Assembly (NCBI GenBank): GCA_015056885.1
Contig: SVFL01000007.1
Location: 1-64,000, forward strand
DNA length: 64,000 nucleotides
From: Lachnospiraceae bacterium
Lineage (GTDB): Bacteria > Bacillota > Clostridia > Lachnospirales > Lachnospiraceae
Reading direction: 5' to 3'
The translations under genes were made by a program, and so were the position numbers. This document shows, one piece after another, positions 1-64,000 of the stretch (positions are counted from its first letter, which is position 1; each line of letters starts with the position of its first letter). Under the pieces are notes generated by a model, which had not been told where the DNA came from, ran no database searches, and worked only from the letters and a program-made list of their open reading frames with translations.

Positions 1-100
1 CTGCCAACAATGTTCTCTTATCGTTGGACTCCGGTAATACGATTGTTTTCTTGTCGAGTCTCGCTCTCTCCTTAATCATGTCAATGTATGACATTTTCAT
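1..100 (-). CDS. pta: Phosphate acetyltransferase, N-terminal fragment (runs off the window start)
   Basis: Minus-strand translation MKMSYIDMIKERARLDKKTIVLPESNDKRTLLA matches the Pta N-terminus; start at 100 or 94. Confidence 0.8.
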   Translation of the reverse strand, partial: MKMSYIDMIKERARLDKKTIVLPESNDKRTLLA

Positions 101-279
101 TTCTCCTTTCCGTGAAACAAAATTTTTCATCTTAACAAATGACGTTATTTGTATTATACTAAATTAGAAAATAATTAACAAGAGATAAAGTGCGATTTAT
201 CCGCATGTTTTTTAATAAAAACAATTATTATGGATTTTATACTATCGTTAAAATTATAACGTTTAGAAGGGAGGTTCCC

Positions 280-1524
280 ATGAGTGATTTGAAGGTTAAC
301 GGTATTGTAGCAGAGTACAATCCTTTTCATAATGGTCATCTGTACCAGCTGCAGGATGGCAAGAAACGTTCTGAGGCCGATTACACAATAGTTGTCATGA
401 GCGGCAATTTCATGCAGCGTGGTACTCCTGCCATAATCAACAAGTTCCGCCGTACCGAAATGGCCCTTAAAAGCGGAGCTGATTTAGTTTTGGAACTTCC
501 GGCACTGTACTCTGTAAGCAGTGCAGAGTTTTTTGCCATGGGCGGTGTATCTATTCTGGACAAACTGGGTGTAGTAAGTCATTTGTGTTTTGGAAGTGAA
601 AGCGGTGATATCGATACCCTGAGTCGTCTTGCAGACATTCTTGCAGAGGAGTCGGAAGAATTTACAAATACATTAAAGCAAGGTCTTCGTCAGGGCCTCT
701 CCTATCCCAGCGCAAGAACTGCTGCCCTGACCAAGTTGTATCCTGAGCTGATGAATTGCAGGGATGTTCTTGCTTTGTCCAACAACATTCTGGGCATTGA
801 GTATTTAAAAGCATTAAAACGTCGGAACAGCTCCATAACTCCCATCACTACACGCCGCACATCTTCCAATTACGGCGACCGTCTTATGGGCAATCATCAA
901 AGTTCGGCTCTCGCCTTGCGCCATGCCATTTATGACGAATGTGATATTCTGTCCCTGACATCCCAGATGCCGGACTCTGCCTTTGAAATTTTGGAAAAGA
1001 CTTTGAATTCCACCGGTGCTATAAGACTGAATGATTTCTCAAGAATCTTACATTACAAACTCCTCACGGAGGCCGATAAAGGTTTCACAGAATATCTGGA
1101 TGTATCTGCTGATTTGTCAGACCGGATTATCAATCATCTGGATAAGTTCACTGATTTCAAAGACTTCTGTGATTTGCTTAAGTCTAAGGACATGACCTAC
1201 ACCCGCATCAGCCGTTCCCTCATGCATATTCTGCTGGATATTCGCGCAGAGGATATGGACTCTGCACGTAACAACGACTATATAAGTTATGCACGGGTAC
1301 TGGGTTTTCGTAAAGACGCAGAACCACTGCTCTCCGCTATCAAGAAAAATGCAAGCATCCCTCTTGTGACCAAACTTGCAGACGCAGAGAAAATCCTGGA
1401 TGAAGCTGCTTATCAAACATTAAAAAAGGAGCTTCGAATCAACTCCGTTTATGAAAGCACTGCTGCCCTTAAGAGCAAACAGGCTATGGTAAACGAGTAT
1501 CGAAGCCCCCTTGTAATTGTATAA
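280..1524 (+). CDS. tmcAL: tRNA(Met) cytidine acetate ligase (YlbM/TmcAL family)
   Basis: VNGIVAEYNPFHNGHLYQL N-terminal nucleotidyltransferase motif; likely start ATG at 280 after GGGAGG rather than 190. Confidence 0.9.
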   Translation: MSDLKVNGIVAEYNPFHNGHLYQLQDGKKRSEADYTIVVMSGNFMQRGTPAIINKFRRTEMALKSGADLVLELPALYSVSSAEFFAMGGVSILDKLGVVSHLCFGSESGDIDTLSRLADILAEESEEFTNTLKQGLRQGLSYPSARTAALTKLYPELMNCRDVLALSNNILGIEYLKALKRRNSSITPITTRRTSSNYGDRLMGNHQSSALALRHAIYDECDILSLTSQMPDSAFEILEKTLNSTGAIRLNDFSRILHYKLLTEADKGFTEYLDVSADLSDRIINHLDKFTDFKDFCDLLKSKDMTYTRISRSLMHILLDIRAEDMDSARNNDYISYARVLGFRKDAEPLLSAIKKNASIPLVTKLADAEKILDEAAYQTLKKELRINSVYESTAALKSKQAMVNEYRSPLVIV

Positions 1525-1533
1525 CTCAATATA

Positions 1534-2898
1534 TTAATTCTTAAAGCTATGAATCGGGGCGGGAATTCTTCCGCCTCTGTTTACGAATGCATCACAGGAA
1601 AACTGGTTCACAGGCATGATAGGTGCATAACCTAAAAGTCCGCCAAATTCAACCGTCTCTCCCACACCCTTACCAACAACAGGAATAATACGTACTGCAG
1701 TAGTCTTCTGATTCACCATACCGATAGCCATCTCATCTGCAATAATACCGGAAATAGTGGTTGCCTTGGTGTCTCCGGGAATGGCAATCATATCCAGACC
1801 TACAGAACAGACACAGGTCATTGCCTCCAGTTTCTCCAAAGTAAGAGCCCCTGCCACTACTGCATCAATCATACCCTGATCCTCGCTGACAGGAATGAAT
1901 GCTCCGCTAAGACCGCCCACGTAGGAAGACGCCATAACGCCACCCTTTTTCACCTGGTCATTCAAAAGCGCAAGCGCTGCCGTGGTACCGGGTGCACCTG
2001 CGTATTCCAGGCCGATTTCACACAAAATATCCGCCACACTATCACCGATTGCAGGGGTAGGTGCAAGAGACAAATCTACGATTCCAAAGGGCACACCCAA
2101 CATCGCAGAAGCCTCCTGTGCCACAAGCTGACCCACGCGGGTTACTTTAAACGCAGTCTTTTTAATCGTTTCACAAAGCACCTCGAAATTCTCACCACGA
2201 ACCTTCTCAAGAGCAGTCTTTACAACACCGGGACCACTGACACCTACATTAATAATCTTATCAGCCTCCGTCACACCATGAAAAGCACCTGCCATAAAAG
2301 GATTATCATCAGGAGCATTACAGAATACTACAAGCTTGGCACAACCAAGAGAATCATCCTCCTTGGTATACTCTGCCGTCTGCTTTATCATCTCACCCAT
2401 CAGTTTCACCGCATCCATATTGATACCGGTACGGGTAGAACCAAGATTTACAGAACTACATACTCTCTCCGTAGTGGACAGTGCCAGCGGAATGGAACGA
2501 ATCAACAATTCATCCGCAGGAGTCATACCCTTGCTTACCAATGCTGAATACCCACCAATAAAGTTCACACCAACCTCATGGGCCACATCGTCCAAAACTT
2601 TGGCCAGATATGCAAAATCCTCCACCGTCTTACATGCTGCACCACCAATGAGTGCCATGGGTGTCACGGAAATACGCTTATTTACAATAGGAATACCAAA
2701 CTCTGCACCGATTTCATCACCGGTCTTAACCAAATCCTTGGCAGCTTCATAAATCTTATCATGAATCTTCTGACCCAATCTTTGTAAATCAGAATCAATA
2801 CAATCCAAAAGGCTGATACCCATGGTGATGGTACGCACATCCAGATTTTCCTTCTCAATCATCTCATTTGTTTCAAGCACTTCATACTGATTAATCAT
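1534..2898 (-). CDS. UPF0210 / PFL family protein
   Basis: Full-length 454 aa ORF with family-typical glycine-rich segments; adjacent to an ACT-domain gene as usual for this family. Confidence 0.88.
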
Positions 2899-2912
2899 AA
2901 ATAGTCTCCATT

Positions 2913-3197
2913 CTAGATTCTATGCATCTTATCAAAAATCTCTTCCTTCTGGCACTTAATAACCACGCCAATCTCCTCGCCCAGCGCAGCAAGCTCCTCT
3001 GCCATCACACCAAACTGCTTTGCAGCATTGTTGGTATCCACAATCATCATCATGTTGAAATAGTCCTGCACGATGGTCTGGGAAATATCCAGAATGTTAA
3101 TACCGTTATCTGCCAGATAAGTACAAACCTTTGCAATGATACCCACTGTATCCTTACCTACTACTGTAATAATTGTCTTTTTCATATTAGTTACCAT
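2913..3197 (-). CDS. ACT domain-containing protein (UPF0237 type)
   Basis: [36 protein letters not shown] fold signature. Confidence 0.9.
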
Positions 3198-3213
3198 TCC
3201 TTTTCATACTATT

Positions 3214-4014
3214 TTATGCTATATTTACCACCGGTGTGGGCTCACTTCTCTTGGCCACCTGCATGGAAAAATCACTTGCATTATAGGGATTATCTCCCAA
3301 AGTAATCTCCATGCGAACCGCCTCATAGGCAAGCTCCGGGAGATTGTTTTCGTGGCTTAAATGTCCCAACAAAATTGCCTGCAGATTGTCATGAAGAATT
3401 CTACTCAATAATCTGCCGGAATTCTCATTGGACAAATGTCCTCTGTCACCCAAAATACGCTGCTTTAAATGATAGGGATAGGGTCCCACCTGAAGCATAT
3501 TTACATCATGATTGGCTTCTAACAAAAGCGCATCCATACCTCTTAAGCACTCCACTGTGTAGTCTGTAAAATGCCCCAAATCCGTACAGATAGCCACCTT
3601 CTTCTTGCCGTAAGACACACGATATCCAACCGGTTGTGCCGCATCGTGAGATATTTTCATGGGATTAATGGTCAAGTCTTTAATCATCAGCTTCTCATCC
3701 TCTTTGACCTCCCGAAAAAGAGAATCCTCAATCTTACCCACACTGCTGCATTCCTTGATAGCCTTTATGGTTCCTTTGGTGGCATAGATGGGCATTCCAT
3801 ACTTACGTGCCATGACACCAAGACCGCTGATATGGTCTGCATGCTCATGAGTTACCAGGATACCATCAATATCCGCCCCAGTCAAATCCAAATAATTTAA
3901 TCCGGCCTCAGCCTTCTTACCACTGATTCCCACATCCACCAAAAGATGGGTAGCGTCACTGCCTATGTAAATACAGTTACCGCTGCTGCCGCTGGCGATG
4001 CTGCAAAGTCTCAT
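3214..4014 (-). CDS. MBL-fold metallo-hydrolase (YycJ/WalJ-like)
   Basis: SGSSGNCIYIG...THEHADHISGL metallo-beta-lactamase motif. Confidence 0.9.
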   Translation of the reverse strand: MRLCSIASGSSGNCIYIGSDATHLLVDVGISGKKAEAGLNYLDLTGADIDGILVTHEHADHISGLGVMARKYGMPIYATKGTIKAIKECSSVGKIEDSLFREVKEDEKLMIKDLTINPMKISHDAAQPVGYRVSYGKKKVAICTDLGHFTDYTVECLRGMDALLLEANHDVNMLQVGPYPYHLKQRILGDRGHLSNENSGRLLSRILHDNLQAILLGHLSHENNLPELAYEAVRMEITLGDNPYNASDFSMQVAKRSEPTPVVNIA

Positions 4015-4016
4015 GT

Positions 4017-6206
4017 TTATTTCCCGCTTTCATTCCAATATATTTCAATAACGTCGCCGTCCTTCAAGGACTCCATATAATCTGCTGTCTTGCCATTTAA
4101 AAGTGTGGTAATACCTCTGCCATTTGACTCACTCAAATTGAAATCAATATGGTCAAAAATATCTACAAACACATAATTGTCCTTACCGGAAAGAGTCACA
4201 AAGTTACCATTGGCCATCACCTTGACATCTCTGCCACTGACCTCCCGAGGCTTATTGGTATTGGCATTTATATTCTGCGTCACAGTGTTTTCATTTTCCG
4301 CAGAACTCATTTTACTTCCGTCGCTAACACCCTGTGCGCCATCATCACCGGAATCACGGTACTCGCTCTCTGCTCCGTCATCCTCCGGCAAATCTGCATA
4401 GGTCACACCGCTCTCTGCTGCATCACCACTCCACACACCTCTTGCCACGTTCATATCCCAGCTTACAGAGAAATTCTCATACACCTGAGTAGTCTCTTTG
4501 GCCGGAGCATCATTGACTCTGATATCACCACCCAAAGGTACATCCAGAAATTCTGCCACCTGTGCAACAGTATAGCAATTCTGTACAGTAATAACATCGC
4601 CTTCCTGAATCTGATAAAACTCGTTTTCCTGCTTATCATTAACCATAGCTGTCTTCGGCAAGGTAATTTTGTTACCATTAACAGTCACGTGCATCCACTC
4701 TGCAAGCTCGGGCAGTTTTCCTAACTCCTGATAACCCGGATCCCCCTCTGTAGATGCAACTACTTTAATAATGTCACCACTATTAATCTGAGTATGTAAA
4801 TCCGCCGGATCTCCATTCAGTGTGATGACCGCGGCCTCTCCCTGACTGCCACGCACCATGCGAGCCATATCGTTAACGGTAAAGGTCAACGCCTTTCCTC
4901 TCTTAGGGAACAAATCCTCATTGGTAAACTGCACCTGCATTGCTGCATCTGCCACCGTCAAACGTCCGTTATCATAAAGCTTCATACGGCTTTCATTAAA
5001 TTCCACAAAAATAAAGTTATTGCTCTGCTCATAGAAACTCAGACAAATGCCAATAGGAGTTACCATCAGAGAATCCATCTGGGCATTTTCCAGTTCAAAC
5101 ACAATATTCTGCATAACCTCTCTGCCCCGGATAGCCACACGCTCCTTGGGAATTCCCAAATCCTTGGCAAGAGACTCTGTATAACCGGGCACCATACCGC
5201 CGCCACCGACTACAAACACCGCACTTACCGGCTTATCCCCGTTTAATTCCTTTATGGTTGCAGCCACCATCTTGGTCATATTGGTTACCGTATCATTCAA
5301 AATATCTTTCACTTCCTCTGCAGTAATTACCTGCGGAAGCCCCATAATATCCTGATACTCTACCATCTCCTCTACAGTAGCCTTGCGCTTAATCATCTCT
5401 GCTGTCTCGAAATCCACCAGACAATGCTGAACTATAATATCGGTCAGACTGTCTCCTGCTACAGGAATCATACCATAAGCAGTGATTGTTCCTTCTTTGG
5501 TGATAGAAATATCGCTGGTACCTGCACCTACATCCACAAGTGCCATATTCAGCATACGGAATTTCTCCGGAATTGCCACCTGAATAGCCGCAATAGGCTC
5601 CAGTGTCAGATTGGTCACATGAAGGCCTGCAAGCTCCACCGCCTTATACAAACCGCTTACCACGTCATCGGGCAGGAAAGTTGCAATCAAATCCGCCGCA
5701 ATCGTCTTTGCCTTATGCCCTTCCAGATTGCCAATCTGATAACCATTCATATAATAGCGCATAGGGGTATAGCCCACGCAATAAAATTTCATGTCGGTAT
5801 CATTGGATTTTTGAAACTCCTCATAAGCCTTCTCAATACCCAATGTATCCAAAGCATATACATCCTCATCAGTGATTTCCTTCTCACTCTCGAACTGCTG
5901 CTCTGCCTTGATGGTCACCGTGCGCAGCACACGACCTGCTGCTGCAATACACACCTCTGTAAGATTGCGATTTAAATCATCCTCCAGATGTCTCTTCACA
6001 GATGCAATTGTATCTGCCACCTTATTAATGTCATGAATCTGTCCATCCAGCATGGCACGCGTCTCATGCTCCCTTGCATACTGACCCAGCACATGAAATT
6101 TTGTACCATTCAAATATCCAACCGTTCCCACAATACTGCGGGTTCCAATATCCAGACCGAATACAAGCTGTCCCTGATTTTCTCTCATTTCGCTTACTCC
6201 CGCCAT
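4017..6206 (-). CDS. FtsA/PilM-like actin-fold ATPase with a long C-terminal extension
   Basis: FGLDIGTRSIVGTVGY, VDVGAGTSDISI, VFVVGGGGMVPG actin-like ATPase motifs; 729 aa. Confidence 0.85.
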   Translation of the reverse strand: MAGVSEMRENQGQLVFGLDIGTRSIVGTVGYLNGTKFHVLGQYAREHETRAMLDGQIHDINKVADTIASVKRHLEDDLNRNLTEVCIAAAGRVLRTVTIKAEQQFESEKEITDEDVYALDTLGIEKAYEEFQKSNDTDMKFYCVGYTPMRYYMNGYQIGNLEGHKAKTIAADLIATFLPDDVVSGLYKAVELAGLHVTNLTLEPIAAIQVAIPEKFRMLNMALVDVGAGTSDISITKEGTITAYGMIPVAGDSLTDIIVQHCLVDFETAEMIKRKATVEEMVEYQDIMGLPQVITAEEVKDILNDTVTNMTKMVAATIKELNGDKPVSAVFVVGGGGMVPGYTESLAKDLGIPKERVAIRGREVMQNIVFELENAQMDSLMVTPIGICLSFYEQSNNFIFVEFNESRMKLYDNGRLTVADAAMQVQFTNEDLFPKRGKALTFTVNDMARMVRGSQGEAAVITLNGDPADLHTQINSGDIIKVVASTEGDPGYQELGKLPELAEWMHVTVNGNKITLPKTAMVNDKQENEFYQIQEGDVITVQNCYTVAQVAEFLDVPLGGDIRVNDAPAKETTQVYENFSVSWDMNVARGVWSGDAAESGVTYADLPEDDGAESEYRDSGDDGAQGVSDGSKMSSAENENTVTQNINANTNKPREVSGRDVKVMANGNFVTLSGKDNYVFVDIFDHIDFNLSESNGRGITTLLNGKTADYMESLKDGDVIEIYWNESGK

Positions 6207-6799
6207 GCAAAAGCCTCCAGTCTCTCATCTATTTGGCGATAACTGTCAATAAGTTCGCCACTGTTATCTATCACAAAATCACAATGCTTTCTAAATTCCT
6301 CCTCAGAAAGCTGACTGTCCATAATCTGTGTGATTTTCTCCTCACTGTATCCCCGTGCCATAGCCAACCGGTTACGTCTTACGGCCTCATCTGCATATAC
6401 ATACCAAAGTTCATCTACGAGATCTGTATAACCAGCCTCAATCAGAAGCGCTGCTTCCACAAAAAACAATTCAATCTCTTTATTCATTTGAGCAGCCTCA
6501 TATTTTTCCTGAATAAACATCTGTACCGCAGGGTGAACAATCGCATTGACCTGTAAAAGTATGGCCTCATCCGCAAAAATCCGCTCTGCCATAATTTTTT
6601 TGTCAATCTCGCCATCTGCACCGACCACATCAGCCCCCAGAAGTTCTACCAGCTTCTCAAAGCATGTTGTCCCACGTCTTTTCACCAAATGAGCAACCTC
6701 GTCCGCAAGCCAGATTTCACACAGGTAATGCTCTTTAATATATGCAAGAAGTTCTGATTTGCCGGCACCGACACCACCAGTAATTCCTATAAATTTCAT
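6194..6799 (-). CDS. coaE: Dephospho-CoA kinase
   Basis: MKFIGITGGVGAGKSELL P-loop; adjacent to polA. Confidence 0.93.
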   Translation of the reverse strand: MKFIGITGGVGAGKSELLAYIKEHYLCEIWLADEVAHLVKRRGTTCFEKLVELLGADVVGADGEIDKKIMAERIFADEAILLQVNAIVHPAVQMFIQEKYEAAQMNKEIELFFVEAALLIEAGYTDLVDELWYVYADEAVRRNRLAMARGYSEEKITQIMDSQLSEEEFRKHCDFVIDNSGELIDSYRQIDERLEAFAWRE

Positions 6800-9496
6800 T
6801 TATTTTGCCTCGTACCAGTTTTCTCCATTGTGAACATCTACCTCAAGGGTAACTGCCAGTTCCACCGCAGAGCGCATATTGTCTGCAAGAAGCTTCTCCA
6901 CCTGCTCCAGTTCATCTGCTGCAGTCTCAATCAACAGTTCATCGTGCACCTGCAAAATCAACTTTGAGCGAAGTCCCGACTGACGCAGAGCCTCCCACAC
7001 CTTAATCATGGCCACCTTAATAATGTCTGCCGCCGTACCCTGAATGGGTGAATTCATTGCCACACGCTCACCAAAAGAACGCTGCATGAAATTGGAGGAA
7101 GACAATTCCGGTACCGGACGTCTTCTGCCATACATGGTGGTTACGTAACCATCTTTTTTAGCATCCTCCACCAGCTTATCCAAGAAAACTTTAATCCCCG
7201 GATAAGTTGCAAAATACTGCTCAATATATTCTGTAGCTTCCTTACGGCTAATACTCAAATCCTGACTCAAACCAAAAGAACTGATACCGTACACGATACC
7301 AAAGTTCACCGCCTTGGCATTTCGTCTCTGCAAATCGGTTACCTCCTCCAAAGGTGTGTGAAACACCTTGGACGCAGTAATGCGATGAATATCCTCATCC
7401 ATCCGATAAGCTTCAATAAGCTGCTCATCCCCCGACATATGAGCTAACACACGCAGTTCAATCTGGGAATAATCCGCGTCAACAAAGACAAATCCATCCT
7501 TCGGCACAAACACCTTGCGCAATTTCTTGCCAAGTTCTGTCCTGGTAGGAATATTCTGCAAATTAGGCTCTGTGGAACTGATACGTCCCGTTGCGGTTAT
7601 GGTCTGGTTGAAATTGGAATGAATGCGCTTATCTTCACCAATATAAACAGCCAGTCCATCCGCATAAGTAGATTTCAACTTTACAAGACCGCGATACTCT
7701 AAAATATCCTGCACAATAGGATAATCCGCGGAAAGCTTCTCCAACACATCTGCTGCCGTGGAATAACCGGTCTTGGTCTTCTTACCACCGGGCAGCTCCA
7801 GTTTTTCAAACAACACCTCACCCAACTGCTTGGGGGAATTAATATTAAACTCCACCCCTGCCTGAGTATGAATGGATTTCTCTAATTCTTCTATACGTGC
7901 AACCAATGCGTCTCCGTAGGATTTCAACTCCTCCTTACGCACCTCAACGCCCTCCTGCTCCATATCATACAGCACCAGAGACAGAGGCATCTCTATCTGA
8001 CGGAACAATTCTGCCATTCCGGTATCAGAAAGCTTCTTTGCAAGCACCTTTGCCGCCGCCCATGAAACATAAGCACCGTAGCAGGCATACTGCATACACT
8101 TCTCAGGCTCTGACTCCAGAACCTCAGCTATTTTCTTCTTACCAAACAACTCTGTTGCCTCCGGAATCATCATGTCCAGATGTTCCGCTGCAATCGCTGT
8201 TATATCATAATCATTCTTCAAAGGATTCAGCAGATACGCTCCGATTAACACATCAAAATAACGTTCTGTGCTATCCTGTGAAAGATATTCATATTCCTTC
8301 TTGATATCAAAGGTTGCAAGCTTAACCTGAGTGGACAGTCCCTTCAAAATCCGCTTTACATCCTCTGACTCATCCTTCTCCTCTGTAGGAGTATCAAACA
8401 ATGACAACTGGCCCTCTGCTGCCTTTTCACAGGCCACTGCGTAAAAGTATGTCTCATCCTCCGATAAACATATGGAAACACCAAGCACACGGCCTGCCTC
8501 CTGAAGCAGATACAAACCTGCGCCATTTTCATCCGTACTCTTTGCCGCCTTCTTGACCAGCTGTTCCAGCTCCTGCAGACTCCCCAACTGCTTAAATGCG
8601 CCAACCACATCATTTTTCGCAGCCATGTTAGACTTATCAAAACGGCTCAGCATATTCTTGAATTCTAACTTTTTGAACATGGCATATGCTTCGGGTGTGT
8701 AGAAATTCTCTGCCCTAGCCGCCTCATAATTAAGCTCTATCTCACAGTCAACCTTGATAGTCGCCAGTGTCTTACTTAAATCTGCCAAATCTTTGTTTGC
8801 TTTCAATGACTCTCTGATGGCATTCTTGGAAATCTCCTCCACATGCTCATAGATATTCGCAAGGGAACCATACTCTACAATCAACGCAGATGCAGTCTTC
8901 TCACCCACCTTGGGAACACCGGGAATATTATCGGAAGTATCGCCCATAAGAGCCTTCAAATCAATAAACTGCTCGGGAGTCACCTGATACGCATCCAGTA
9001 CATCCTTCGCATAATAGTCTTCAATCTCTGTACCGTTTCGCTTGGTCTTAGGAATACGGATTTTGATAGTATCCGTTGCAATCTGCAAAAGGTCACGGTC
9101 ACCGGACACCAAAGACACTGCAATGCCTTCTTTCTCTGCCTTCTTGGCAAGAGTACCCAAAATATCGTCCGCCTCAAGTCCCGCCTGTTCCATAATCACA
9201 ATGCCCATGGAACGAAGCACTTCCTTCATCACCGGAACCTGCTCTCTAAGTTCCTCCGGCATAGGCTTTCTGGTGCCCTTGTACGCCTCATAAATCTCAT
9301 GGCGGAAGGTCGGTGCATGCACATCAAAGGCAACCGCCAAATACTCCGGTTTCTCTTCCTCCAATATTTTAAATAAAATATTCAAAAATCCAAAAATAGC
9401 ATTGGTATGCAATCCCTCCGCATTAGAAAGATCCGGCACGCCATAAAATGCTCTGTTTAAAATACTATGACCATCTATTAAAACAAGTTTCTTCAT
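6800..9496 (-). CDS. polA: DNA polymerase I
   Basis: 5'-nuclease N-terminus (LVLIDGHSILNRAFY) and family A polymerase motifs (DADYSQIELRVLAH, QVHDELLIE). Confidence 0.97.
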   Translation of the reverse strand: MKKLVLIDGHSILNRAFYGVPDLSNAEGLHTNAIFGFLNILFKILEEEKPEYLAVAFDVHAPTFRHEIYEAYKGTRKPMPEELREQVPVMKEVLRSMGIVIMEQAGLEADDILGTLAKKAEKEGIAVSLVSGDRDLLQIATDTIKIRIPKTKRNGTEIEDYYAKDVLDAYQVTPEQFIDLKALMGDTSDNIPGVPKVGEKTASALIVEYGSLANIYEHVEEISKNAIRESLKANKDLADLSKTLATIKVDCEIELNYEAARAENFYTPEAYAMFKKLEFKNMLSRFDKSNMAAKNDVVGAFKQLGSLQELEQLVKKAAKSTDENGAGLYLLQEAGRVLGVSICLSEDETYFYAVACEKAAEGQLSLFDTPTEEKDESEDVKRILKGLSTQVKLATFDIKKEYEYLSQDSTERYFDVLIGAYLLNPLKNDYDITAIAAEHLDMMIPEATELFGKKKIAEVLESEPEKCMQYACYGAYVSWAAAKVLAKKLSDTGMAELFRQIEMPLSLVLYDMEQEGVEVRKEELKSYGDALVARIEELEKSIHTQAGVEFNINSPKQLGEVLFEKLELPGGKKTKTGYSTAADVLEKLSADYPIVQDILEYRGLVKLKSTYADGLAVYIGEDKRIHSNFNQTITATGRISSTEPNLQNIPTRTELGKKLRKVFVPKDGFVFVDADYSQIELRVLAHMSGDEQLIEAYRMDEDIHRITASKVFHTPLEEVTDLQRRNAKAVNFGIVYGISSFGLSQDLSISRKEATEYIEQYFATYPGIKVFLDKLVEDAKKDGYVTTMYGRRRPVPELSSSNFMQRSFGERVAMNSPIQGTAADIIKVAMIKVWEALRQSGLRSKLILQVHDELLIETAADELEQVEKLLADNMRSAVELAVTLEVDVHNGENWYEAK

Positions 9497-9565
9497 ACAA
9501 TATCCTTCTGATTATCTTTAATGCTTAATTTATAGACATTCTTCGCCAACCGTCCGACGATCATA

Positions 9566-10009
9566 TTACACTAACATCCATATTACAAAAGCTGCAATTA
9601 ATGCAATCGCCAAGGTCTCGAGAGCTGCTCCCACATACAAAAACGCCGAATGAAACCGCGTGTGATTTCTCGCCTCCTCAAGTCGGTCTTCAAGCTCCGC
9701 CTGCATATCAAAAGCATTTCCTTCCTCAAGGCGCTGCATACCCTCTGTCACCAGAAACTGAATCGTCAATTCCTCCCGACACTCCTCGCAAGACTCCATA
9801 TGCTCGTTAAATTTTTTCAGTGTGAGAAAATCCAGCTTCCGATTCAAAAAATCCGGAATCATCTTCTCAAATTCCTTACAAGTCATACCCGTCACCCTGA
9901 TACATTCTCTGATAAATGCACATATATTATTACTATACACCAAATCCGCGAAAAAATAAACAAAAAAATGCCAGTAGGTTCTCCCACTGACATCTTTCAT
10001 TCCAATCAT
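9566..10009 (-). CDS. Zinc-finger (zf-HC2-like) anti-sigma-type membrane protein
   Basis: HMESCEECREEL HxxxCxxC motif and a C-terminal TM segment. Confidence 0.65.
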   Translation of the reverse strand: MIGMKDVSGRTYWHFFVYFFADLVYSNNICAFIRECIRVTGMTCKEFEKMIPDFLNRKLDFLTLKKFNEHMESCEECREELTIQFLVTEGMQRLEEGNAFDMQAELEDRLEEARNHTRFHSAFLYVGAALETLAIALIAAFVIWMLV

Positions 10010-10701
10010 TTAAACTCTACATAAACACTATAATTTGGATCAATGGCTTTTACAAGTGGCTCATAGACTTCTTTGACCATATCCAACGCCTTTTTATCTG
10101 CTATTTGCCCATTTTCAGCCGTATCAAATTTTGCTTCCAATTGATTTCTCAGTTCTTTCTCAATCGCATTGTAGTCCTTAACTGTCAGCTTAATATCCCC
10201 CCTTGCCAACAATCCTTCTTTCACCTCATCCACAATTATATTATTAGGGTCTATTTCTATTGCCTGAAGATATGCATGATTTATCTTAATTGTAACGGTT
10301 TTATCTTCTTTATTTTCCAGAATATCTCCTTTGGTCAGCTTATCCAGGTCCACAACAAAATACCCTGTTCCGGTATAATTGACTCTCTGTGTTTTCTTCA
10401 AAATATCAAAATCCAATTTTTGAATCAAACTGGAAGACAGTTCTGTAGATACCGTAGCCTCCTGCGTACTTACAATAAGTCTTCTCATCTCCTCCTGCTC
10501 GCCAACTAAAACCTCCGCAAATTCAACCTCCACTCTGCTGTCATTTAAATAAATACTATCCAAATCTATCTTTTCAATTCCATCCTCATAAGTCATTACC
10601 GGCGCTTGCCCTTTGCTAAAAATACTCCAGACAAGAATACCAACAATCGAAATGCTTAATAAAATACAAATCACATCTAGTTGCTTTTTCGTCATGACCA
10701 C
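10006..10701 (-). CDS. DUF4230 domain-containing protein
   Basis: Single N-terminal TM followed by a DUF4230-like domain. Confidence 0.65.
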   Translation of the reverse strand: MVMTKKQLDVICILLSISIVGILVWSIFSKGQAPVMTYEDGIEKIDLDSIYLNDSRVEVEFAEVLVGEQEEMRRLIVSTQEATVSTELSSSLIQKLDFDILKKTQRVNYTGTGYFVVDLDKLTKGDILENKEDKTVTIKINHAYLQAIEIDPNNIIVDEVKEGLLARGDIKLTVKDYNAIEKELRNQLEAKFDTAENGQIADKKALDMVKEVYEPLVKAIDPNYSVYVEFK

Positions 10702-10709
10702 TCCTCCAT

Positions 10710-11570
10710 TTATTCGGAATCAGAATTTTTCTCTGCTTTGCGCTGTGGTACTCTTATCTTCACATTCGGCAATGCCAAATGGAAGCTAAACAATTCTTTA
10801 AGGAGCCATCTAAAAAAAACCAGAACCATAATTGGTATAATACAAGTAGTAACCAACATAATTGCAATAGAATTTGCACACTTCTTTACAATATTTTCGA
10901 AATACTTCAGCAAATCTGACATTCCCTTAGCAGCAATTTTAAAAGCATCTGATAGTTTCTCGAAAATGGTTGTTTCACCATTATCTGTATCCATAATTTC
11001 TGTAATCTTATCTGCTCCTGCCTCAGCTTCCACTATGGTCTCATCCACATACGTTAAATAACTCGCTCCTACATCTTCAGCAACATAGGTACTAAATGGT
11101 ATCACTACAATAACAGAAATACCTAAAATCAACATTTTTGCAGCAAATTTTAAGAATACATCCTTTTTTGATATAACAGACAAAATATAAGAAATACAGG
11201 ATGTTGGTATAATATACAAAAATGAAATGCGTATTCCCTCTACCACAATCAGTTTTTCTATGAAGATAACTGCAAATATCAGAATGAAATATCTATTCAT
11301 ATCCATCAACGTATCTGCCAAAGGTGTAGCAAAATCATCCGGAAGTGCAGATATCGCTAAAGACATTGCAATTGTAGAACCCGAAAGTTCCATGATTTTA
11401 TTCTTGCTCTCATCCAGTCTCTCTATAGCGCTCTCTACCCACTGCATTTCCGGAACCTTATTTGCTAATATTAACGCTGATAGCACAAAAATAAATATTG
11501 CAAGCAAAATCCTCACAAGTATCTTCTTTAACAAAAGGTTATTAAAAATATCTTTATTCTCTTTATTCAT
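10710..11570 (-). CDS. Membrane protein of unknown function
   Basis: Multiple hydrophobic helices; true start is probably MNKENKDIF at 11570, because the longer ORF reads through the tRNA. Confidence 0.65.
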   Translation of the reverse strand: MNKENKDIFNNLLLKKILVRILLAIFIFVLSALILANKVPEMQWVESAIERLDESKNKIMELSGSTIAMSLAISALPDDFATPLADTLMDMNRYFILIFAVIFIEKLIVVEGIRISFLYIIPTSCISYILSVISKKDVFLKFAAKMLILGISVIVVIPFSTYVAEDVGASYLTYVDETIVEAEAGADKITEIMDTDNGETTIFEKLSDAFKIAAKGMSDLLKYFENIVKKCANSIAIMLVTTCIIPIMVLVFFRWLLKELFSFHLALPNVKIRVPQRKAEKNSDSE

Positions 11571-11658
11571 CCTTCGTTCTCTCCTTGTGTTTAAAGAATT
11601 TGTCTTTCGTAATCTCTTTTCAAATAACAAAAAAACCCTTGGTTCTCCAAGGGTTTCA

Positions 11659-11742
11659 TGCCGGCAGCGGGACTTGAACCCGCACGTGGTTGCCCACAAC
11701 AGATTTTGAGTCTGCCTCGTCTGCCATTCCGACACGCCGGCA
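11659..11742 (-). tRNA. tRNA-Leu(CAA)
   Basis: 84-nt cloverleaf on the minus strand TGCCGGCGTGTCGGAATGGCAGACGAGGCAGACTCAAAATCTG...GCCGGCA; anticodon loop CTCAAAA; long variable arm. Confidence 0.95.
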
Positions 11743-11848
11743 AGTTGTTTTCACAACAAAATGTATTCTATCACATATATTCTTGTTTGGCAAGAGTTTT
11801 TGAAAAATAATTTTATTTTTTATTTTGAGTTCTGTTTTAATGCGTTAA

Positions 11849-11875
11849 ATGCGCCGAAAAAACTTTCGGCGCATC
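11849..11875. repeat. Left copy of the direct-repeat hairpin flanking the IS
   Basis: ATGCGCCGAAAAAACTTTCGGCGCATC; identical to 13491-13517; 11-bp stem with AAAC loop. Confidence 0.9.
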
Positions 11876-13400
11876 AGACTGTAGACAAAGCGGCTCTGGT
11901 GCGCATGCACCAGAGCCATTTTTCTTTTATCAGTCGAATTGCGTCCAGAATAGAAAGATTTTGCAATGCTTGTTCCTCTAGAAGTCCCCTTTTTGCTTTA
12001 ATCTTCGCCAGTTTTTTCAGATTCATACAAGCAAAGGTAAGCCCGACCTTCATTTCCATCCGGGCTTTTCCAAACATCTGCGTATAGCGGAATCCATGGT
12101 TTTCTTTAGCTGTTCCAAAGATTCGTTCTATGGTTTCTTTCCTTAGGGAATATAAATCTTTCATTCCCAGCGTCTGGCGAATATCTTCGCATATCTCCAT
12201 GTATGGCTCCCAAACGTGACGGGTTACAACTTTGACATGGTCTTTGCTTAGGGTACACTGTGCCAAATGAGGGCAGCCTGCACATACTGCACCGCAGCTC
12301 TTGTATTCCCGATATCCGTCACGATTGGTTGTGCTATAGGCCAACACCTTATTATTAGGACAAATATAGCAGTCATAGTACTCATCATAAGCATACTCAT
12401 ACTTTTTGAAAAATCCTTCCTTCGTCATAGGACGCTTGTAAGGCATAAGTGGTCTGATTCCGTCATCAATCAAAAGCTTTGCAATACCGGGAGTTTTATA
12501 TCCTGAATCCATTATCAAGTTTTCTATTCCAATATCTTTTATCTTGTCATATAGGGTCTTGAAGGTTCTGCTGTCATGATGATTTCCAGGATGAACACTG
12601 TAACCAAGAATCCAGCCGTTTTTATCACAGGCTGTCTGTACTGCATAAGCAAATACATTTTTGTGCTCGCCCTTGCGGAACCACCCGCTTTCCGGGTCAG
12701 AGGTACTTGCTTTGATTGTTTTCTCTTCCTTGCCACCGGTTCCGCCGGATGGTGTGTTATCGTCATTATCGTCTTTTTCTTTCAACGGACGTTTCCCATG
12801 TGCTTCACGGTCTTCGTTGATTTCCTTTTTCAGTAAATCCTCAAAAAACAATGCTTCTTCATGAGCAATGCGTTTCTGCATCTTTTTATTGTTCGCCCTT
12901 GCTTTTACATGGGTTGCGTCTACAAAAACTTCGCTGGGGTCTATCAGTTTGAATTTATAACACTCCTGCAGTATATGTGAAAATATCTGCTCAAAGAGGT
13001 CAGTGTCTTTAAAACGGCGGGTATAGTTTTTGCCAAAGGTAGAAAAGTGTGGAACCTTGTCCATCATTTCCAGCCCAAGGAACCACCGGTAAGCTACATT
13101 TACTTCGATTTCCTTCACTGTCTGGCGCATACTTCGGATGCCGTAGAGATATTGAATGAATGGAAGCTTTATCAGCATAACAGGATCCATGCTGGGACGA
13201 CCGTTATCCGGACTGTACTTATCTACTACCAGGTCGTAGATGAAGTTCCAGTCAATGGCTTTATCAATAATCCGTAAAAGATGGTCCTGTGGAACCATGT
13301 CATCCATACAGAACATCTGAATCTGTTCCCTTTTCTTGTCTGCATTCTGAGTCATCATAGAAGCATCCCGCCTTTCTTTGATACTTCCATTATACCACAA
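11874..13400 (-). CDS. IS1182-family transposase
   Basis: Intact 508 aa ORF with PDNGRPSMDPVMLIKLPFIQYLYGIRSMRQT N-terminal and DDE-type C-terminal regions. Confidence 0.9.
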   Translation of the reverse strand: MWYNGSIKERRDASMMTQNADKKREQIQMFCMDDMVPQDHLLRIIDKAIDWNFIYDLVVDKYSPDNGRPSMDPVMLIKLPFIQYLYGIRSMRQTVKEIEVNVAYRWFLGLEMMDKVPHFSTFGKNYTRRFKDTDLFEQIFSHILQECYKFKLIDPSEVFVDATHVKARANNKKMQKRIAHEEALFFEDLLKKEINEDREAHGKRPLKEKDDNDDNTPSGGTGGKEEKTIKASTSDPESGWFRKGEHKNVFAYAVQTACDKNGWILGYSVHPGNHHDSRTFKTLYDKIKDIGIENLIMDSGYKTPGIAKLLIDDGIRPLMPYKRPMTKEGFFKKYEYAYDEYYDCYICPNNKVLAYSTTNRDGYREYKSCGAVCAGCPHLAQCTLSKDHVKVVTRHVWEPYMEICEDIRQTLGMKDLYSLRKETIERIFGTAKENHGFRYTQMFGKARMEMKVGLTFACMNLKKLAKIKAKRGLLEEQALQNLSILDAIRLIKEKWLWCMRTRAALSTV

Positions 13401-13490
13401 AAGAGCCGAAAAGTCCCGAAAACAAGGGGATTTCCAGCTCTCTTAGAAGAAAAATCCGAGGCGAGAGCCTCGGACTTTGTCTACAGTCTG
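11875..13490 (-). mobile_element. IS1182-family-like insertion sequence with 16-bp perfect terminal inverted repeats
   Basis: IRL CAGACTGTAGACAAAG (11875-11890) is the exact reverse complement of IRR CTTTGTCTACAGTCTG (13475-13490); it encloses one transposase ORF. Confidence 0.9.
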
Positions 13491-13517
13491 ATGCGCCGAA
13501 AAAACTTTCGGCGCATC
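13491..13517. terminator. Right copy of the flanking hairpin; probable rho-independent terminator of the 13536-13799 gene
   Basis: Perfect 11-bp stem 20 nt past the stop codon of the minus-strand gene; identical copy at 11849-11875. Confidence 0.6.
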
Positions 13518-13535
13518 TTATTAACACTAATGGTA

Positions 13536-13799
13536 TTACCCTTCCACGATCAGATATCTTCCGTCGCCTACCTCGAAGACCTCGTCCGCCTCCAAAATCT
13601 CATCGCCCACAGCGCCGTCCATATCGACACCTTCCTCATCAAAAAACTCTATCACCTCATCCACAGAGTTTACTACAACGGCCATGCACTCCTCCAGAAA
13701 ATTCTCGGCCTCTTCTAAGCTCTCCGCCACGGGTTCAGGAAACAACTGCTCCTGTTTCTCCAAAAAACATTTCAGTACCGCATCATCAAATACCTGCAT
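13536..13799 (-). CDS. Small acidic hypothetical protein
   Basis: 87 aa ORF, very Glu/Asp-rich, followed by a terminator-like hairpin. Confidence 0.6.
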   Translation of the reverse strand: MQVFDDAVLKCFLEKQEQLFPEPVAESLEEAENFLEECMAVVVNSVDEVIEFFDEEGVDMDGAVGDEILEADEVFEVGDGRYLIVEG

Positions 13800-13931
13800 A
13801 CTAAATCCTCCTTTATTTTACTCCTTTAAATTTCACAACCACTCGAAATCCCATTTGACAAATCATGCCTAAGAGAAACTGACGTTTCTCCCACACTTTC
13901 CTTCTGCTCATGTGTTTACTTCGTCGAATAA

Positions 13932-14594
13932 TTACACATACTCAAGCAACTCCATAGGATGCCCTATAATGGCATCTGCATGACTCTCCTCCAACTCTTC
14001 TCTCTTGCGGAATCCCCAAAGCGCTCCAATCGTAAACAATCCTGCCCCTTTTCCGGTCTTCATATCCGTAGCGGTGTCCCCCAGATACAAAACCTCCTCC
14101 GCAGTCACCCTCATCTGCTCCATAATTCGAAACGCACCTGTAGGGTCCGGTTTAATCGGTACTCCCTCAATTTGTCCGTGAAGCACATCAAAGACATCCT
14201 TGCCGAACAAATACTCAATCACACGAATGGTCTCAGCATGGGGTTTATTGGAAAGAACCGCCAGTTTCACGCCCCGTTTCTTCAAAGCCTCCAAAAGCTC
14301 CAAAATACCATCGTAAGGTTTTACCTCATACATACAATCCACGGCAAATAACTCTTTGTATCGTGCAAAAGCTTCCTCAAAATGTACGTTCTCTACATCT
14401 CCCGCCGCAGTAAGCGCCCGTTTAATCAGGTTTGCTGCACCGTCTCCCACAAAATATTTGTAATCTTCTTCGGAGAAAGGTCCCATTCCCAATGGTTCCA
14501 GCGCTCTGTCCGTACAATACTTAATACTGTGAATAGAATCCGACAAGGTTCCATCCAAATCAAAAATGACAAGCTTTTTCTCTGCCATTACCAA
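13932..14594 (-). CDS. HAD family hydrolase (phosphoglycolate phosphatase-like)
   Basis: LVIFDLDGTLSDS, VLSNKPH, YLGDTATDM motifs. Confidence 0.92.
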   Translation of the reverse strand: MVMAEKKLVIFDLDGTLSDSIHSIKYCTDRALEPLGMGPFSEEDYKYFVGDGAANLIKRALTAAGDVENVHFEEAFARYKELFAVDCMYEVKPYDGILELLEALKKRGVKLAVLSNKPHAETIRVIEYLFGKDVFDVLHGQIEGVPIKPDPTGAFRIMEQMRVTAEEVLYLGDTATDMKTGKGAGLFTIGALWGFRKREELEESHADAIIGHPMELLEYV

Positions 14595-15199
14595 TTTCCT
14601 CCAAACCGTTTTAATTCCTGATAAACTCTGCCTACAGGAAGGCCTACCACATTATTGTAGTCGCCCTCTATACCTGTGATATAGCGGGCACAAAAGCCCT
14701 GAATTCCATACGATCCGGCTTTGTCCATAGGATCTTTTGTGCTAACATAAGTTTGAATTTCCTCATCGGTCATGGGCGCAAAATGTACCTTAGTCGCCTC
14801 ATAAAAACTATATATTTCCTGCCGGGCGCCCTTATATGCAAAAGTTACACCGGTATACACCTCATGGCTTCTTCCTGCAAGTAGCTTAAGCATACGCATC
14901 GCATCTGCTTCGTCCGCAGGTTTTCCCAAAATCATGCCGTCACAGGCAACAATCGTATCTGCACCGATAACAAGAATCTCTTCTGAATCCTCAGACACTT
15001 CACAACTTTCTAACACCGCCTCCGCTTTTTGGCGGGACAACTCCTGCACTACCTCTTCCGGCACGGAAGTAGTTACTTTTTCTTCCACATCACTAACCTT
15101 AATTTCAAATGAAATCCCTATCTGCGTAAGCAGTTCCTTTCTTCGCGGCGATGCAGATGCAAGAACAATTTTCATCTCTATAGTTCCTTCCTGATACAA
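14588..15199 (-). CDS. maf: Maf family nucleotide pyrophosphatase
   Basis: KIVLASASPRRKELL and KAGSYGIQG motifs. Confidence 0.95.
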   Translation of the reverse strand: MYQEGTIEMKIVLASASPRRKELLTQIGISFEIKVSDVEEKVTTSVPEEVVQELSRQKAEAVLESCEVSEDSEEILVIGADTIVACDGMILGKPADEADAMRMLKLLAGRSHEVYTGVTFAYKGARQEIYSFYEATKVHFAPMTDEEIQTYVSTKDPMDKAGSYGIQGFCARYITGIEGDYNNVVGLPVGRVYQELKRFGGNW

Positions 15200-15208
15200 A
15201 TTAATTCA

Positions 15209-17401
15209 TCAATCACGCTGATGTTCAGCCGGTGTAAAGGTACGTTTGGTTGCCACAGTCTCCGCCAATGCAGCCTTTGCAGCTTCCTTAGCCTCCTTGG
15301 CAAACTGTTCCTGGGCATTGACTGCCTTACGACCTCTTCTGCTTACCTTCGCATAGGAGCCATCAGGCTGCAAAACAGAAGCCTTTACAGTATCTGCCAG
15401 CTGCACATTCAAAATGTGTAAAAGTTCTTCTTTAAGTGCAGGTTCCTCCACAGGGAACAATATCTCCACACGTCTTTCCAGATTACGCGGCATCCAGTCC
15501 GCACTACCGCAATAAATTTCCGGATGCTCATCATTATCAAAATAGAAAATTCGACTGTGCTCCAAAAAATTACCTACAATAGAACGCACGGTGATATTCT
15601 CACTCACTCCCGGAATTCCTGTTTTCAGACAACAGATTCCTCTGACAATCAAATCAATCTTTACCCCTGCAGCGGATGCTTCATACAACGCTGCAATAAT
15701 GTCTCTGTCGCACAGCGAATTCATCTTGGCAATAATCCGTGCCGAGTGTCCTTCCTGAGCATACTTCTGCTCGCGTTTAATCAAATACAAAAACTTATCC
15801 TTTAACCACAGCGGTGCCAATGCCAGTTTATTCCAAAACAACGGTTCCGAATAACCGGACAACATATTAAACACAGCTGTAGCATCCTCACCAACAGGCT
15901 CAGAACAGGTCAAAAGTCCCATATCCGTATAAAGCTTGGCAGTGGCATCATTATAATTACCGGTACCCAGATGAACATATCTGCGGATACCCTCTTCCTC
16001 TCTGCGCACCACAAGAGTAATTTTGGAATGAGTCTTAAGTCCCACAAGACCATAAATTACATGGCATCCTGCTTTCTCAAGCATACGTGCCCACACAATA
16101 TTATTCTCCTCGTCAAAACGGGCTTTAAGCTCCACCAAAACGGTAACCTGCTTGCCATTTTCCGCAGCCTGAGCCAATGCCGCAATAATCGGCGAATTGC
16201 CGCTGACCCGGTACAAAGTCTGCTTGATAGCCAGAACCTGCGGGTCCACAGCCGCCTGACGGATAAAATCCACCACAGGCGTAAAGGTCTGATAAGGATG
16301 GTGTAACAAAATATCCCCCTTGCGAATTGCATCAAACAAATTGCATCCCGCGGGTAACTGCGGTACTGCCTGAGGAATATATTTAGGCTCCTTTAAATGC
16401 TCAAAACCATCCAATCCGTAAAGTTTCATAAGTACAGTCAAATCCAAAGGACCGTCAATTGTGTAAATATTTTCCTCTTCTATGTTTAATTCCTTTTTGA
16501 GGAATTTCAAAAGTCTCTTGTCAATACCGGACTCCACTTCCAGACGAATAGCTTCACCCCACTGACGCTTTTTGATTTGTTTTTCAATTTCTTTGAGCAA
16601 ATCAGCAGCCTCATCCTCCTCAATGGTAAGATCTGCATTTCTCATGATACGAAAAGGATGTGCACTGACTATATCATAATTCAGAAACAGCTTGTGGATA
16701 TTGCGCTCGATAATCTCCTCAAGGAAAATAATTCGGCGCATATTATCCCTCTTGGGTAATTCTACAATTCGATTCAGCACACCGGGCACCTGCACGGTGG
16801 CAAATTCTAAATCTTCATCACCATTCTTACCACGTACCATGGCACCGATATTCAAAGTCTTATTTCTAATCAACGGAAACGGTCTTGACGAATCTACCGC
16901 CATGGGCGTCAACACGGGATACACATTCTCCTCAAAATACCGGTCTATGAAGGCCCCTTCTTCCTTGGTAAGCTGTTCATGACTCTTAATCACAGTCACT
17001 CCGTTCTGTGCCAGCGCCGGAAACAATGATCGATTGTATGTGGAATATTGTAAATCCACCAACTCATGAATTGCCTTACTCAAAGCCTCTAACTGTTCCT
17101 TCGGTGTCATACCTGCAATATCTTTTTTATCGTATCCTGCGTTCACCATATCCTTCAGCGAAGCTACGCGAACCATAAAAAACTCATCCAGATTAGATGC
17201 TGTGATACTCAGAAATTTTAACCGTTCAAACAAAGGAATATTTTTATCCCTTGCTTCTGCCAGCACCCTATGGTCAAACAAAAGCCAACTGAGTTCTCTG
17301 TTGGTATAATATTCAGGATCCGTAAATTTTATTTTGGCCGTTCTGACCGCTGCCTTGCTATTTTCTTTCATAGAACAACCTCCCCTGATTCCATAATACA
17401 A
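15209..17401 (-). CDS. ppk1: Polyphosphate kinase 1
   Basis: FTDPEYYTNRELSWLLFDHRVLAEA and HHPYQTFTPVVDFIRQAA motifs. Confidence 0.95.
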   Translation of the reverse strand: MYYGIRGGCSMKENSKAAVRTAKIKFTDPEYYTNRELSWLLFDHRVLAEARDKNIPLFERLKFLSITASNLDEFFMVRVASLKDMVNAGYDKKDIAGMTPKEQLEALSKAIHELVDLQYSTYNRSLFPALAQNGVTVIKSHEQLTKEEGAFIDRYFEENVYPVLTPMAVDSSRPFPLIRNKTLNIGAMVRGKNGDEDLEFATVQVPGVLNRIVELPKRDNMRRIIFLEEIIERNIHKLFLNYDIVSAHPFRIMRNADLTIEEDEAADLLKEIEKQIKKRQWGEAIRLEVESGIDKRLLKFLKKELNIEEENIYTIDGPLDLTVLMKLYGLDGFEHLKEPKYIPQAVPQLPAGCNLFDAIRKGDILLHHPYQTFTPVVDFIRQAAVDPQVLAIKQTLYRVSGNSPIIAALAQAAENGKQVTVLVELKARFDEENNIVWARMLEKAGCHVIYGLVGLKTHSKITLVVRREEEGIRRYVHLGTGNYNDATAKLYTDMGLLTCSEPVGEDATAVFNMLSGYSEPLFWNKLALAPLWLKDKFLYLIKREQKYAQEGHSARIIAKMNSLCDRDIIAALYEASAAGVKIDLIVRGICCLKTGIPGVSENITVRSIVGNFLEHSRIFYFDNDEHPEIYCGSADWMPRNLERRVEILFPVEEPALKEELLHILNVQLADTVKASVLQPDGSYAKVSRRGRKAVNAQEQFAKEAKEAAKAALAETVATKRTFTPAEHQRD

Positions 17402-18940
17402 CTAAAACTGCTTGCGCTGTTTCATAACCGGAGTCACACTGAACACTTCTTGAAAAAATGCTGCCTTTGTAGCAAAATAACTAAGTTCCAGTGTTGTATC
17501 TTCTGTAGTTTCCGCACTTAAATGCAATTCATTGTCACGGAGAACCGCCTTCAAATCCTTAAACTTTTGTTTGTGGCTATGGTCCAGGCTGGATGCAAGG
17601 CGCAAAATAGCCGTAAGCTTAGCTACCGTAAGATAGGTATCCTGGTCTGTTTCCCTTCGATTGCTCACACGCTCTTTGTACGTAAAATCACTGTGATTAA
17701 AACGTACAATGCTTGCCACCATCTCTCTTTCCCTATGAGACAGCCCGATAATTTCCGTAGCCATAATAATGTCGTAGGAAGTCTCTCCGATATTCATCAG
17801 ACTGATATACTTTCCACAATCATGCAAAATTGCAGCCAGACACAGATACAGTCGCTCTCTCTTGCCCAATCCATGAACCTTTTTCATGCTGTCATAAATT
17901 GTAGTAGCAATCTCCTCCAATGTTTTTGCTCTCTTACGACTGCCCATGTAACGCTTACTGATATTCATGGCACATGCCAGAATATCCCGTTCAAAATCAT
18001 GTTCTTCCCTAAACATTTTAATACTTTCACCGTACTCATAAGCAATACCATCGCAAAGCGTCACTCCGGGCGCCCATATTTTAACTGCCCCCATAAGCTC
18101 AGCAATTCGTCTGGTAAGCACGGCACTGATGTACACCAAAGGCACTCTTTCCTCTGCCACATCCAATGCCTTTGCTGACTCCATGGTACTTTTACTGCGC
18201 AAAAGATTCAATAACTCATCAAAATCCGATGCATTCAATATCTCACTCTGTTTTCCGATACGTTTAACAGCCCAGGGTGAGATATAATCATCAACGATAA
18301 TAATGTTTTGAATCTCGCGTTCCTTGAGATATAACTTCTTATATGCAGCCAACTGGGCACTCACCATCTCATCCACTGTATGCTCCATCTTAGCTGCACT
18401 AACCTTCATCTGACTGATAAGCTCCTGAATACGAAGTACACCCAGGCGAAGATTCTGAGTAGACACCAATGTATCATTGTCAAATAACGAAAGCTGGATA
18501 CTACCGCCTCCGATATCTACAATAGCTGTTTTCTCCTCAATAATCCGGCGAAAACTCTCCCCCTTTGAAGCAATCGATTTATAATCTAAAAAACGCTGTT
18601 CTGAATTGCTCAAAACAACCATATCCAATCCTGTACGCTGTGCAATCTGATCCAACACAATGGTAGTATTGTTTGTTTCCCGGATTGCACTTGTTCCATA
18701 AAGCTTATATCCATCCACCTTATAAGACTTCATCATTCCGGAAAACTCTCTTAATGTCCTACACAATTCATCCAGCTTATCCGGGTTGATTTTACCGGTA
18801 GCATACGTACTGGTACCCAAATCCAGTCTGCGACTCACATGATCAATCTCCCGCATGGTATTTTTACCGGACAATTCATATATCTTCATAGATGTTTCAT
18901 AGCTTCCTACATCAATGGCTGCAAAGGTTTTTACACTCAT
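17402..18940 (-). CDS. ppx: Ppx/GppA exopolyphosphatase with a C-terminal HD-like region
   Basis: FAAIDVGSYETSMKIYE, AIVDIGGGSIQLSLF; paired with ppk1. Confidence 0.9.
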   Translation of the reverse strand: MSVKTFAAIDVGSYETSMKIYELSGKNTMREIDHVSRRLDLGTSTYATGKINPDKLDELCRTLREFSGMMKSYKVDGYKLYGTSAIRETNNTTIVLDQIAQRTGLDMVVLSNSEQRFLDYKSIASKGESFRRIIEEKTAIVDIGGGSIQLSLFDNDTLVSTQNLRLGVLRIQELISQMKVSAAKMEHTVDEMVSAQLAAYKKLYLKEREIQNIIIVDDYISPWAVKRIGKQSEILNASDFDELLNLLRSKSTMESAKALDVAEERVPLVYISAVLTRRIAELMGAVKIWAPGVTLCDGIAYEYGESIKMFREEHDFERDILACAMNISKRYMGSRKRAKTLEEIATTIYDSMKKVHGLGKRERLYLCLAAILHDCGKYISLMNIGETSYDIIMATEIIGLSHREREMVASIVRFNHSDFTYKERVSNRRETDQDTYLTVAKLTAILRLASSLDHSHKQKFKDLKAVLRDNELHLSAETTEDTTLELSYFATKAAFFQEVFSVTPVMKQRKQF

Positions 18941-18978
18941 AAAAGCCTCCTCTCAAGCTATCTGTCTTACGCCTGTAC

Positions 18979-20274
18979 TTACACTTCAAGTTTTCCCAAC
19001 AGATAATCAATAAACTGCTGAGCAGTTCGTCCGGAAAGTCCTCCGTGGGAAAGTTCCCACTTATTGGCCTCCAGCCAAAGCTCCTGTTCCGGCATATCGA
19101 TACCGGCACGCTCTGCCAGTACTTTCACAATATTGTGGAATTCCTTCTTGTCGGGTGAGCCAAAGTAAATCGTTACACCAAAACGATTTACCAGTGAAAG
19201 TTTCTCCTGAACCGTGTCACCGGTATGCATATCCTGACGGATTTCTTCCCTGTCATTGAAGTTCTCGCGAATGAGATGTCTGCGGTTAGATGTTGCATAA
19301 ATCAATACATTATCCGGCTTTTTCTCCAGACCGCCCTCAATAATCGCTTTTAAATATTTATACTCAATTTCAAACTCTTCAAAACTCAAGTCATCCATAT
19401 AAATAATAAATTTATAGTTGCGATTCTTAATGCGTGCAATTACATCATTTAAATCCTGAAACTGATGCTTATAGACCTCTATAATACGTAGTCCCCTGTC
19501 GTAATATGCGTTGGCAATGGCCTTGATACAGGAGGATTTACCTGTGCCCGCATCACCAAACAAAAGACAGTTATTAGCTTTCTTGCCGTTTACAAATGCC
19601 TCTGTGTTATCTATCAGTTTCTGTTTGGGAATCTCATATCCCACCAAATCATCCAGCTGCACATGGGCAATATTGAGAATAGGATTGATATGTACCCCCT
19701 CCTCATCATGAGCAATACGGAAGGACTTGTGAAGGCCAAATTTTCCCACACCGTATTCCTTGTAGAACTCGGTTAATGTCTCCTTCATCTCCTGGGGTGT
19801 ATTATTCTCACAAAAATGCTCTGCAAGCTCACAAATTCTGGCACAGATTCTCCGATTATAAACCTTGCTCTCCTGACTGCCTGCATCATAATTCTGAATC
19901 AGTGAAAGCTCGGTCACCTGCAGTTTCTCCGCCATAGGCGCAAAATCATAATCATAGAATTCCTTAAAAATCACAATATCATGAAGAGCAGCATCGTTAA
20001 TACTCCCCTCAATGGCCCCTCGAATCTCACAGCTGCGGCTGTAAGTATTCTCGTTGTTTACCAAAAGATTCGCCAGATAGCAGTGCCACAGATTACCTCT
20101 GAATCCATGGCTTCCTGACAACTCCAACAGTTGATGAATGCACTGATACAAAAGTGCTCTCATGTCCTCTATGTTATAATAGTCATCCTCATAATTGGAC
20201 ATCAGCCAAGCCATATCATAAAGAAGTTTCCCGTCCTCAAAATCCCTGTATAAAAGCAGTTCCTGTTCCCGCAT
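18979..20274 (-). CDS. AAA-type ATP-binding protein (DUF815)
   Basis: LLFGDAGTGKSSCIKAI Walker A, FIIYMDDLSFEE Walker B. Confidence 0.9.
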   Translation of the reverse strand: MREQELLLYRDFEDGKLLYDMAWLMSNYEDDYYNIEDMRALLYQCIHQLLELSGSHGFRGNLWHCYLANLLVNNENTYSRSCEIRGAIEGSINDAALHDIVIFKEFYDYDFAPMAEKLQVTELSLIQNYDAGSQESKVYNRRICARICELAEHFCENNTPQEMKETLTEFYKEYGVGKFGLHKSFRIAHDEEGVHINPILNIAHVQLDDLVGYEIPKQKLIDNTEAFVNGKKANNCLLFGDAGTGKSSCIKAIANAYYDRGLRIIEVYKHQFQDLNDVIARIKNRNYKFIIYMDDLSFEEFEIEYKYLKAIIEGGLEKKPDNVLIYATSNRRHLIRENFNDREEIRQDMHTGDTVQEKLSLVNRFGVTIYFGSPDKKEFHNIVKVLAERAGIDMPEQELWLEANKWELSHGGLSGRTAQQFIDYLLGKLEV

Positions 20275-20284
20275 GGTTTCTCTC

Positions 20285-21409
20285 CTAATAATTACCCAAA
20301 ATTTTCATATTTCTGGCCTCATCACGAAGTCCGCGCAAGGCATTTTTCACTGCACCGTCAGCCAGATTCCCCTCAAAATCAACAAAGAAACGATACTCCC
20401 AGTTGCGATCCTCTATAGGACGGCTCTCAATTTTAGTCATATTCAAATTATTATAAATAAAGTGTGACAGCATATGATAAAGGGAACCACTCTGATGAGG
20501 CACCTCAAAACAAATACTGATTTTTCCTGCATCCTTTCGGAACACTTTCTGATTCGTAACAATAATAAATCTGGTAGAATTTGTGCCGGAGTCATTTACG
20601 CCCTTCTGCAATACATCCAAACCATAAATCTGTCCGGCAAGTTCGCTGGCAATAGCTGCCTGTGTCTTGTCCTGCTCTTCTGCCACCTTTCTTGCTGCAA
20701 AAGCATTATTCTGCATGCTTATCTGCTGCCAGGGATGGTCCGCCAGAAAACGCGCACTCTGCATCAGAGACTGAGGATGAGAATATACCTTCTTGATGTC
20801 TGATTTCTGCGCACCGGGCACGCCCAAAAGGCAATGCTCAATGCGGATAATCTGCTCACCTACAATATAATTCTCAAATTCCACCAAAAGGTCATAGATT
20901 TCACTTACAATACCGGCTGTAGAATTCTCAATGGGAAGCACTGCAAAATCAGCGCTTCCCTCATCCAGCGCACTCATCGCATCACGAAAAGTATCTACAT
21001 GAAAACTCTGAATCTCCTCACCAAAATACTGAAGCATGGCTGCCTGAGAATAGGCCCCTTCCGCTCCCTGAAATACCACTCTTGCCTTCTTGGTCTCAAG
21101 CTCGTCCAATCCGATAAAAGGAAGCTTCCCCTGACCGCTCTGCTGAGCAATCATCTGATACTGAAGTTTACGGCTCATGGACATAATCTGCTCAAACAGC
21201 TCCTCCACGCCCCGGGCATTAAATTCATCATGGGTCAATGATTTTACCTTTGCAATTTTCTCCTGCTCCCTGACCTTGTCAAAAACTTTTTTGCCGGTGC
21301 TGATTTTATACTCGGCTACCTGTTTGCAGACATCCATACGTTCCTCATAAAGATTCACAATCTGCGCATCTATTCCGTCTAATTTGTCTCTCAATACTCC
21401 TAAATCCAT
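20285..21409 (-). CDS. pheA: Bifunctional chorismate mutase / prephenate dehydratase
   Basis: LRDKLDGIDAQIVNLYEERMDVCKQVAEYK mutase domain, VVFQGAEGAYSQAA and NDSGTNSTRFIIV dehydratase motifs; likely start at 21409. Confidence 0.93.
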   Translation of the reverse strand: MDLGVLRDKLDGIDAQIVNLYEERMDVCKQVAEYKISTGKKVFDKVREQEKIAKVKSLTHDEFNARGVEELFEQIMSMSRKLQYQMIAQQSGQGKLPFIGLDELETKKARVVFQGAEGAYSQAAMLQYFGEEIQSFHVDTFRDAMSALDEGSADFAVLPIENSTAGIVSEIYDLLVEFENYIVGEQIIRIEHCLLGVPGAQKSDIKKVYSHPQSLMQSARFLADHPWQQISMQNNAFAARKVAEEQDKTQAAIASELAGQIYGLDVLQKGVNDSGTNSTRFIIVTNQKVFRKDAGKISICFEVPHQSGSLYHMLSHFIYNNLNMTKIESRPIEDRNWEYRFFVDFEGNLADGAVKNALRGLRDEARNMKILGNY

Positions 21410-21433
21410 TACTTTCTCCTTTTCTTTTGAATG

Positions 21434-21498
21434 GGGCTTGGAGTAGTTCCGGGGGAGGGTGGTATATATCACCCTCCCTCCTGGACTATCCCAAGCCC
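21434..21498 (-). promoter_or_regulatory. Long leader hairpin upstream of pheA
   Basis: Transcript strand GGGCTTGG-GATAGTCC-AGGAGGGAGGGTG-ATATATAC-CACCCTCCCCCGGAACTACTCCAAGCCC folds into a long imperfect stem 25 nt before the ATG. Confidence 0.6.
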
Positions 21499-21689
21499 AC
21501 TTGTTCAAAAGGTAAATTCTCTGTGATATTAAAGGCAAATTTTCATTTCCTTCTCGTTCTATTTTATAACAAATCTGGCTTGATAGCAAGTAAAATACAG
21601 TGTATACTAAATGGGATAAATGTAGATTTGCATATGTCAGTACAAGAAGATTGAAACACTCATGTTTTCATGAGCAAGAGGAGAAATGT

Positions 21690-22712
21690 ATGGCTAAGGA
21701 TGGAAAAAAGCAGAAGCGTTCTTATATCATAACAGGGATTATTGCGGGGGTTGTTGTTGCGTTGTTGGTTGTGGGCGCATTTTTTTCGGACAGGGTGACT
21801 TCCAATCCTCCCGGAACAATTGGCAATACAGCAGGCAATCTGAATAATGCAGGATTGTTCTGCGAATATAACGACACAGTTTATTTCTCCAATCCGTTAG
21901 ACAACGGCACTCTTTATGCCATGAACCCGGATGAAACGAACATTCGCAAGCTAAATTCCATGCAGGTGAGAAATATTCTGGCCGGTGGCGATTACTTATA
22001 CTATTTTCAGCTTAAATCCGGCGATACTACCGGTTTTGGCACCGTAGCTAACACACATGCTTTTAATCGTTGTAATTTGAAGGGCGAACAAGCAGTAACC
22101 ATCACCCGCGATGTAGTAGTATCCGGTCAGCTTATAGATGATTATCTGTATCTGCTTACTGCCGGAAAAACGCAACCTTCTTTTTACAAAATTAAGACAG
22201 ATAAAACCAACAAGACAGAACTGGCCAACTACTCCATCAATCCCGCCAGTGTCTCCAACGGCATAATTTACTACAACGGAACCCAGGATAATCATGCCCT
22301 GTACCGTTTGAATACTGCCAACGATGTAGCAGAAGAAATCTGGGCAGGCAATCTATGGAATCCCGTGATAAATGGCGACTATATTTATTACATGGATTTG
22401 GTTTCCGATTACAAACTGTGTCGCTACTCGCTTTCCACTCAAACCAGCGAAGTACTTACCCATGACCGCGTAGACTGCTTTAATGTAGGCTCAGGCTATA
22501 TTTACTATCAGACCAACGATGCAACGAATCCGCAATTAAAATGCATGCACACGGACGGCAGCAATGTAATCACCGTTGCAAATGGTATTTTCAGCAACAT
22601 CAATATGACTTCCCAATATGTATATTTTCAAGAATTTGATGTAGAAGCCAGCCTCTATCACTGCAGATTGGGCAGCGACAGAGCAACGCTCTTTTCCATG
22701 GATAATCAATAA
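21690..22712 (+). CDS. DUF5050-type membrane-anchored beta-propeller-like protein
   Basis: N-terminal TM anchor, repeated YIYYxD-type motifs. Confidence 0.75.
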   Translation: MAKDGKKQKRSYIITGIIAGVVVALLVVGAFFSDRVTSNPPGTIGNTAGNLNNAGLFCEYNDTVYFSNPLDNGTLYAMNPDETNIRKLNSMQVRNILAGGDYLYYFQLKSGDTTGFGTVANTHAFNRCNLKGEQAVTITRDVVVSGQLIDDYLYLLTAGKTQPSFYKIKTDKTNKTELANYSINPASVSNGIIYYNGTQDNHALYRLNTANDVAEEIWAGNLWNPVINGDYIYYMDLVSDYKLCRYSLSTQTSEVLTHDRVDCFNVGSGYIYYQTNDATNPQLKCMHTDGSNVITVANGIFSNINMTSQYVYFQEFDVEASLYHCRLGSDRATLFSMDNQ

Positions 22713-22725
22713 CTTATAAACACAA

Positions 22726-22768
22726 AAAATGAGAGGCCGCCGTTACACGCAACTAAGCCTCTCATTTT
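22726..22768 (+). terminator. Rho-independent terminator
   Basis: 12-bp stem AAAATGAGAGGC...GCCTCTCATTTT shared by two convergent genes. Confidence 0.8.
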
Positions 22769-22789
22769 ATATTCTGCCAATTCATTTTT

Positions 22790-23134
22790 CTATTCCTCTA
22801 TATGGTCTAATCCCTGACTTAAAATAGTCACAATATGTCCATCCGCCAAGGAATAAAATATGGTTTTACCCTCTCTTCTGTTCTTCACCAGGTCCATCTG
22901 TTTTAAGACGCGAAGTTGATGAGAAATAGCCGACTGTGACATATTGAGAAGAGATGCTATGTCATAGACACACATTTCCGAACACAAAAGGACATAGAGG
23001 ATCTTTAGTCTGGTCACATCGCCAAACACTTTAAAGAACTCTCCCAAATCCTGCAATTCCTCTGCAGGCGGCATTTTATCATCCACTTTTTTAATTGTTT
23101 CTTCATCCAAATGCAAGTATGTATTTTCTTCCAT
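22790..23134 (-). CDS. ArsR family transcriptional regulator
   Basis: FGDVTRLKILYVLLCSEMCVYDIASLLNMSQSAISHQLRVLKQ winged HTH. Confidence 0.93.
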   Translation of the reverse strand: MEENTYLHLDEETIKKVDDKMPPAEELQDLGEFFKVFGDVTRLKILYVLLCSEMCVYDIASLLNMSQSAISHQLRVLKQMDLVKNRREGKTIFYSLADGHIVTILSQGLDHIEE

Positions 23135-23148
23135 AATTTTCCCTCTGA

Positions 23149-23970
23149 CTATTTCTCAAGCCCATCCAAAAGCTGTGTTACCGTTTTCCCAAGAAGGGGA
23201 TGGCGATAATTCGGCGCAATCTGACTCAATGGTTTTAAAACAAATTCCCGATTCTCCATATCCACATGGGGTATTATCAATTCGTCGTCTTCATAAACCA
23301 GTTTATCATAAAATACAATATCAATATCAAGTGTTCTGGGGCCCCAATGCACCTCTCTGACACGCTCTGCCTTATACTCCAGCTCATGAATATAATCAAG
23401 CAACTCCTTGGGTGTCATAAGCGTACGGACTTGTACCGCAGTATTCAAAAACACATCCTGCTCCACATTTCCATACGGTTCTGTCTCCAACACATCTGCT
23501 GTCTGTAGCAGCTGAATTTGTTCATGACTATTCAAACCATCAATGCCAAGTTTTAGAAAACTCCTTTTGTCTCCCATGTTAGATCCCAACGACAAATATG
23601 CATAATGCCAACTTCTGCTGATACACACGGATACCGATTCAAAGTTAAGCTGCATAGGTGCATGTGGTTTTCTAATTTCCAAATCAACCTGACTGATTCT
23701 GTCAAAATTCAAGAGAATCCGGTTTGCCAAATTCTCTGCTACACTCTCAATCAGATTATAGTTTTTCTCCTGCATCTCTTTTACTATAAAATCACAGACC
23801 TCGCTGTAATTAGTAGAGAAACTCAAATCATCGGACAATCCTGCCGTTCTGGTCTCTGTATAAAGAACAGCATTCACATAAAAATACTGCCCCTTTTCCT
23901 TCTCCTCCTGAAAAACACCATGATAAGCATACACTTCCAGATTGTCAATTCTGATTTGATCCATTGTCAT
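23149..23970 (-). CDS. folBK: Bifunctional dihydroneopterin aldolase / HPPK
   Basis: FolB N-terminus (IRIDNLEVYAYHGVFQEEK) fused to HPPK (YLSLGSNMGDK...WGPRTLDIDIVFYD). Confidence 0.93.
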   Translation of the reverse strand: MTMDQIRIDNLEVYAYHGVFQEEKEKGQYFYVNAVLYTETRTAGLSDDLSFSTNYSEVCDFIVKEMQEKNYNLIESVAENLANRILLNFDRISQVDLEIRKPHAPMQLNFESVSVCISRSWHYAYLSLGSNMGDKRSFLKLGIDGLNSHEQIQLLQTADVLETEPYGNVEQDVFLNTAVQVRTLMTPKELLDYIHELEYKAERVREVHWGPRTLDIDIVFYDKLVYEDDELIIPHVDMENREFVLKPLSQIAPNYRHPLLGKTVTQLLDGLEK

Positions 23971-24821
23971 AATGCTCTCCTTCGTCCTAAAATTGTTTCC
24001 GCCATATGAATGGCTCTCACATTCTCTTTAATATCATGAACACGCACAAAACTAATGTCCTTCATCACCGCCATTACAGTAGTTGTCAGAGTTCCTTCCA
24101 GTCGCTCTTCCGTAGGCAAATCCAAAGTCAGACCTATCACTGACTTTCTGCTACATCCCAACAGCACCGGACACCCCAAATCATTGAATTGCTCCATGCA
24201 GTTCAAAATCATCAGATTATCCTCATAACTTTTTGCAAATCCCACTCCGGGATCTAAGATAATCTTATCTTTGGCAATTCCCGCCTTTGCTGCCAGTTCC
24301 AGACTTTCTCTCAGATCATCCTTCACATCCTCTACAAGGCTATGATAATCTGCCTGTTTTCGGTTATGCATCAGGCAACAGGACACACCCTCTCGGGCTA
24401 TTAGAGTCGCCATATCCGGATTATACTTTAAGCCCCAGATATCGTTAATCATATCTGCTCCGGCTGCAATCCCGGCCTCTGCAACTTTGCTCTTATAAGT
24501 ATCCAGTGAAACAGGAATGGCAAATTCTTTCTTGATTGCAGTGATTACAGGAGCAATACGAACAATCTCCTCCTCATCGGACAACTGCGTATATCCGGGC
24601 CTTGTAGACTCTCCGCCCACATCAATGATATCTGCCCCCTCCGCAATCATCTGCTCCACATGGCGAAGCGCCGCATCGCGATCTGTCCACTTGCCACCAT
24701 CCGAAAAAGAATCCGGTGTAACATTCAATATTCCCATCACATAGGTTCTTCCATGGCGTACAAACTCCCGTCCGCCAATCTGTATATAATTATCTGTCAT
24801 CACCATCTCCATATTTGACAT
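23967..24821 (-). CDS. folP: Dihydropteroate synthase
   Basis: VMGILNVTPDSFSDGGKW and DIIDVGGESTRPG motifs. Confidence 0.96.
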   Translation of the reverse strand: MSNMEMVMTDNYIQIGGREFVRHGRTYVMGILNVTPDSFSDGGKWTDRDAALRHVEQMIAEGADIIDVGGESTRPGYTQLSDEEEIVRIAPVITAIKKEFAIPVSLDTYKSKVAEAGIAAGADMINDIWGLKYNPDMATLIAREGVSCCLMHNRKQADYHSLVEDVKDDLRESLELAAKAGIAKDKIILDPGVGFAKSYEDNLMILNCMEQFNDLGCPVLLGCSRKSVIGLTLDLPTEERLEGTLTTTVMAVMKDISFVRVHDIKENVRAIHMAETILGRRRAL

Positions 24822-24842
24822 GTACCAACACCTGCCACAAGC

Positions 24843-25325
24843 TTAATATCGGATATTCAGATTCTTCTTGCCATCCTTCCAATTACACTCAGACTCCGCC
24901 TTACAGGCAAAACAAGACCGGCTTGCCTTATCTGCCCGATACAAAACACCGCGCAAATCTGCCTCTTTGGCTATACTTTCATCTCGATGACTCAAAATAG
25001 CTTCTACTATTTTGTCAGCCTCCACCTTTTCAAATCCGCAATCCTGCAAAATTTCCGGCGCAATTCGGGCACTTGCCACTTCGTGGGGTATTCCGTCCTC
25101 ATACTGTATATATTTCCCGCAATCATGCAAAAGGGCTGCCGCATAAATCCACTCACGGTTCAAGCCAAGCCCTTCTTCCAGATTAATAATCTCTGCAATT
25201 CTTGCCACATCCAAAAAATGTATCATATTATGGCGGCAAAACTTCCGGTCAGCTTCTGCCTTCTCATTTTCCTGCAAATGCAATCGAAATAATTTATGAT
25301 TTAAAATTCGATCTATTCTGTTCAT
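24843..25325 (-). CDS. HD domain phosphohydrolase
   Basis: HFLDVARIAEI...LLHDCGKYIQYEDG...HRDES HD signature. Confidence 0.9.
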   Translation of the reverse strand: MNRIDRILNHKLFRLHLQENEKAEADRKFCRHNMIHFLDVARIAEIINLEEGLGLNREWIYAAALLHDCGKYIQYEDGIPHEVASARIAPEILQDCGFEKVEADKIVEAILSHRDESIAKEADLRGVLYRADKASRSCFACKAESECNWKDGKKNLNIRY

Positions 25326-25334
25326 ATATTCCGC

Positions 25335-25892
25335 CTATACATGCAACAGCTGGAAAAATTGATTCTGCAGTGCTGCATTATCCTCAAATACACCTCTTGT
25401 GGCAATGCTTACCGTCTTACTTCCGGGTTTTTTCACTCCACGCATGGTCATACACATATGCTCTGCCTCTGCCACTACCATCACACCCTGCGGTGAGAGA
25501 CAATCCATAATCGCATCCGCAATCTGAGCTGTCATCTGCTCCTGAAGCTGAAGTCTCTTGGCGAAAACCTCCACAGTCCGTGCCAGCTTACTAAGCCCGA
25601 CCACCTTCCCATTGGGGATATATGCTACATGAACCTTTCCATAGAATGGCAGCATATGATGCTCGCACATGGAATAAAACACGATATCTTTTTCCAGCAC
25701 CATTTCATTGTTGTCCACAGTAAAAACCTTGGATAAATGCTCCTCGGGCTTCTCATCCATGCCACTCATAATCTCAGCATACATTCTGGCGATACGTTCC
25801 GGCGTATCCACCAGTCCCTCCCGGTTCACATCCTCTCCAATACCTTCCAGCAAAAGCTTTACCGCTTCTTTTATCTTGTCCTGATCTACCAT
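25335..25892 (-). CDS. folE: GTP cyclohydrolase I
   Basis: [29 protein letters not shown] and [10 protein letters not shown] motifs. Confidence 0.96.
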
Positions 25893-25898
25893 GTTTCT

Positions 25899-27236
25899 TT
25901 ACCTTTCCACTATTCTGATAAGCCTGCCCAGATAAGACAGGGAACCAAACGCCAAAATCACATCCTCCGGTCCTGCCAAAAGACGCGCCATTTCCACTGC
26001 CTCCTCCAGACTATCCACTGCCGTAACATTGGTATGTACCTTTGCAATTTCCTGTGCCAATTCATATGCTCCCATTGCTCTTGGATTATCCGGCGGTGTT
26101 ATAGTGATAATCTGATCTGCATAATGATGGGTCAGTTCAATCACTTTGTCAAATTCCTTGTCTCTTAATATCCCCATTATATAAATAATTCTTCTGTTTG
26201 TAAAATAAAATTCAATGGATCTTGCCAGTTTTCTCGCTGCATCTTCATTGTGGGCACCATCCACTACAAACAAAGGTTTCTTGCCAACAATCGAAAACCG
26301 GCCGAGCCAAACAGTCTCCCTAAGTCCCTTTCGTATGGCATTTTCAGTGATATAATATCCCTTTTGTTGTAATACACGTACAGTCTCTATGGCAAGCAAT
26401 GCATTCTCCGGCTGAACGGTTCCTGCCAGATGAATTTCCAACTGCTTCATCTCAAATCCGTCTGTACCTATATAATCAAACTTCTGACATTCCATATTTC
26501 TTCCGGTACCTTGTTTTAAATTGACAATGCAATCCACCTCTGCCACATGAAGAGAGCACTTTTTTTCTGCCGCCACACGTTCTATGACTTCCATGACTTC
26601 ATCCTTTTGCATTGCGGAAACGACCTCACATCCGGGCTTAATAATCCCTGCTTTCTGCTCTGCAATCGCCTCTAAGTTTTCTCCAAGAAACTTCATATGG
26701 TCCATACTAACAGATGCCAGCACCGCCACCTCTGTATTTTGAATCAGATTCGTAGCATCCAAAAGACCTCCCATCCCTGTCTCCAGCACTACAATATCGC
26801 ATCCCTGTTTCTCAAAATACCAAAAGCCAAGTGCCGTCTCCACCTCAAATGGTGTAGGGTGAGGCATCCCTTCTTCAGTCATCTTGTCGCATGCTTCCCG
26901 AATCAGTTCCACGCCCTCACACAGAGCATCCTTAGTGATATTTCTGCCGTTTACCTGAATACGCTCCCGGTATTCAAATATCGTTGGAGAAATATATCTC
27001 CCCACCCGATAACCGGCAGCTTTCAAAATCGTAGAAATATATGCTAATGCAGAACCTTTGCCATTGGTACCGGCAATGTGTACAAACTTCAACCGTTCCT
27101 GAGGATTTCCAATCAGTCTGCACAACTCTATAATGCTATCAAGCCCCGGTACAATACCATAAGACTGAATGCCCTCTATATAATCAAGTGCCTCCTGATA
27201 CTTCATCCCTTGTGTCTCCTTATTACTCTTCTTCAA
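25899..27236 (-). CDS. folC: Folylpolyglutamate synthase / dihydrofolate synthase
   Basis: FVHIAGTNGKGSALAYISTIL and GMGGLLDATN motifs. Confidence 0.95.
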   Translation of the reverse strand: MKKSNKETQGMKYQEALDYIEGIQSYGIVPGLDSIIELCRLIGNPQERLKFVHIAGTNGKGSALAYISTILKAAGYRVGRYISPTIFEYRERIQVNGRNITKDALCEGVELIREACDKMTEEGMPHPTPFEVETALGFWYFEKQGCDIVVLETGMGGLLDATNLIQNTEVAVLASVSMDHMKFLGENLEAIAEQKAGIIKPGCEVVSAMQKDEVMEVIERVAAEKKCSLHVAEVDCIVNLKQGTGRNMECQKFDYIGTDGFEMKQLEIHLAGTVQPENALLAIETVRVLQQKGYYITENAIRKGLRETVWLGRFSIVGKKPLFVVDGAHNEDAARKLARSIEFYFTNRRIIYIMGILRDKEFDKVIELTHHYADQIITITPPDNPRAMGAYELAQEIAKVHTNVTAVDSLEEAVEMARLLAGPEDVILAFGSLSYLGRLIRIVER

Positions 27237-27336
27237 TTCGAAAATCTGTATATTTCTCGCAGAGGATGACCATACTAACTCTAACTGTCAAGTCTTTTTG
27301 TGGTCTTGTCGGCCATTTTTATTTGCGAGGTATCCT

Positions 27337-27816
27337 ATGCGACAACACACTTTTCCTATGTTTTTTTCACTCAAACAATTTTATGGTGATTTCCTGCGTT
27401 GCGGTCTCTTTGGCTGGTGCATGGAAATCCTTTTCACTGCCTTTCATGCATTTCGACGTCGCGACCTGCGCCTAAAAGGGACTACCTCTATTTGGATGTT
27501 CCCCATCTACGGCTGCGCAGCTTTCCTGAAACCCATTTTTATTCTGCTTCGAAAAACATCTTTTCTTTTTCGTGGTCTCACCTATATGAGCCTGATTTTC
27601 TCAGCCGAATACATTTCCGGCCGCCTGCTGGAACGCTACAGACTTTGCCCCTGGGACTATAGTCACAGCCGCTATCACATCAGACGTGTTATCCGTTTGG
27701 ACTATGCCCCCTTTTGGTTTGCCATAGGACTCGTTTTCGAACATTTGCTTATGCATACACAGTTACAGGACGAAACCCCACAGATTTCGTCCCGTTTTCA
27801 TGCCAAATCTCATTAA
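27337..27816 (+). CDS. Putative ABC transporter permease (CmpB-like) membrane protein
   Basis: GWCMEILFTAF...GTTSIWMFPIYG...EYISGRLLE typical of this family. Confidence 0.7.
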   Translation: MRQHTFPMFFSLKQFYGDFLRCGLFGWCMEILFTAFHAFRRRDLRLKGTTSIWMFPIYGCAAFLKPIFILLRKTSFLFRGLTYMSLIFSAEYISGRLLERYRLCPWDYSHSRYHIRRVIRLDYAPFWFAIGLVFEHLLMHTQLQDETPQISSRFHAKSH

Positions 27817-28193
27817 ATATCTGCGTCGTCAATATCTGTCATTCCACCGGAACCAATATCCAGCATATTCACAGTACGCCTCTTAAGTCTTGCCTCCTCG
27901 GACTGTCTAAGCAAAAAATCCTTAATAGCCTTGGAATTCTTAATATGAATAAACCGCAATGTAGGGTGGGTGGTATCACCGGTATAGCAGGTAATAGTAC
28001 CCATCTTAAACATTTTCTCCATAAGACTTGCAGAATGCTCCACATCCTGAATCTTGTACATATAGCAATCATTCTCCACTGTTTTAAACAATCCGGAAGT
28101 AATGGTAATCATATCCTCCTGTATGGTATACTTAGTAAATGTAAATGGCAACCCCAAAAACAACCAACGTTTTCTCTCAACAAAATGAATCAT
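27813..28193 (-). CDS. Bacterial PH domain-like protein
   Basis: 126 aa, EDMITITSGLFKT...IQDVEH bPH2-type pattern. Confidence 0.6.
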   Translation of the reverse strand: MIHFVERKRWLFLGLPFTFTKYTIQEDMITITSGLFKTVENDCYMYKIQDVEHSASLMEKMFKMGTITCYTGDTTHPTLRFIHIKNSKAIKDFLLRQSEEARLKRRTVNMLDIGSGGMTDIDDADI

Positions 28194-28403
28194 ACTGCTT
28201 CCTCCCTTTTATGGTAAGTGCCTACAAATAATCATATGTAGAAACATTTACTCTGACATTATTCATTATAATTCATCTTACAAGGATATGCAAAACCTTT
28301 CTACTAAAAAATTGGGAAAAATACAAAAAAGAATAAATATTTCATTGAATCTCTCCTACGGAAGTGGTATCATAATACAAGAAAAAGAACAGGAGGTTTT
28401 TCT

Positions 28404-28943
28404 ATGACCGCAAAAGAATGTATCACAGGGCGCAGAAGTATCCGTCGTTTCACCGATGAAACCGTATCTCATGAACTTTTAGAGCAGATTGTGGAGACAG
28501 CATCCTTTGCTCCCAGTTGGAAAAACACTCAGGTTACCCGTTATATCGCAGTAGAGGGCGAAACAAAAGACAAGCTCGCTGCATGTACCACTATCTGGCC
28601 AAACAATGGTGCTATCATGGAAAGTGCTCCCATGGTAATCGCTGTAACTGTTGTAACCGGCCGAAGCGGCTTTGAAAGAGACGGCTCTTTCTCCACCGGC
28701 AAAGGTGACGGCTGGCAGATGTATGATGCCGGTGTTGCCAGCGAGGCTCTTTGTCTGGCAGCTTATGAACAGGGTCTCGGCACTGTTATCATGGGACTCT
28801 ATGATGAGGCAGATGTAATCAAATTATTGGAGATTCCCGACACTCAGGAATTAGTTGCCCTGATTGCCATAGGATATCCTGCACAGTCACCCGACGCTCC
28901 CCAGCGCAAAGCGGTGACCGATTTGCTTTCCTATAAAAGCTAA
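28404..28943 (+). CDS. Nitroreductase family protein
   Basis: ITGRRSIRRFTDE...AYEQGLGTVIMG motifs. Confidence 0.93.
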   Translation: MTAKECITGRRSIRRFTDETVSHELLEQIVETASFAPSWKNTQVTRYIAVEGETKDKLAACTTIWPNNGAIMESAPMVIAVTVVTGRSGFERDGSFSTGKGDGWQMYDAGVASEALCLAAYEQGLGTVIMGLYDEADVIKLLEIPDTQELVALIAIGYPAQSPDAPQRKAVTDLLSYKS

Positions 28944-29049
28944 ACATAACATTTATTAAGTCGAAGAGATTTCTTTTTTCTCTTCGGCTTTTTATGAGCA
29001 CACCATTTTTAATCTATTTTATATTAACCAACAAAACGGAGGAAATAAC

Positions 29050-29967
29050 ATGAAGCATTTAATCAGTCCCCTGGATTTCACCACACAGGAGCTGGACAAA
29101 CTCTTTGAACTGGCAGCGGACATTGAAAAAAATCCTGCTACGTATGCCCATGCATGCGATGGCAAAATTCTTGCCACCTGTTTCTATGAACCCAGCACCC
29201 GTACCAGACTCAGTTTTGAATCCGCAATGATTCGCTTAGGCGGGCAGGTTATCGGTTTCTCCGATGCCGGCTCCTCTTCTGCCTCAAAAGGCGAAAGCGT
29301 TTCTGATACTATCCGGGTTATTTCCGGCTATGCCGACATCTGCGCAATGCGTCATCCCAAAGAAGGTGCTGCAACCGTAGCCAGTGAAAAATCTCTGATT
29401 CCCGTAATTAACGCAGGTGATGGAGGTCACCAGCACCCCACACAGACCCTGACAGATCTTCTTACCATCAAGAATCTCAAAGGAAGACTGGACAATTTTA
29501 CCATCGGTCTTTGTGGTGACTTAAAGTTTGGCCGTACTGTGCACTCCCTGATTCATGCTTTGGTGCGCTACCCCGGCATTCGCTTTCTCTTCATCTCTCC
29601 CGAAGAGCTCCGCATACCGGACTACATCATCGAAGAGTTAAAAGAACACAATATTCCTTATGAGGAGGTAATTCGTTTAGAAGATGTCCTTCCCGAACTT
29701 GACCTTCTCTATATGACCCGTGTACAAAGAGAACGCTTCTTCAACGAAGAAGACTATGTCAGACTGAAAGATTTCTATATTCTGACCAAAGCAAAAATGG
29801 AACTGGCAAAGGATGATATGCTGGTACTTCATCCCCTTCCCCGTGTCAACGAAATCGATGTAGAAGTAGATGATGACCCGCGGGCCTCGTATTTTAGACA
29901 AGCCCAGTATGGCGTTTATGTACGCATGGCCTTGATTATGACCTTGCTTGGTCTGGCCCCCCAATAA
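29050..29967 (+). CDS. pyrB: Aspartate carbamoyltransferase catalytic subunit
   Basis: [15 protein letters not shown] and [13 protein letters not shown]. Confidence 0.97.
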
Positions 29968-30001
29968 TACGGAATTACCCATATCGGAAAGGAGATTTAC
30001 T

Positions 30002-30436
30002 ATGCTAAACGTAGGTAAAATAGAAGAAGGCTTCGTTCTTGACCACATCAAAGCCGGTCATAGTCTAAGTTTGTATGACCACCTTCAGTTAGATAAACTC
30101 GACTGTACCGTGGCTATTATCAAAAATGCCAAAAGTAACAAAATGGGCAAAAAAGATATTCTCAAAGTAGAATGTGATATCGACAAACTGGATTTGGATA
30201 TTTTGGCATTTCTTGACCACAACATCACTGTAAATGTTATCAAAAACGGCGAAATCGTTGCTAAGAAGGAACTGATTCTTCCCAAACAGATTAAAAATGT
30301 TATCAAATGCCGCAATCCCCGCTGTATTACCTCCATCGAGCAGGGACTGCCTCACATCTTTTTCCTTGCAGATGAACAAAAGGGCATCTACCGTTGCAAA
30401 TACTGTGAAGAGAAATATACAGACCGCACAAAATGA
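30002..30436 (+). CDS. pyrI: Aspartate carbamoyltransferase regulatory subunit
   Basis: IEEGFVLDHIKAGHSLSLY and zinc-binding CRNPRC...CKYCEE. Confidence 0.96.
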   Translation: MLNVGKIEEGFVLDHIKAGHSLSLYDHLQLDKLDCTVAIIKNAKSNKMGKKDILKVECDIDKLDLDILAFLDHNITVNVIKNGEIVAKKELILPKQIKNVIKCRNPRCITSIEQGLPHIFFLADEQKGIYRCKYCEEKYTDRTK

Positions 30437-30459
30437 TTAGCAAATAACGAGCGCATAAA

Positions 30460-30491
30460 AAGGCCGGTGTACACTTCCGTACACTGGCCTT
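30460..30491 (+). terminator. Terminator hairpin after pyrBI
   Basis: GGCCGGTGTAC/GTACACTGGCC stem followed by TTACTTTTA. Confidence 0.7.
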
Positions 30492-30495
30492 ACTT

Positions 30496-30657
30496 TTACA
30501 TTTCTGCCGCCTGGCACATACCATAAGCGACACCTTTTTGCTTCAATTCAGCTTCCATCATATCCAAAGCATCATCTTCATCTTCTGCAAACAAAAGTTT
30601 CTTCTGTAACTCTGTCCGCATATCTTCAGACAACACTGTTACTTCATACATCTGCAT
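30496..30657 (-). CDS. Small hypothetical protein (53 aa), below the ORF-track cutoff
   Basis: MQMYEVTVLSEDMRTELQKKLLFAEDEDDALDMMEAELKQKGVAYGMCQAAEM, preceded by a GGAGCGGG-type RBS. Confidence 0.6.
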   Translation of the reverse strand: MQMYEVTVLSEDMRTELQKKLLFAEDEDDALDMMEAELKQKGVAYGMCQAAEM

Positions 30658-30674
30658 ATTTCAACCCGCTCCTC

Positions 30675-32993
30675 TTAATTAGCATTTGCAGCCTGAAAAT
30701 ATTTGGCTTCAAATTCTTTAACAGGCATAGGCTTGGCAAAATAATATCCCTGGAAAATATCACAACCCGCCTGAGTCAGATATTCCACCTGTTCCAGAGT
30801 CTCAACGCCCTCAGTAACTACAGTAAGGCCCAGACTCTTAGACATATCAATAACGGAATTCATGATGGTTCTGCTTCGCTCCTCATGAGAGGTTTTCCTT
30901 AAGAAACCTCTGTCCAGCTTTAACACATCCACTTCAATATCCTGTAACGTGTTAAGGGATGAATAACCGCTTCCGAAATCATCAATCTCAACCTGGAAAC
31001 CATAATCGCGAAGACGGCACAGCAAATCAACCTGCTTATTTAGTTCTTCCATCAACGCAGTCTCTGTAATCTCCAGCTTCAGATATGCAGGATTAATCTC
31101 ATACCGTTCCACAAGGGAGGTTAATGTCTCATATACGTCCACGAAATAGAAATCCTTGGGCGAAATATTTACGGAAATATGCAAGCCTTCCCGTCCCAGT
31201 TCCTTCCACTCCTTAAGCTGTCTGCACGCAAGCTCCCATACATAACAATCCAGACGCGCAATATTACCACTCTTCTCAAATACCGGAATAAACTCTGCAG
31301 GCGAAATCATTCCACGTACCGGATGATCCCAACGCACCAAAGCCTCTGCTCCCAACACATCATATCCTCTCACCGCAATCTGGGGTTGCAGATAAATCTG
31401 AAACTCTCCTGCTGCAATAGCACGGTCGAATTCACCTACCATAACTTTCTCTCTTTGAGAAGAATTCCCCATATTTTCACTGTAATAAGATACAATCTGT
31501 TGATAATTATCCTTTATACGACGAATAGCTGTAAAAGCCCTGTCACACATAACCGAAACACTCAAAGTAGGATCCGTAATATGATACACACCTACATGCA
31601 CATGCATCTTGTAAACACTACTGTTTACTATCTTCTTTAAATCCTCAAGATATTCCGCATAGTCCGATTCATGGAAGTATTCTTCACGCATACACATTGC
31701 AAATCTGTCTGCCTCAAGACGACCGTAACGGGTGTCTTCATGAACTGCATCCCTGCGCATCAACCCTGCAATTCTTTTCAGAATACGGTTACCTGTTTCC
31801 TCACCAAACAAATCATTTACAACCTTAAAATCTTTCACATCAATACAGACTACTACTCTCTCTGTATCTGGGTCTTCCTCCAAAACAGCAGCCGCCTGCT
31901 CAAAAAATCTCTCACGATTATAAATATCTGTCAGAAAATCATGGGTTGCATTATAATGCTCAAGTTCCAAATTTCGATAAGTCTCCGTCTGGTCTACCAT
32001 AGTAAAAAAGCTTCCCAAATAATGTCCCTTATCGTCCAGAAGGAATTTGAAATGATTCTCAAAGTAATGAGTTTCCCCATCCTCCAATACATAATCTTCC
32101 TTCCAACTCTCTTCTTTAAAATCTTCAATCTGCTTATCGCCGCGCCACTTTACAAAATATTCCTCCACAGCTTTCAGACTGTCATGTGCATTGAAAATAC
32201 GTCTGCACATCTCATTCGCATGTACACAATTGCCATCCCGGTCAAAGCACATTACCGCACTTTCCATATCCTCTACAGATAATGCAAGTAATTGTCCTAT
32301 TACTGTCTTCGGAGTATAAAACAAGACAAAATATGCACTTACCAAGGCCAGGCCCGAATAAGTAATCGGTGATATATCGATAGGAATATCTACAAATCGA
32401 TACCCTATGTTAAATGCAAGAACCAAAACAAAACTCCACATCAACATCAGATACTTTTTCCGATACAATTTCACCGAATGACAAACCTTTAACCAAAGCA
32501 TCAGCAGTATCAGGAATACAATAATATAATCATACAGCAAATGCACACTATACAGTGGTACTCCATAACCGGATATTACATGAATTACCGCATAACAGGA
32601 CCCACCTCCCGGAAGGGCTGTCTGCACACACTCAAATACATGATGCGTAAAAGTATTTGCTGTCATGGAAATGGTATCTATTGCAGCAATTATACACACA
32701 ACGGTTTTGAACAAACTAATATTATCCTTGCAATCTGTATAATCTTTTGTAAAGTCCAAAAGCATAATCACAAGCCAGTCCGCTGACGCAAAATAAAGGC
32801 CATAAAAGAGTGTTGCAAGCATCTCGTCATTAAAAATCACACCAAACGCGTTAAACATAACAGTAAGTGCTGCTATAAAAAACAGACGCTGCAATGAGCC
32901 TCGCATTGCACTATTGTATTCATTTATCTTTACGATTCCCACGCCCAGACCAATAGCCAGCACACAGGACACCAGGAAGAAACAAATTGCCAT
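30675..32993 (-). CDS. Membrane GGDEF-EAL domain cyclic-di-GMP signalling protein
   Basis: N-terminal TM helices, degenerate GGDEF region, EALVRWDHP and DDFGSGYSSL EAL motifs. Confidence 0.9.
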   Translation of the reverse strand: MAICFFLVSCVLAIGLGVGIVKINEYNSAMRGSLQRLFFIAALTVMFNAFGVIFNDEMLATLFYGLYFASADWLVIMLLDFTKDYTDCKDNISLFKTVVCIIAAIDTISMTANTFTHHVFECVQTALPGGGSCYAVIHVISGYGVPLYSVHLLYDYIIVFLILLMLWLKVCHSVKLYRKKYLMLMWSFVLVLAFNIGYRFVDIPIDISPITYSGLALVSAYFVLFYTPKTVIGQLLALSVEDMESAVMCFDRDGNCVHANEMCRRIFNAHDSLKAVEEYFVKWRGDKQIEDFKEESWKEDYVLEDGETHYFENHFKFLLDDKGHYLGSFFTMVDQTETYRNLELEHYNATHDFLTDIYNRERFFEQAAAVLEEDPDTERVVVCIDVKDFKVVNDLFGEETGNRILKRIAGLMRRDAVHEDTRYGRLEADRFAMCMREEYFHESDYAEYLEDLKKIVNSSVYKMHVHVGVYHITDPTLSVSVMCDRAFTAIRRIKDNYQQIVSYYSENMGNSSQREKVMVGEFDRAIAAGEFQIYLQPQIAVRGYDVLGAEALVRWDHPVRGMISPAEFIPVFEKSGNIARLDCYVWELACRQLKEWKELGREGLHISVNISPKDFYFVDVYETLTSLVERYEINPAYLKLEITETALMEELNKQVDLLCRLRDYGFQVEIDDFGSGYSSLNTLQDIEVDVLKLDRGFLRKTSHEERSRTIMNSVIDMSKSLGLTVVTEGVETLEQVEYLTQAGCDIFQGYYFAKPMPVKEFEAKYFQAANAN

Positions 32994-33106
32994 AAAAAGA
33001 CTCCATGTTCTTAATTATTTTGTAATATTTTACCATACTTTGCGCAAAATGAAAATAGAAAAAGCCGTTATTTTAACAACTTTTTCTATTTTCCTATTCC
33101 GATATT

Positions 33107-35167
33107 CTATTCTGTATATATTTCAAATCGTAATATTACTTTAAACAAATCTCCGTCCGTCAGAATCTCCATGGTTCCGTTTTGTAAATCCACCAGACTC
33201 TTAGCGATAGATAGCCCTAATCCACTGCCTTCCATATGTCTGGAAGCATCTCCTCTCACGAAGCGCTCTGTCAGTTCTTCCGGCGAAACATCGATCTCAT
33301 ACTTGGAAATATTACGGAAAATAACCTCAACACTTCTCTCCCTTTTCTCCATGTTCAGATAGACTCTTGAGCCCTCCTGCGCATATTTGCAGATATTGTT
33401 CATCAAATTTTCAAACACTCTCCACAACTGCCTGCCATCCGCAAGAATCCGGATTTCCTCCTCCGGCTTTTTCATCAGAAGTTTCAATTCTTTCTGCTCA
33501 AATTTCTCCTCATACTCTCCTGCCACCTGAGTCAACATCACTCCAAGCTCACAGGGAACCAGTTTAAGTTCCACATTACCGGTGGCCGCCTTTGAAGCCT
33601 CCACCAAATCCTCCAAAAGTTTCTTCAGACGCTTTGACTGGCGCAATAACACTTCTGAATACTCTTGAATCTGTGCATCCTTATTCTCTGTCTCTCCCGC
33701 AGCCGCAACTGCCAAAAGATCCGCATAATTAATAACGGAAGTAAGAGGTGTTTTCAAATCGTGAGACACATTGGTAATCAACTCTGTCTTTAAGCGTTCG
33801 CTCTGCAGACGCTCCTCCACTGCCTTAGAAATACCGCTTCCAATTTGATTTAAATCCTCTCCGTGTTCTTTAAAATGGAATAATAAATATTTCGTATCCA
33901 ACTTGCGGTACATATCTCCCTGAGCCAATGCACGGCTTCCCTTCCGCAACTTCATAAAAGCCAGTGTACAATACAAAATCACCGGAATTACAAAAATTTT
34001 TTCTAAAAACCAGCAGGCAAACAGTTCAGCCTCTCCCCAGCTCATAATTCCGACAAATTCACACAATGTAAGAAATGCTATCCCAATTACCACCAGATGA
34101 ATCTCCGGCAGATTAACCGCCAGCTTCACCATACATTTCCAGATAAATTTTGTTATCTTCCATCCCAATCTGCACAACTGATAAATCACTGTAGGCTGCC
34201 ACCACTTTCCCAACTTAAACCGCAGAGCAAGCTCACGCATATATATGGTTCCCCACACCACCATCACGGTTGCTGTCACAGAAACCAACGCAGCCATTAC
34301 AAAAAAATTAGAAAAACTTCTCTCTAATTCGTTAAACACAATTAAAATACAAATTGCTCCAAAAACGAAAAAACCGGTTACAATTTCAAGATAAATATTA
34401 CTTAAGACTCCGGGGCAAATCCCTTCCCTCTGCCATCTGTGCCCTGCGTTACATAAAATCCAGATGAAACAAATCAATACTAACAGACAGCTCACAACTG
34501 CCCCAATATAAACCATATTCTGTCTGCTATACCAAAAAAGAGCATTCTCATGCAATTGCCGAAACGTATCATCCTTGGAAAACGTAGTATCTACATACAT
34601 AACAGCCTTATATTCATGATATACATCTTTCTCTACTACCTCATAATCTACTATTTCTGTAGCATCCTCCAATACAATTCCCGAATTCGTCGCAATCTCT
34701 GATGTCTCGATCGTAATATCCGCATTTTCCTCCTTCACATTTACAGTCACCTCTTCTACAGTCTCCGGTTCCTGCCTGTAAAACCAATATTGATAAGGAT
34801 AGAATTCCTCCATATATGCCGCATCAGCCAAATAAACCGAGCTAATATTACTCCATACCAGCTTACCATCTGCCTCATAAATGGCGTATTTTACATTATA
34901 TGCTGAACTCTCTGCTATAAAGGCATCTATAATCTGCTCTAACGTACTAAAGCTATTCGAATTATCACAAATATAATTTAGATGGTCATAGGCCTCACTG
35001 GTCATAATATTTCTCTCATATTCTGCATACCCATCCTTTGTGGCACCCCAATCCCAAAGCCAAACACTGACCAGAATACAAAAACAGCCACACAAAACTC
35101 CTGCCGCCAGCAGAAAATACAGCAGCACCTGAAAGCCGGTACTCCGCGTAATTCCTCCTTTTTTCAT
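33107..35167 (-). CDS. Membrane sensor histidine kinase
   Basis: ELITNVSHDLKTPLTSVINYADLL H-box and GSGLGLSIAKSLVDLQNG ATPase motif. Confidence 0.94.
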   Translation of the reverse strand: MKKGGITRSTGFQVLLYFLLAAGVLCGCFCILVSVWLWDWGATKDGYAEYERNIMTSEAYDHLNYICDNSNSFSTLEQIIDAFIAESSAYNVKYAIYEADGKLVWSNISSVYLADAAYMEEFYPYQYWFYRQEPETVEEVTVNVKEENADITIETSEIATNSGIVLEDATEIVDYEVVEKDVYHEYKAVMYVDTTFSKDDTFRQLHENALFWYSRQNMVYIGAVVSCLLVLICFIWILCNAGHRWQREGICPGVLSNIYLEIVTGFFVFGAICILIVFNELERSFSNFFVMAALVSVTATVMVVWGTIYMRELALRFKLGKWWQPTVIYQLCRLGWKITKFIWKCMVKLAVNLPEIHLVVIGIAFLTLCEFVGIMSWGEAELFACWFLEKIFVIPVILYCTLAFMKLRKGSRALAQGDMYRKLDTKYLLFHFKEHGEDLNQIGSGISKAVEERLQSERLKTELITNVSHDLKTPLTSVINYADLLAVAAAGETENKDAQIQEYSEVLLRQSKRLKKLLEDLVEASKAATGNVELKLVPCELGVMLTQVAGEYEEKFEQKELKLLMKKPEEEIRILADGRQLWRVFENLMNNICKYAQEGSRVYLNMEKRERSVEVIFRNISKYEIDVSPEELTERFVRGDASRHMEGSGLGLSIAKSLVDLQNGTMEILTDGDLFKVILRFEIYTE

Positions 35168-35169
35168 CC

Positions 35170-35877
35170 TTAATTCCTCCTTACATCCTTCTCACACTTA
35201 TAGCCCTGTCCCCATACCACCTTGATATAACGGGGCTCCGCCGGATTAATCTCCAGTTTCTCACGAATATGTCTGATATGTACCGCTACCGTATTTTCAC
35301 TCCCGTAAGGAAGATCATTCCAAATCCGCTTATAAATCTCCTTCGGAGAGAACACCTGTCCGGGATTTTGCATCAACAGTTTCAAAATATCATACTCTGT
35401 AGGTGTCAGCGCCACCGGCTCACCGTCCAAGGTCACTTTTTTCTCCACATCATCCAGCTCTATACCGCCCACCCGCACAAGCTCCGGGCGCATATTACCG
35501 CCGCCAAGCTGCATATATCTTCGAAGCTGTGACTTCACTCTTGCAGACACCTCCACCGGATTAAAAGGCTTAGTGATATAATCGTCCGCTCCCACCGTAA
35601 GTCCCAACACCTTATCTGCATCCTCACTCTTGGCTGTAATCAGTATCACCGGCACATTGCTGTGCTCACGCATCCGCACCATGGCCGAAATTCCATCCAT
35701 TTCCGGCATCATAATATCCATCAGCACCAGATGAATCTCGTTTTTCTCAAGAACCTCTAACGCCTCCGCACCATTAAAGGCTTCAAACAGCCTGTAATTC
35801 TCATCATGAAGATAAATCTTCAATGCATTCACAATATCCTTTTCATCATCGCAAATCAGTATATTATACATAATCAA
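35170..35877 (-). CDS. OmpR-family response regulator
   Basis: NILICDDEKDIVNALK receiver, C-terminal winged-helix output domain; adjacent kinase. Confidence 0.95.
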   Translation of the reverse strand: MIMYNILICDDEKDIVNALKIYLHDENYRLFEAFNGAEALEVLEKNEIHLVLMDIMMPEMDGISAMVRMREHSNVPVILITAKSEDADKVLGLTVGADDYITKPFNPVEVSARVKSQLRRYMQLGGGNMRPELVRVGGIELDDVEKKVTLDGEPVALTPTEYDILKLLMQNPGQVFSPKEIYKRIWNDLPYGSENTVAVHIRHIREKLEINPAEPRYIKVVWGQGYKCEKDVRRN

Positions 35878-35997
35878 GCCTCCTCAACTTCCTCTCCATT
35901 GTACCAAATCAAGTTTTAACAATAAATACAAAAAACCTTTAAGAATTCTTTAAGATAAGACCTCTTCCTCTTGCAGAACAACCGTTTTTATTTCAAT

Positions 35998-36030
35998 CAA
36001 AAAGCTGCATCCTATTTGGATACAGCCTGT
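35998..36030 (-). terminator. Rho-independent terminator
   Basis: Minus strand GGCTGTATCCAAATAGGATGCAGCTTTTT. Confidence 0.7.
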
Positions 36031-36055
36031 ATTATATACTCTATACAATTACAAT

Positions 36056-36945
36056 CTATAACTCAGATACATGCTGATACTGTACAATGACCCAATCATA
36101 AGTGTCATAATCTAACTCATTACCACAATATTGACACTTACCACCTTCCAGCAAAGAAACAGATGCGCCACATCCGTTACAGTGATATAACACCACATCG
36201 TTTTTCAACTTATGAGAAAGCTTTTTGAATTCTTATAAGAAATTCTTCCTGTTTCACAGTCTACAATATTTTGATAACTTTTAAGGCAAGGCGCAATGTC
36301 ACACTTTACAAAGGCAGCCAATTCCTGTGGATTAGATGCATAATGAATCGACTTCAGCTTACAATCCAGAGAACCGATAAATTCTTCCTCAGAAAATCCC
36401 GGATTATGGTCCTGCAAACGGTATACCACTCGATAAATATTGGCATAATTATCAACTATGGATTTGAAACACAAAAACAATGCCCCTGCACCAAACAATG
36501 CTACAATCAAGGACAAACCCAAAGTAACCGGCGCAAGCAGAAGACCAAACAGCAACGCAGGAACTCCAAGTAATACCATCACAACAGCAAAAGCTATTGC
36601 TGTCCCCGTTTCTTTGTTTGTTGAACGATCGGTATAGGTACCCTTATTCTTCATAACAGACATCACTTTATCGTCATAAGCAGAAATATCGAACTTAGAC
36701 TTACAATAATCGCAGCCGTCCAACAGAGCATCTAAGGTCTGTTCCGCACCACAGTTCGGGCAAATATAGAGACCATCCTTGTTTTGTGCCCGGGTAATAT
36801 AATAATCCATCTGCCAATCCTGATGTTCCCGCCTGATAACTGCTCCATTTCGAACAAAATTTTTTCGCATTCTGACGAACTGTCTTGCCAGACACATTAT
36901 ATATTTTCCAATCGCTTTTTCCCCGGACAATAGCAAAAAACGCAT
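36056..36945 (-). pseudogene. Zinc-ribbon / two-TM protein gene, apparently frameshifted near its 3' end
   Basis: Called ORF ends at 36205 with SYKNSKSFLIS*. A -1 frame continues EFKKLSHKLKNDVVLYHCNGCGASVSLLEGGKCQYCGNELDYDTYDWVIVQYQHVSEL* to 36056 with two further CxxC pairs. Confidence 0.6.
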
Positions 36946-36972
36946 AATAATCCCTATATCGTGCCAGCCCCG

Positions 36973-37737
36973 CTACCGGAACACCTCAACCTCCACAGCA
37001 GTCCGACCCTTTCTTGTCTCTCTGGGCTCACTCGCCACACGAAACTTACCAAATCCTCTGGCATTCACGGTCTCGCCTACCTTTAACTGCTTAGAATTAT
37101 TCTCACACAATCTCCCGTCCACAAACACCTTCTGCGCACGAAATAGTACAAGGCTGTCCTCTCTGGACTTATTATAGACCTTAGCTAACACCGCATCTAC
37201 ACGCATGGATGCAGCCTGCACAAGCACCCGCTCCGGTTCCTCCTCGGGCACCTCTTGGGCACAATCCACCACTTCACATCGCACATTGGTGTGCTTCACC
37301 TGGGTCAGATTGTCACAAATATACTCCGCAATGGAATCCAGACAAAATAAATATGCCTCCTTATCCCCGACGCGAATATCTCCCAATGTACTTCTCTCAA
37401 TACCCAGATTCATCAAAGCCCCCAAAAAATCTCTATGGGACAGATTATCAGCAAACTTTGCAAGCAAAGGCTTAATATGTACACATACAATGGGAAAATC
37501 CACCTCATAGCCCAGTTCATCGGCATTACCAAAGCGTACTACCTTCCGGTCCGTTCCTTCCGCGCCACCATTTAAAATAAACTTCGCATGAGACAATTCT
37601 CTTTCCATTTTCCAGAAAGCATCCTGTTCACTCAACCCTAAAAAACCTGTAAAAGTAAACATATTCCGGGAAAATGACTTGTCAGCCAAATCCCGGAATC
37701 TGTTACGTAACTGTTGTAATTCTTTTTCATTATCCAT
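36973..37737 (-). CDS. ylmH: YlmH-like S4 RNA-binding protein
   Basis: C-terminal S4 domain (RVDAVLAKVYNKSREDS...VFVDGRLCENNSKQLKVGE). Confidence 0.88.
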   Translation of the reverse strand: MDNEKELQQLRNRFRDLADKSFSRNMFTFTGFLGLSEQDAFWKMERELSHAKFILNGGAEGTDRKVVRFGNADELGYEVDFPIVCVHIKPLLAKFADNLSHRDFLGALMNLGIERSTLGDIRVGDKEAYLFCLDSIAEYICDNLTQVKHTNVRCEVVDCAQEVPEEEPERVLVQAASMRVDAVLAKVYNKSREDSLVLFRAQKVFVDGRLCENNSKQLKVGETVNARGFGKFRVASEPRETRKGRTAVEVEVFR

Positions 37738-37782
37738 ATTTCTTCTCCATATGTCCGGACAATCATTTGCATCATCCGCACA

Positions 37783-38559
37783 TTATCCCAGTGCAACATC
37801 CAGCACCATCATCAGTGCAAAACCAATTACAAAAGAAATGGTTCCTAAATTAGAATGCTCTCCTTCACTGGCCTCAGGAATCAATTCCTCCACCACTACA
37901 TAAATCATGGCTCCTGCCGCAAAACCTAGCATATACGGCAAAATCGGTGTCACTACACTCGCCAGCAAAATAGCAGTCACTGCTCCCAGGGGTTCTACAA
38001 TACCCGAAAGCGCTCCCAAAAGAAAAGACTTCATCCGACTATGTCCCTCACTGCGAAGCGGCAGGGAAATAATAGCTCCCTCCGGAAAATTCTGAATCGC
38101 AATACCAATGGACAGAGCAATCGCCCCTGCCATAGTTACACTTCCGTCTCCGCTTAAAACGCCTGCAAAAATGGCTCCGCAAGCTGCACCTTCGGGCAGA
38201 TTGTGAATAGTCACTGCCAACATCAGCATGGCCGTTTTTCCCAAACTGCTTTTCGCTCCCTCCGGTTTCTCGCTGCCCAAATGAAGGTGTGGTATAAAAC
38301 TGTCCATGAGCAGCAAGAAAAATACACCGAGCAAGAACCCCACAAGAGCCGGTACAAAACCCAGCTTTCCCATGTCCTCACTCATATCCATAGCAGGTAT
38401 CAGAAGTGACCATACAGAAGCCGCCACCATAACACCTGCCGCAAAACCTGTAAAAACTCTCTGTAAGTTAGGGCTGATTTGTTTTCTCAAGAAAAACACA
38501 CATGCAGCCCCTGCCGTTGTTCCCAAAAAGGGAAGCAGCACACCGATTGCCACATTCAT
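37783..38559 (-). CDS. ZIP family metal transporter
   Basis: HNLPEGAACG and QNFPEGAIIS ZIP motifs. Confidence 0.93.
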   Translation of the reverse strand: MNVAIGVLLPFLGTTAGAACVFFLRKQISPNLQRVFTGFAAGVMVAASVWSLLIPAMDMSEDMGKLGFVPALVGFLLGVFFLLLMDSFIPHLHLGSEKPEGAKSSLGKTAMLMLAVTIHNLPEGAACGAIFAGVLSGDGSVTMAGAIALSIGIAIQNFPEGAIISLPLRSEGHSRMKSFLLGALSGIVEPLGAVTAILLASVVTPILPYMLGFAAGAMIYVVVEELIPEASEGEHSNLGTISFVIGFALMMVLDVALG

Positions 38560-38603
38560 AATATTCTACCCCCAAAATCCTTACTATTTATTATTTATCA
38601 AAA

Positions 38604-39866
38604 CTAAAATCCCGCCAAATCATTGCCCTGAAGCGCATACCATAAGAAGTTCACACCACAGACAAGATGATAGCCAAATACTGCCCACTCTGCAGGCAGA
38701 AAAATCGCCTTCCATGACTTGCGCCACTCCATCGTATTGCGAAGTACAAGCACCAAGGTCATAAAAAACACAAAAAACATTCCGTGCATATATCCCCATG
38801 AGAAATTGGCATGCTCCATTCGGAATCCCTTCTCATACAGAAACAGAAACATTGCCATACCTACAAGATAATTGTACCAGGCAAACCGATAGGTAAATTT
38901 CTCACGAATCGTCTTGTAGTTAAACACCAGATTCAGGACTAATACCCCCAAGGTCAATGCCATCCCCATGACAATACTCAAGGGAATACTTTTCGTATAG
39001 TTATTCCACACCAGACCGAACGAAATACCAATACCTGTCTCTTCGCCCTTTACATTAGTGCCTGTAAACACCCCAAAAAACTGATACAAAAGATGAAGTC
39101 CTGTGGGAATCATTGTCACACAGAGCAAAAATGCATTTTTTAAACTTTTCCCTTTGCTGCGTATCAAATCCACCAACAACAGAATACCCATCAAAGGTAC
39201 CAACACCAAGGTATAGCTGGGTTTTGTAATCGTCATCAGCAACAGACTTACCGCAAAAGGCATACAGCCCTTCCATGTAAAGTTTCTCTGATAATTTTTC
39301 AAAACCTTGGCTGCCTCAAAAAAACAGATTATCGTAAAAGGTCTGGTAGCCAGATAAGTGGCATTCCAGATAGGATTGGGCGTGTAAATGCCCATACATC
39401 TATAAGCGTAATCAAATCCGAAAAAAGCCGTGTTTTTAGGTGAATACAGATTTCCCAGCAAAAACATTGCAAACACCATAAATGTAATGGATAAATCCAG
39501 CGCCAGAAGTTTCCCTCTACTCCACTCTTCCACATTCAGTCCGGTCTTCACTTCCTTATCCATGTAATACTTTGTTACACAGACACCCAGTGCATTCAAA
39601 AGTGCCGTAGCGATTGCCATACCCAAAGGTGCTCCGGCAAACAATGCAATCCCTTTCGCTAATGTAAACAAAAGCGGATACGGAAATTCATAATCTCCCT
39701 TTATCCCCCGCACCTCATTGACATAATCCGGCATATCCGAACGAAATACCGGTACTTCATAACACTGCATCACAAACAGATACAGCATCACACCTGTGTA
39801 CACTGCCAAAAGCACCGCAAATATAATTCTCTCCACCGGAAATGTTCTCTTGTCGTCTTTATGCAA
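38604..39866 (-). CDS. Polytopic membrane protein of unknown function
   Basis: 420 aa, about 10 hydrophobic segments. Confidence 0.7.
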   Translation of the reverse strand: MHKDDKRTFPVERIIFAVLLAVYTGVMLYLFVMQCYEVPVFRSDMPDYVNEVRGIKGDYEFPYPLLFTLAKGIALFAGAPLGMAIATALLNALGVCVTKYYMDKEVKTGLNVEEWSRGKLLALDLSITFMVFAMFLLGNLYSPKNTAFFGFDYAYRCMGIYTPNPIWNATYLATRPFTIICFFEAAKVLKNYQRNFTWKGCMPFAVSLLLMTITKPSYTLVLVPLMGILLLVDLIRSKGKSLKNAFLLCVTMIPTGLHLLYQFFGVFTGTNVKGEETGIGISFGLVWNNYTKSIPLSIVMGMALTLGVLVLNLVFNYKTIREKFTYRFAWYNYLVGMAMFLFLYEKGFRMEHANFSWGYMHGMFFVFFMTLVLVLRNTMEWRKSWKAIFLPAEWAVFGYHLVCGVNFLWYALQGNDLAGF

Positions 39867-40788
39867 AACTGATTATCTCCTCTTTCGGTGCCTTTGTCTT
39901 CTCAACGCTGATGGCATGCAGAATAGGACCCTCACCGTTATAATCTTCCCAATATTCCTTGGCAACAGTAGCGGTGACTTTCACCCATTCCTTCTGTTTC
40001 AAGGACTCTGCCCCCGGGAACTCACACGCATATCCCAAGAAAGCCATATCATCCGCACAGCAAGTCATTGCCATACGTCCGGGCACAAAATATCCCTTGG
40101 GAAAATCATCGGGACGATAAACCATAGCTACAAACTGAATTTTTTTGCCGATGTATCGCTCCAAATGATCCATGGAGTCTAAATACCAGATACCATATCC
40201 GTTATTATCCAGCTCAATAATTTCCTGGTTCAAATCATAGGGCAAATCCTCCTCAAAAATCTCGTCAACCTCCCCTTCGGAAGTCTCAAAAATTACATCT
40301 GCGGAGGGATTAATTGCCTTGATATTACGTCTGTAGCTTCCCAAATCTTCGATACCATCGCAGCGATTGAAAATAATCATCTCAGAATTACGAACCTGCT
40401 CTGCCAACAAAGAACGCATATTGTTAAAATACATCGGGAATGTGGAACCATCAATCGTCGTTATCTGCTGCTCAATCTGCCAGTGGAAAGGTAGTTTTGC
40501 ATTCTTATAGTTCCACATACCATTGTATTCTATGATAATACGCTCAGGATTGTGCTTCTTCTCCAGTTCAATCAGCTTGTCCGGAGTAAAATCTTCCTCA
40601 TCCTCCACAAGCTCCAAAACCGTTTTGGAAGACTTCAAAAGCTGCTCGTCATATTCATTTTCTCCCTCTTCACAGAGGATAAGCAAAGTCTTTCCTTTAA
40701 TTCTAAAATACGGCTGCGCAAGGGTAAAACAAATAAACTCTGTCTTACCGCTCTCCAAAAAACCGTTAATCATATATACAGGCTTCAT
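39859..40788 (-). CDS. CobW-like P-loop protein
   Basis: VYMINGFLESGKTEFI Walker A; immediately 3' of a canonical CobW gene. Confidence 0.75.
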   Translation of the reverse strand: MKPVYMINGFLESGKTEFICFTLAQPYFRIKGKTLLILCEEGENEYDEQLLKSSKTVLELVEDEEDFTPDKLIELEKKHNPERIIIEYNGMWNYKNAKLPFHWQIEQQITTIDGSTFPMYFNNMRSLLAEQVRNSEMIIFNRCDGIEDLGSYRRNIKAINPSADVIFETSEGEVDEIFEEDLPYDLNQEIIELDNNGYGIWYLDSMDHLERYIGKKIQFVAMVYRPDDFPKGYFVPGRMAMTCCADDMAFLGYACEFPGAESLKQKEWVKVTATVAKEYWEDYNGEGPILHAISVEKTKAPKEEIISFA

Positions 40789-40843
40789 TTCCGGGCCCTC
40801 TTTCTACAATTGATTCCTTGTCCCAATTCTCTTATTGGGACAG

Positions 40844-42022
40844 TTACTTACAGCCAAACAGTTCTGCTAATTTTTCTTCACGTAATCTTGCGCCGATGAC
40901 GCAGATTTTGCCGGTCACTTCAGGTTTGCCGGTTCTGATTTCATGCTCTTCGGGAACATAATCATAATAAATCCAAGTTCCGTCTTCAGCAGGAACCATG
41001 CCCTTGGCACGCAAAATATCACCATACCAACCACTGTCAAGTTCCTCAAGAATGTGCTCAATCTGCTCCTTGGTGTAGGTATTGGGAGTCTCTACGCCCC
41101 AGCTTCCGAACACTTCGTCTGCATGATGATGGTGATGGTCATGACAACCGCATGAACAGTTCTCACCATGTTCATGATGATGCTCATGATCATGTTCATG
41201 GTGATGGTGCTCGTGACAGCCACATTCCTCATCATGGTCATGGTGGTGATGGTGCTCGTGGCAGCCACATTCCTCATCATGTTCATGATGGTGGTGATGG
41301 TGCTCGTGGTCATGACCACCGCCTCCGCACTCCTCGCCATGCTCATGGTGATGCTCATGATCATGATGATGGTGATGATGCTCGTGCACGCTCTCCAACA
41401 TCTCCTTCATCATATCCTCTAACTTGTCCGCACCCTCAATAGTCTCAAGCACGTCCTTGCCATCCAGCTGTGCCAGAGGTGTTGTGATAATTGTAGCCTT
41501 CTCGTTATGTTCTCTGATAAGCTCTACTGCCAGATTAATCTTATCCTGAGAAAGCTTGTCTGTTCTGCTCAGAATAATGGTTCCGGCATGCTCAATCTGA
41601 TTGATAAAAAACTCACCGAAATTCTTAATATACATCTTACACTTAGATGCATCTACAACAGCAACTGCACTGTTTACCTGTACATCCAATTCAGATGCCA
41701 CATTTTCAACTGCCTTCAACACATCAGAAAGTTTGCCTACACCTGAGGGCTCAATCAACACACGCTCAGGTGCATAAGTATCAATAACTTCCTTCAAAGA
41801 AGTGCCGAAATCGCCTACCAGGGAACAGCAAATACATCCGGAATTCATCTCTTTGATTTCAATTCCCGCCTCTTTAAGGAATCCGCCGTCGATACCGATT
41901 TCGCCAAACTCATTCTCAATCAGAACAGTCTTCGAGCCATCCAGCGCCTCCTTCAACAATTTCTTAATCAGAGTGGTCTTACCCGCTCCTAAAAATCCGC
42001 TTACTACATCAATCTTTGTCAT
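40844..42022 (-). CDS. CobW/COG0523 GTPase with a His/Cys-rich metal-binding insert
   Basis: VVSGFLGAGKTTLIKKLL, SGCICCSL motif, and a long HEHHHHHHDHEHHH...CGCHEHHHH region. Confidence 0.93.
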   Translation of the reverse strand: MTKIDVVSGFLGAGKTTLIKKLLKEALDGSKTVLIENEFGEIGIDGGFLKEAGIEIKEMNSGCICCSLVGDFGTSLKEVIDTYAPERVLIEPSGVGKLSDVLKAVENVASELDVQVNSAVAVVDASKCKMYIKNFGEFFINQIEHAGTIILSRTDKLSQDKINLAVELIREHNEKATIITTPLAQLDGKDVLETIEGADKLEDMMKEMLESVHEHHHHHHDHEHHHEHGEECGGGGHDHEHHHHHHEHDEECGCHEHHHHHDHDEECGCHEHHHHEHDHEHHHEHGENCSCGCHDHHHHHADEVFGSWGVETPNTYTKEQIEHILEELDSGWYGDILRAKGMVPAEDGTWIYYDYVPEEHEIRTGKPEVTGKICVIGARLREEKLAELFGCK

Positions 42023-42119
42023 TTTTTCCTCACATTCTGCCGTACAGACGGCTCTAAAACTCCATTACTCTTTATTTTCTAACATATTCTTCAGAATGTC
42101 AAGCCCCGCACCTAAGGGT

Positions 42120-43379
42120 TCATCGACATACCTTCTCTCCCTTTGACCGATACGCATAATACTCATGCACCAGACTCCGATACCCCCACTCCTTCAAGGT
42201 CTCATAACGAACCCGAAAATTCCCTTTGTAATGACGGCCCGTCACCGTATACCGGATATATTGTTGCATATAAGTATCAATTTCCTTAAGCCCTACATCT
42301 GTAGTCAAATTAGGGAAAAACCACCGCTCCCAGGTAAACTCATCCATAAGCATTTCTCCGGATTCCATGTGTTTCTCCGGTTCCCTACATCCGTAAAATT
42401 TGGCATTCATTGCACGAATAAAACCGATTGCAGCCTTCTCAGAAGACAAGTTTTTCTTTCGCCGCCAGCGCATCAAAGCGTTAGCCTTGCGCTTAATTCG
42501 GGCCTTGGTCTTTCGAATGGTGTTGGGTGACAAATCAATCACTCCGTCTCTATAAGAAAATCCCAAAAAAGAGAATGCCTCTCCCGGCGCAGTAACCATC
42601 ACCTTGTCAGGGTTTACTTCAAGCCCAAGTTTTGCAACCTGTTCCCGCAAAACACTCTCATAACACTTTAAATCCTCATAAGTATCCGCAAAAATCAAAA
42701 TATCATCCGAATACCGATAATAGCTTACCCCCAGTTTTTCAAAATAGTAATCTGTCTCCGACAAATATACATTTGCAAAGAAGGGAGAAATCGGTGTTCC
42801 TGCCATAGCTCCATGTTCTGCCACCATCTCCTCGCCTTCATAAATCACACGTTTTTCCCTAAGAATCCTTTCAAAAATCCGGTAAAGTCCGACATCTGTT
42901 CGTTCAACAAATTTTAATTTTTCCAGCAAAATTTCAACATCAATAGAATTGAAATAATCACTGATATCTATTTTCAAACAATATTGCCTGGAAATTCGCC
43001 GGTCTCCTCGAAGTCGCCTCAGTGCATCTTTTACACCATAGCCCCGTCGGAACGCATAACAATTTTGACAAAAAATATCATTATATCGAAATAGATGATA
43101 AGCTATGAACTTTAGCAAAATGCCCTCATCACCATCAAAAGAATAAACCACCCTTTTTTTCCGGCTACCCTCTTTGCTAATCACACTTTTCTTGGGGAAC
43201 TCCATCGGATATTCGCCCCTTTGCCACATCTCACACAATTTTATATAAGCTTTACGCCCGATAAAATCTCGAATTTTCTGTTCCTCCGTCTGCGACAAAT
43301 GCTGGTGCTCTATTTTATAATCCAAGAAAGAAAGCCATGCTTCTTCACAGCAGGCTTCCTCCAAAATACTCTTCATCAT
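42120..43379 (-). CDS. Stand-alone reverse transcriptase (RNA-directed DNA polymerase), class unassigned
   Basis: CYAFRRGYGVKDAL, LKIDISDYFNSID, AGTPISPFFANVYLSETD, YRYSDDILIFA, FSFLGFSY RT motifs; start MMKSILEE at 43379 with AGGAG RBS. Confidence 0.9.
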   Translation of the reverse strand: MMKSILEEACCEEAWLSFLDYKIEHQHLSQTEEQKIRDFIGRKAYIKLCEMWQRGEYPMEFPKKSVISKEGSRKKRVVYSFDGDEGILLKFIAYHLFRYNDIFCQNCYAFRRGYGVKDALRRLRGDRRISRQYCLKIDISDYFNSIDVEILLEKLKFVERTDVGLYRIFERILREKRVIYEGEEMVAEHGAMAGTPISPFFANVYLSETDYYFEKLGVSYYRYSDDILIFADTYEDLKCYESVLREQVAKLGLEVNPDKVMVTAPGEAFSFLGFSYRDGVIDLSPNTIRKTKARIKRKANALMRWRRKKNLSSEKAAIGFIRAMNAKFYGCREPEKHMESGEMLMDEFTWERWFFPNLTTDVGLKEIDTYMQQYIRYTVTGRHYKGNFRVRYETLKEWGYRSLVHEYYAYRSKGEKVCR

Positions 43380-43400
43380 ATCTCCTCTACCTATAAATAT

Positions 43401-43431
43401 CATGAGAAACATGCTTTGCATGTTCCTCATG
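43401..43431 (-). other. 14-bp hairpin just upstream of the RT ribosome-binding site
   Basis: CATGAGAAACATGC-TTT-GCATGTTCCTCATG (+ strand), one mismatch. Confidence 0.75.
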
Positions 43432-43490
43432 ATTTCGCGGTGCTCCTCGAATACTCATATAAACATGGCATTCTCATCGCTACTCGCGAA

Positions 43491-43654
43491 AAAAAGAAAG
43501 AGAAATAACTTTGAAGTAATCAAAGCCGTGCTTGATTACCACCGGACTGAACATGTTTCCGTTGCCCGCAAAACCTACCGAAATCTACTCCGGCAATATG
43601 AAACATGCTTTATCCCCCACGGGCGCAACCAATGTTGCATTTCTCTTTCTTTTT
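43491..43654 (-). ncRNA. Candidate RT-associated structured ncRNA bounded by a 16-bp inverted repeat
   Basis: AAAAAGAAAGAGAAAT (43491-43506) versus ATTTCTCTTTCTTTTT (43639-43654), perfect inverted repeat; inner stem-loops GCAAC/GTTGC, CATGTTTC/GAAACATG, GTAATCAA/TTGATTAC. Confidence 0.5.
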
Positions 43655-43660
43655 GTCAAA

Positions 43661-44188
43661 TTATATATGTACAATCTCTTTCAACTGTTCTCTGATATAT
43701 CCGGTGCGATTCGGAAGTCTTGTGATAAAATGCACATACCCCACACTCTGGCGACCGCAAGCCTCTTTAGCCAAACGAGTGCGCTTACACCAATAATCAT
43801 CGGGATAATCCAGAATAATAATCATCGCTACAGGTATGCCATTATTGTATAATCCATAAGTATAATCCAACGCGCCTGCCTCGGCCCCCATTTCGGAGGA
43901 ACTGATATTCTTGCGAATCTCAATTCTGTCGCCCCATTCCTCAGAAACCACCTTTTCAATTCTCCGTTCCACTACAGCCACTTCTCCGCAACAGTCCTCC
44001 TCTGCTTCGTCCACACTGCTTGCAGCTGCTTTTGCTGTACTATTTGCACTTACGGTTGCAGAACTGCTATTTTTATTTTCTCTGACAGAATCCCTAATAT
44101 TATCTGTTACAGAATCTACCACCTCATCCAAAACTCCCGAAACAATTTTACGTGCTTCTCTTTTTAACAAATTGTTTAAAAAACCCAT
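43661..44188 (-). CDS. Hypothetical protein upstream of the RT leader
   Basis: 175 aa ORF with good start (GGAGAAATTATGGG); C-terminal conserved-looking domain LDYTYGLYNNGIPVAMIIILDYPDDYWCKRTRLAKEAC. Confidence 0.75.
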   Translation of the reverse strand: MGFLNNLLKREARKIVSGVLDEVVDSVTDNIRDSVRENKNSSSATVSANSTAKAAASSVDEAEEDCCGEVAVVERRIEKVVSEEWGDRIEIRKNISSSEMGAEAGALDYTYGLYNNGIPVAMIIILDYPDDYWCKRTRLAKEACGRQSVGYVHFITRLPNRTGYIREQLKEIVHI

Positions 44189-44253
44189 AATTTCTCCTTA
44201 TATAAATTGCCTTAAATTTAAACATCTCAAGCCAAATGAATCTAAACGATTAA

Positions 44254-44282
44254 ATTGTACCAAAAACAGCAAGCAGTGTCAA
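44254..44282 (-). promoter_or_regulatory. Near-consensus sigma-A promoter for the hypothetical-RT unit
   Basis: Minus strand TTGACA (44277-44282), 17-nt spacer, TACAAT (44254-44259). Confidence 0.75.
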
Positions 44283-44308
44283 TTTCCCCATGTTAATAGT
44301 ACAAGGAA

Positions 44309-45085
44309 TTATAACACAATTTTTTCCTCAAACCGCGCCTGCATCACATGCCAGGGCATCGCCACCAGTTCTCCTTCTTCATTACCACCACAAATCATGC
44401 CAATAAAATTCCCGTTCACATCATATACCCCACCACCGGACATACCATGCTTAATCTCACATTCAGCCACCATCATATGCTGGGCAAAATCTTCCACATA
44501 AATCCAGCTTTCAGACAACACTCCCTGATAATCTGTCTGTTTACCATCACAATACCCCGAAGCAACTATAACCTCTCCTGCGGTCAGCATATCATAGTTT
44601 GTCTTATCAGTCTCAACCGGCACTGCAACCATCCCCACAGCAATATCTTCCTGCGGTATATACAGAAAGACCAAATCCACGCTTCCTGCTTCCAGCCATG
44701 TTGTACACTCTATCGATATATCCACACAATTCAGCACAATTCGGTCATCATCACTCTTATTATCCAACACATGAGCTGCTGTCGCAATCCAAATGCCATC
44801 CTCACCCACCTGATAAACCACACCGGTTCCGACTGCCTTGCAAGCCCCTGTATCTTTATTCTGCACTTCAATCTCAAAAAGTTCCACATACTCAACAGAT
44901 TGGTCATTTACTAATTCCGAATCCATATTGGAAACCGATAAATCTTCCTGTTGATTCCTATCCACTGTGCTTGCAATCTCATTTTGTCTATTTAATACAA
45001 ATATAAGTGCCACCACCATTACCATCAGCACAAAGAAAACAAACACGCATTGTTTTTTTAGCTGTTTTTCCTTCTTATGTTCCAT
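44309..45085 (-). CDS. Membrane-anchored trypsin-like serine protease
   Basis: GTGVVYQVGEDGIWIATAAHVLD (His), DLVFLYIP (Asp), EIKHGMSGGGVYDVNG (Ser) triad motifs; N-terminal TM. Confidence 0.75.
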   Translation of the reverse strand: MEHKKEKQLKKQCVFVFFVLMVMVVALIFVLNRQNEIASTVDRNQQEDLSVSNMDSELVNDQSVEYVELFEIEVQNKDTGACKAVGTGVVYQVGEDGIWIATAAHVLDNKSDDDRIVLNCVDISIECTTWLEAGSVDLVFLYIPQEDIAVGMVAVPVETDKTNYDMLTAGEVIVASGYCDGKQTDYQGVLSESWIYVEDFAQHMMVAECEIKHGMSGGGVYDVNGNFIGMICGGNEEGELVAMPWHVMQARFEEKIVL

Positions 45086-45185
45086 AGTTCTCCTACACCG
45101 TGTACTCCACATATGTAACTGATTATATAGCAAAACAGACCGAAACCTCGCAAGGCACGGCCTGTTATTCTCATTAATTAGGTGT

Positions 45186-45540
45186 AAGCAAGACGATAAG
45201 CCGGGTTATGTCGTTGGACGATCATCTATCTGGCACGGCTGTTGCCAGCCGCATCTAGCGACCCACCTGAAAGCAGGCCGGGCCGACCTGTCGCTTTCTT
45301 TTTGGTCTTGCTTCGGATGGGGTTTACATGGCTCCGCCCGTTACCGGACGGACGGTAGTCTCTTAAGCTACCTTTCCACCCTTACAGGGGAAATGCGTAG
45401 CATTTCTCCTGCGGTATATTTCTGTTGCACTGGCCTTGGAGTCACCTCCACCGGACGTTATCCGGCATCCTGCCCTATGAAGCCCGGACTTTCCTCACCC
45501 GGACGCTTACGCGCCCGACCGCGATCGTCTGTCTTACTTA
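45186..45540 (-). ncRNA. rnpB: RNase P RNA
   Basis: Minus strand contains GAGGAAAGTCCGGGC and 3' CATAACCCGGCTTATCGTCTT hallmarks; ends approximate. Confidence 0.95.
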
Positions 45541-45630
45541 CACTCCGCTATTATAGCCTTTTTAGACCCAAAATACAAGTGTATATTTAAAATGGGTGGT
45601 ACAGCCTACCGCTACACCACCCATAAATCC

Positions 45631-47286
45631 CTATACTTTAAAACAGCTTCCGCCCACAAACTCTCTGCAGATTGAGTTGTTCGGCAATTTTTCACTGGTT
45701 ACATTCAGGAAATAACTCAAGAACTTAAGCAATCTCTTTGCCTCATAGTATTCCGGTGCATCCTTAGATATCTGGAACAGCAAAGGCTCTGCAAACTGCT
45801 TTAAAACTGCCAGTTCATAAATCATCGCGGAATTGAACATTGCATCCGCATCCTCCTGAAAGGGGAAGATATTCTCCTCTTCACCACGACGTACAGATGG
45901 CCACATCTCAATGGTTCTTCTTGCATCTGCACCTCTGGTTCTGGCATCACGCACCATACGACGCAAAAGTCTTCCGTCTGTGGTAGGAATGCGGTTATGA
46001 CCATCAATATTTACCGTGGTAAGAGCACTGATATAAATCTTGAACTTACTCTCCTTAGGCAATGCGTAGGACATCTTGTCATTCAGACCGTGAATACCCT
46101 CCAGCACCAAAATATCATCGGGCCCCAACTGCTTATAATTACCCTGATACTCTCTCTTACCTATTTTAAAGTTAAAGGTAGGAAGTTCTACGCGTTCACC
46201 TGCAAGAAGTTTACACATATCCTCATTAAACTTCTTGGTATCCAGAGCCTCCAGACACTCAAAATTGTAGTCTCCGTTCTCATCTCTGGGAGTCAGTTCT
46301 CTATCCACAAAATAATCATCCAACGCAATCGGATGAGGAACCTTGCCCAAAGTACGAAGCTGAATGGATAATCTGTGTGAGAAGCTGGTCTTGCCGGAAG
46401 AAGAAGGTCCTGCAATCATGACAAACTTTACACCCTCACGGCTTACGATTTCCTTGGCAATCTCACCGATTTTACGTTCCTGCTCCGCCTCCTGCATCAA
46501 TATGAAATCACTCAGAGAACCTTTGCAAATTTCATCATTCAAATCGCCTACATTCTCAATACCAATCTTACTGCCCCATTGCTCAGAAGCTGTCAAAGTT
46601 GCAAAAAGCTTCTTCTGTTCTTTAAAAGGAGCTACCTCCTTCGGATTCTTCTTTCTGGGCAAAAGAAGCATGAAGCCATGTTCATAACTAATTACATCAA
46701 AATACTTCACATAACTTGCATTTGGCATCATATAACCATAATAATAATCATAATAGCCATCAATTTCATAGATATTCACCTGGGAATTCATACGATAATG
46801 GAACAGCTTTTCCTTGTCCTTCATCTCCTGTCTCTTGAACAAATCCATCGCTTCATCCAAAGGACAAGTACGCTTCATGAAAGGCGTTCCCGCAGCAACC
46901 AGCTCCTGCATACGGGTTTTAATTTTCTCTGCATTCTCTGCAGTAGGCTCAATCCGGTCTCCGGGATTTACAAAAGAGCCGTTTCCAACTGCGAATTCCA
47001 ATCTACAATTTCGGGCACATTCTGCACCAAACACATCAAATACTGCCTTAAAAAACAACATCGTAGCTGTACGTACATAAGTCTTATAACCCACATCATC
47101 CCTGGGTGTAAAAAATGTCACTGTACAGTCGCGGTTAATCTTCTTAAAAAGCTCGCGAATTCTTCCGTTGGCTGCCGCAGCCACAATCATATCATCATAC
47201 TGTGTCTGATACTCCTGTGCCACAGTCTCATAGCTGGTTCCTCTCGGATATTGCTTTTGTTCCCCATTAATTGTCACTGTAACCAT
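45631..47286 (-). CDS. Nucleoside kinase (TGS/ThrRS-like N-terminus plus uridine kinase domain)
   Basis: KFVMIAGPSSSGKTSFSHRLSIQL and DDYFVDRELTPRDENGDYNFE motifs. Confidence 0.9.
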   Translation of the reverse strand: MVTVTINGEQKQYPRGTSYETVAQEYQTQYDDMIVAAAANGRIRELFKKINRDCTVTFFTPRDDVGYKTYVRTATMLFFKAVFDVFGAECARNCRLEFAVGNGSFVNPGDRIEPTAENAEKIKTRMQELVAAGTPFMKRTCPLDEAMDLFKRQEMKDKEKLFHYRMNSQVNIYEIDGYYDYYYGYMMPNASYVKYFDVISYEHGFMLLLPRKKNPKEVAPFKEQKKLFATLTASEQWGSKIGIENVGDLNDEICKGSLSDFILMQEAEQERKIGEIAKEIVSREGVKFVMIAGPSSSGKTSFSHRLSIQLRTLGKVPHPIALDDYFVDRELTPRDENGDYNFECLEALDTKKFNEDMCKLLAGERVELPTFNFKIGKREYQGNYKQLGPDDILVLEGIHGLNDKMSYALPKESKFKIYISALTTVNIDGHNRIPTTDGRLLRRMVRDARTRGADARRTIEMWPSVRRGEEENIFPFQEDADAMFNSAMIYELAVLKQFAEPLLFQISKDAPEYYEAKRLLKFLSYFLNVTSEKLPNNSICREFVGGSCFKV

Positions 47287-47288
47287 GT

Positions 47289-48059
47289 TTATACCTCCTC
47301 GTTAAACATTGCAAGTGCCGTTTGTAAGTCCCCTATTTCTTTTGTATTCTCTTCCAGACTCTGTTCCAGTCTCACATTGCTTCCTGCTTCGCCCCTGTGA
47401 GCTAAAAGCTGCTCTCGTACCGCCAGGCTCCCCGAAAGTCCCCTCTCCAGATATTCCTTGAGCACAGGATGCCGCTTTGCAAGAAGCTGTTCTCCATATT
47501 TGTCACAAAGTCTTTGATATGCTTCATCCAATACTTCTTTTTTTTCATTTCCGGGTGTCACCCGGAACAAAAAATAGTATTTACCATCCTCACATAATAT
47601 GTTCTCTTCTGCTATGAAAAAACCCTGTTCCCGCAGAAAAACACGAAACTGTTCAAGCTCTGACTGAGGCTGCAATATCAATTCTTTAAAAGTTGCCGTC
47701 ACCTCTTCATGCTCTGTGAGAATCCTCTGCATCAAAGGACCTCCCATTCCTGCACAAATTAAAGTATCGGCCTCTCCGGGTCTGTATTTCGAGAGGCCAT
47801 CCGACAATCTGGTCTCTATGTAGGCCTCCAGTTCATGCTCTGCCACATGAGCCTTGGCTGCCGACAAAGGCCCCGGTCTTACATCTCCTGCAATCACACC
47901 GTGTGCAATGCCCTGCTGCACCAGATAAATGGACAAAAAACCATGATCACATCCCACATCTGCCACTCGATTGCCGGGAGTCACCATATCTGCAAGTGCC
48001 TGCAATCTCATGGAAAGCTGTACCGGTTTGGTTTTTCTCTTTTCACCTACACTACTCAT
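47289..48059 (-). CDS. trmK: tRNA (adenine(22)-N(1))-methyltransferase-like protein
   Basis: VADVGCDHGFLSIYLVQQGIA and LICAGMGGPLMQRIL; adjacent to rpoD. Confidence 0.9.
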   Translation of the reverse strand: MSSVGEKRKTKPVQLSMRLQALADMVTPGNRVADVGCDHGFLSIYLVQQGIAHGVIAGDVRPGPLSAAKAHVAEHELEAYIETRLSDGLSKYRPGEADTLICAGMGGPLMQRILTEHEEVTATFKELILQPQSELEQFRVFLREQGFFIAEENILCEDGKYYFLFRVTPGNEKKEVLDEAYQRLCDKYGEQLLAKRHPVLKEYLERGLSGSLAVREQLLAHRGEAGSNVRLEQSLEENTKEIGDLQTALAMFNEEV

Positions 48060-49168
48060 TAATCCAAATAATCCTTAAGCTTACGGCTACGGCTGGGATG
48101 ACGAAGCTTTCTGAGCGCTTTCGCCTCAATCTGACGAATACGCTCACGGGTAACGTTAAACTCCTTACCAACCTCTTCCAAGGTACGGGCACGTCCATCA
48201 TCCAGACCGAATCTCAAACGCAAAACCTTCTGTTCTCTCTCTGTAAGGGTACCCAAAACCTCTACAAGCTGCTCCTTTAACAAAGTAAATGCAGCTGCAT
48301 CTGCTGGTACAGGAACATTATCATCCTGAATGAAATCACCAAGATGGCTGTCCTCCTCCTCACCGATAGGAGTCTCCAGGGATACCGGCTCCTGGCTGAT
48401 TTTCAAAATCTCACGAACACGCTCTACAGGCATATTCATCTCTGCTGCAATTTCCTCAGGAGACGGTTCTCTGCCCAACTCCTGAAGCAGCTGACGACTC
48501 ACACGAATGAGCTTATTAATAGTTTCAACCATATGCACAGGGATACGAATGGTTCTTGCCTGATCTGCAATCGCACGTGTAATTGCCTGACGAATCCACC
48601 ATGTAGCATAGGTAGAGAATTTGTATCCCTTTCTGTAATCAAACTTTTCAACCGCTTTAATCAGACCTAAGTTACCCTCCTGAATCAAGTCAAGGAAAAG
48701 CATACCGCGGCCCACATAACGTTTTGCAATACTGACAACCAAACGCAAGTTAGCTTCAGCCAGACGCTTCTTTGCCTCCTGATCGCCAAGCTCCATACGT
48801 TTTGCCAGTTCAATTTCTTCCTCTGCTGACAAAAGAGAAACCTTACCAATTTCCTTCAAATACATACGCACAGGGTCTTCAATACTGATACCATCGGGAA
48901 CAGACAAGTCGATGTTCTCCACATCCACCTCATCTTCCTCAGTAAGAATAATCTCTTCATCGATATCATCATCCTCTGTAATACGCAGTACATCTACATT
49001 ACACTGCTCCAGAGCTTCTAAGATTTTCTCAAACTGATCCTCTTCCAACTGCATATCTGCAAAAAAGTCGCTGATTTCCTGATATTCCAGCACATTCTTT
49101 TTCTTCTTTGCCATCGCAAGGAGATCTTTTACTTTTTCCTCAAATTTTGCCTGCATGTTCTCGTCCAT
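48059..49168 (-). CDS. rpoD: RNA polymerase primary sigma factor
   Basis: [37 protein letters not shown] and region 4 HTH. Confidence 0.98.
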
Positions 49169-49240
49169 TTTGTAGTTCCGTCCTTCCTGGGAATTCTATT
49201 CCTTTTGTATATTTTTCAGCATATTTTTCTTATTTTTACC

Positions 49241-51013
49241 CTAATCAAGGGAAATATGCGTTTTCGCAAGAGTTTCCAATGCTTTCTTGCCCTCTACCGC
49301 TTTGGTCAGAGCTGTTACATCCATGCCCAACCTTGCTGTATAGTATTCATAACTGTTGCGTTTCACAGCCAGCAGAATATCATGAAACGCTTTTTCGCGT
49401 TCCTGTTTGGTCTCCAGCTTCGGCAAGGTCGTGTTGAACAACTCTGCCGCCATGCGTTGCTCCTCTTCCTCCTCAAAGGTGCTGATAATACTTGCGGGCT
49501 GAAAATCAGGTTGTTCCAAACCAACCAACAGCTTGTCCGCAACCTGTTTATATAACTCCTCCGTAAAATCCTCCGGCGAGATATATTTTTTAATTTTACC
49601 GTAAAGACCGGGCTCGTCCACCAGCCAAGTAAGCAGAAGTCTCTGCGACTTTTTGGCATTTTCCTCCGGTGACGTTTTCTTCGATATTCCGGATTTGGGC
49701 CGCTCTATAGGCTTGGCTGAACCGGCTGTTGTGGCATACCCGAGCACCAGCTTTCGCAAATTCTCGATTCCGATAAAATACTTCTCGGCTATGGCCTGCA
49801 AATAATTGTCCCGCTCGGCATCCTCCGAAAATTCGCAAAGCTTCTTGGCTATTTCTCTATGAAATCGTGTCTTCTGTTCCGGGTCATTCATATCATATTG
49901 CTCTGAAAGAATCCTTATTTCAAAAAAGAAACTGTTTTCTGCCTGATTAATACGCTCCTGAAAGGCCTCCTTGCCCAGATTTTTGATAAACTCATCCGGG
50001 TCCTTGTAAGGCTTCATATTAATAATCTTACCTGTAAGTCCTGCCTCCCGCAAAATACCAATGCCGCGAAGAGCCGCCTTCACACCTGCTCCGTCACTGT
50101 CATAGGCCAAAAGCACATTATCCGTATACCTTCTCAGCAAATTGGCCTGTTCTGATGTAAACGCCGTTCCTAAAGAAGCCACCGCCTGTGTAAATCCTGC
50201 CTGGTGCATGGCAATGACATCCATGTAACCCTCACAGATAATAATGTTGCCGCTTCTGGCAGTTCTTGCAAAGTTTAATCCGTAAAGATTGCGCCTTTTA
50301 TCAAAAACCGGTGTCTCCGGGGAATTCAGATACTTCGGTTCCCCATCCCCCATAACACGCCCGCCAAAGCCAATTACACGGTGATTAATATCCTGTATGG
50401 GAAACATAACTCGGTTCCAAAACTGACTCATCAGTCCATGTCGTTCCGAATAATTGGCAAGTCCGGCTTCCTTTATCAGGTCATCCTCAAAGCCCTTGCC
50501 CTTTAAATACTGCACAAGCGCAGCACCGCTCTTACCAGCATATCCCAAACCGAATTTGTGCATAGTTTCCTGGGACAATTCACGCTTCTCCAGATATTTT
50601 AACCCTATTTCTCCCTGAGGGTTACGCAGCTGATAATAAAAGAACTTGGCCGCCTCTTTATTGACTTCCAAAAGTCGGGCACGTCTGCCTGCGCGCTTTT
50701 TCTCTTCAGCAGAATACTCCACCTCCGGAAGGTTTACACCGGCACGCTCAGCCAAGGACTTTACCGCCTCCGGAAATGTAAAATTCTCATACTGCATCAC
50801 AAAGGTGTATACGTTGCCGCTGACGCCACAGCCAAAGCAGTGATACATCTGCTTACTCTCCGATACGGCAAAGGAAGGCGTTTTCTCATTGTGAAAGGGA
50901 CAGCATCCCCAATGATTTCCTCCCTTTTTCTGCAGTCTGACATACCCCGAAACCACTCCCACTATATCATTTTTAACACGAATTTCTTCTACCAGTTCAT
51001 CAGGGTAGTACAT
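49241..51013 (-). CDS. dnaG: DNA primase
   Basis: CPFHNEKTPSFAVSESKQMYHCFGCG zinc motif; EGYMDVIAMHQAG Toprim. Confidence 0.98.
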   Translation of the reverse strand: MYYPDELVEEIRVKNDIVGVVSGYVRLQKKGGNHWGCCPFHNEKTPSFAVSESKQMYHCFGCGVSGNVYTFVMQYENFTFPEAVKSLAERAGVNLPEVEYSAEEKKRAGRRARLLEVNKEAAKFFYYQLRNPQGEIGLKYLEKRELSQETMHKFGLGYAGKSGAALVQYLKGKGFEDDLIKEAGLANYSERHGLMSQFWNRVMFPIQDINHRVIGFGGRVMGDGEPKYLNSPETPVFDKRRNLYGLNFARTARSGNIIICEGYMDVIAMHQAGFTQAVASLGTAFTSEQANLLRRYTDNVLLAYDSDGAGVKAALRGIGILREAGLTGKIINMKPYKDPDEFIKNLGKEAFQERINQAENSFFFEIRILSEQYDMNDPEQKTRFHREIAKKLCEFSEDAERDNYLQAIAEKYFIGIENLRKLVLGYATTAGSAKPIERPKSGISKKTSPEENAKKSQRLLLTWLVDEPGLYGKIKKYISPEDFTEELYKQVADKLLVGLEQPDFQPASIISTFEEEEEQRMAAELFNTTLPKLETKQEREKAFHDILLAVKRNSYEYYTARLGMDVTALTKAVEGKKALETLAKTHISLD

Positions 51014-51059
51014 AACCGCTCCTTCTTATGTTTTCATTTTAAAAAATCTATTTTGCCAT

Positions 51060-52064
51060 TTATATCTGCCATGACTTTGGCACGAAAATCTCATTATAAA
51101 CTGCAATAGCAAATCGGTCCGACATAGCTCCCACATAATCGCATACCACCCGTTCTCTGGGCTCTCCTTCCGACAGAAGTTTCAAAAACTCCTCCGGTAG
51201 GTCATTCACATGCTTCATGTAGTAACTGTATAAAGTCTCCATCAACACCTCTGCCTTGTTCTCTTCCGCTTTGGCAAGAGGATTGGTATAAACATGTTCA
51301 AACATAAACTGTCTGATATCCTTCATGGCTTTTGCCACCGGCTCAGACATAATAATATCATTCTTATCCATGCTATTCGTTACAATATCATGGATAAAAC
51401 AATCCAGACGCTCTCCTGCAGAAGAACCGATTACCGCACGAATATCTGCCGGAATATCCATCTCCGTAAGAATTCCTGCCCTCACAGCATCATCCATATC
51501 GTGATGTATGTAGGCGATTTTATCAGACAAACGCACAATCTTGCCCTCTAAGGTATGGGGTCTGCCACTGGTCTGGTGATTCAAGATACCATCCCGCACC
51601 TCGTAGGTCAGATTCAGTCCCTGCCCATCCTTCTCCAGACGGTCAACTGTTCTCACGCTCTGCTCACTGTGCTCAAATCCTAACGGACACACACGATTTA
51701 ATGCCCGCTCTCCGGCATGACCGAAAGGAGTGTGCCCCAAATCATGTCCAAGCGCAATCGCCTCCACCAGTTCCTCGTTCAAATTCAGTGCCTTAGCTAT
51801 GGTTCGGGCATTCTGCGACACTTCCAAAGTATGTGTCAGACGGGTTCTGTAATGATCTCCCTCCGGTGTCAGAAATACCTGGGTCTTATCCTTCAGTCTT
51901 CTAAACGCCTTACAGTGAATAATACGATCTCTGTCACGCTGAAAAACCGGACGAATATCGCACTCCTCCTCTGCCCTCTGGCGTCCCTTAGAATTCCTGC
52001 TCTTAGCCGCATACGGACTCAAATGTTCCTCTTCCCACTGCTCCATCGTTTCTCTGATTGTCAT
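51060..52064 (-). CDS. dgt: dGTP triphosphohydrolase family protein
   Basis: HCKAFRRLKDKTQVFLTPEGDHYRTRLTHTLEVSQ, LGHDLGHTPFGHAGE. Confidence 0.95.
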   Translation of the reverse strand: MTIRETMEQWEEEHLSPYAAKSRNSKGRQRAEEECDIRPVFQRDRDRIIHCKAFRRLKDKTQVFLTPEGDHYRTRLTHTLEVSQNARTIAKALNLNEELVEAIALGHDLGHTPFGHAGERALNRVCPLGFEHSEQSVRTVDRLEKDGQGLNLTYEVRDGILNHQTSGRPHTLEGKIVRLSDKIAYIHHDMDDAVRAGILTEMDIPADIRAVIGSSAGERLDCFIHDIVTNSMDKNDIIMSEPVAKAMKDIRQFMFEHVYTNPLAKAEENKAEVLMETLYSYYMKHVNDLPEEFLKLLSEGEPRERVVCDYVGAMSDRFAIAVYNEIFVPKSWQI

Positions 52065-52159
52065 ATGTTTGCTCTCCTTTGCATTACGCAGGTGTCAAAC
52101 CTCTCCAAACCGTCCTACCTTAAATATTCTGCACAAAAGTTTAAATTCCTTTTAAAAAC

Positions 52160-52380
52160 TTTCGCGAGCTTTGAGCCATGCTGCCCGGCGTCTAAAAATG
52201 CTCGTCGGGTGCTTGCACACGTAAGAGCATTTTTAGACGCCGGACAATACGGCGAATGCCGCGAAACCGAGCAAGCTTGCCTTGCGAGGTTTCGGCATGG
52301 CTCTGGCTGCCGGGGCGGCATGGCTCTGGCTGCCGGTGGCATGGCGAAGCACGCTGACTCGGCATGGCTTTAGCGACCGC
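52160..52380. repeat. GC-rich structured intergenic element
   Basis: 19-bp perfect inverted repeat 52185-52203/52225-52243 and two tandem copies of GGCATGGCTCTGGCTGCCGG (52294-52313, 52317-52336). Confidence 0.75.
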
Positions 52381-52415
52381 CCACAAAATACATCACTTTG
52401 CTTACTTTCATTTTC

Positions 52416-52613
52416 GGATAAAATTGCCAAAATCACCTATTTTATCCTACATTCATATCCCATTCTCTATATAATTAGCACTTTTCTTAGATAAGATTTG
52501 TGTTTTTTCACCCTCTTATCCTATTTCTCTTTCTTTTTATCATAATTTCATTTGTCATTTATCGTTTTTATGTGATTTAGTCAGATAAAAATTCTGGATA
52601 TTTAGTTTTTATC
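52416..52613. repeat. Three dispersed GATAARA...TTTATC hairpins
   Basis: 52416-52447, 52490-52519, 52584-52613; each right arm continues into ATCCTA. Confidence 0.6.
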
Positions 52614-52637
52614 CTATTTCCATCAAACACACCTCAT

Positions 52638-52724
52638 TTACTCACTAAATTCACTTATCACCTGAATCATCCCAACAATATGCCGATTAAAATTCTCTAA
52701 TTCCTCCGCCGGAATCCACAACAT
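52638..52724 (-). CDS. Very small ORF or gene remnant (28 aa) directly after the HEAT-like gene
   Basis: MLWIPAEELENFNRHIVGMIQVISEFSE, starts 3 nt after the upstream stop. Confidence 0.35.
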   Translation of the reverse strand: MLWIPAEELENFNRHIVGMIQVISEFSE

Positions 52725-52727
52725 TCG

Positions 52728-54266
52728 TTACTCCGTCACCACAAATTTCATATCAAACTCTATCGCCTTCTTCAAGCAATCCGGTATGCCATACTTTACA
52801 TCATACATAATCTCTCGAATAAATGCCGCGTCTGCCTTCGTAATCCTTCCATACATACTTCGCTTGTAAACACCTCGCCAAATCACCTGCCGAAGATTCT
52901 CATCCTCATAATTGTACAATTGTAAAATATAAGGCAAACGATCCCACGACCGCTCCCTGAGCAACTGATATACCAATTTTTCCTTCAGCAACTCACTCTC
53001 CGTTTGCATAAACAACTCAAATACTTGCTTGGCCCCAAACATTATCTCATTTGCTACAATCTCACGATATGCCGCCCGCATTACAGTCGGCCTTTCATCC
53101 TGCAAATATTGCCAATAAACATCTCCTGCCTTACATTTTAAAAGCAAACTCAAAGAACGAAGGGTGTTCTTTACAACTCCCTCCGACTCGTCCCTCAGAT
53201 ATTTATTGATATGTGTTGCATCCTCTGCACTACCATTCTCTCCAATACCCAGAATGCAAATTTTCTTATATGGTGTCTCCAGACGTTCCGCATAATAAGC
53301 TACAACATCTATATCTGTATGCTTTCGCAAAATATAGCTCGCCAGCCCACGCACACCTACGGCCTGTGCCAAAAGCAGTTCTTCCACGCCCGGCCAATAA
53401 TCGCCCAACAAACTATACTTCTGCTCAAAAGCTTTTTTCTGAACCACCTTGCTTTTATGTTGCAAATAACTGTCTATTTCCTCCATGGAACACTCATAAT
53501 ACCTAAGAAGCATCGTTATGAGCATAAACTGACATTGTCCGCACCTTTCCCGGTTCAAAGCCCTGTTCACCTCAGCCTTGTTCCAGATTTTATGTTCCAA
53601 CATCAAACGATACAGATATTTTCTGGCTTTAATGTCATATCTTCCAAGATTCTCAATATCTACTTTATCCAACTGTCTTGCAATACCCTCAGCAATACGA
53701 CATTCCAATTCATACAGCCATCCTCGGTCTCCTCGCATTCCCTGCATCACCTTGGCAAGATAGGGCAGACACTCCACCAACTCCTCGGCACCCAATTCCG
53801 AAACCTGTTTACTTACCGCAATGGCAACCTCTCTGACCTCTTTCACCCAGTCATTTAACCGCAAAATCACAAAACGCATCGACGCATTCTCGCCCGCAAG
53901 CTCCCGGACACATTTCTCCCGAAAATACCCATTAGGATGAAAAGTACCTAACCGCAGCACCCACAAATAATCTTCCCTGCATTCAATGCATTTTTTCCAA
54001 AGTCCAAAATCAACCTTTTGCCAATTAATATTCCACTCCATGGAACTGTATTGGCGAAAGTTCTCATCCAGCTTTATTATCCGGGCAGAATCCACCCCCT
54101 GCATATACTGTGCGATTTCAGAAGCGGCATATTTTATCAGATGCTTGTCTCTGGATACAAGAATCTGATAAAGAACCGAAAGAAATTGTTTCTTCCCATG
54201 CCTTACCTCCGATGCTACCTCCTTCGCTCTATCCATATCATCCTTGGTAACCTTATGCCAAAACAT
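52728..54266 (-). CDS. HEAT-repeat-like hypothetical protein
   Basis: 512 aa, helical repeat pattern throughout. Confidence 0.65.
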   Translation of the reverse strand: MFWHKVTKDDMDRAKEVASEVRHGKKQFLSVLYQILVSRDKHLIKYAASEIAQYMQGVDSARIIKLDENFRQYSSMEWNINWQKVDFGLWKKCIECREDYLWVLRLGTFHPNGYFREKCVRELAGENASMRFVILRLNDWVKEVREVAIAVSKQVSELGAEELVECLPYLAKVMQGMRGDRGWLYELECRIAEGIARQLDKVDIENLGRYDIKARKYLYRLMLEHKIWNKAEVNRALNRERCGQCQFMLITMLLRYYECSMEEIDSYLQHKSKVVQKKAFEQKYSLLGDYWPGVEELLLAQAVGVRGLASYILRKHTDIDVVAYYAERLETPYKKICILGIGENGSAEDATHINKYLRDESEGVVKNTLRSLSLLLKCKAGDVYWQYLQDERPTVMRAAYREIVANEIMFGAKQVFELFMQTESELLKEKLVYQLLRERSWDRLPYILQLYNYEDENLRQVIWRGVYKRSMYGRITKADAAFIREIMYDVKYGIPDCLKKAIEFDMKFVVTE

Positions 54267-54293
54267 CTGCTCTCCCTAATACTACAACATAAT

Positions 54294-55571
54294 TTATAAA
54301 AACTTCTCCTCAAACTCTCCTGCCGGTATAGGTCTGCTGTAAAAATACCCCTGAATCACATCACAGCCAAAGGAATAAGCTAAATCACGCTCTTCCTCCG
54401 TCTCTATTCCCTCAAAAACAACAGAATACTCAATGTCATGAAGCATCTGAATCAACGACTTCACAACTTTTTTCCCCTTCTCAGTCTTCAATCCCTTACA
54501 AGCAAACACCCTATCTAATTTAATGATATCCGCAGGGATGCTAGCTATCTGATTCAGATTGGAATATCCGGAACCAAAATCATCCACACTGACCTTAAAA
54601 CCATTTGCTCTCAATCTGTTAATCGCGTTAAATACGGAATCCTCCGCATCTGTTATGGTGGACTCAAGTACTTCTAATTCTACCAGCCGGGCAGGCACAT
54701 CGTATTTTTTTTGTAAAGCAATCACAAAATCCACAAAACTTTCCTTGGAAAAAGTAATGGGTGAAACATTTATCGACACAGAAAAAACCTCCCTGCCTTC
54801 TTCCAACCATTTTTTCTGAAGAGCAAAAATTTTTTCTATCATAAGCTCGTCCAGTTTACTAATCATACCGGTAGCCTCAAGAACCGGTATAAACCGTCCT
54901 GGAGGAATAATTCCGCCATCATCATCCGCCATACGCACCAAGGCCTCCGCTCCTACCACACAATCCTTGGATACAGAGTATTTAGGCTGTAAATAAACCA
55001 AAATACCATCGTTATCGCAGGCATGAACAAACTGATTTACAACTGCCATCTGATCTGTCTGCTGCTTAAAATCAGCCGGGTCATACACTTGGCATTTAAT
55101 ATTAAACTTACCCTTGGAAAGTTTTTTCGCAACATGCGCCTTATCAATAGCTACACGCACATCCGTTTCCCCATCCTCTAAAAAATACAGTCCGGTGTAC
55201 ACATGAATAAACACATTGGGATACTTTTCTGCCATCAATGCCTCAAAGCACTCATTCTTTTCCACCACTCTATTCACTTCTTCATCATGAGACAATCCCG
55301 AAACATCAAAAATCCCTCTGAACTGATCACAGCCGGTTCTACAAGCCGCAAGACAAGCAGGATTATCGATATAGAAAAAATGGGCAATCTCATTAATCAG
55401 CCGGTCTCCTTCTTCCATGCTGTATAAATCATTCACGTACTTGAAATTACTAATGTCATTGGTAATAAAAGCCAACTTACGTCCGCCTTCACTAACAATC
55501 TGCTCACATTCCCGAATAAATTCTCCTGTACCCAAAAGTCCTGTAAGATAATCATTGTTATTATATGCCAT
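54294..55571 (-). CDS. GGDEF/EAL domain protein
   Basis: GAEALVRMADDDGGIIPPGRFIPVLEATG and DDFGSGYSNLNQIA EAL motifs; degenerate GGDEF. Confidence 0.88.
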   Translation of the reverse strand: MAYNNNDYLTGLLGTGEFIRECEQIVSEGGRKLAFITNDISNFKYVNDLYSMEEGDRLINEIAHFFYIDNPACLAACRTGCDQFRGIFDVSGLSHDEEVNRVVEKNECFEALMAEKYPNVFIHVYTGLYFLEDGETDVRVAIDKAHVAKKLSKGKFNIKCQVYDPADFKQQTDQMAVVNQFVHACDNDGILVYLQPKYSVSKDCVVGAEALVRMADDDGGIIPPGRFIPVLEATGMISKLDELMIEKIFALQKKWLEEGREVFSVSINVSPITFSKESFVDFVIALQKKYDVPARLVELEVLESTITDAEDSVFNAINRLRANGFKVSVDDFGSGYSNLNQIASIPADIIKLDRVFACKGLKTEKGKKVVKSLIQMLHDIEYSVVFEGIETEEERDLAYSFGCDVIQGYFYSRPIPAGEFEEKFL

Positions 55572-55625
55572 ACGCCTACCTCCATCTTTTGTTGCATAAA
55601 CCAACTGTAACCCACATCCGACGGC

Positions 55626-56522
55626 CTATCTGCATATTTCAAAAATAAATTCCGCATTCTTGTCCATTGCTTCATTTGCAGTCCGAAAAGGTGCCATCTG
55701 GAACACATGCCACATTCCTTTAAAAACTTCTATATGAGCGGAGACATTATCCCGCAAAAGATTCTGATACAACCGCTTAGAATCACTCAAAAGTATTTCA
55801 TTATCCCCCACTTGTATATATGTAGGAGGAAATCCTTTAAAATCCGCAAATAAAGGTGAAATCAACGGATTCTCCAAATCATGGCCATCTGCATAAGCAG
55901 TTACAACCCGGTCCATATAATCCTTGTCCAAAACCGGATCGGCTGCTGCTCTCGTCTCATAGGACTTACCGGAAGCTGTCAAGTCCGTCCATGGTGACAT
56001 GAGTATCAATCCTCTGGGAAGAAATCTTCCCTCCTCTTTTAATTTCAAGGTCAAAGCGAGGGCAAGATTGCCTCCGGCAGAATCTCCCGCCACAATCACA
56101 TCTCTCGCACCATATCCTTTGAGCATCAGATAATCCCATGCTTTCAGCGCATCCTCCAAGGCTGCCGGATAGGGATTCTCCGGTGCAAGTCTGTAGTCAA
56201 AACAAAATACATCCATAGAGGTGGAATCCGCCAGCTTATTAGTGATTGTCCTGGCATAAACCGGACTTCCTGTCGAATATCCGCCACCATGACAATATAA
56301 AATCACATGCTCCTTCATATATGGTCTGTTCGGGCTAATCCACTCTCCCTCCATACCGCCAACATCTACCGGTTTGTAAACCACTTCTTTGGAATTGCCA
56401 AAGATTGTTCCGATATAATCCTGCGACTGGCGCTGTTTATTTAAGTCTGTATTATCCACCAGACCATGTAATCGTTTTACCAACTGCATCAGATTCTGAT
56501 TTCTTTTGTCTGCCATAAACAC
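55626..56522 (-). CDS. Alpha/beta hydrolase (HSL family)
   Basis: VILYCHGGGYSTGSP oxyanion-hole motif and VAGDSAGGNLALAL nucleophile elbow. Confidence 0.93.
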   Translation of the reverse strand: MFMADKRNQNLMQLVKRLHGLVDNTDLNKQRQSQDYIGTIFGNSKEVVYKPVDVGGMEGEWISPNRPYMKEHVILYCHGGGYSTGSPVYARTITNKLADSTSMDVFCFDYRLAPENPYPAALEDALKAWDYLMLKGYGARDVIVAGDSAGGNLALALTLKLKEEGRFLPRGLILMSPWTDLTASGKSYETRAAADPVLDKDYMDRVVTAYADGHDLENPLISPLFADFKGFPPTYIQVGDNEILLSDSKRLYQNLLRDNVSAHIEVFKGMWHVFQMAPFRTANEAMDKNAEFIFEICR

Positions 56523-56525
56523 TCC

Positions 56526-57230
56526 TTAAAAATGAAGTCTTCTCCGCACTGCACTACGCAGCCTTCTTCTGGACAACATTGTAATAATGGTAATAGCCAA
56601 AACAATACAAATCGTCATAACAACTGCCGACCAACTTAGCATAATACGTCCATCCACATATCGGTCTATCAGACACTCAATCCCCGTACATAAAATTCCC
56701 ACCGCAAGATCAATATATAATGATACTGTTAAAAAGGACCTCGGCAATTTTTTGACTGCTATAGCTAATAATTCAGCTACCACAACCACCAACATGACAA
56801 TAGGTAACCCCAGCCCGTAACACCAGCCAAAGGAATCTACCATATGTGCCAACATATACAAATATAAAGATACAGCTAATCCATCCAAAAACAATGACGC
56901 ATATACCGATAATTTACGCCAAACAATTAACGGAACAATTGAAACCCAAAGGATTACGCACACACCAATAACTGCCAAAGACCATCTGGTCCCGGTAAAT
57001 ACCAACGCATTCAAAAGTCCGCATGTCACTGCCGCCGCAAGCACAAAAGTACTTAACAAAATAGCAAAATCATTTCTGTTTACAGCCTCCACAGTTCCTT
57101 TTTCCTCGGGAAAAGGAGTCCCATATACAGCCTGCATATCACGCCCGGGATGAATCACCGGCGTATTGCAAAGCACACATTTCTTGGCAGAGTTGTCAAG
57201 CTCCACTCCACAATTCACACAATATGACAT
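56526..57230 (-). CDS. Zinc-ribbon membrane protein (DUF6320-like)
   Basis: MSYCVNCGVELDNSAKKCVLCNTPV followed by TM helices. Confidence 0.75.
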   Translation of the reverse strand: MSYCVNCGVELDNSAKKCVLCNTPVIHPGRDMQAVYGTPFPEEKGTVEAVNRNDFAILLSTFVLAAAVTCGLLNALVFTGTRWSLAVIGVCVILWVSIVPLIVWRKLSVYASLFLDGLAVSLYLYMLAHMVDSFGWCYGLGLPIVMLVVVVAELLAIAVKKLPRSFLTVSLYIDLAVGILCTGIECLIDRYVDGRIMLSWSAVVMTICIVLAITIITMLSRRRLRSAVRRRLHF

Positions 57231-57232
57231 AT

Positions 57233-58546
57233 CTAGACCTCTCTATTACTCTCTATCTTTACATGAATACCATCCTGTACCAACTTTCGGAAAAAATACC
57301 GCTCTACATCAGCCTCTACGATACCGCTTGTAAAATTAATGGTAAGAGTATCATCAAAGCTGATAATTGCACAGTTCGTACGATTGGAGAAGGGTTGCCC
57401 CATATAGATATCAAAACGCTCAATATACTTCTTCATCCCTTCCGGCACAAAAACCGCACCCATATTGGTCAGTCCCGCTGAAGAATTTCTATCCTGTACC
57501 CTTGCATAAAAAGATTTTACGGTAAAATCCTTGATAAACAAAGGAACCACACGAACAAAAGGATTCCTTTGCAGCTCTGCATTAGTGGTGATATCCCCTC
57601 TCAGAATCTTCTCATTCAGATAATAACGCATATAATTGTGTACATGAACCACAATGTCTTCAAAGGAATAGTCTCCCAGTCTCGGGTCTATTCCCGGATA
57701 AACCATGGTAATAAAATTACGCAATGTCTTAGAAGGGAAAAATCTTCTCAAATTCACCGGCATCGCAATCTTAACGGGACGAAGTCTTTTTCCTCCCCCC
57801 TCCATCTGTCGCTCCAAAAGAGCATACAAAAGTACAGCATTCAAATATTCCGTAATCGTCGCATTATATCCTTTTGCGACCTTTATAACCTCTGAAGTAG
57901 ACATAATGCCATCGATAATATTCAAGGTATAAAAAGGCTCCTTCGTTCCATGAACATGATATGCCTTCTCCTGAGGACGAGGCGGACACACCCTTGCATT
58001 GGCATACTTCATGTAAGCATCCTCAAGCTCCCCTTTATCCGGCTGAGAATCGATATCCAGAACAAAACCTTCATTCTCAATATCGTCATGTCCCAAGAGA
58101 CGTAAATAAGTTGCCGCGAGTGTCTGCAATACACACATTCCTCCCGTACCGTCTCCCAAAGAGTGATGCGCCTCCAATGCTATTCTGTTTTTATAGTAAT
58201 ATACACGAATCAAATACCTGTTATTTGCCTTAAAATACATAGGTTGGCAAGGATTTTGCACGTCTTCCTGTACAAAAGGCCCCGGTCTGTTATTCGGTTC
58301 CAGATAGCGCCAGAACAGACCCTTTCGTATAGCCGCCTTATAGGTAGGAAATCTGGGGAGTGTCATGTCCAGCGCCTGCTGTAACACTTGCGGATTAATC
58401 TCCTCTTTCAACAACACCGAGAGACGATATACGGAAGAAAAATCTCTCCTTTGCAAGGTAGGATACACAATCGCAGACAAGTCCAGCTTATACCAGATGC
58501 CATTTTGCGGAGTATTCAATTGTGACTTTGTTTCTAATGTTGCCAT
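57233..58546 (-). CDS. Alcohol acetyltransferase / condensation-domain-like protein
   Basis: LEAHHSLGDGTGG matches the HHxxxDG-type catalytic motif. Confidence 0.75.
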   Translation of the reverse strand: MATLETKSQLNTPQNGIWYKLDLSAIVYPTLQRRDFSSVYRLSVLLKEEINPQVLQQALDMTLPRFPTYKAAIRKGLFWRYLEPNNRPGPFVQEDVQNPCQPMYFKANNRYLIRVYYYKNRIALEAHHSLGDGTGGMCVLQTLAATYLRLLGHDDIENEGFVLDIDSQPDKGELEDAYMKYANARVCPPRPQEKAYHVHGTKEPFYTLNIIDGIMSTSEVIKVAKGYNATITEYLNAVLLYALLERQMEGGGKRLRPVKIAMPVNLRRFFPSKTLRNFITMVYPGIDPRLGDYSFEDIVVHVHNYMRYYLNEKILRGDITTNAELQRNPFVRVVPLFIKDFTVKSFYARVQDRNSSAGLTNMGAVFVPEGMKKYIERFDIYMGQPFSNRTNCAIISFDDTLTINFTSGIVEADVERYFFRKLVQDGIHVKIESNREV

Positions 58547-58564
58547 ATTCTCAATATCTCAAAA

Positions 58565-58677
58565 GGTGCAAGTCCTTAATACTTTAATAAGGCCTTACAC
58601 CTGATTAACGGGTTACATGTTAAATATCCATATCTATATTATAAAGGCGTTTTGAAACGGTGTAAAGCCTTATTAAA
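58565..58677 (-). promoter_or_regulatory. Promoter with three operator-like repeats upstream of the 57233-58546 gene
   Basis: TTTACA-N17-TATAAT (58661-58666 / 58638-58643, minus strand) with repeats GGTGYAAGxCCTTAxTA at 58565-58581, 58583-58601 (inverted) and 58659-58677. Confidence 0.65.
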
Positions 58678-58805
58678 ACATTAAATTTCTATATAATCAG
58701 CACTCATATATTTTATTCTGTACCTCTTGTCAATGTTCCATGTTATCTTGAGAAAAATGGTGAAGACCTCACCGTGAAAACAGAAATATATAATGATATA
58801 AAAGA

Positions 58806-58835
58806 AGAGTGCTAAGCAATCACTTAACACTCTTA
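58806..58835 (-). terminator. Terminator downstream of tRNA-Leu(CAG)
   Basis: AAGAGTGTTAAG...CTTAGCACTCTT followed by CTTTTATA on the minus strand. Confidence 0.75.
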
Positions 58836-58839
58836 TCGT

Positions 58840-58922
58840 GCAGGAAAAGAGACTTGAACTCTCATGGTATTGCTACCACACGGACCTGAACCGTGCGCGT
58901 CTGCCAATTCCGCCATTCCTGC
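58840..58922 (-). tRNA. tRNA-Leu(CAG)
   Basis: Minus strand GCAGGAATGGCGGAATTGGCAGACGCGCACGGTTCAGGTCCGTG...TTCCTGC; anticodon loop TTCAGGT. Confidence 0.95.
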
Positions 58923-59024
58923 GAACAAATGTTATTCTATACTATATCACAGGAAATGTCAATAGAATTTTGTAAAAAATTTAAACAATTTTAGAGAGTT
59001 CCCTAACCTTCCTATTGTTTGTTT

Positions 59025-59822
59025 TTAGAAATAACTGTTATAAAGATTACCTGTATTTAAAACAGAATTATAATCTCCATTCACAGTATATGTAGCTGCC
59101 TTGGATGCCTCACGCTCCGCAGAGAAATTAATCAAGGACGCCTGCGCAGATGTCTGATAACCATAGGAACCGGTCCCGTTAAACAATGATTTCACACTAT
59201 TCATATCCGCTTTCATAAAAGCATCCTTATTAACAGAAAGCTTGCCATCTTCGCCTACCGTGATACCAATCTTAGCGAGGGACTTCTCATTAGCCAATGT
59301 GGTGTTATTCATAGTATTAACACGATTGGTTACCGTCGAATTATCTGCAGAATTTGCAGCATCCAAAACTGCATTATAATCCTCTGCGAATGCACTTACT
59401 GCCTTATAAATTGCAGCGGTATCATACCCTTTCCCGGTAATTTCCATACCATTTTCATCCTTAGTAGTAATCTCCTTCTGTTTAAACAGAGACTTACTTC
59501 CGGTTTCCATAAGCGCATCTGCAGACTCCTTCAAGGTATCTGTTGCAGTCTGAACCTTATTGAGTTTCTGTGCATCCTCCTTGGTCACAACTTCTACAGA
59601 GGAATCTTTCTGCTCCGCAAGATTCTTAAGCTTACTATTGCCATCCTCCGCATAATACGCTTTCAAAAGCTTGCCGTAGCTGCCTGTCTTAATACTGGAA
59701 TAATCGGTCAAAAGACTTGTCAGACTTGCAAGACTGTTGGAACCGTTATTCTTATTGGAATTCAGCGAAGAAAACAAATAGGAATAATCATTCTTCATAT
59801 TCATATTGAAATTAATACCCAT
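59025..59822 (-). CDS. FliD/flagellar-cap-like hypothetical protein
   Basis: C-terminal pattern LAKIGITVGEDGKLSVNKDAFMKADMNSVKSLFNG typical of FliD C-terminal domains. Confidence 0.6.
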   Translation of the reverse strand: MGINFNMNMKNDYSYLFSSLNSNKNNGSNSLASLTSLLTDYSSIKTGSYGKLLKAYYAEDGNSKLKNLAEQKDSSVEVVTKEDAQKLNKVQTATDTLKESADALMETGSKSLFKQKEITTKDENGMEITGKGYDTAAIYKAVSAFAEDYNAVLDAANSADNSTVTNRVNTMNNTTLANEKSLAKIGITVGEDGKLSVNKDAFMKADMNSVKSLFNGTGSYGYQTSAQASLINFSAEREASKAATYTVNGDYNSVLNTGNLYNSYF

Positions 59823-59966
59823 CTCACTACCTCCTTGTATGATAGCATCTTGCTACAAAACAGGGCATCCGTGCCCAACATCCATTTCCTCACTTATATT
59901 ATAGCATAAAAGCCTAAAAAAACAAGCCCTCGCCGCATAAAACCGCCCATTTTGCTACACTTTCTG

Positions 59967-61466
59967 CTATTCCCAGTTCCTTACAGCCTCCATATAATAC
60001 TCTATCATCCTAGGTCTGGAAAGACCATTAATCTCAACATTTGCCGCCAACTCATCTTTTCCAAAACAAAATAGTGCTTCCACGTTGTTCTCATCAAGAT
60101 ACCGGGTCTCTACATCCAATTGAAACACATCATCCATTTCTTTTTTTGACGCAAGATTAAAGCCCCAATCTCCAAATGCCGGCACCTGCAAATGATAGGG
60201 TTTCACAAAGAATCCTTCACTTTCCAGTGTTTTATTCACACACCAAAAAGCTTTTGATGCATAATAGGGACTGGTAGACTGCACTGTCATAATACCGTTT
60301 TCTGTCAGAGAATTGCCACACAAACGATAAAACACATTCGTATATAGCTTATTCAATGCTTCATTATTGGGGTCCGGCAAATCTACAATAATCACATCAA
60401 AAGGCTCTGTATTGTTTTCCAGGAATTTATAAGCATCCTGAATTACAATTGTCAGTCTGTCGCTTTTTAAAGAATTATCATTTAACTTATTAATATTCTT
60501 ATTTTCACTGCAAATTCGAATCATTTCTTCATCCAAATCCACAAGTGTAATATGCGTATCTTCATATTTGAGCAGTTCGCGGACAGCCATACCGTCTCCT
60601 CCGCCCAGCACCAACACCCTGTCTTTTTTCTCCGCTTTTGCCATGGGAACATGTACCAATGCCTCATGATAACGATACTCATCCATAGAACAAAACTGAA
60701 TATTTCCGTCAATATAAAGGCGCACGTCATCCCGGTGTTTCGTCATAACAATATGCTGATATTTGGTATGTTCCGACAAAATAACATTATCACGATACAG
60801 ACCATTCTCGATATAATTTGAAATATTCTCAGAAAAAAGCATTCCGATAACCATTCCTGCAAATAATACCGCAGTAGCAATCTTATACCCCCAAACACGC
60901 TTAATTCGTCCGGCATATTTGTAGATAATCAACATAGCCGCAACCAAATTCATAGTACCGGTTAAAAATGCAGTAGCAAAATACCCCAACTGCGGCAACA
61001 AAAGTAAGGGAAATGCAATAGATCCCACCAATCCACCAATATAATCAAAACTGAAAATAGAGGATATGGTTACACGCAGATTTTCCTCATCTCCCTCAAT
61101 AATACGTGTCAAAATAGGGATTTCAGCACCCACAAGAGTTCCAATTATAATAATCTCCAGATACATTACCAGCTGATAACTTTCCAGATATAAATTGGCA
61201 AGAAACAAAATCAAGGCACTAACTCCGCCAATTGCCCCCACTCCTATCTCAATACTCACAAACCAATTAAACAGATTATTCTTCATAAATTTGGAAAGAT
61301 AAGAGCCCAAACCCATGGCGCACATGTACAGTCCAATCGTCACAGAATATTGAAGTGTGCTGTCCCCTACCAGATAGGAACTCACCGCACTGATAATTAA
61401 TTCATAACAAATGGAACACCCTGATATAATCAGGGTGGTCAACATTAATAATTTATAATTTTTCAT
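59967..61466 (-). CDS. speE: Membrane-fused polyamine aminopropyltransferase
   Basis: N-terminal multi-TM domain, then VLVLGGGDGMAVRELLKYEDTHITLVDLDEEMI; start at 61466. Confidence 0.92.
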   Translation of the reverse strand: MKNYKLLMLTTLIISGCSICYELIISAVSSYLVGDSTLQYSVTIGLYMCAMGLGSYLSKFMKNNLFNWFVSIEIGVGAIGGVSALILFLANLYLESYQLVMYLEIIIIGTLVGAEIPILTRIIEGDEENLRVTISSIFSFDYIGGLVGSIAFPLLLLPQLGYFATAFLTGTMNLVAAMLIIYKYAGRIKRVWGYKIATAVLFAGMVIGMLFSENISNYIENGLYRDNVILSEHTKYQHIVMTKHRDDVRLYIDGNIQFCSMDEYRYHEALVHVPMAKAEKKDRVLVLGGGDGMAVRELLKYEDTHITLVDLDEEMIRICSENKNINKLNDNSLKSDRLTIVIQDAYKFLENNTEPFDVIIVDLPDPNNEALNKLYTNVFYRLCGNSLTENGIMTVQSTSPYYASKAFWCVNKTLESEGFFVKPYHLQVPAFGDWGFNLASKKEMDDVFQLDVETRYLDENNVEALFCFGKDELAANVEINGLSRPRMIEYYMEAVRNWE

Positions 61467-61467
61467 A

Positions 61468-61923
61468 TTAGCAAATAACTCCGCTGATAACAATTGCAAG
61501 GCCAACAAAAATGCCAAACACCATGATACCTGCAGCAACATTGCCTCTTCCGATTTCATCATTCAAACGATACTTTTTATTGATAATATCTACAATAAAA
61601 TAACCCAGAATAAAAAATACTGTACCTATTACAAAATAAAGAGCACTGCTCAACATACCGGTAAGCAATGTTTCCTCTACCGCTTCCATTGTCGGTGACA
61701 TAATCGCTGCACGAAGAATGATACCAATACCAATAAAGGAACCTGCCGTAAGCCAGCCTACCGCCTGATTTCCTTTCTGTATCTCAGCAGGGAAATCACA
61801 AGGCACAAGTAAATCTATCAACCAGTTTCCCAACATCATCAATAAAATACCCAAAAAAGAATACGCCGCTACTACTAAGATTTCACTTATAATTTCCATA
61901 TCATTGTCTCCTTGTATTAACAA
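61468..61923 (-). CDS. DUF350 membrane protein
   Basis: GNQAVGWLTAGSFIGIGIILRAAI and GNVAAGIMVFGIFVGLAIVISGVI repeats. Confidence 0.9.
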   Translation of the reverse strand: MLIQGDNDMEIISEILVVAAYSFLGILLMMLGNWLIDLLVPCDFPAEIQKGNQAVGWLTAGSFIGIGIILRAAIMSPTMEAVEETLLTGMLSSALYFVIGTVFFILGYFIVDIINKKYRLNDEIGRGNVAAGIMVFGIFVGLAIVISGVIC

Positions 61924-61949
61924 ATATTTTATGTATCATTACTGATTTT

Positions 61950-63092
61950 TTACTTACCACTACTGATTCCACCACCGGAAGAAGTTCTTGTACTGGTACT
62001 TGTCTGCCTTACAGAAGAAGAATATGTCCTGTAAGTGTCCGAACTGTTCGGAGTAATCGTAGAATCTGTATACGTTGTGTATGGTGACGAATATTTATCA
62101 TATTTTGTAGAATCAGACTTATAACCTCTGGAATAATAATATCTTCTGTAGTATCTGCTACTGTGACTTCTTCCGCGATAAACGTCTGAATCATTGGAAT
62201 ATGCATATTCTCTGGAGGAAATCTGCACTAAAACTTCGTCATCCTCCGACTCGTAAATATAACAATATTCTTTCTCGGTAAGGATTCCGATACTATTATC
62301 TCCATCCTCTGTATTCTGCTGCACATCATCTGTTTTACCGTCAATAGCTCTAATAATATCTTTTGCTGTAGAATCAATCGTCAGGGATGATTTATATACA
62401 TCTGCATTCTTACCTGTTTTGCCGGTAATTGAAGTTTTGTACTCATAAACCGTTGACTTTTCCAAATACTTGGATATCTTTGGTGTACTACTTATATTAT
62501 TTGACAAAATAGAAACTAATCCAAATATAATAAAGACCACTACACCAATTGCTGCAATAACGGAATTATTATTCCTTGAATATCCGCTATAGGAGCTGCC
62601 ACCATAGGAAGTGCCACTATAACCGGAAGAGGAATAACCACTACTTTGAAAACCATTCGTCTGATATCCTCCTGTTCCGGATGACAGATACTCTACCTCG
62701 TTTTCATCCAGATAATATCCTTTCGAAAACTCCTCTCCATCATCCCATACCTCAGAAGAAATAATGAACTCCTCTGTGGGATCTTCGTATTCTGTAAAGC
62801 TGGCACTGTCTCCCTTTGAAACATCCACATCACCCCATGCACCGTCAACTACTTCCACGCCTTTGTCTACCACATGATAGCCACCTGTGGATACATTGTG
62901 AACCACTGTGGAAAGTGAATATTCTGCATAAGATGCATCATAACTCAACCATTTCTCACCACTGCCCTGATTCGGTCTGATTTTGTACTCGAACCATGTA
63001 CAATTGTCATTTAGATTTCGGTATAAAATTTTACCTGTTACACGATAAATGTCACCATCTACCCGTAGTGTATCACCTAATTGATACTCCAC
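61950..63092 (-). CDS. DUF4178 domain protein with TM and Ser/Tyr-rich C-terminus
   Basis: LGDTLRVDGDIYRVTGKILYRN...WFEYKI N-terminal domain. Confidence 0.85.
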   Translation of the reverse strand: MEYQLGDTLRVDGDIYRVTGKILYRNLNDNCTWFEYKIRPNQGSGEKWLSYDASYAEYSLSTVVHNVSTGGYHVVDKGVEVVDGAWGDVDVSKGDSASFTEYEDPTEEFIISSEVWDDGEEFSKGYYLDENEVEYLSSGTGGYQTNGFQSSGYSSSGYSGTSYGGSSYSGYSRNNNSVIAAIGVVVFIIFGLVSILSNNISSTPKISKYLEKSTVYEYKTSITGKTGKNADVYKSSLTIDSTAKDIIRAIDGKTDDVQQNTEDGDNSIGILTEKEYCYIYESEDDEVLVQISSREYAYSNDSDVYRGRSHSSRYYRRYYYSRGYKSDSTKYDKYSSPYTTYTDSTITPNSSDTYRTYSSSVRQTSTSTRTSSGGGISSGK

Positions 63093-63094
63093 TC

Positions 63095-63439
63095 TTAATT
63101 CCTCCCTCCTATATCTCTTTTGAACCCATTGACTGTATGCCTCTTGGCACCAAAGGCTTCTTTCAGCTTCTCTGCGATTTCCATGGGCAATCCCTCCTTA
63201 CAGGAAAAGATGTCCACCGCCGCATATCCGTACTCAGGCCACGTGTGAATAGAAAAATGTGAGGTAGTAATTACCGCTATGTATGTAATTCCAATAGGTT
63301 GAAACTCATGCACACATTCTTCCACAATTTCCGAACCGATTTCGGCAATCATTCTTCCTGCCAATTCCCGAATTCGTTCCAAATCATTCAATAGGCCTTC
63401 GTCACAGTCATACAGGTCAACCATAAGCTGACTTGCCAT
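63095..63439 (-). CDS. speH: S-adenosylmethionine decarboxylase proenzyme
   Basis: TTSHFSIHTWPEYGYAAVDIFSC pyruvoyl-enzyme signature. Confidence 0.95.
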   Translation of the reverse strand: MASQLMVDLYDCDEGLLNDLERIRELAGRMIAEIGSEIVEECVHEFQPIGITYIAVITTSHFSIHTWPEYGYAAVDIFSCKEGLPMEIAEKLKEAFGAKRHTVNGFKRDIGGRN

Positions 63440-63563
63440 ATATTTATCCCCTCCTCCCGCCTAATTATATATTGTTCGCATCTATTTATCAAGACATCTG
63501 GTATATTTTCCCTACAAAAGAAGCATACTTACCTCAAAATAATGTTTAAAACGGAGGCATAAA

Positions 63564-64000
63564 ATGAAACTTACCATTGAAGAGATACAACAAAACCGGA
63601 TGGCATATCTTGCCGCCGGCTATGAACTCCCCACCTTTGACTATGACACCGTACGTAAAAACACCTATGAATCCCCAAAATGGATTCATTTCGGCCCCGG
63701 TAATCTGTTCAAAGCATTTCCTGCTCACGCAGCCCAAAAACTCCTTAACAACGGACGCATGGATACCGGACTGATTGTAGCAGAAGGATATGACTATGAA
63801 ATCATCGAAAAATCCTCCCGCCCTTTGGACAATCTATCCATTCTGGTGACATTACACACTGACAATACCATGGAAAAAACGGTTATTGCAAGTGTTATGG
63901 AATCCTTAATTCTGGACAGCGACATTTTGCCGGAATTCTCAAGACTTCAAGAGATTTTTGCAAATCCGACTCTTCAGTTGGCCAGCTTTACCATTACTGA
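63564..64000 (+). CDS. Mannitol dehydrogenase family protein, N-terminal part (runs off the window end)
   Basis: IHFGPGNLFKAFPAHAAQKLLNNG...GLIVAEGYD Rossmann-type N-terminus. Confidence 0.85.
   Translation, partial: MKLTIEEIQQNRMAYLAAGYELPTFDYDTVRKNTYESPKWIHFGPGNLFKAFPAHAAQKLLNNGRMDTGLIVAEGYDYEIIEKSSRPLDNLSILVTLHTDNTMEKTVIASVMESLILDSDILPEFSRLQEIFANPTLQLASFTIT

Follow-up and report, generated by a model that had tools for sequence, protein, structure and literature searches.

The classification of UG/DRT reverse transcriptases (RTs) is reportedly that of Mestre et al. 2022. The class 2 UG/DRT systems that have been characterized so far, namely DRT2 (PMC12039810), DRT9 (PMC12483538), and DRT10 (PMC12632851), bind an adjacent noncoding RNA (ncRNA), part of which they use as the template for repetitive cDNA, and this results in defense. 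In DRT10, the template loop directly follows a stem-loop (PMC12632851).

Here, we analyzed a 64,000-nt stretch of DNA from a gut bacterium of the Lachnospiraceae (assembly GCA_015056885.1, contig SVFL01000007.1, positions 1 to 64,000 of the forward strand; hereafter, the window). On the minus strand, a promoter is followed by a 175-aa gene, an ncRNA, and an RT gene that ends at 42120 (Table 1). Like DRT10 (UG17) and DRT9 (UG28), the locus combines an RT with an adjacent structured ncRNA and often a third protein, and its RNA is closed and has a loop beside the last hairpin (PMC12632851, PMC12483538). It differs from them in that the window RT scores only ~100 bits on their profiles, the partner is not a SLATT protein, and neither a poly-U template nor an A-B-A' repeat was found in the ncRNA. 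With DRT2, it shares an adjacent pseudoknotted ncRNA (PMC12039810), but the DRT2 RNA is 280 nt long with a 120-nt template, whereas the RNA described here is about 130 to 200 nt long with no comparable constant template, and the window RT reaches 64 bits on the Drt2 model against a cut-off of 390. We hypothesize, by analogy with the class 2 systems, that loci of this kind provide defense by RNA-linked DNA synthesis, a reading to which we assign a probability of about 0.6.

Table 1. Features of the RT cassette, in minus-strand order.
Feature	Positions in the window	Strand	Evidence or remark
Sigma-70-like promoter, TTGACA-N17-TACAAT	44254..44282	minus	11 of 12 consensus bases; TG ahead of the -10
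Accessory gene, 175 aa, RTasCOG2852-like	43661..44188	minus	N-terminal helix (MGFLxxL), low-complexity linker, C-terminal alpha/beta domain
Complete ncRNA, ~172 nt including U-tract	43487..43658	minus	RF03026; own model R1, 104 bits; folding z = -6.4; overhangs the Rfam match at both ends
Closing stem P0, 5' strand, AAAAAGAAAGAGAAA	43640..43654	minus	Own-partner versus cross-paired duplex; pair types
Small 5' hairpin, GCAAC-AUUG-GUUGC	43625..43638	minus	
Pseudoknot 5' strand, GCCCGU	43619..43624	minus	Covariation
P1/P2 stem-loop, apical insert of variable length	43544..43617	minus	Double changes in 12 of 13 (P1) and 4 of 4 (P2) pairs
Pseudoknot 3' strand, GCGGGC, in P2 loop	43564..43569	minus	Covariation
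Hairpin P3	43516..43539	minus	
Conserved unpaired segment at the P3-P0 junction, candidate template, UUCAAAGUUA	43506..43515	minus	Column conservation; position
Closing stem P0, 3' strand, continuing into the U-tract, UUUCUCUUUCUUUUU	43491..43505	minus	Duplex permutations; pair types
UG26 RT, 419 aa, YSDD catalytic motif	42120..43379	minus	PADLOC RT_UG26, E = 6.7e-159; AlphaFold model, pLDDT 92.7

The reverse transcriptase and its genomic site

The initial annotation described an RT with a YSDD motif that it could not assign to any named class. The motif is present at residues 223 to 226 of a protein that matches RVT_1 (2e-23), and a class could be named: the PADLOC profile RT_UG26 gave 527 bits over profile positions 2 to 397 of 398, against 120 bits for the runner-up, a generic RT profile, and 108 to 101 bits for the next specific classes (UG27, UG17 (DRT10), UG4, and Drt9). 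On these profile scores, the assignment to class UG26 is close to certain. The RT fell below every cut-off of the retron, group II, Drt2, Drt3a, Drt4, Drt5, and AbiA models. Read from its first ATG, the open reading frame spans 42120 to 43430; the ribosome-binding site AGGAGA followed by ATGATG supports 43379, not 43430, as the likely start. The fold neighbors of the RT model were GsI-IIC and G2L4 RT first and then DRT9 and DRT2. The relation of UG26 to class 2 is one of profile scores and fold neighbors, and group II RTs are among the single best relatives by sequence as well as by fold. No second RT was found in the assembly (86% complete), where the UG26 RT is the sole one detected.

The near-consensus promoter proposed upstream of the 175-aa gene was confirmed and ranked at the top of the 11 promoter-like sites in a scan in which shuffled sequence averages six. 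A second candidate just 5' of the window ncRNA (TTGACA at ~43659) is not claimed, as it has a poor -10 element and is absent from accessory-bearing relatives.

Across the genus, rpoD, trmK-like, udk-like, RNase P RNA, trypsin-like gene, cobW, and cobW2 follow one another in a conserved order. In the window, 2.3 kb separate the trypsin-like gene from cobW, but relatives such as L159, L161, L162, L164, L166, L168, and L171 have only ~50 to 200 nt there, and the cobW promoter is retained on the downstream side of the site. Since the same site is empty in relatives, the accessory gene, ncRNA, and RT must have been acquired or lost together. In another species (L163:5155-9940), the site is occupied by unrelated genes that look sugar-transport-like by eye, and the gap may receive insertions repeatedly. 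Neither a transposase nor a boundary repeat was identified at the cassette, and its immediate neighbors in the window do not form a defense island but are housekeeping genes. The 274-aa trypsin-like gene (44309-45133), which gave weak RT-Protease matches, was considered as a partner and rejected, being conserved at the site in RT-less relatives and absent from other UG26 loci. The rpoD-cobW neighborhood also holds a class A RNase P RNA (310 bits; 45181-45540, minus strand). At 40844-42022, a CobW-family GTPase contains HHHHHHDHEHHHEHGEEC repeats in a histidine-rich stretch of great length that probably binds metal, and a second CobW-type gene follows.

The group II likeness raises the alternative that the enzyme is a domesticated group II-like RT that serves DNA repair or another cell process instead of defense. 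GsI-IIC and G2L4 RT are the closest solved structures by fold, and the group II model gave 115 bits; however, its equivalog cut-off of 300 was not reached, and no group II intron RNA scored above the Rfam threshold in the window, in line with the original view that no flanking intron is present and that the RT does not belong to a mobile intron. The patchy occurrence and cassette-like insertion of the locus, its dedicated ncRNA, and the TIR fusion of its partner (see below) also speak against such a role, which we regard as quite unlikely.

Architecture and linkage of the ncRNA

The stretch of ~280 nt between the 175-aa gene and the RT had been annotated as structured and noncoding, and the analysis agreed: it contains a match to the orphan Rfam family RF03026 (RT-5 RNA) at 43502-43628, which scores 56.1 bits where 45.7 is the gathering score (E = 3e-8), and none of 200 shuffles was as stable as the native sequence (z-score of -6.4). 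RT-5 also scored above its gathering threshold in eight of nine sampled UG26 loci. The full ncRNA measures ~170 nt, compared with the 104 nt of the model scored by Rfam, and the 5' strand of the closing stem P0 and most of the 5' hairpin fall outside that model. A pseudoknot, in which the 5' segment GCCYGY pairs with GCRGGC in the P2 loop, is not part of the scored RT-5 structure either.

Covariation supports the internal helices. In P1 and P2 together, double changes were observed at 16 of 17 pairs, a level that was reached in 0 of 500 shuffles. For the pseudoknot, 99.6% of cells were paired and double compensatory changes occurred at all six pairs among 44 distinct sequences; this covariation is not circular because the alignment was fitted to a pseudoknot-free structure.

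The closing stem P0 pairs a purine-rich 5' strand, upstream of the first position of the Rfam model, with the conserved pyrimidine tail of the ncRNA, which forms the 3' strand, and the helix has a median of 16 pairs. Two locus sets, which together cover about 130 relatives, were used; they partly overlap (L060 and L178, for instance, are one contig). In the first set, the duplex formed by a locus's own strands had a mean energy of -19.4 kcal/mol versus -11.6 when strands were exchanged between loci; in the second set (79 loci, including Bacteroidales), the values were -20.3 and -13.8 kcal/mol. In both sets, 0 of 5000 permutations were as low, although these permutation counts are inflated by the relatedness of the loci. 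The helix is kept across dissimilar sequences, such as GAAAGAGAAA/UUUCUCUUUC in the window, AAGCAGCCAAA/UUUGGCUGCUU in L080, and GAAAAAGGGGA/UCCCCUUUUUC in Bacteroidales.

P3 and P0 are separated by an unpaired stretch that starts with UUYAA, where every column except Y carries 1.6 to 2.0 bits and neighboring columns mostly carry less than 0.5 bits. A template repeat of the DRT10 A-B-A' type was sought in the 3' tail and rejected; the longest match averaged 3.42 against 3.41 for cross-paired loci, with 947 of 2000 permutations as high. Between the ncRNA and the RT start (43381-43430), we also observed a perfect small hairpin, AACATGC-AAA-GCATGTT, and a sequence in the same region, AAAGCATGTTTC, that duplicates a 12-mer of the ncRNA P1 arm.

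Nine sequences served to build a covariance model, which detected the ncRNA in 45 of 53 first-set sources and in 79 of the 80 named-genome UG26 loci of the second set, so that the conserved adjacent ncRNA typical of class 2 systems is present at UG26 loci. One copy was found in the window's genome. The same model did not detect the ncRNA in a divergent UG26 branch (L089, L090, L091, and L120). In that branch, the RT of L089 (3656-7471) shares an open frame of 1271 aa with an N-terminal protein that looks radical-SAM-like by eye.

In most loci, the ncRNA ends within ~160 nt of the RT start, and it ends in a U-tract or terminator, as would suit a cis-regulatory leader of the RT gene, whether attenuator or riboswitch. 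The gap is larger in L086 (0.3 kb), L060 (0.5 kb), L108 (1.2 kb), and L063 (2.3 kb), however, and the global closing stem also counts against a leader. In addition, many accessory-less loci have a TATAAT 26 to 28 nt 5' of the ncRNA core, and the transcript would therefore start at the closing stem. Because it lies far from the RT in some loci and has its own -10 element in many that lack the accessory, the ncRNA is best viewed as a separate functional molecule; of the "structured leader" in the initial annotation, the structure stands but the word leader says too little, and we consider regulation in cis highly improbable.

The accessory protein and distribution of the module

The gene annotated as an uncharacterized 175-aa gene is real, but its family is already in PADLOC as RTasCOG2852. 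That profile matched 19 of 28 members of the accessory family (best E, 2.4e-68). For the window protein, the match was weak (0.016); it shares 42% identity with the L060 accessory and matched the iterated family profile over its full length (8.9e-52). By these sequence comparisons, it is a divergent member of the RTasCOG2852 family.

The accessory model had a pLDDT of 79.9, rising above 90 from about residue 70 on. In the model, the C-terminal domain runs in the order helix, three strands, helix, strand, which fits a PD-(D/E)XK core. Fold matches were weak (best E, 0.17; best probability, 0.60, for VRR_NUC) but leaned toward PD-(D/E)XK nucleases, with restriction enzymes also among them. The catalytic residues of that fold (D...(D/E)xK) are not conserved in the accessory. 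The protein may be a noncatalytic, nuclease-like adaptor.

With the iterated profile, the accessory was found upstream of the RT in 31 first-set loci and in 65 of 80 second-set loci; in one of these (L247), it lies downstream and bears a zinc ribbon. Among the 392 order genomes, 15 carried it, each of them UG26-positive with the match adjacent to the RT, and on that ground it is dedicated to UG26. Depending on the set, one fifth to two fifths of loci had no detected accessory, and it may therefore be dispensable. In L080 (2945-5575), the accessory domain forms the C-terminus of an 876-aa TIR_2+TPR protein encoded directly upstream of the ncRNA and RT. Two further arrangements were observed: at L215:2-2107, an EF-G-like frame runs into the accessory domain, either as a real fusion or through misassembly (missing stop, contig edge), and at L087:8477-11065 (counted with the RT on the plus strand), a zinc-ribbon, TIR-like protein (by eye) is encoded 3' of the UG26 RT.

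A retron also comprises an RT, an ncRNA, and a partner protein. The locus could accordingly be pictured as an msDNA antitoxin system in which the closing stem at the ncRNA ends is a1/a2, the RT makes msDNA, and the accessory, fused in one case to a known effector domain, is a restrained toxin. Against this picture, the retron RT models were far under cut-off (St85, 55 bits against 235), the NAXXH motif sought in the RT is absent, RT-5 is the only Rfam match at the locus, and no long msd hairpin was recognized. The RT is thus no canonical retron RT, as had been supposed from its motifs, and we think a retron-like mode very unlikely.

Searches at several taxonomic ranges outlined the distribution of UG26. 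At a loose threshold, 48 of 99 near genomes had a profile match, which was a strong full-class match in ~16. With a limit of E <= 1e-60, matches were obtained in 26 of 392 order genomes and in 16 of 391 class genomes. The cassette is missing from many genomes of the same genus, and the nearest relatives are Lachnospiraceae MAGs. A scan of named-genome contigs with a single RT protein as query gave no match; with an alignment as query, at least 498 loci were obtained, of which 80 were kept as the second set. These come mostly from Lachnospiraceae and other Clostridia, also from Bacteroidales/Prevotella, with single MAGs labeled Erysipelotrichaceae, Acidobacteriota, and Bifidobacteriaceae. Carriage by phages or plasmids was considered and rejected, since tblastn of phage and plasmid collections gave only distant RTs (at most ~32% identity). 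In viral contigs, the best RT had 34% identity over most of the protein, and no ncRNA was found in the four viral RT loci tested.

Taken together, the sequence data make it close to certain that the accessory, ncRNA, and RT form a linked module across Lachnospiraceae, other Clostridia, and Bacteroidales. The domesticated, DRT-like layout of promoter, accessory gene, ncRNA, and RT that was first proposed for the window thus holds up. Homologs without a conserved leader or neighbor had been named as counterevidence to it; both proved to be conserved.

Proposed function of UG26 loci

For defense by RNA-linked DNA synthesis, we envision that the RT would bind the RT-5 RNA as a dedicated cofactor and, upon phage infection, would make repetitive cDNA from one of its short unpaired stretches, as the class 2 DRT enzymes do. 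The best guess for the template, made by position, is the UUYAAN~5 segment between P3 and P0. The accessory could then sense the cDNA product or the RT-RNA complex and relay the signal to an effector, and the outcome would be abortive antiphage immunity. We favor RNA-templated cDNA because class 2 DRTs copy a neighboring ncRNA and because UUYAA follows P3 as the DRT10 loop follows its stem-loop. A more specific proposal, which we put forward tentatively, is that UG26 represents a further mechanistic type of RNA-templated DRT, in which a pseudoknotted, stem-closed RNA offers an 8- to 10-nt UUYAAN~5 template and an adaptor with a dead nuclease fold reads either this DNA or the complex and turns on effectors that are interchangeable, one example being the TIR protein to which it is fused in L080.

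Alternatively, the ncRNA might be a structural or allosteric cofactor that controls assembly, with the RT making untemplated DNA in the manner of AbiK or DRT1. The ncRNA tail has no obvious repeat or alignment sequence, the strongest ncRNA conservation is structural, and the DRT9 RNA also drives oligomerization (PMC12483538), all of which would suit such a role. Untemplated synthesis has, however, been described for class 1 RTs (PMC13174585), the top DRT profiles here (UG17 and Drt9) belong to systems with templating RNAs, and a short unpaired segment shows conservation where a template would be expected. We therefore judge untemplated synthesis to be unlikely and retain the RNA-templated reading.

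The initial annotation presented the locus as an undescribed system, which it is not. The RT class UG26, the RT-5 RNA, and RTasCOG2852 are all catalogued, and we found them only as separate entries; the locus is a member of a candidate-defense class, and the window copy is an ordinary UG26 member apart from its divergent accessory. In the searchable literature, with most subscription papers beyond reach, we found no experimental or functional study of UG26, RT-5, or DRT11-13, and no paper naming the RT-5 RNA together with a reverse transcriptase; one survey mentions UG26 in passing. The link between UG26 and RT-5 may already have been noted in the UG classification or structured-RNA discovery papers.

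What is new here is the joining of three catalogue entries into one conserved module, together with the full architecture of the ncRNA, including its long closing stem and six-pair pseudoknot, and a concrete template candidate. The mechanism of the UG26 RT class thereby becomes directly testable, and if UG26 does defend its hosts, this would reveal how widely bacterial RTs rely on ncRNA-templated repeat synthesis.

What the first reader, a model, noticed from the sequence alone, without database searches (positions are those of the whole stretch)
43491..43654. Perfect 16-bp inverted repeat bracketing a folded 132-nt RNA upstream of the RT
AAAAAGAAAGAGAAAT and ATTTCTCTTTCTTTTT are exact reverse complements separated by 132 nt. 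The enclosed transcript strand contains three further stem-loops: GCAAC-ATTG-GTTGC, CATGTTTC...GAAACATG enclosing TTGCC...GGCAA, and GTAATCAA...TTGATTAC. A closing stem around inner stem-loops directly upstream of an RT is the architecture of retron a1/a2-bounded msr-msd and of other RT template RNAs. The arms are low-complexity purine/pyrimidine, so covariation is needed.
Basis: partly seen in the sequence, partly recalled or inferred. Interest (0 to 1): 0.78.

Follow-up and report, generated by a model that had tools for sequence, protein, structure and literature searches.

The report
UG26 reverse transcriptase's partner RNA (RT-5)
The inverted repeat is the conserved closing stem of a folded, pseudoknotted RNA (Rfam family RT-5) that sits, usually with a small partner gene, in front of almost every copy of a little-studied presumed anti-phage reverse transcriptase (UG26), and it most likely serves as that enzyme's scaffold and copying template; it is not a retron.

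Summary
The two 16-nt arms are exact reverse complements 132 nt apart; such repeats are rare by chance (0.05 expected per window).

On the RT strand the enclosed RNA is Rfam RT-5 (RF03026, 56.1 bits, gathering 45.7). In 45 homologues, and in 80 further loci found with a new covariance model, the closing stem shows compensatory changes at 14 of 16 and 15 of 16 pairs.

The RT is UG26 (PADLOC, E=6e-159), not a retron RT. In 299 genomes all 31 RT-5 carriers have UG26. Upstream lies a conserved partner (PADLOC RTasCOG2852) with a PD-(D/E)XK-like fold and no conserved catalytic residues. The partner-RNA-RT cassette is missing from the same site in 15 congeners.

Best reading: ncRNA of a Class 2 UG (DRT-like) system, RT scaffold and probable template. 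Template identity, priming and defence are inferred; a telomerase-like A-B-A' test was not significant. The parts are catalogued; their assignment, the full fold and the mechanism appear new.

The parts
43639..43654 (-). P1 5' strand (AAAAAGAAAGAGAAAU), closing stem of the RNA
   Evidence: exact complement of 43491-43506; own-versus-cross pairing z=14.9; 14/16 pairs covary in A1, 15/16 in A4
43491..43506 (-). P1 3' strand (AUUUCUCUUUCUUUUU), running into a T7 tract at 43489-43495, so the closing stem may also act as a terminator (inference)
   Evidence: a run of 4 T at the P1 3' end in 97/120 loci
43625..43638 (-). P2 hairpin GCAAC-AUUG-GUUGC directly after P1
   Evidence: 5/5 pairs covary in A4, 94.6% paired; z=8.8
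43619..43624 (-). pseudoknot 5' strand GCCCGU
   Evidence: 99.6% of cells paired, all six pairs with two-sided change; 99.4% in 80 further loci, 51 two-sided cells against 9.9 shuffled
43564..43569 (-). pseudoknot 3' strand GCGGGC, in the P4 apical loop
43612..43616 (-). P3 5' strand (pairs with 43544-43548)
43544..43548 (-). P3 3' strand
43600..43608 (-). P4 5' strand GCAUGUUUC
   Evidence: 8/9 pairs covary, 94.7% paired
43551..43560 (-). P4 3' strand GGAAACAUGU
43516..43539 (-). P5 hairpin GUAAUCAA...UUGAUUAC, stem-loop 5' of the candidate template loop
   Evidence: hairpin kept with changed sequence in homologues (by eye); hairpin of the Rfam model
43507..43515 (-). T-loop UUCAAAGUU between P5 and P1: candidate template (inferred)
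   Evidence: UUCAA 82/123, UUUAA 30/123 immediately 3' of P5; same position as the template loop of DRT10 RNAs
43502..43628 (-). Rfam RT-5 (RF03026) core match
   Evidence: 56.1 bits, gathering 45.7, E=3.3e-8
42120..43376 (-). UG26 reverse transcriptase, 418 aa, YSDD active site
   Evidence: PADLOC RT_UG26 E=5.8e-159; catalytic D137, D224, D225 invariant in 63 homologues; AF2 mean pLDDT 93.7
43661..44188 (-). partner gene, 175 aa, RTasCOG2852 family; PD-(D/E)XK-like fold without conserved catalytic residues
   Evidence: family found next to the RNA in 37/48 loci and upstream of it in 65/80 further loci; PADLOC RTasCOG2852 in 22/31 members; model
44254..44282 (-). probable promoter of the partner-RNA-RT cassette (TTGACA-17-TACAAT with TG)
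   Evidence: 11/12 consensus match; consensus match only

Best explanation
The inverted repeat is the closing stem (P1) of a roughly 164-nt non-coding RNA of Rfam family RT-5. It is the dedicated RNA partner of the UG26 reverse transcriptase encoded just downstream. RNA, RT and an upstream RTasCOG2852 protein form one cassette, a Class 2 'unknown group' (DRT-like, presumably anti-phage) system. Shown here: the fold (P1, P2, pseudoknot, P3, P4, P5) by comparison of homologues; near-obligate linkage of RNA and RT across phyla; intact RT active site; a conserved partner; absence of the whole cassette from the same site in relatives. Inferred: the RT binds this RNA as a scaffold and copies the single-stranded loop between P5 and P1 (UUCAAAGUU) into short or repetitive cDNA, possibly starting from a C-terminal tyrosine; the cDNA or the RT-RNA state, perhaps with the partner, gives phage defence.
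For: RT-5 match above the gathering score. UG26 match. All 31 RT-5 genomes among 299 have UG26, and 31 of 33 UG26 genomes have RT-5. In 29 of the first 30 loci an RT frame follows the RNA; the other is at a contig end. A covariance model from 45 loci finds the RNA in 80 of 80 further UG26 loci, including Bacteroidales and an Acidobacteriota MAG. Covariation: 310 two-sided cells against 119 shuffled, 611 against 191, pseudoknot 51 against 9.9. Partner linkage. Empty site in 15 congeners. RT model resembles GsI-IIC, G2L4, DRT9 and DRT2 RTs. Two UG17 (DRT10-type) loci from the same bacterial family show the same layout: closing stem, hairpin near its top, 3' stem-loop, then a loop. Characterised Class 2 RTs copy a template within their ncRNA (PMC12632851, PMC12483538, PMC13174585).
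Against: No expression, RNA-binding, cDNA or phage data. The A-B-A' realignment pattern of DRT10 is not specifically supported (own 72%, other loci's A 75%, shuffled 43%). The C-terminal tyrosines are not universal (WW, FW and FH occur). The model finds no convincing match in the two DRT10-type loci, so common descent of the RNAs is not shown. Two UG26-like RTs lack the RNA.
Confidence: 0.78

Rival explanations
1. Retron msr-msd: the inverted repeat is a1/a2 and the RT makes branched msDNA.
For: Closing stem around stem-loops directly upstream of an RT.
Against: RT is UG26 by a wide margin (527 bits; next best 120, a generic RT model; no retron model in the shown top 25). No NAxxH motif in the protein sequence. 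The enclosed RNA is RT-5 with a conserved pseudoknot. Closest known layout is a DRT10 ncRNA.
Confidence: 0.03
2. The RNA is a cis-regulatory leader of the RT operon (riboswitch-like or attenuator): the P1 stem plus T tract is a regulated terminator and the RNA never acts as a template.
For: It lies between partner and RT, and P1 is followed by a T run. In the Bacteroidota loci examined the RNA 3' end abuts the RT start.
Against: Found with this RT family in every genome that has it. In L084 the partner gene lies between RNA and RT. Structured RNAs beside other Class 2 UG RTs are known templates (PMC12039810, PMC12483538).
Confidence: 0.12
3. The RNA is only a structural or oligomerisation scaffold for the RT, which synthesises untemplated DNA like Abi or Class 1 RTs.
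For: A-B-A' not specifically supported. DRT9 RNA is scaffold as well as template (PMC12483538, PMC12489045).
Against: Class 2 UG RTs studied so far copy their ncRNA (PMC13174585). The T-loop sequence next to P5 is conserved.
Confidence: 0.1

Closest known systems
Rfam RF03026, RT-5 RNA
   Same: Window RNA scores above the gathering threshold, same strand and position upstream of an RT.
   Different: The 104-position Rfam model omits the P1 closing stem and the P2 5' strand; the structure line printed by cmscan shows no pseudoknot (the curated seed could not be checked). Here it is tied to UG26 and to a partner protein.
UG26 RT and RTasCOG2852 (PADLOC 'DRT')
   Same: RT profile E=5.8e-159; partner family RTasCOG2852.
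   Different: The PADLOC models are protein-only and carry no ncRNA; the window's partner copy itself matches only at E=0.016.
DRT10 (UG17) ncRNA system
   Same: Similar size (125-137 nt against 164), long closing stem, hairpin near its top, 3' stem-loop followed by a loop before the closing strand.
   Different: Partner there is a SLATT protein; the template there shows A-B-A' repeats, not established here; the RT-5 model finds no convincing match in DRT10-type loci.
DRT9 (UG28) and DRT2 (UG2)
   Same: ncRNA upstream of a stand-alone RT; DRT2 RNA is pseudoknotted (PMC12039810); the RT models align.
   Different: RNA lengths 188 and 280 nt, different folds; the poly-U template (DRT9) and the 120-nt gene-forming template (DRT2) are absent here.

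Membership tests
Rfam RT-5 (RF03026) | covariance model score at or above gathering | tested here: met
   56.1 against 45.7 bits
UG26 reverse transcriptase | RT profile match and intact catalytic aspartates | tested here: met
   E=5.8e-159; D137, D224, D225 invariant
Class 2 UG (DRT-like) system | conserved structured ncRNA next to a single-domain RT | tested here: met
Class 2 UG (DRT-like) system | RNA-templated cDNA | not testable with these tools
   needs cDNA sequencing
Class 2 UG (DRT-like) system | anti-phage activity | not testable with these tools
   only indirect: patchy distribution (11/31 congeners), empty site, PADLOC listing
DRT10 | UG17 RT with SLATT partner | tested here: not met
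   UG26 outranks UG17 (527 against 107 bits); partner is RTasCOG2852
DRT10 | A-B-A' template in the loop 3' of a stem-loop | tested here: inconclusive
   loop present; A/A' match not above cross control
Retron | retron-type RT | tested here: not met
   no NAxxH motif in the sequence
Retron | 2'-5' branched msDNA | not testable with these tools
   needs DNA analysis

The most novel reading that the evidence does not exclude
UG26 is an uncharacterised Class 2 antiviral RT system in which a pseudoknotted RT-5 RNA templates a short or tandem-repeat cDNA from a conserved UU(C/U)AA loop, with a catalytically dead nuclease-fold protein as sensor or effector: a three-component design unlike DRT2, DRT9 and DRT10.
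Probability: 0.45. Interest if true: 0.75.

Novelty: new member of a known kind. Interest (0 to 1): 0.55.

Why it matters
It ties an orphan Rfam RNA family to a specific RT group and a partner gene, and gives a complete fold with a pseudoknot and a concrete template prediction. That makes one of the unstudied UG RTs, relatives of the telomerase-like DRT10, directly testable. By profile, UG26 RTs also match solved telomerase RT at E=2.9e-7.

Tried and rejected
Retron assignment: rejected on RT family and RNA family. Inner hairpin TTGCC/GGCAA: rejected, it conflicts with the pseudoknot and is not conserved. A-B-A' telomerase-like realignment: tested on 123 loops, not above the cross-sequence control, so left as a hypothesis. 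Partner as active nuclease: no conserved catalytic D/E/K. Partner thought new at first: later found as PADLOC RTasCOG2852. Single-sequence scan of genome contigs found nothing; the alignment query worked. Viral contigs held only two weak, distant matches, and plasmids only weak matches to RTs mostly annotated as group II introns. UG27 search in the family found nothing. The source paper of the RT RNA motifs (DOI 10.1093/nar/gkx699, named from memory) and the UG/Abi classification paper (10.1093/nar/gkac467) are not in the library, so whether they already link RT-5 to UG26 could not be checked. Literature searches for RT-5, RF03026, COG2852 with RT, and UG26 found no experimental study.

Full report
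What is there. The two arms are exact reverse complements at the stated coordinates, 132 nt apart. Perfect inverted repeats of this length and spacing are rare by chance: the window holds this pair and one palindrome near 52185, against 0.05 per shuffled window. Read on the minus strand, which carries the RT, the element folds well (z=-5.6) and is Rfam RT-5.

Covariation. I collected 48 loci from genomes of the same family and order and aligned 45 non-redundant ones (A1). A six-pair pseudoknot, GCCCGU (43624-43619) with GCGGGC (43569-43564), is formed in 99.6% of cells, with two-sided changes at all six pairs. A covariance model built from A1, run on 80 named UG26 loci, finds the RNA in all 80 at E of 0.0022 or better, with 611 two-sided cells against 191 shuffled; that alignment was fitted to the structure. 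The pseudoknot was not part of the fitted structure and is still formed in 99.4% of cells there.

The enzyme. The downstream RT is UG26 (PADLOC), with invariant catalytic residues and a confident AF2 model nearest to group II-type RTs, DRT9 and DRT2. Its profile also reaches telomerase RTs at E=2.9e-7. Among the same 299 genomes, RT-5 occurs in 31 and UG26 in 33. Every RT-5 genome has UG26; the two UG26-like outliers (G193, G293) lack the RNA.

The partner. Directly upstream of the RNA lies a 175-aa gene (43661-44188). Its family is present in 37 of 48 loci and upstream of the RNA in 65 of 80 further loci in several phyla. PADLOC knows it as RTasCOG2852. The model shows helix-strand-strand-strand-helix-strand-helix, the PD-(D/E)XK arrangement; Foldseek matches are weak and point to restriction enzymes, VSR, DUF2726 and VRR-NUC proteins. 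Catalytic residues are not conserved. It starts with a conserved MG(F/L)xxxL stretch, possibly an amphipathic helix (inference).

A cassette. In 15 congeners rnpB and cobW lie near each other, with a trypsin-like gene between them in 14 of 15, and no UG26 RT or partner there. In the window the partner-RNA-RT block sits between the trypsin-like gene and cobW. Eleven of 31 genomes of the genus, the window's own included, carry a UG26 RT; in the others it lies on a different contig from cobW. A strong consensus promoter lies upstream of the partner, and TATAAT-like hexamers are enriched just before P1 across loci, so the RNA may also have its own start.

How it probably works. In DRT10 the template lies in a loop directly 3' of a stem-loop and is copied repeatedly by realignment between two short repeats; priming is from a C-terminal residue (PMC12632851). 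DRT9 and DRT3a copy a template at an analogous place (PMC12483538, PMC13174585). Two UG17 (DRT10-type) loci fetched here from the same bacterial family (L217, L218) show a similar plan to RT-5: long closing stem, hairpin near its top, 3' stem-loop, then a loop. In RT-5 that loop is UUCAAAGUU in the window and begins UUCAA or UUUAA in 112 of 123 loci. I therefore infer that it is the template. The repeat-realignment pattern could not be shown: the match of A to A' is no better than with other loci's A, because the closing stem's U run explains it. A C-terminal LVxEYY is largely conserved and may prime, as in DRT9 (PMC12483538, PMC12489045), but exceptions exist.

Limits. All functional steps are inferred. 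The papers that defined the RT RNA motifs and the UG groups were not in the library, so an earlier link between RT-5 and UG26 cannot be excluded.

Noticed in passing
window 43401-43431: Near-perfect 13-bp hairpin (CATGAGGAACATGCAAAGCATGTTTCTCATG on the minus strand) between the RNA and the RT start; role unknown.
   Followed up: no
window 52185-52243: The only other perfect inverted repeat of at least 16 bp with a short spacer in the window.
   Followed up: no
L076:5656-9471: UG26-like RT in one open frame with a long N-terminal part that looks like a radical-SAM protein (1271 aa); lacks RT-5 and has altered motifs (GGLGGVPL instead of MAGTP). Could be a true fusion.
   Followed up: partly
L077:7732-8949: Second UG26-like outlier RT without RT-5, with a similar altered motif (GILGGNPL).
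   Followed up: partly
L069, L084, L081: UG26 copies with an in-frame stop reported (G175:C12, G234:C31) or a truncated RT match (G241), suggesting decay.
   Followed up: no
L098:2945-5575 and L070:8998-9876: Partner domain fused behind a zinc-ribbon-like N-terminus (876 and 293 aa).
   Followed up: no
window 40844-42022: CobW-type GTPase with a long His/Asp/Glu-rich insert.
   Followed up: no
L217, L218: UG17 (DRT10-type) loci in the same family whose ncRNA has no Rfam match; L218 shows a clear GUAU-CGCACUUA-GUAU repeat in its template loop.
   Followed up: partly
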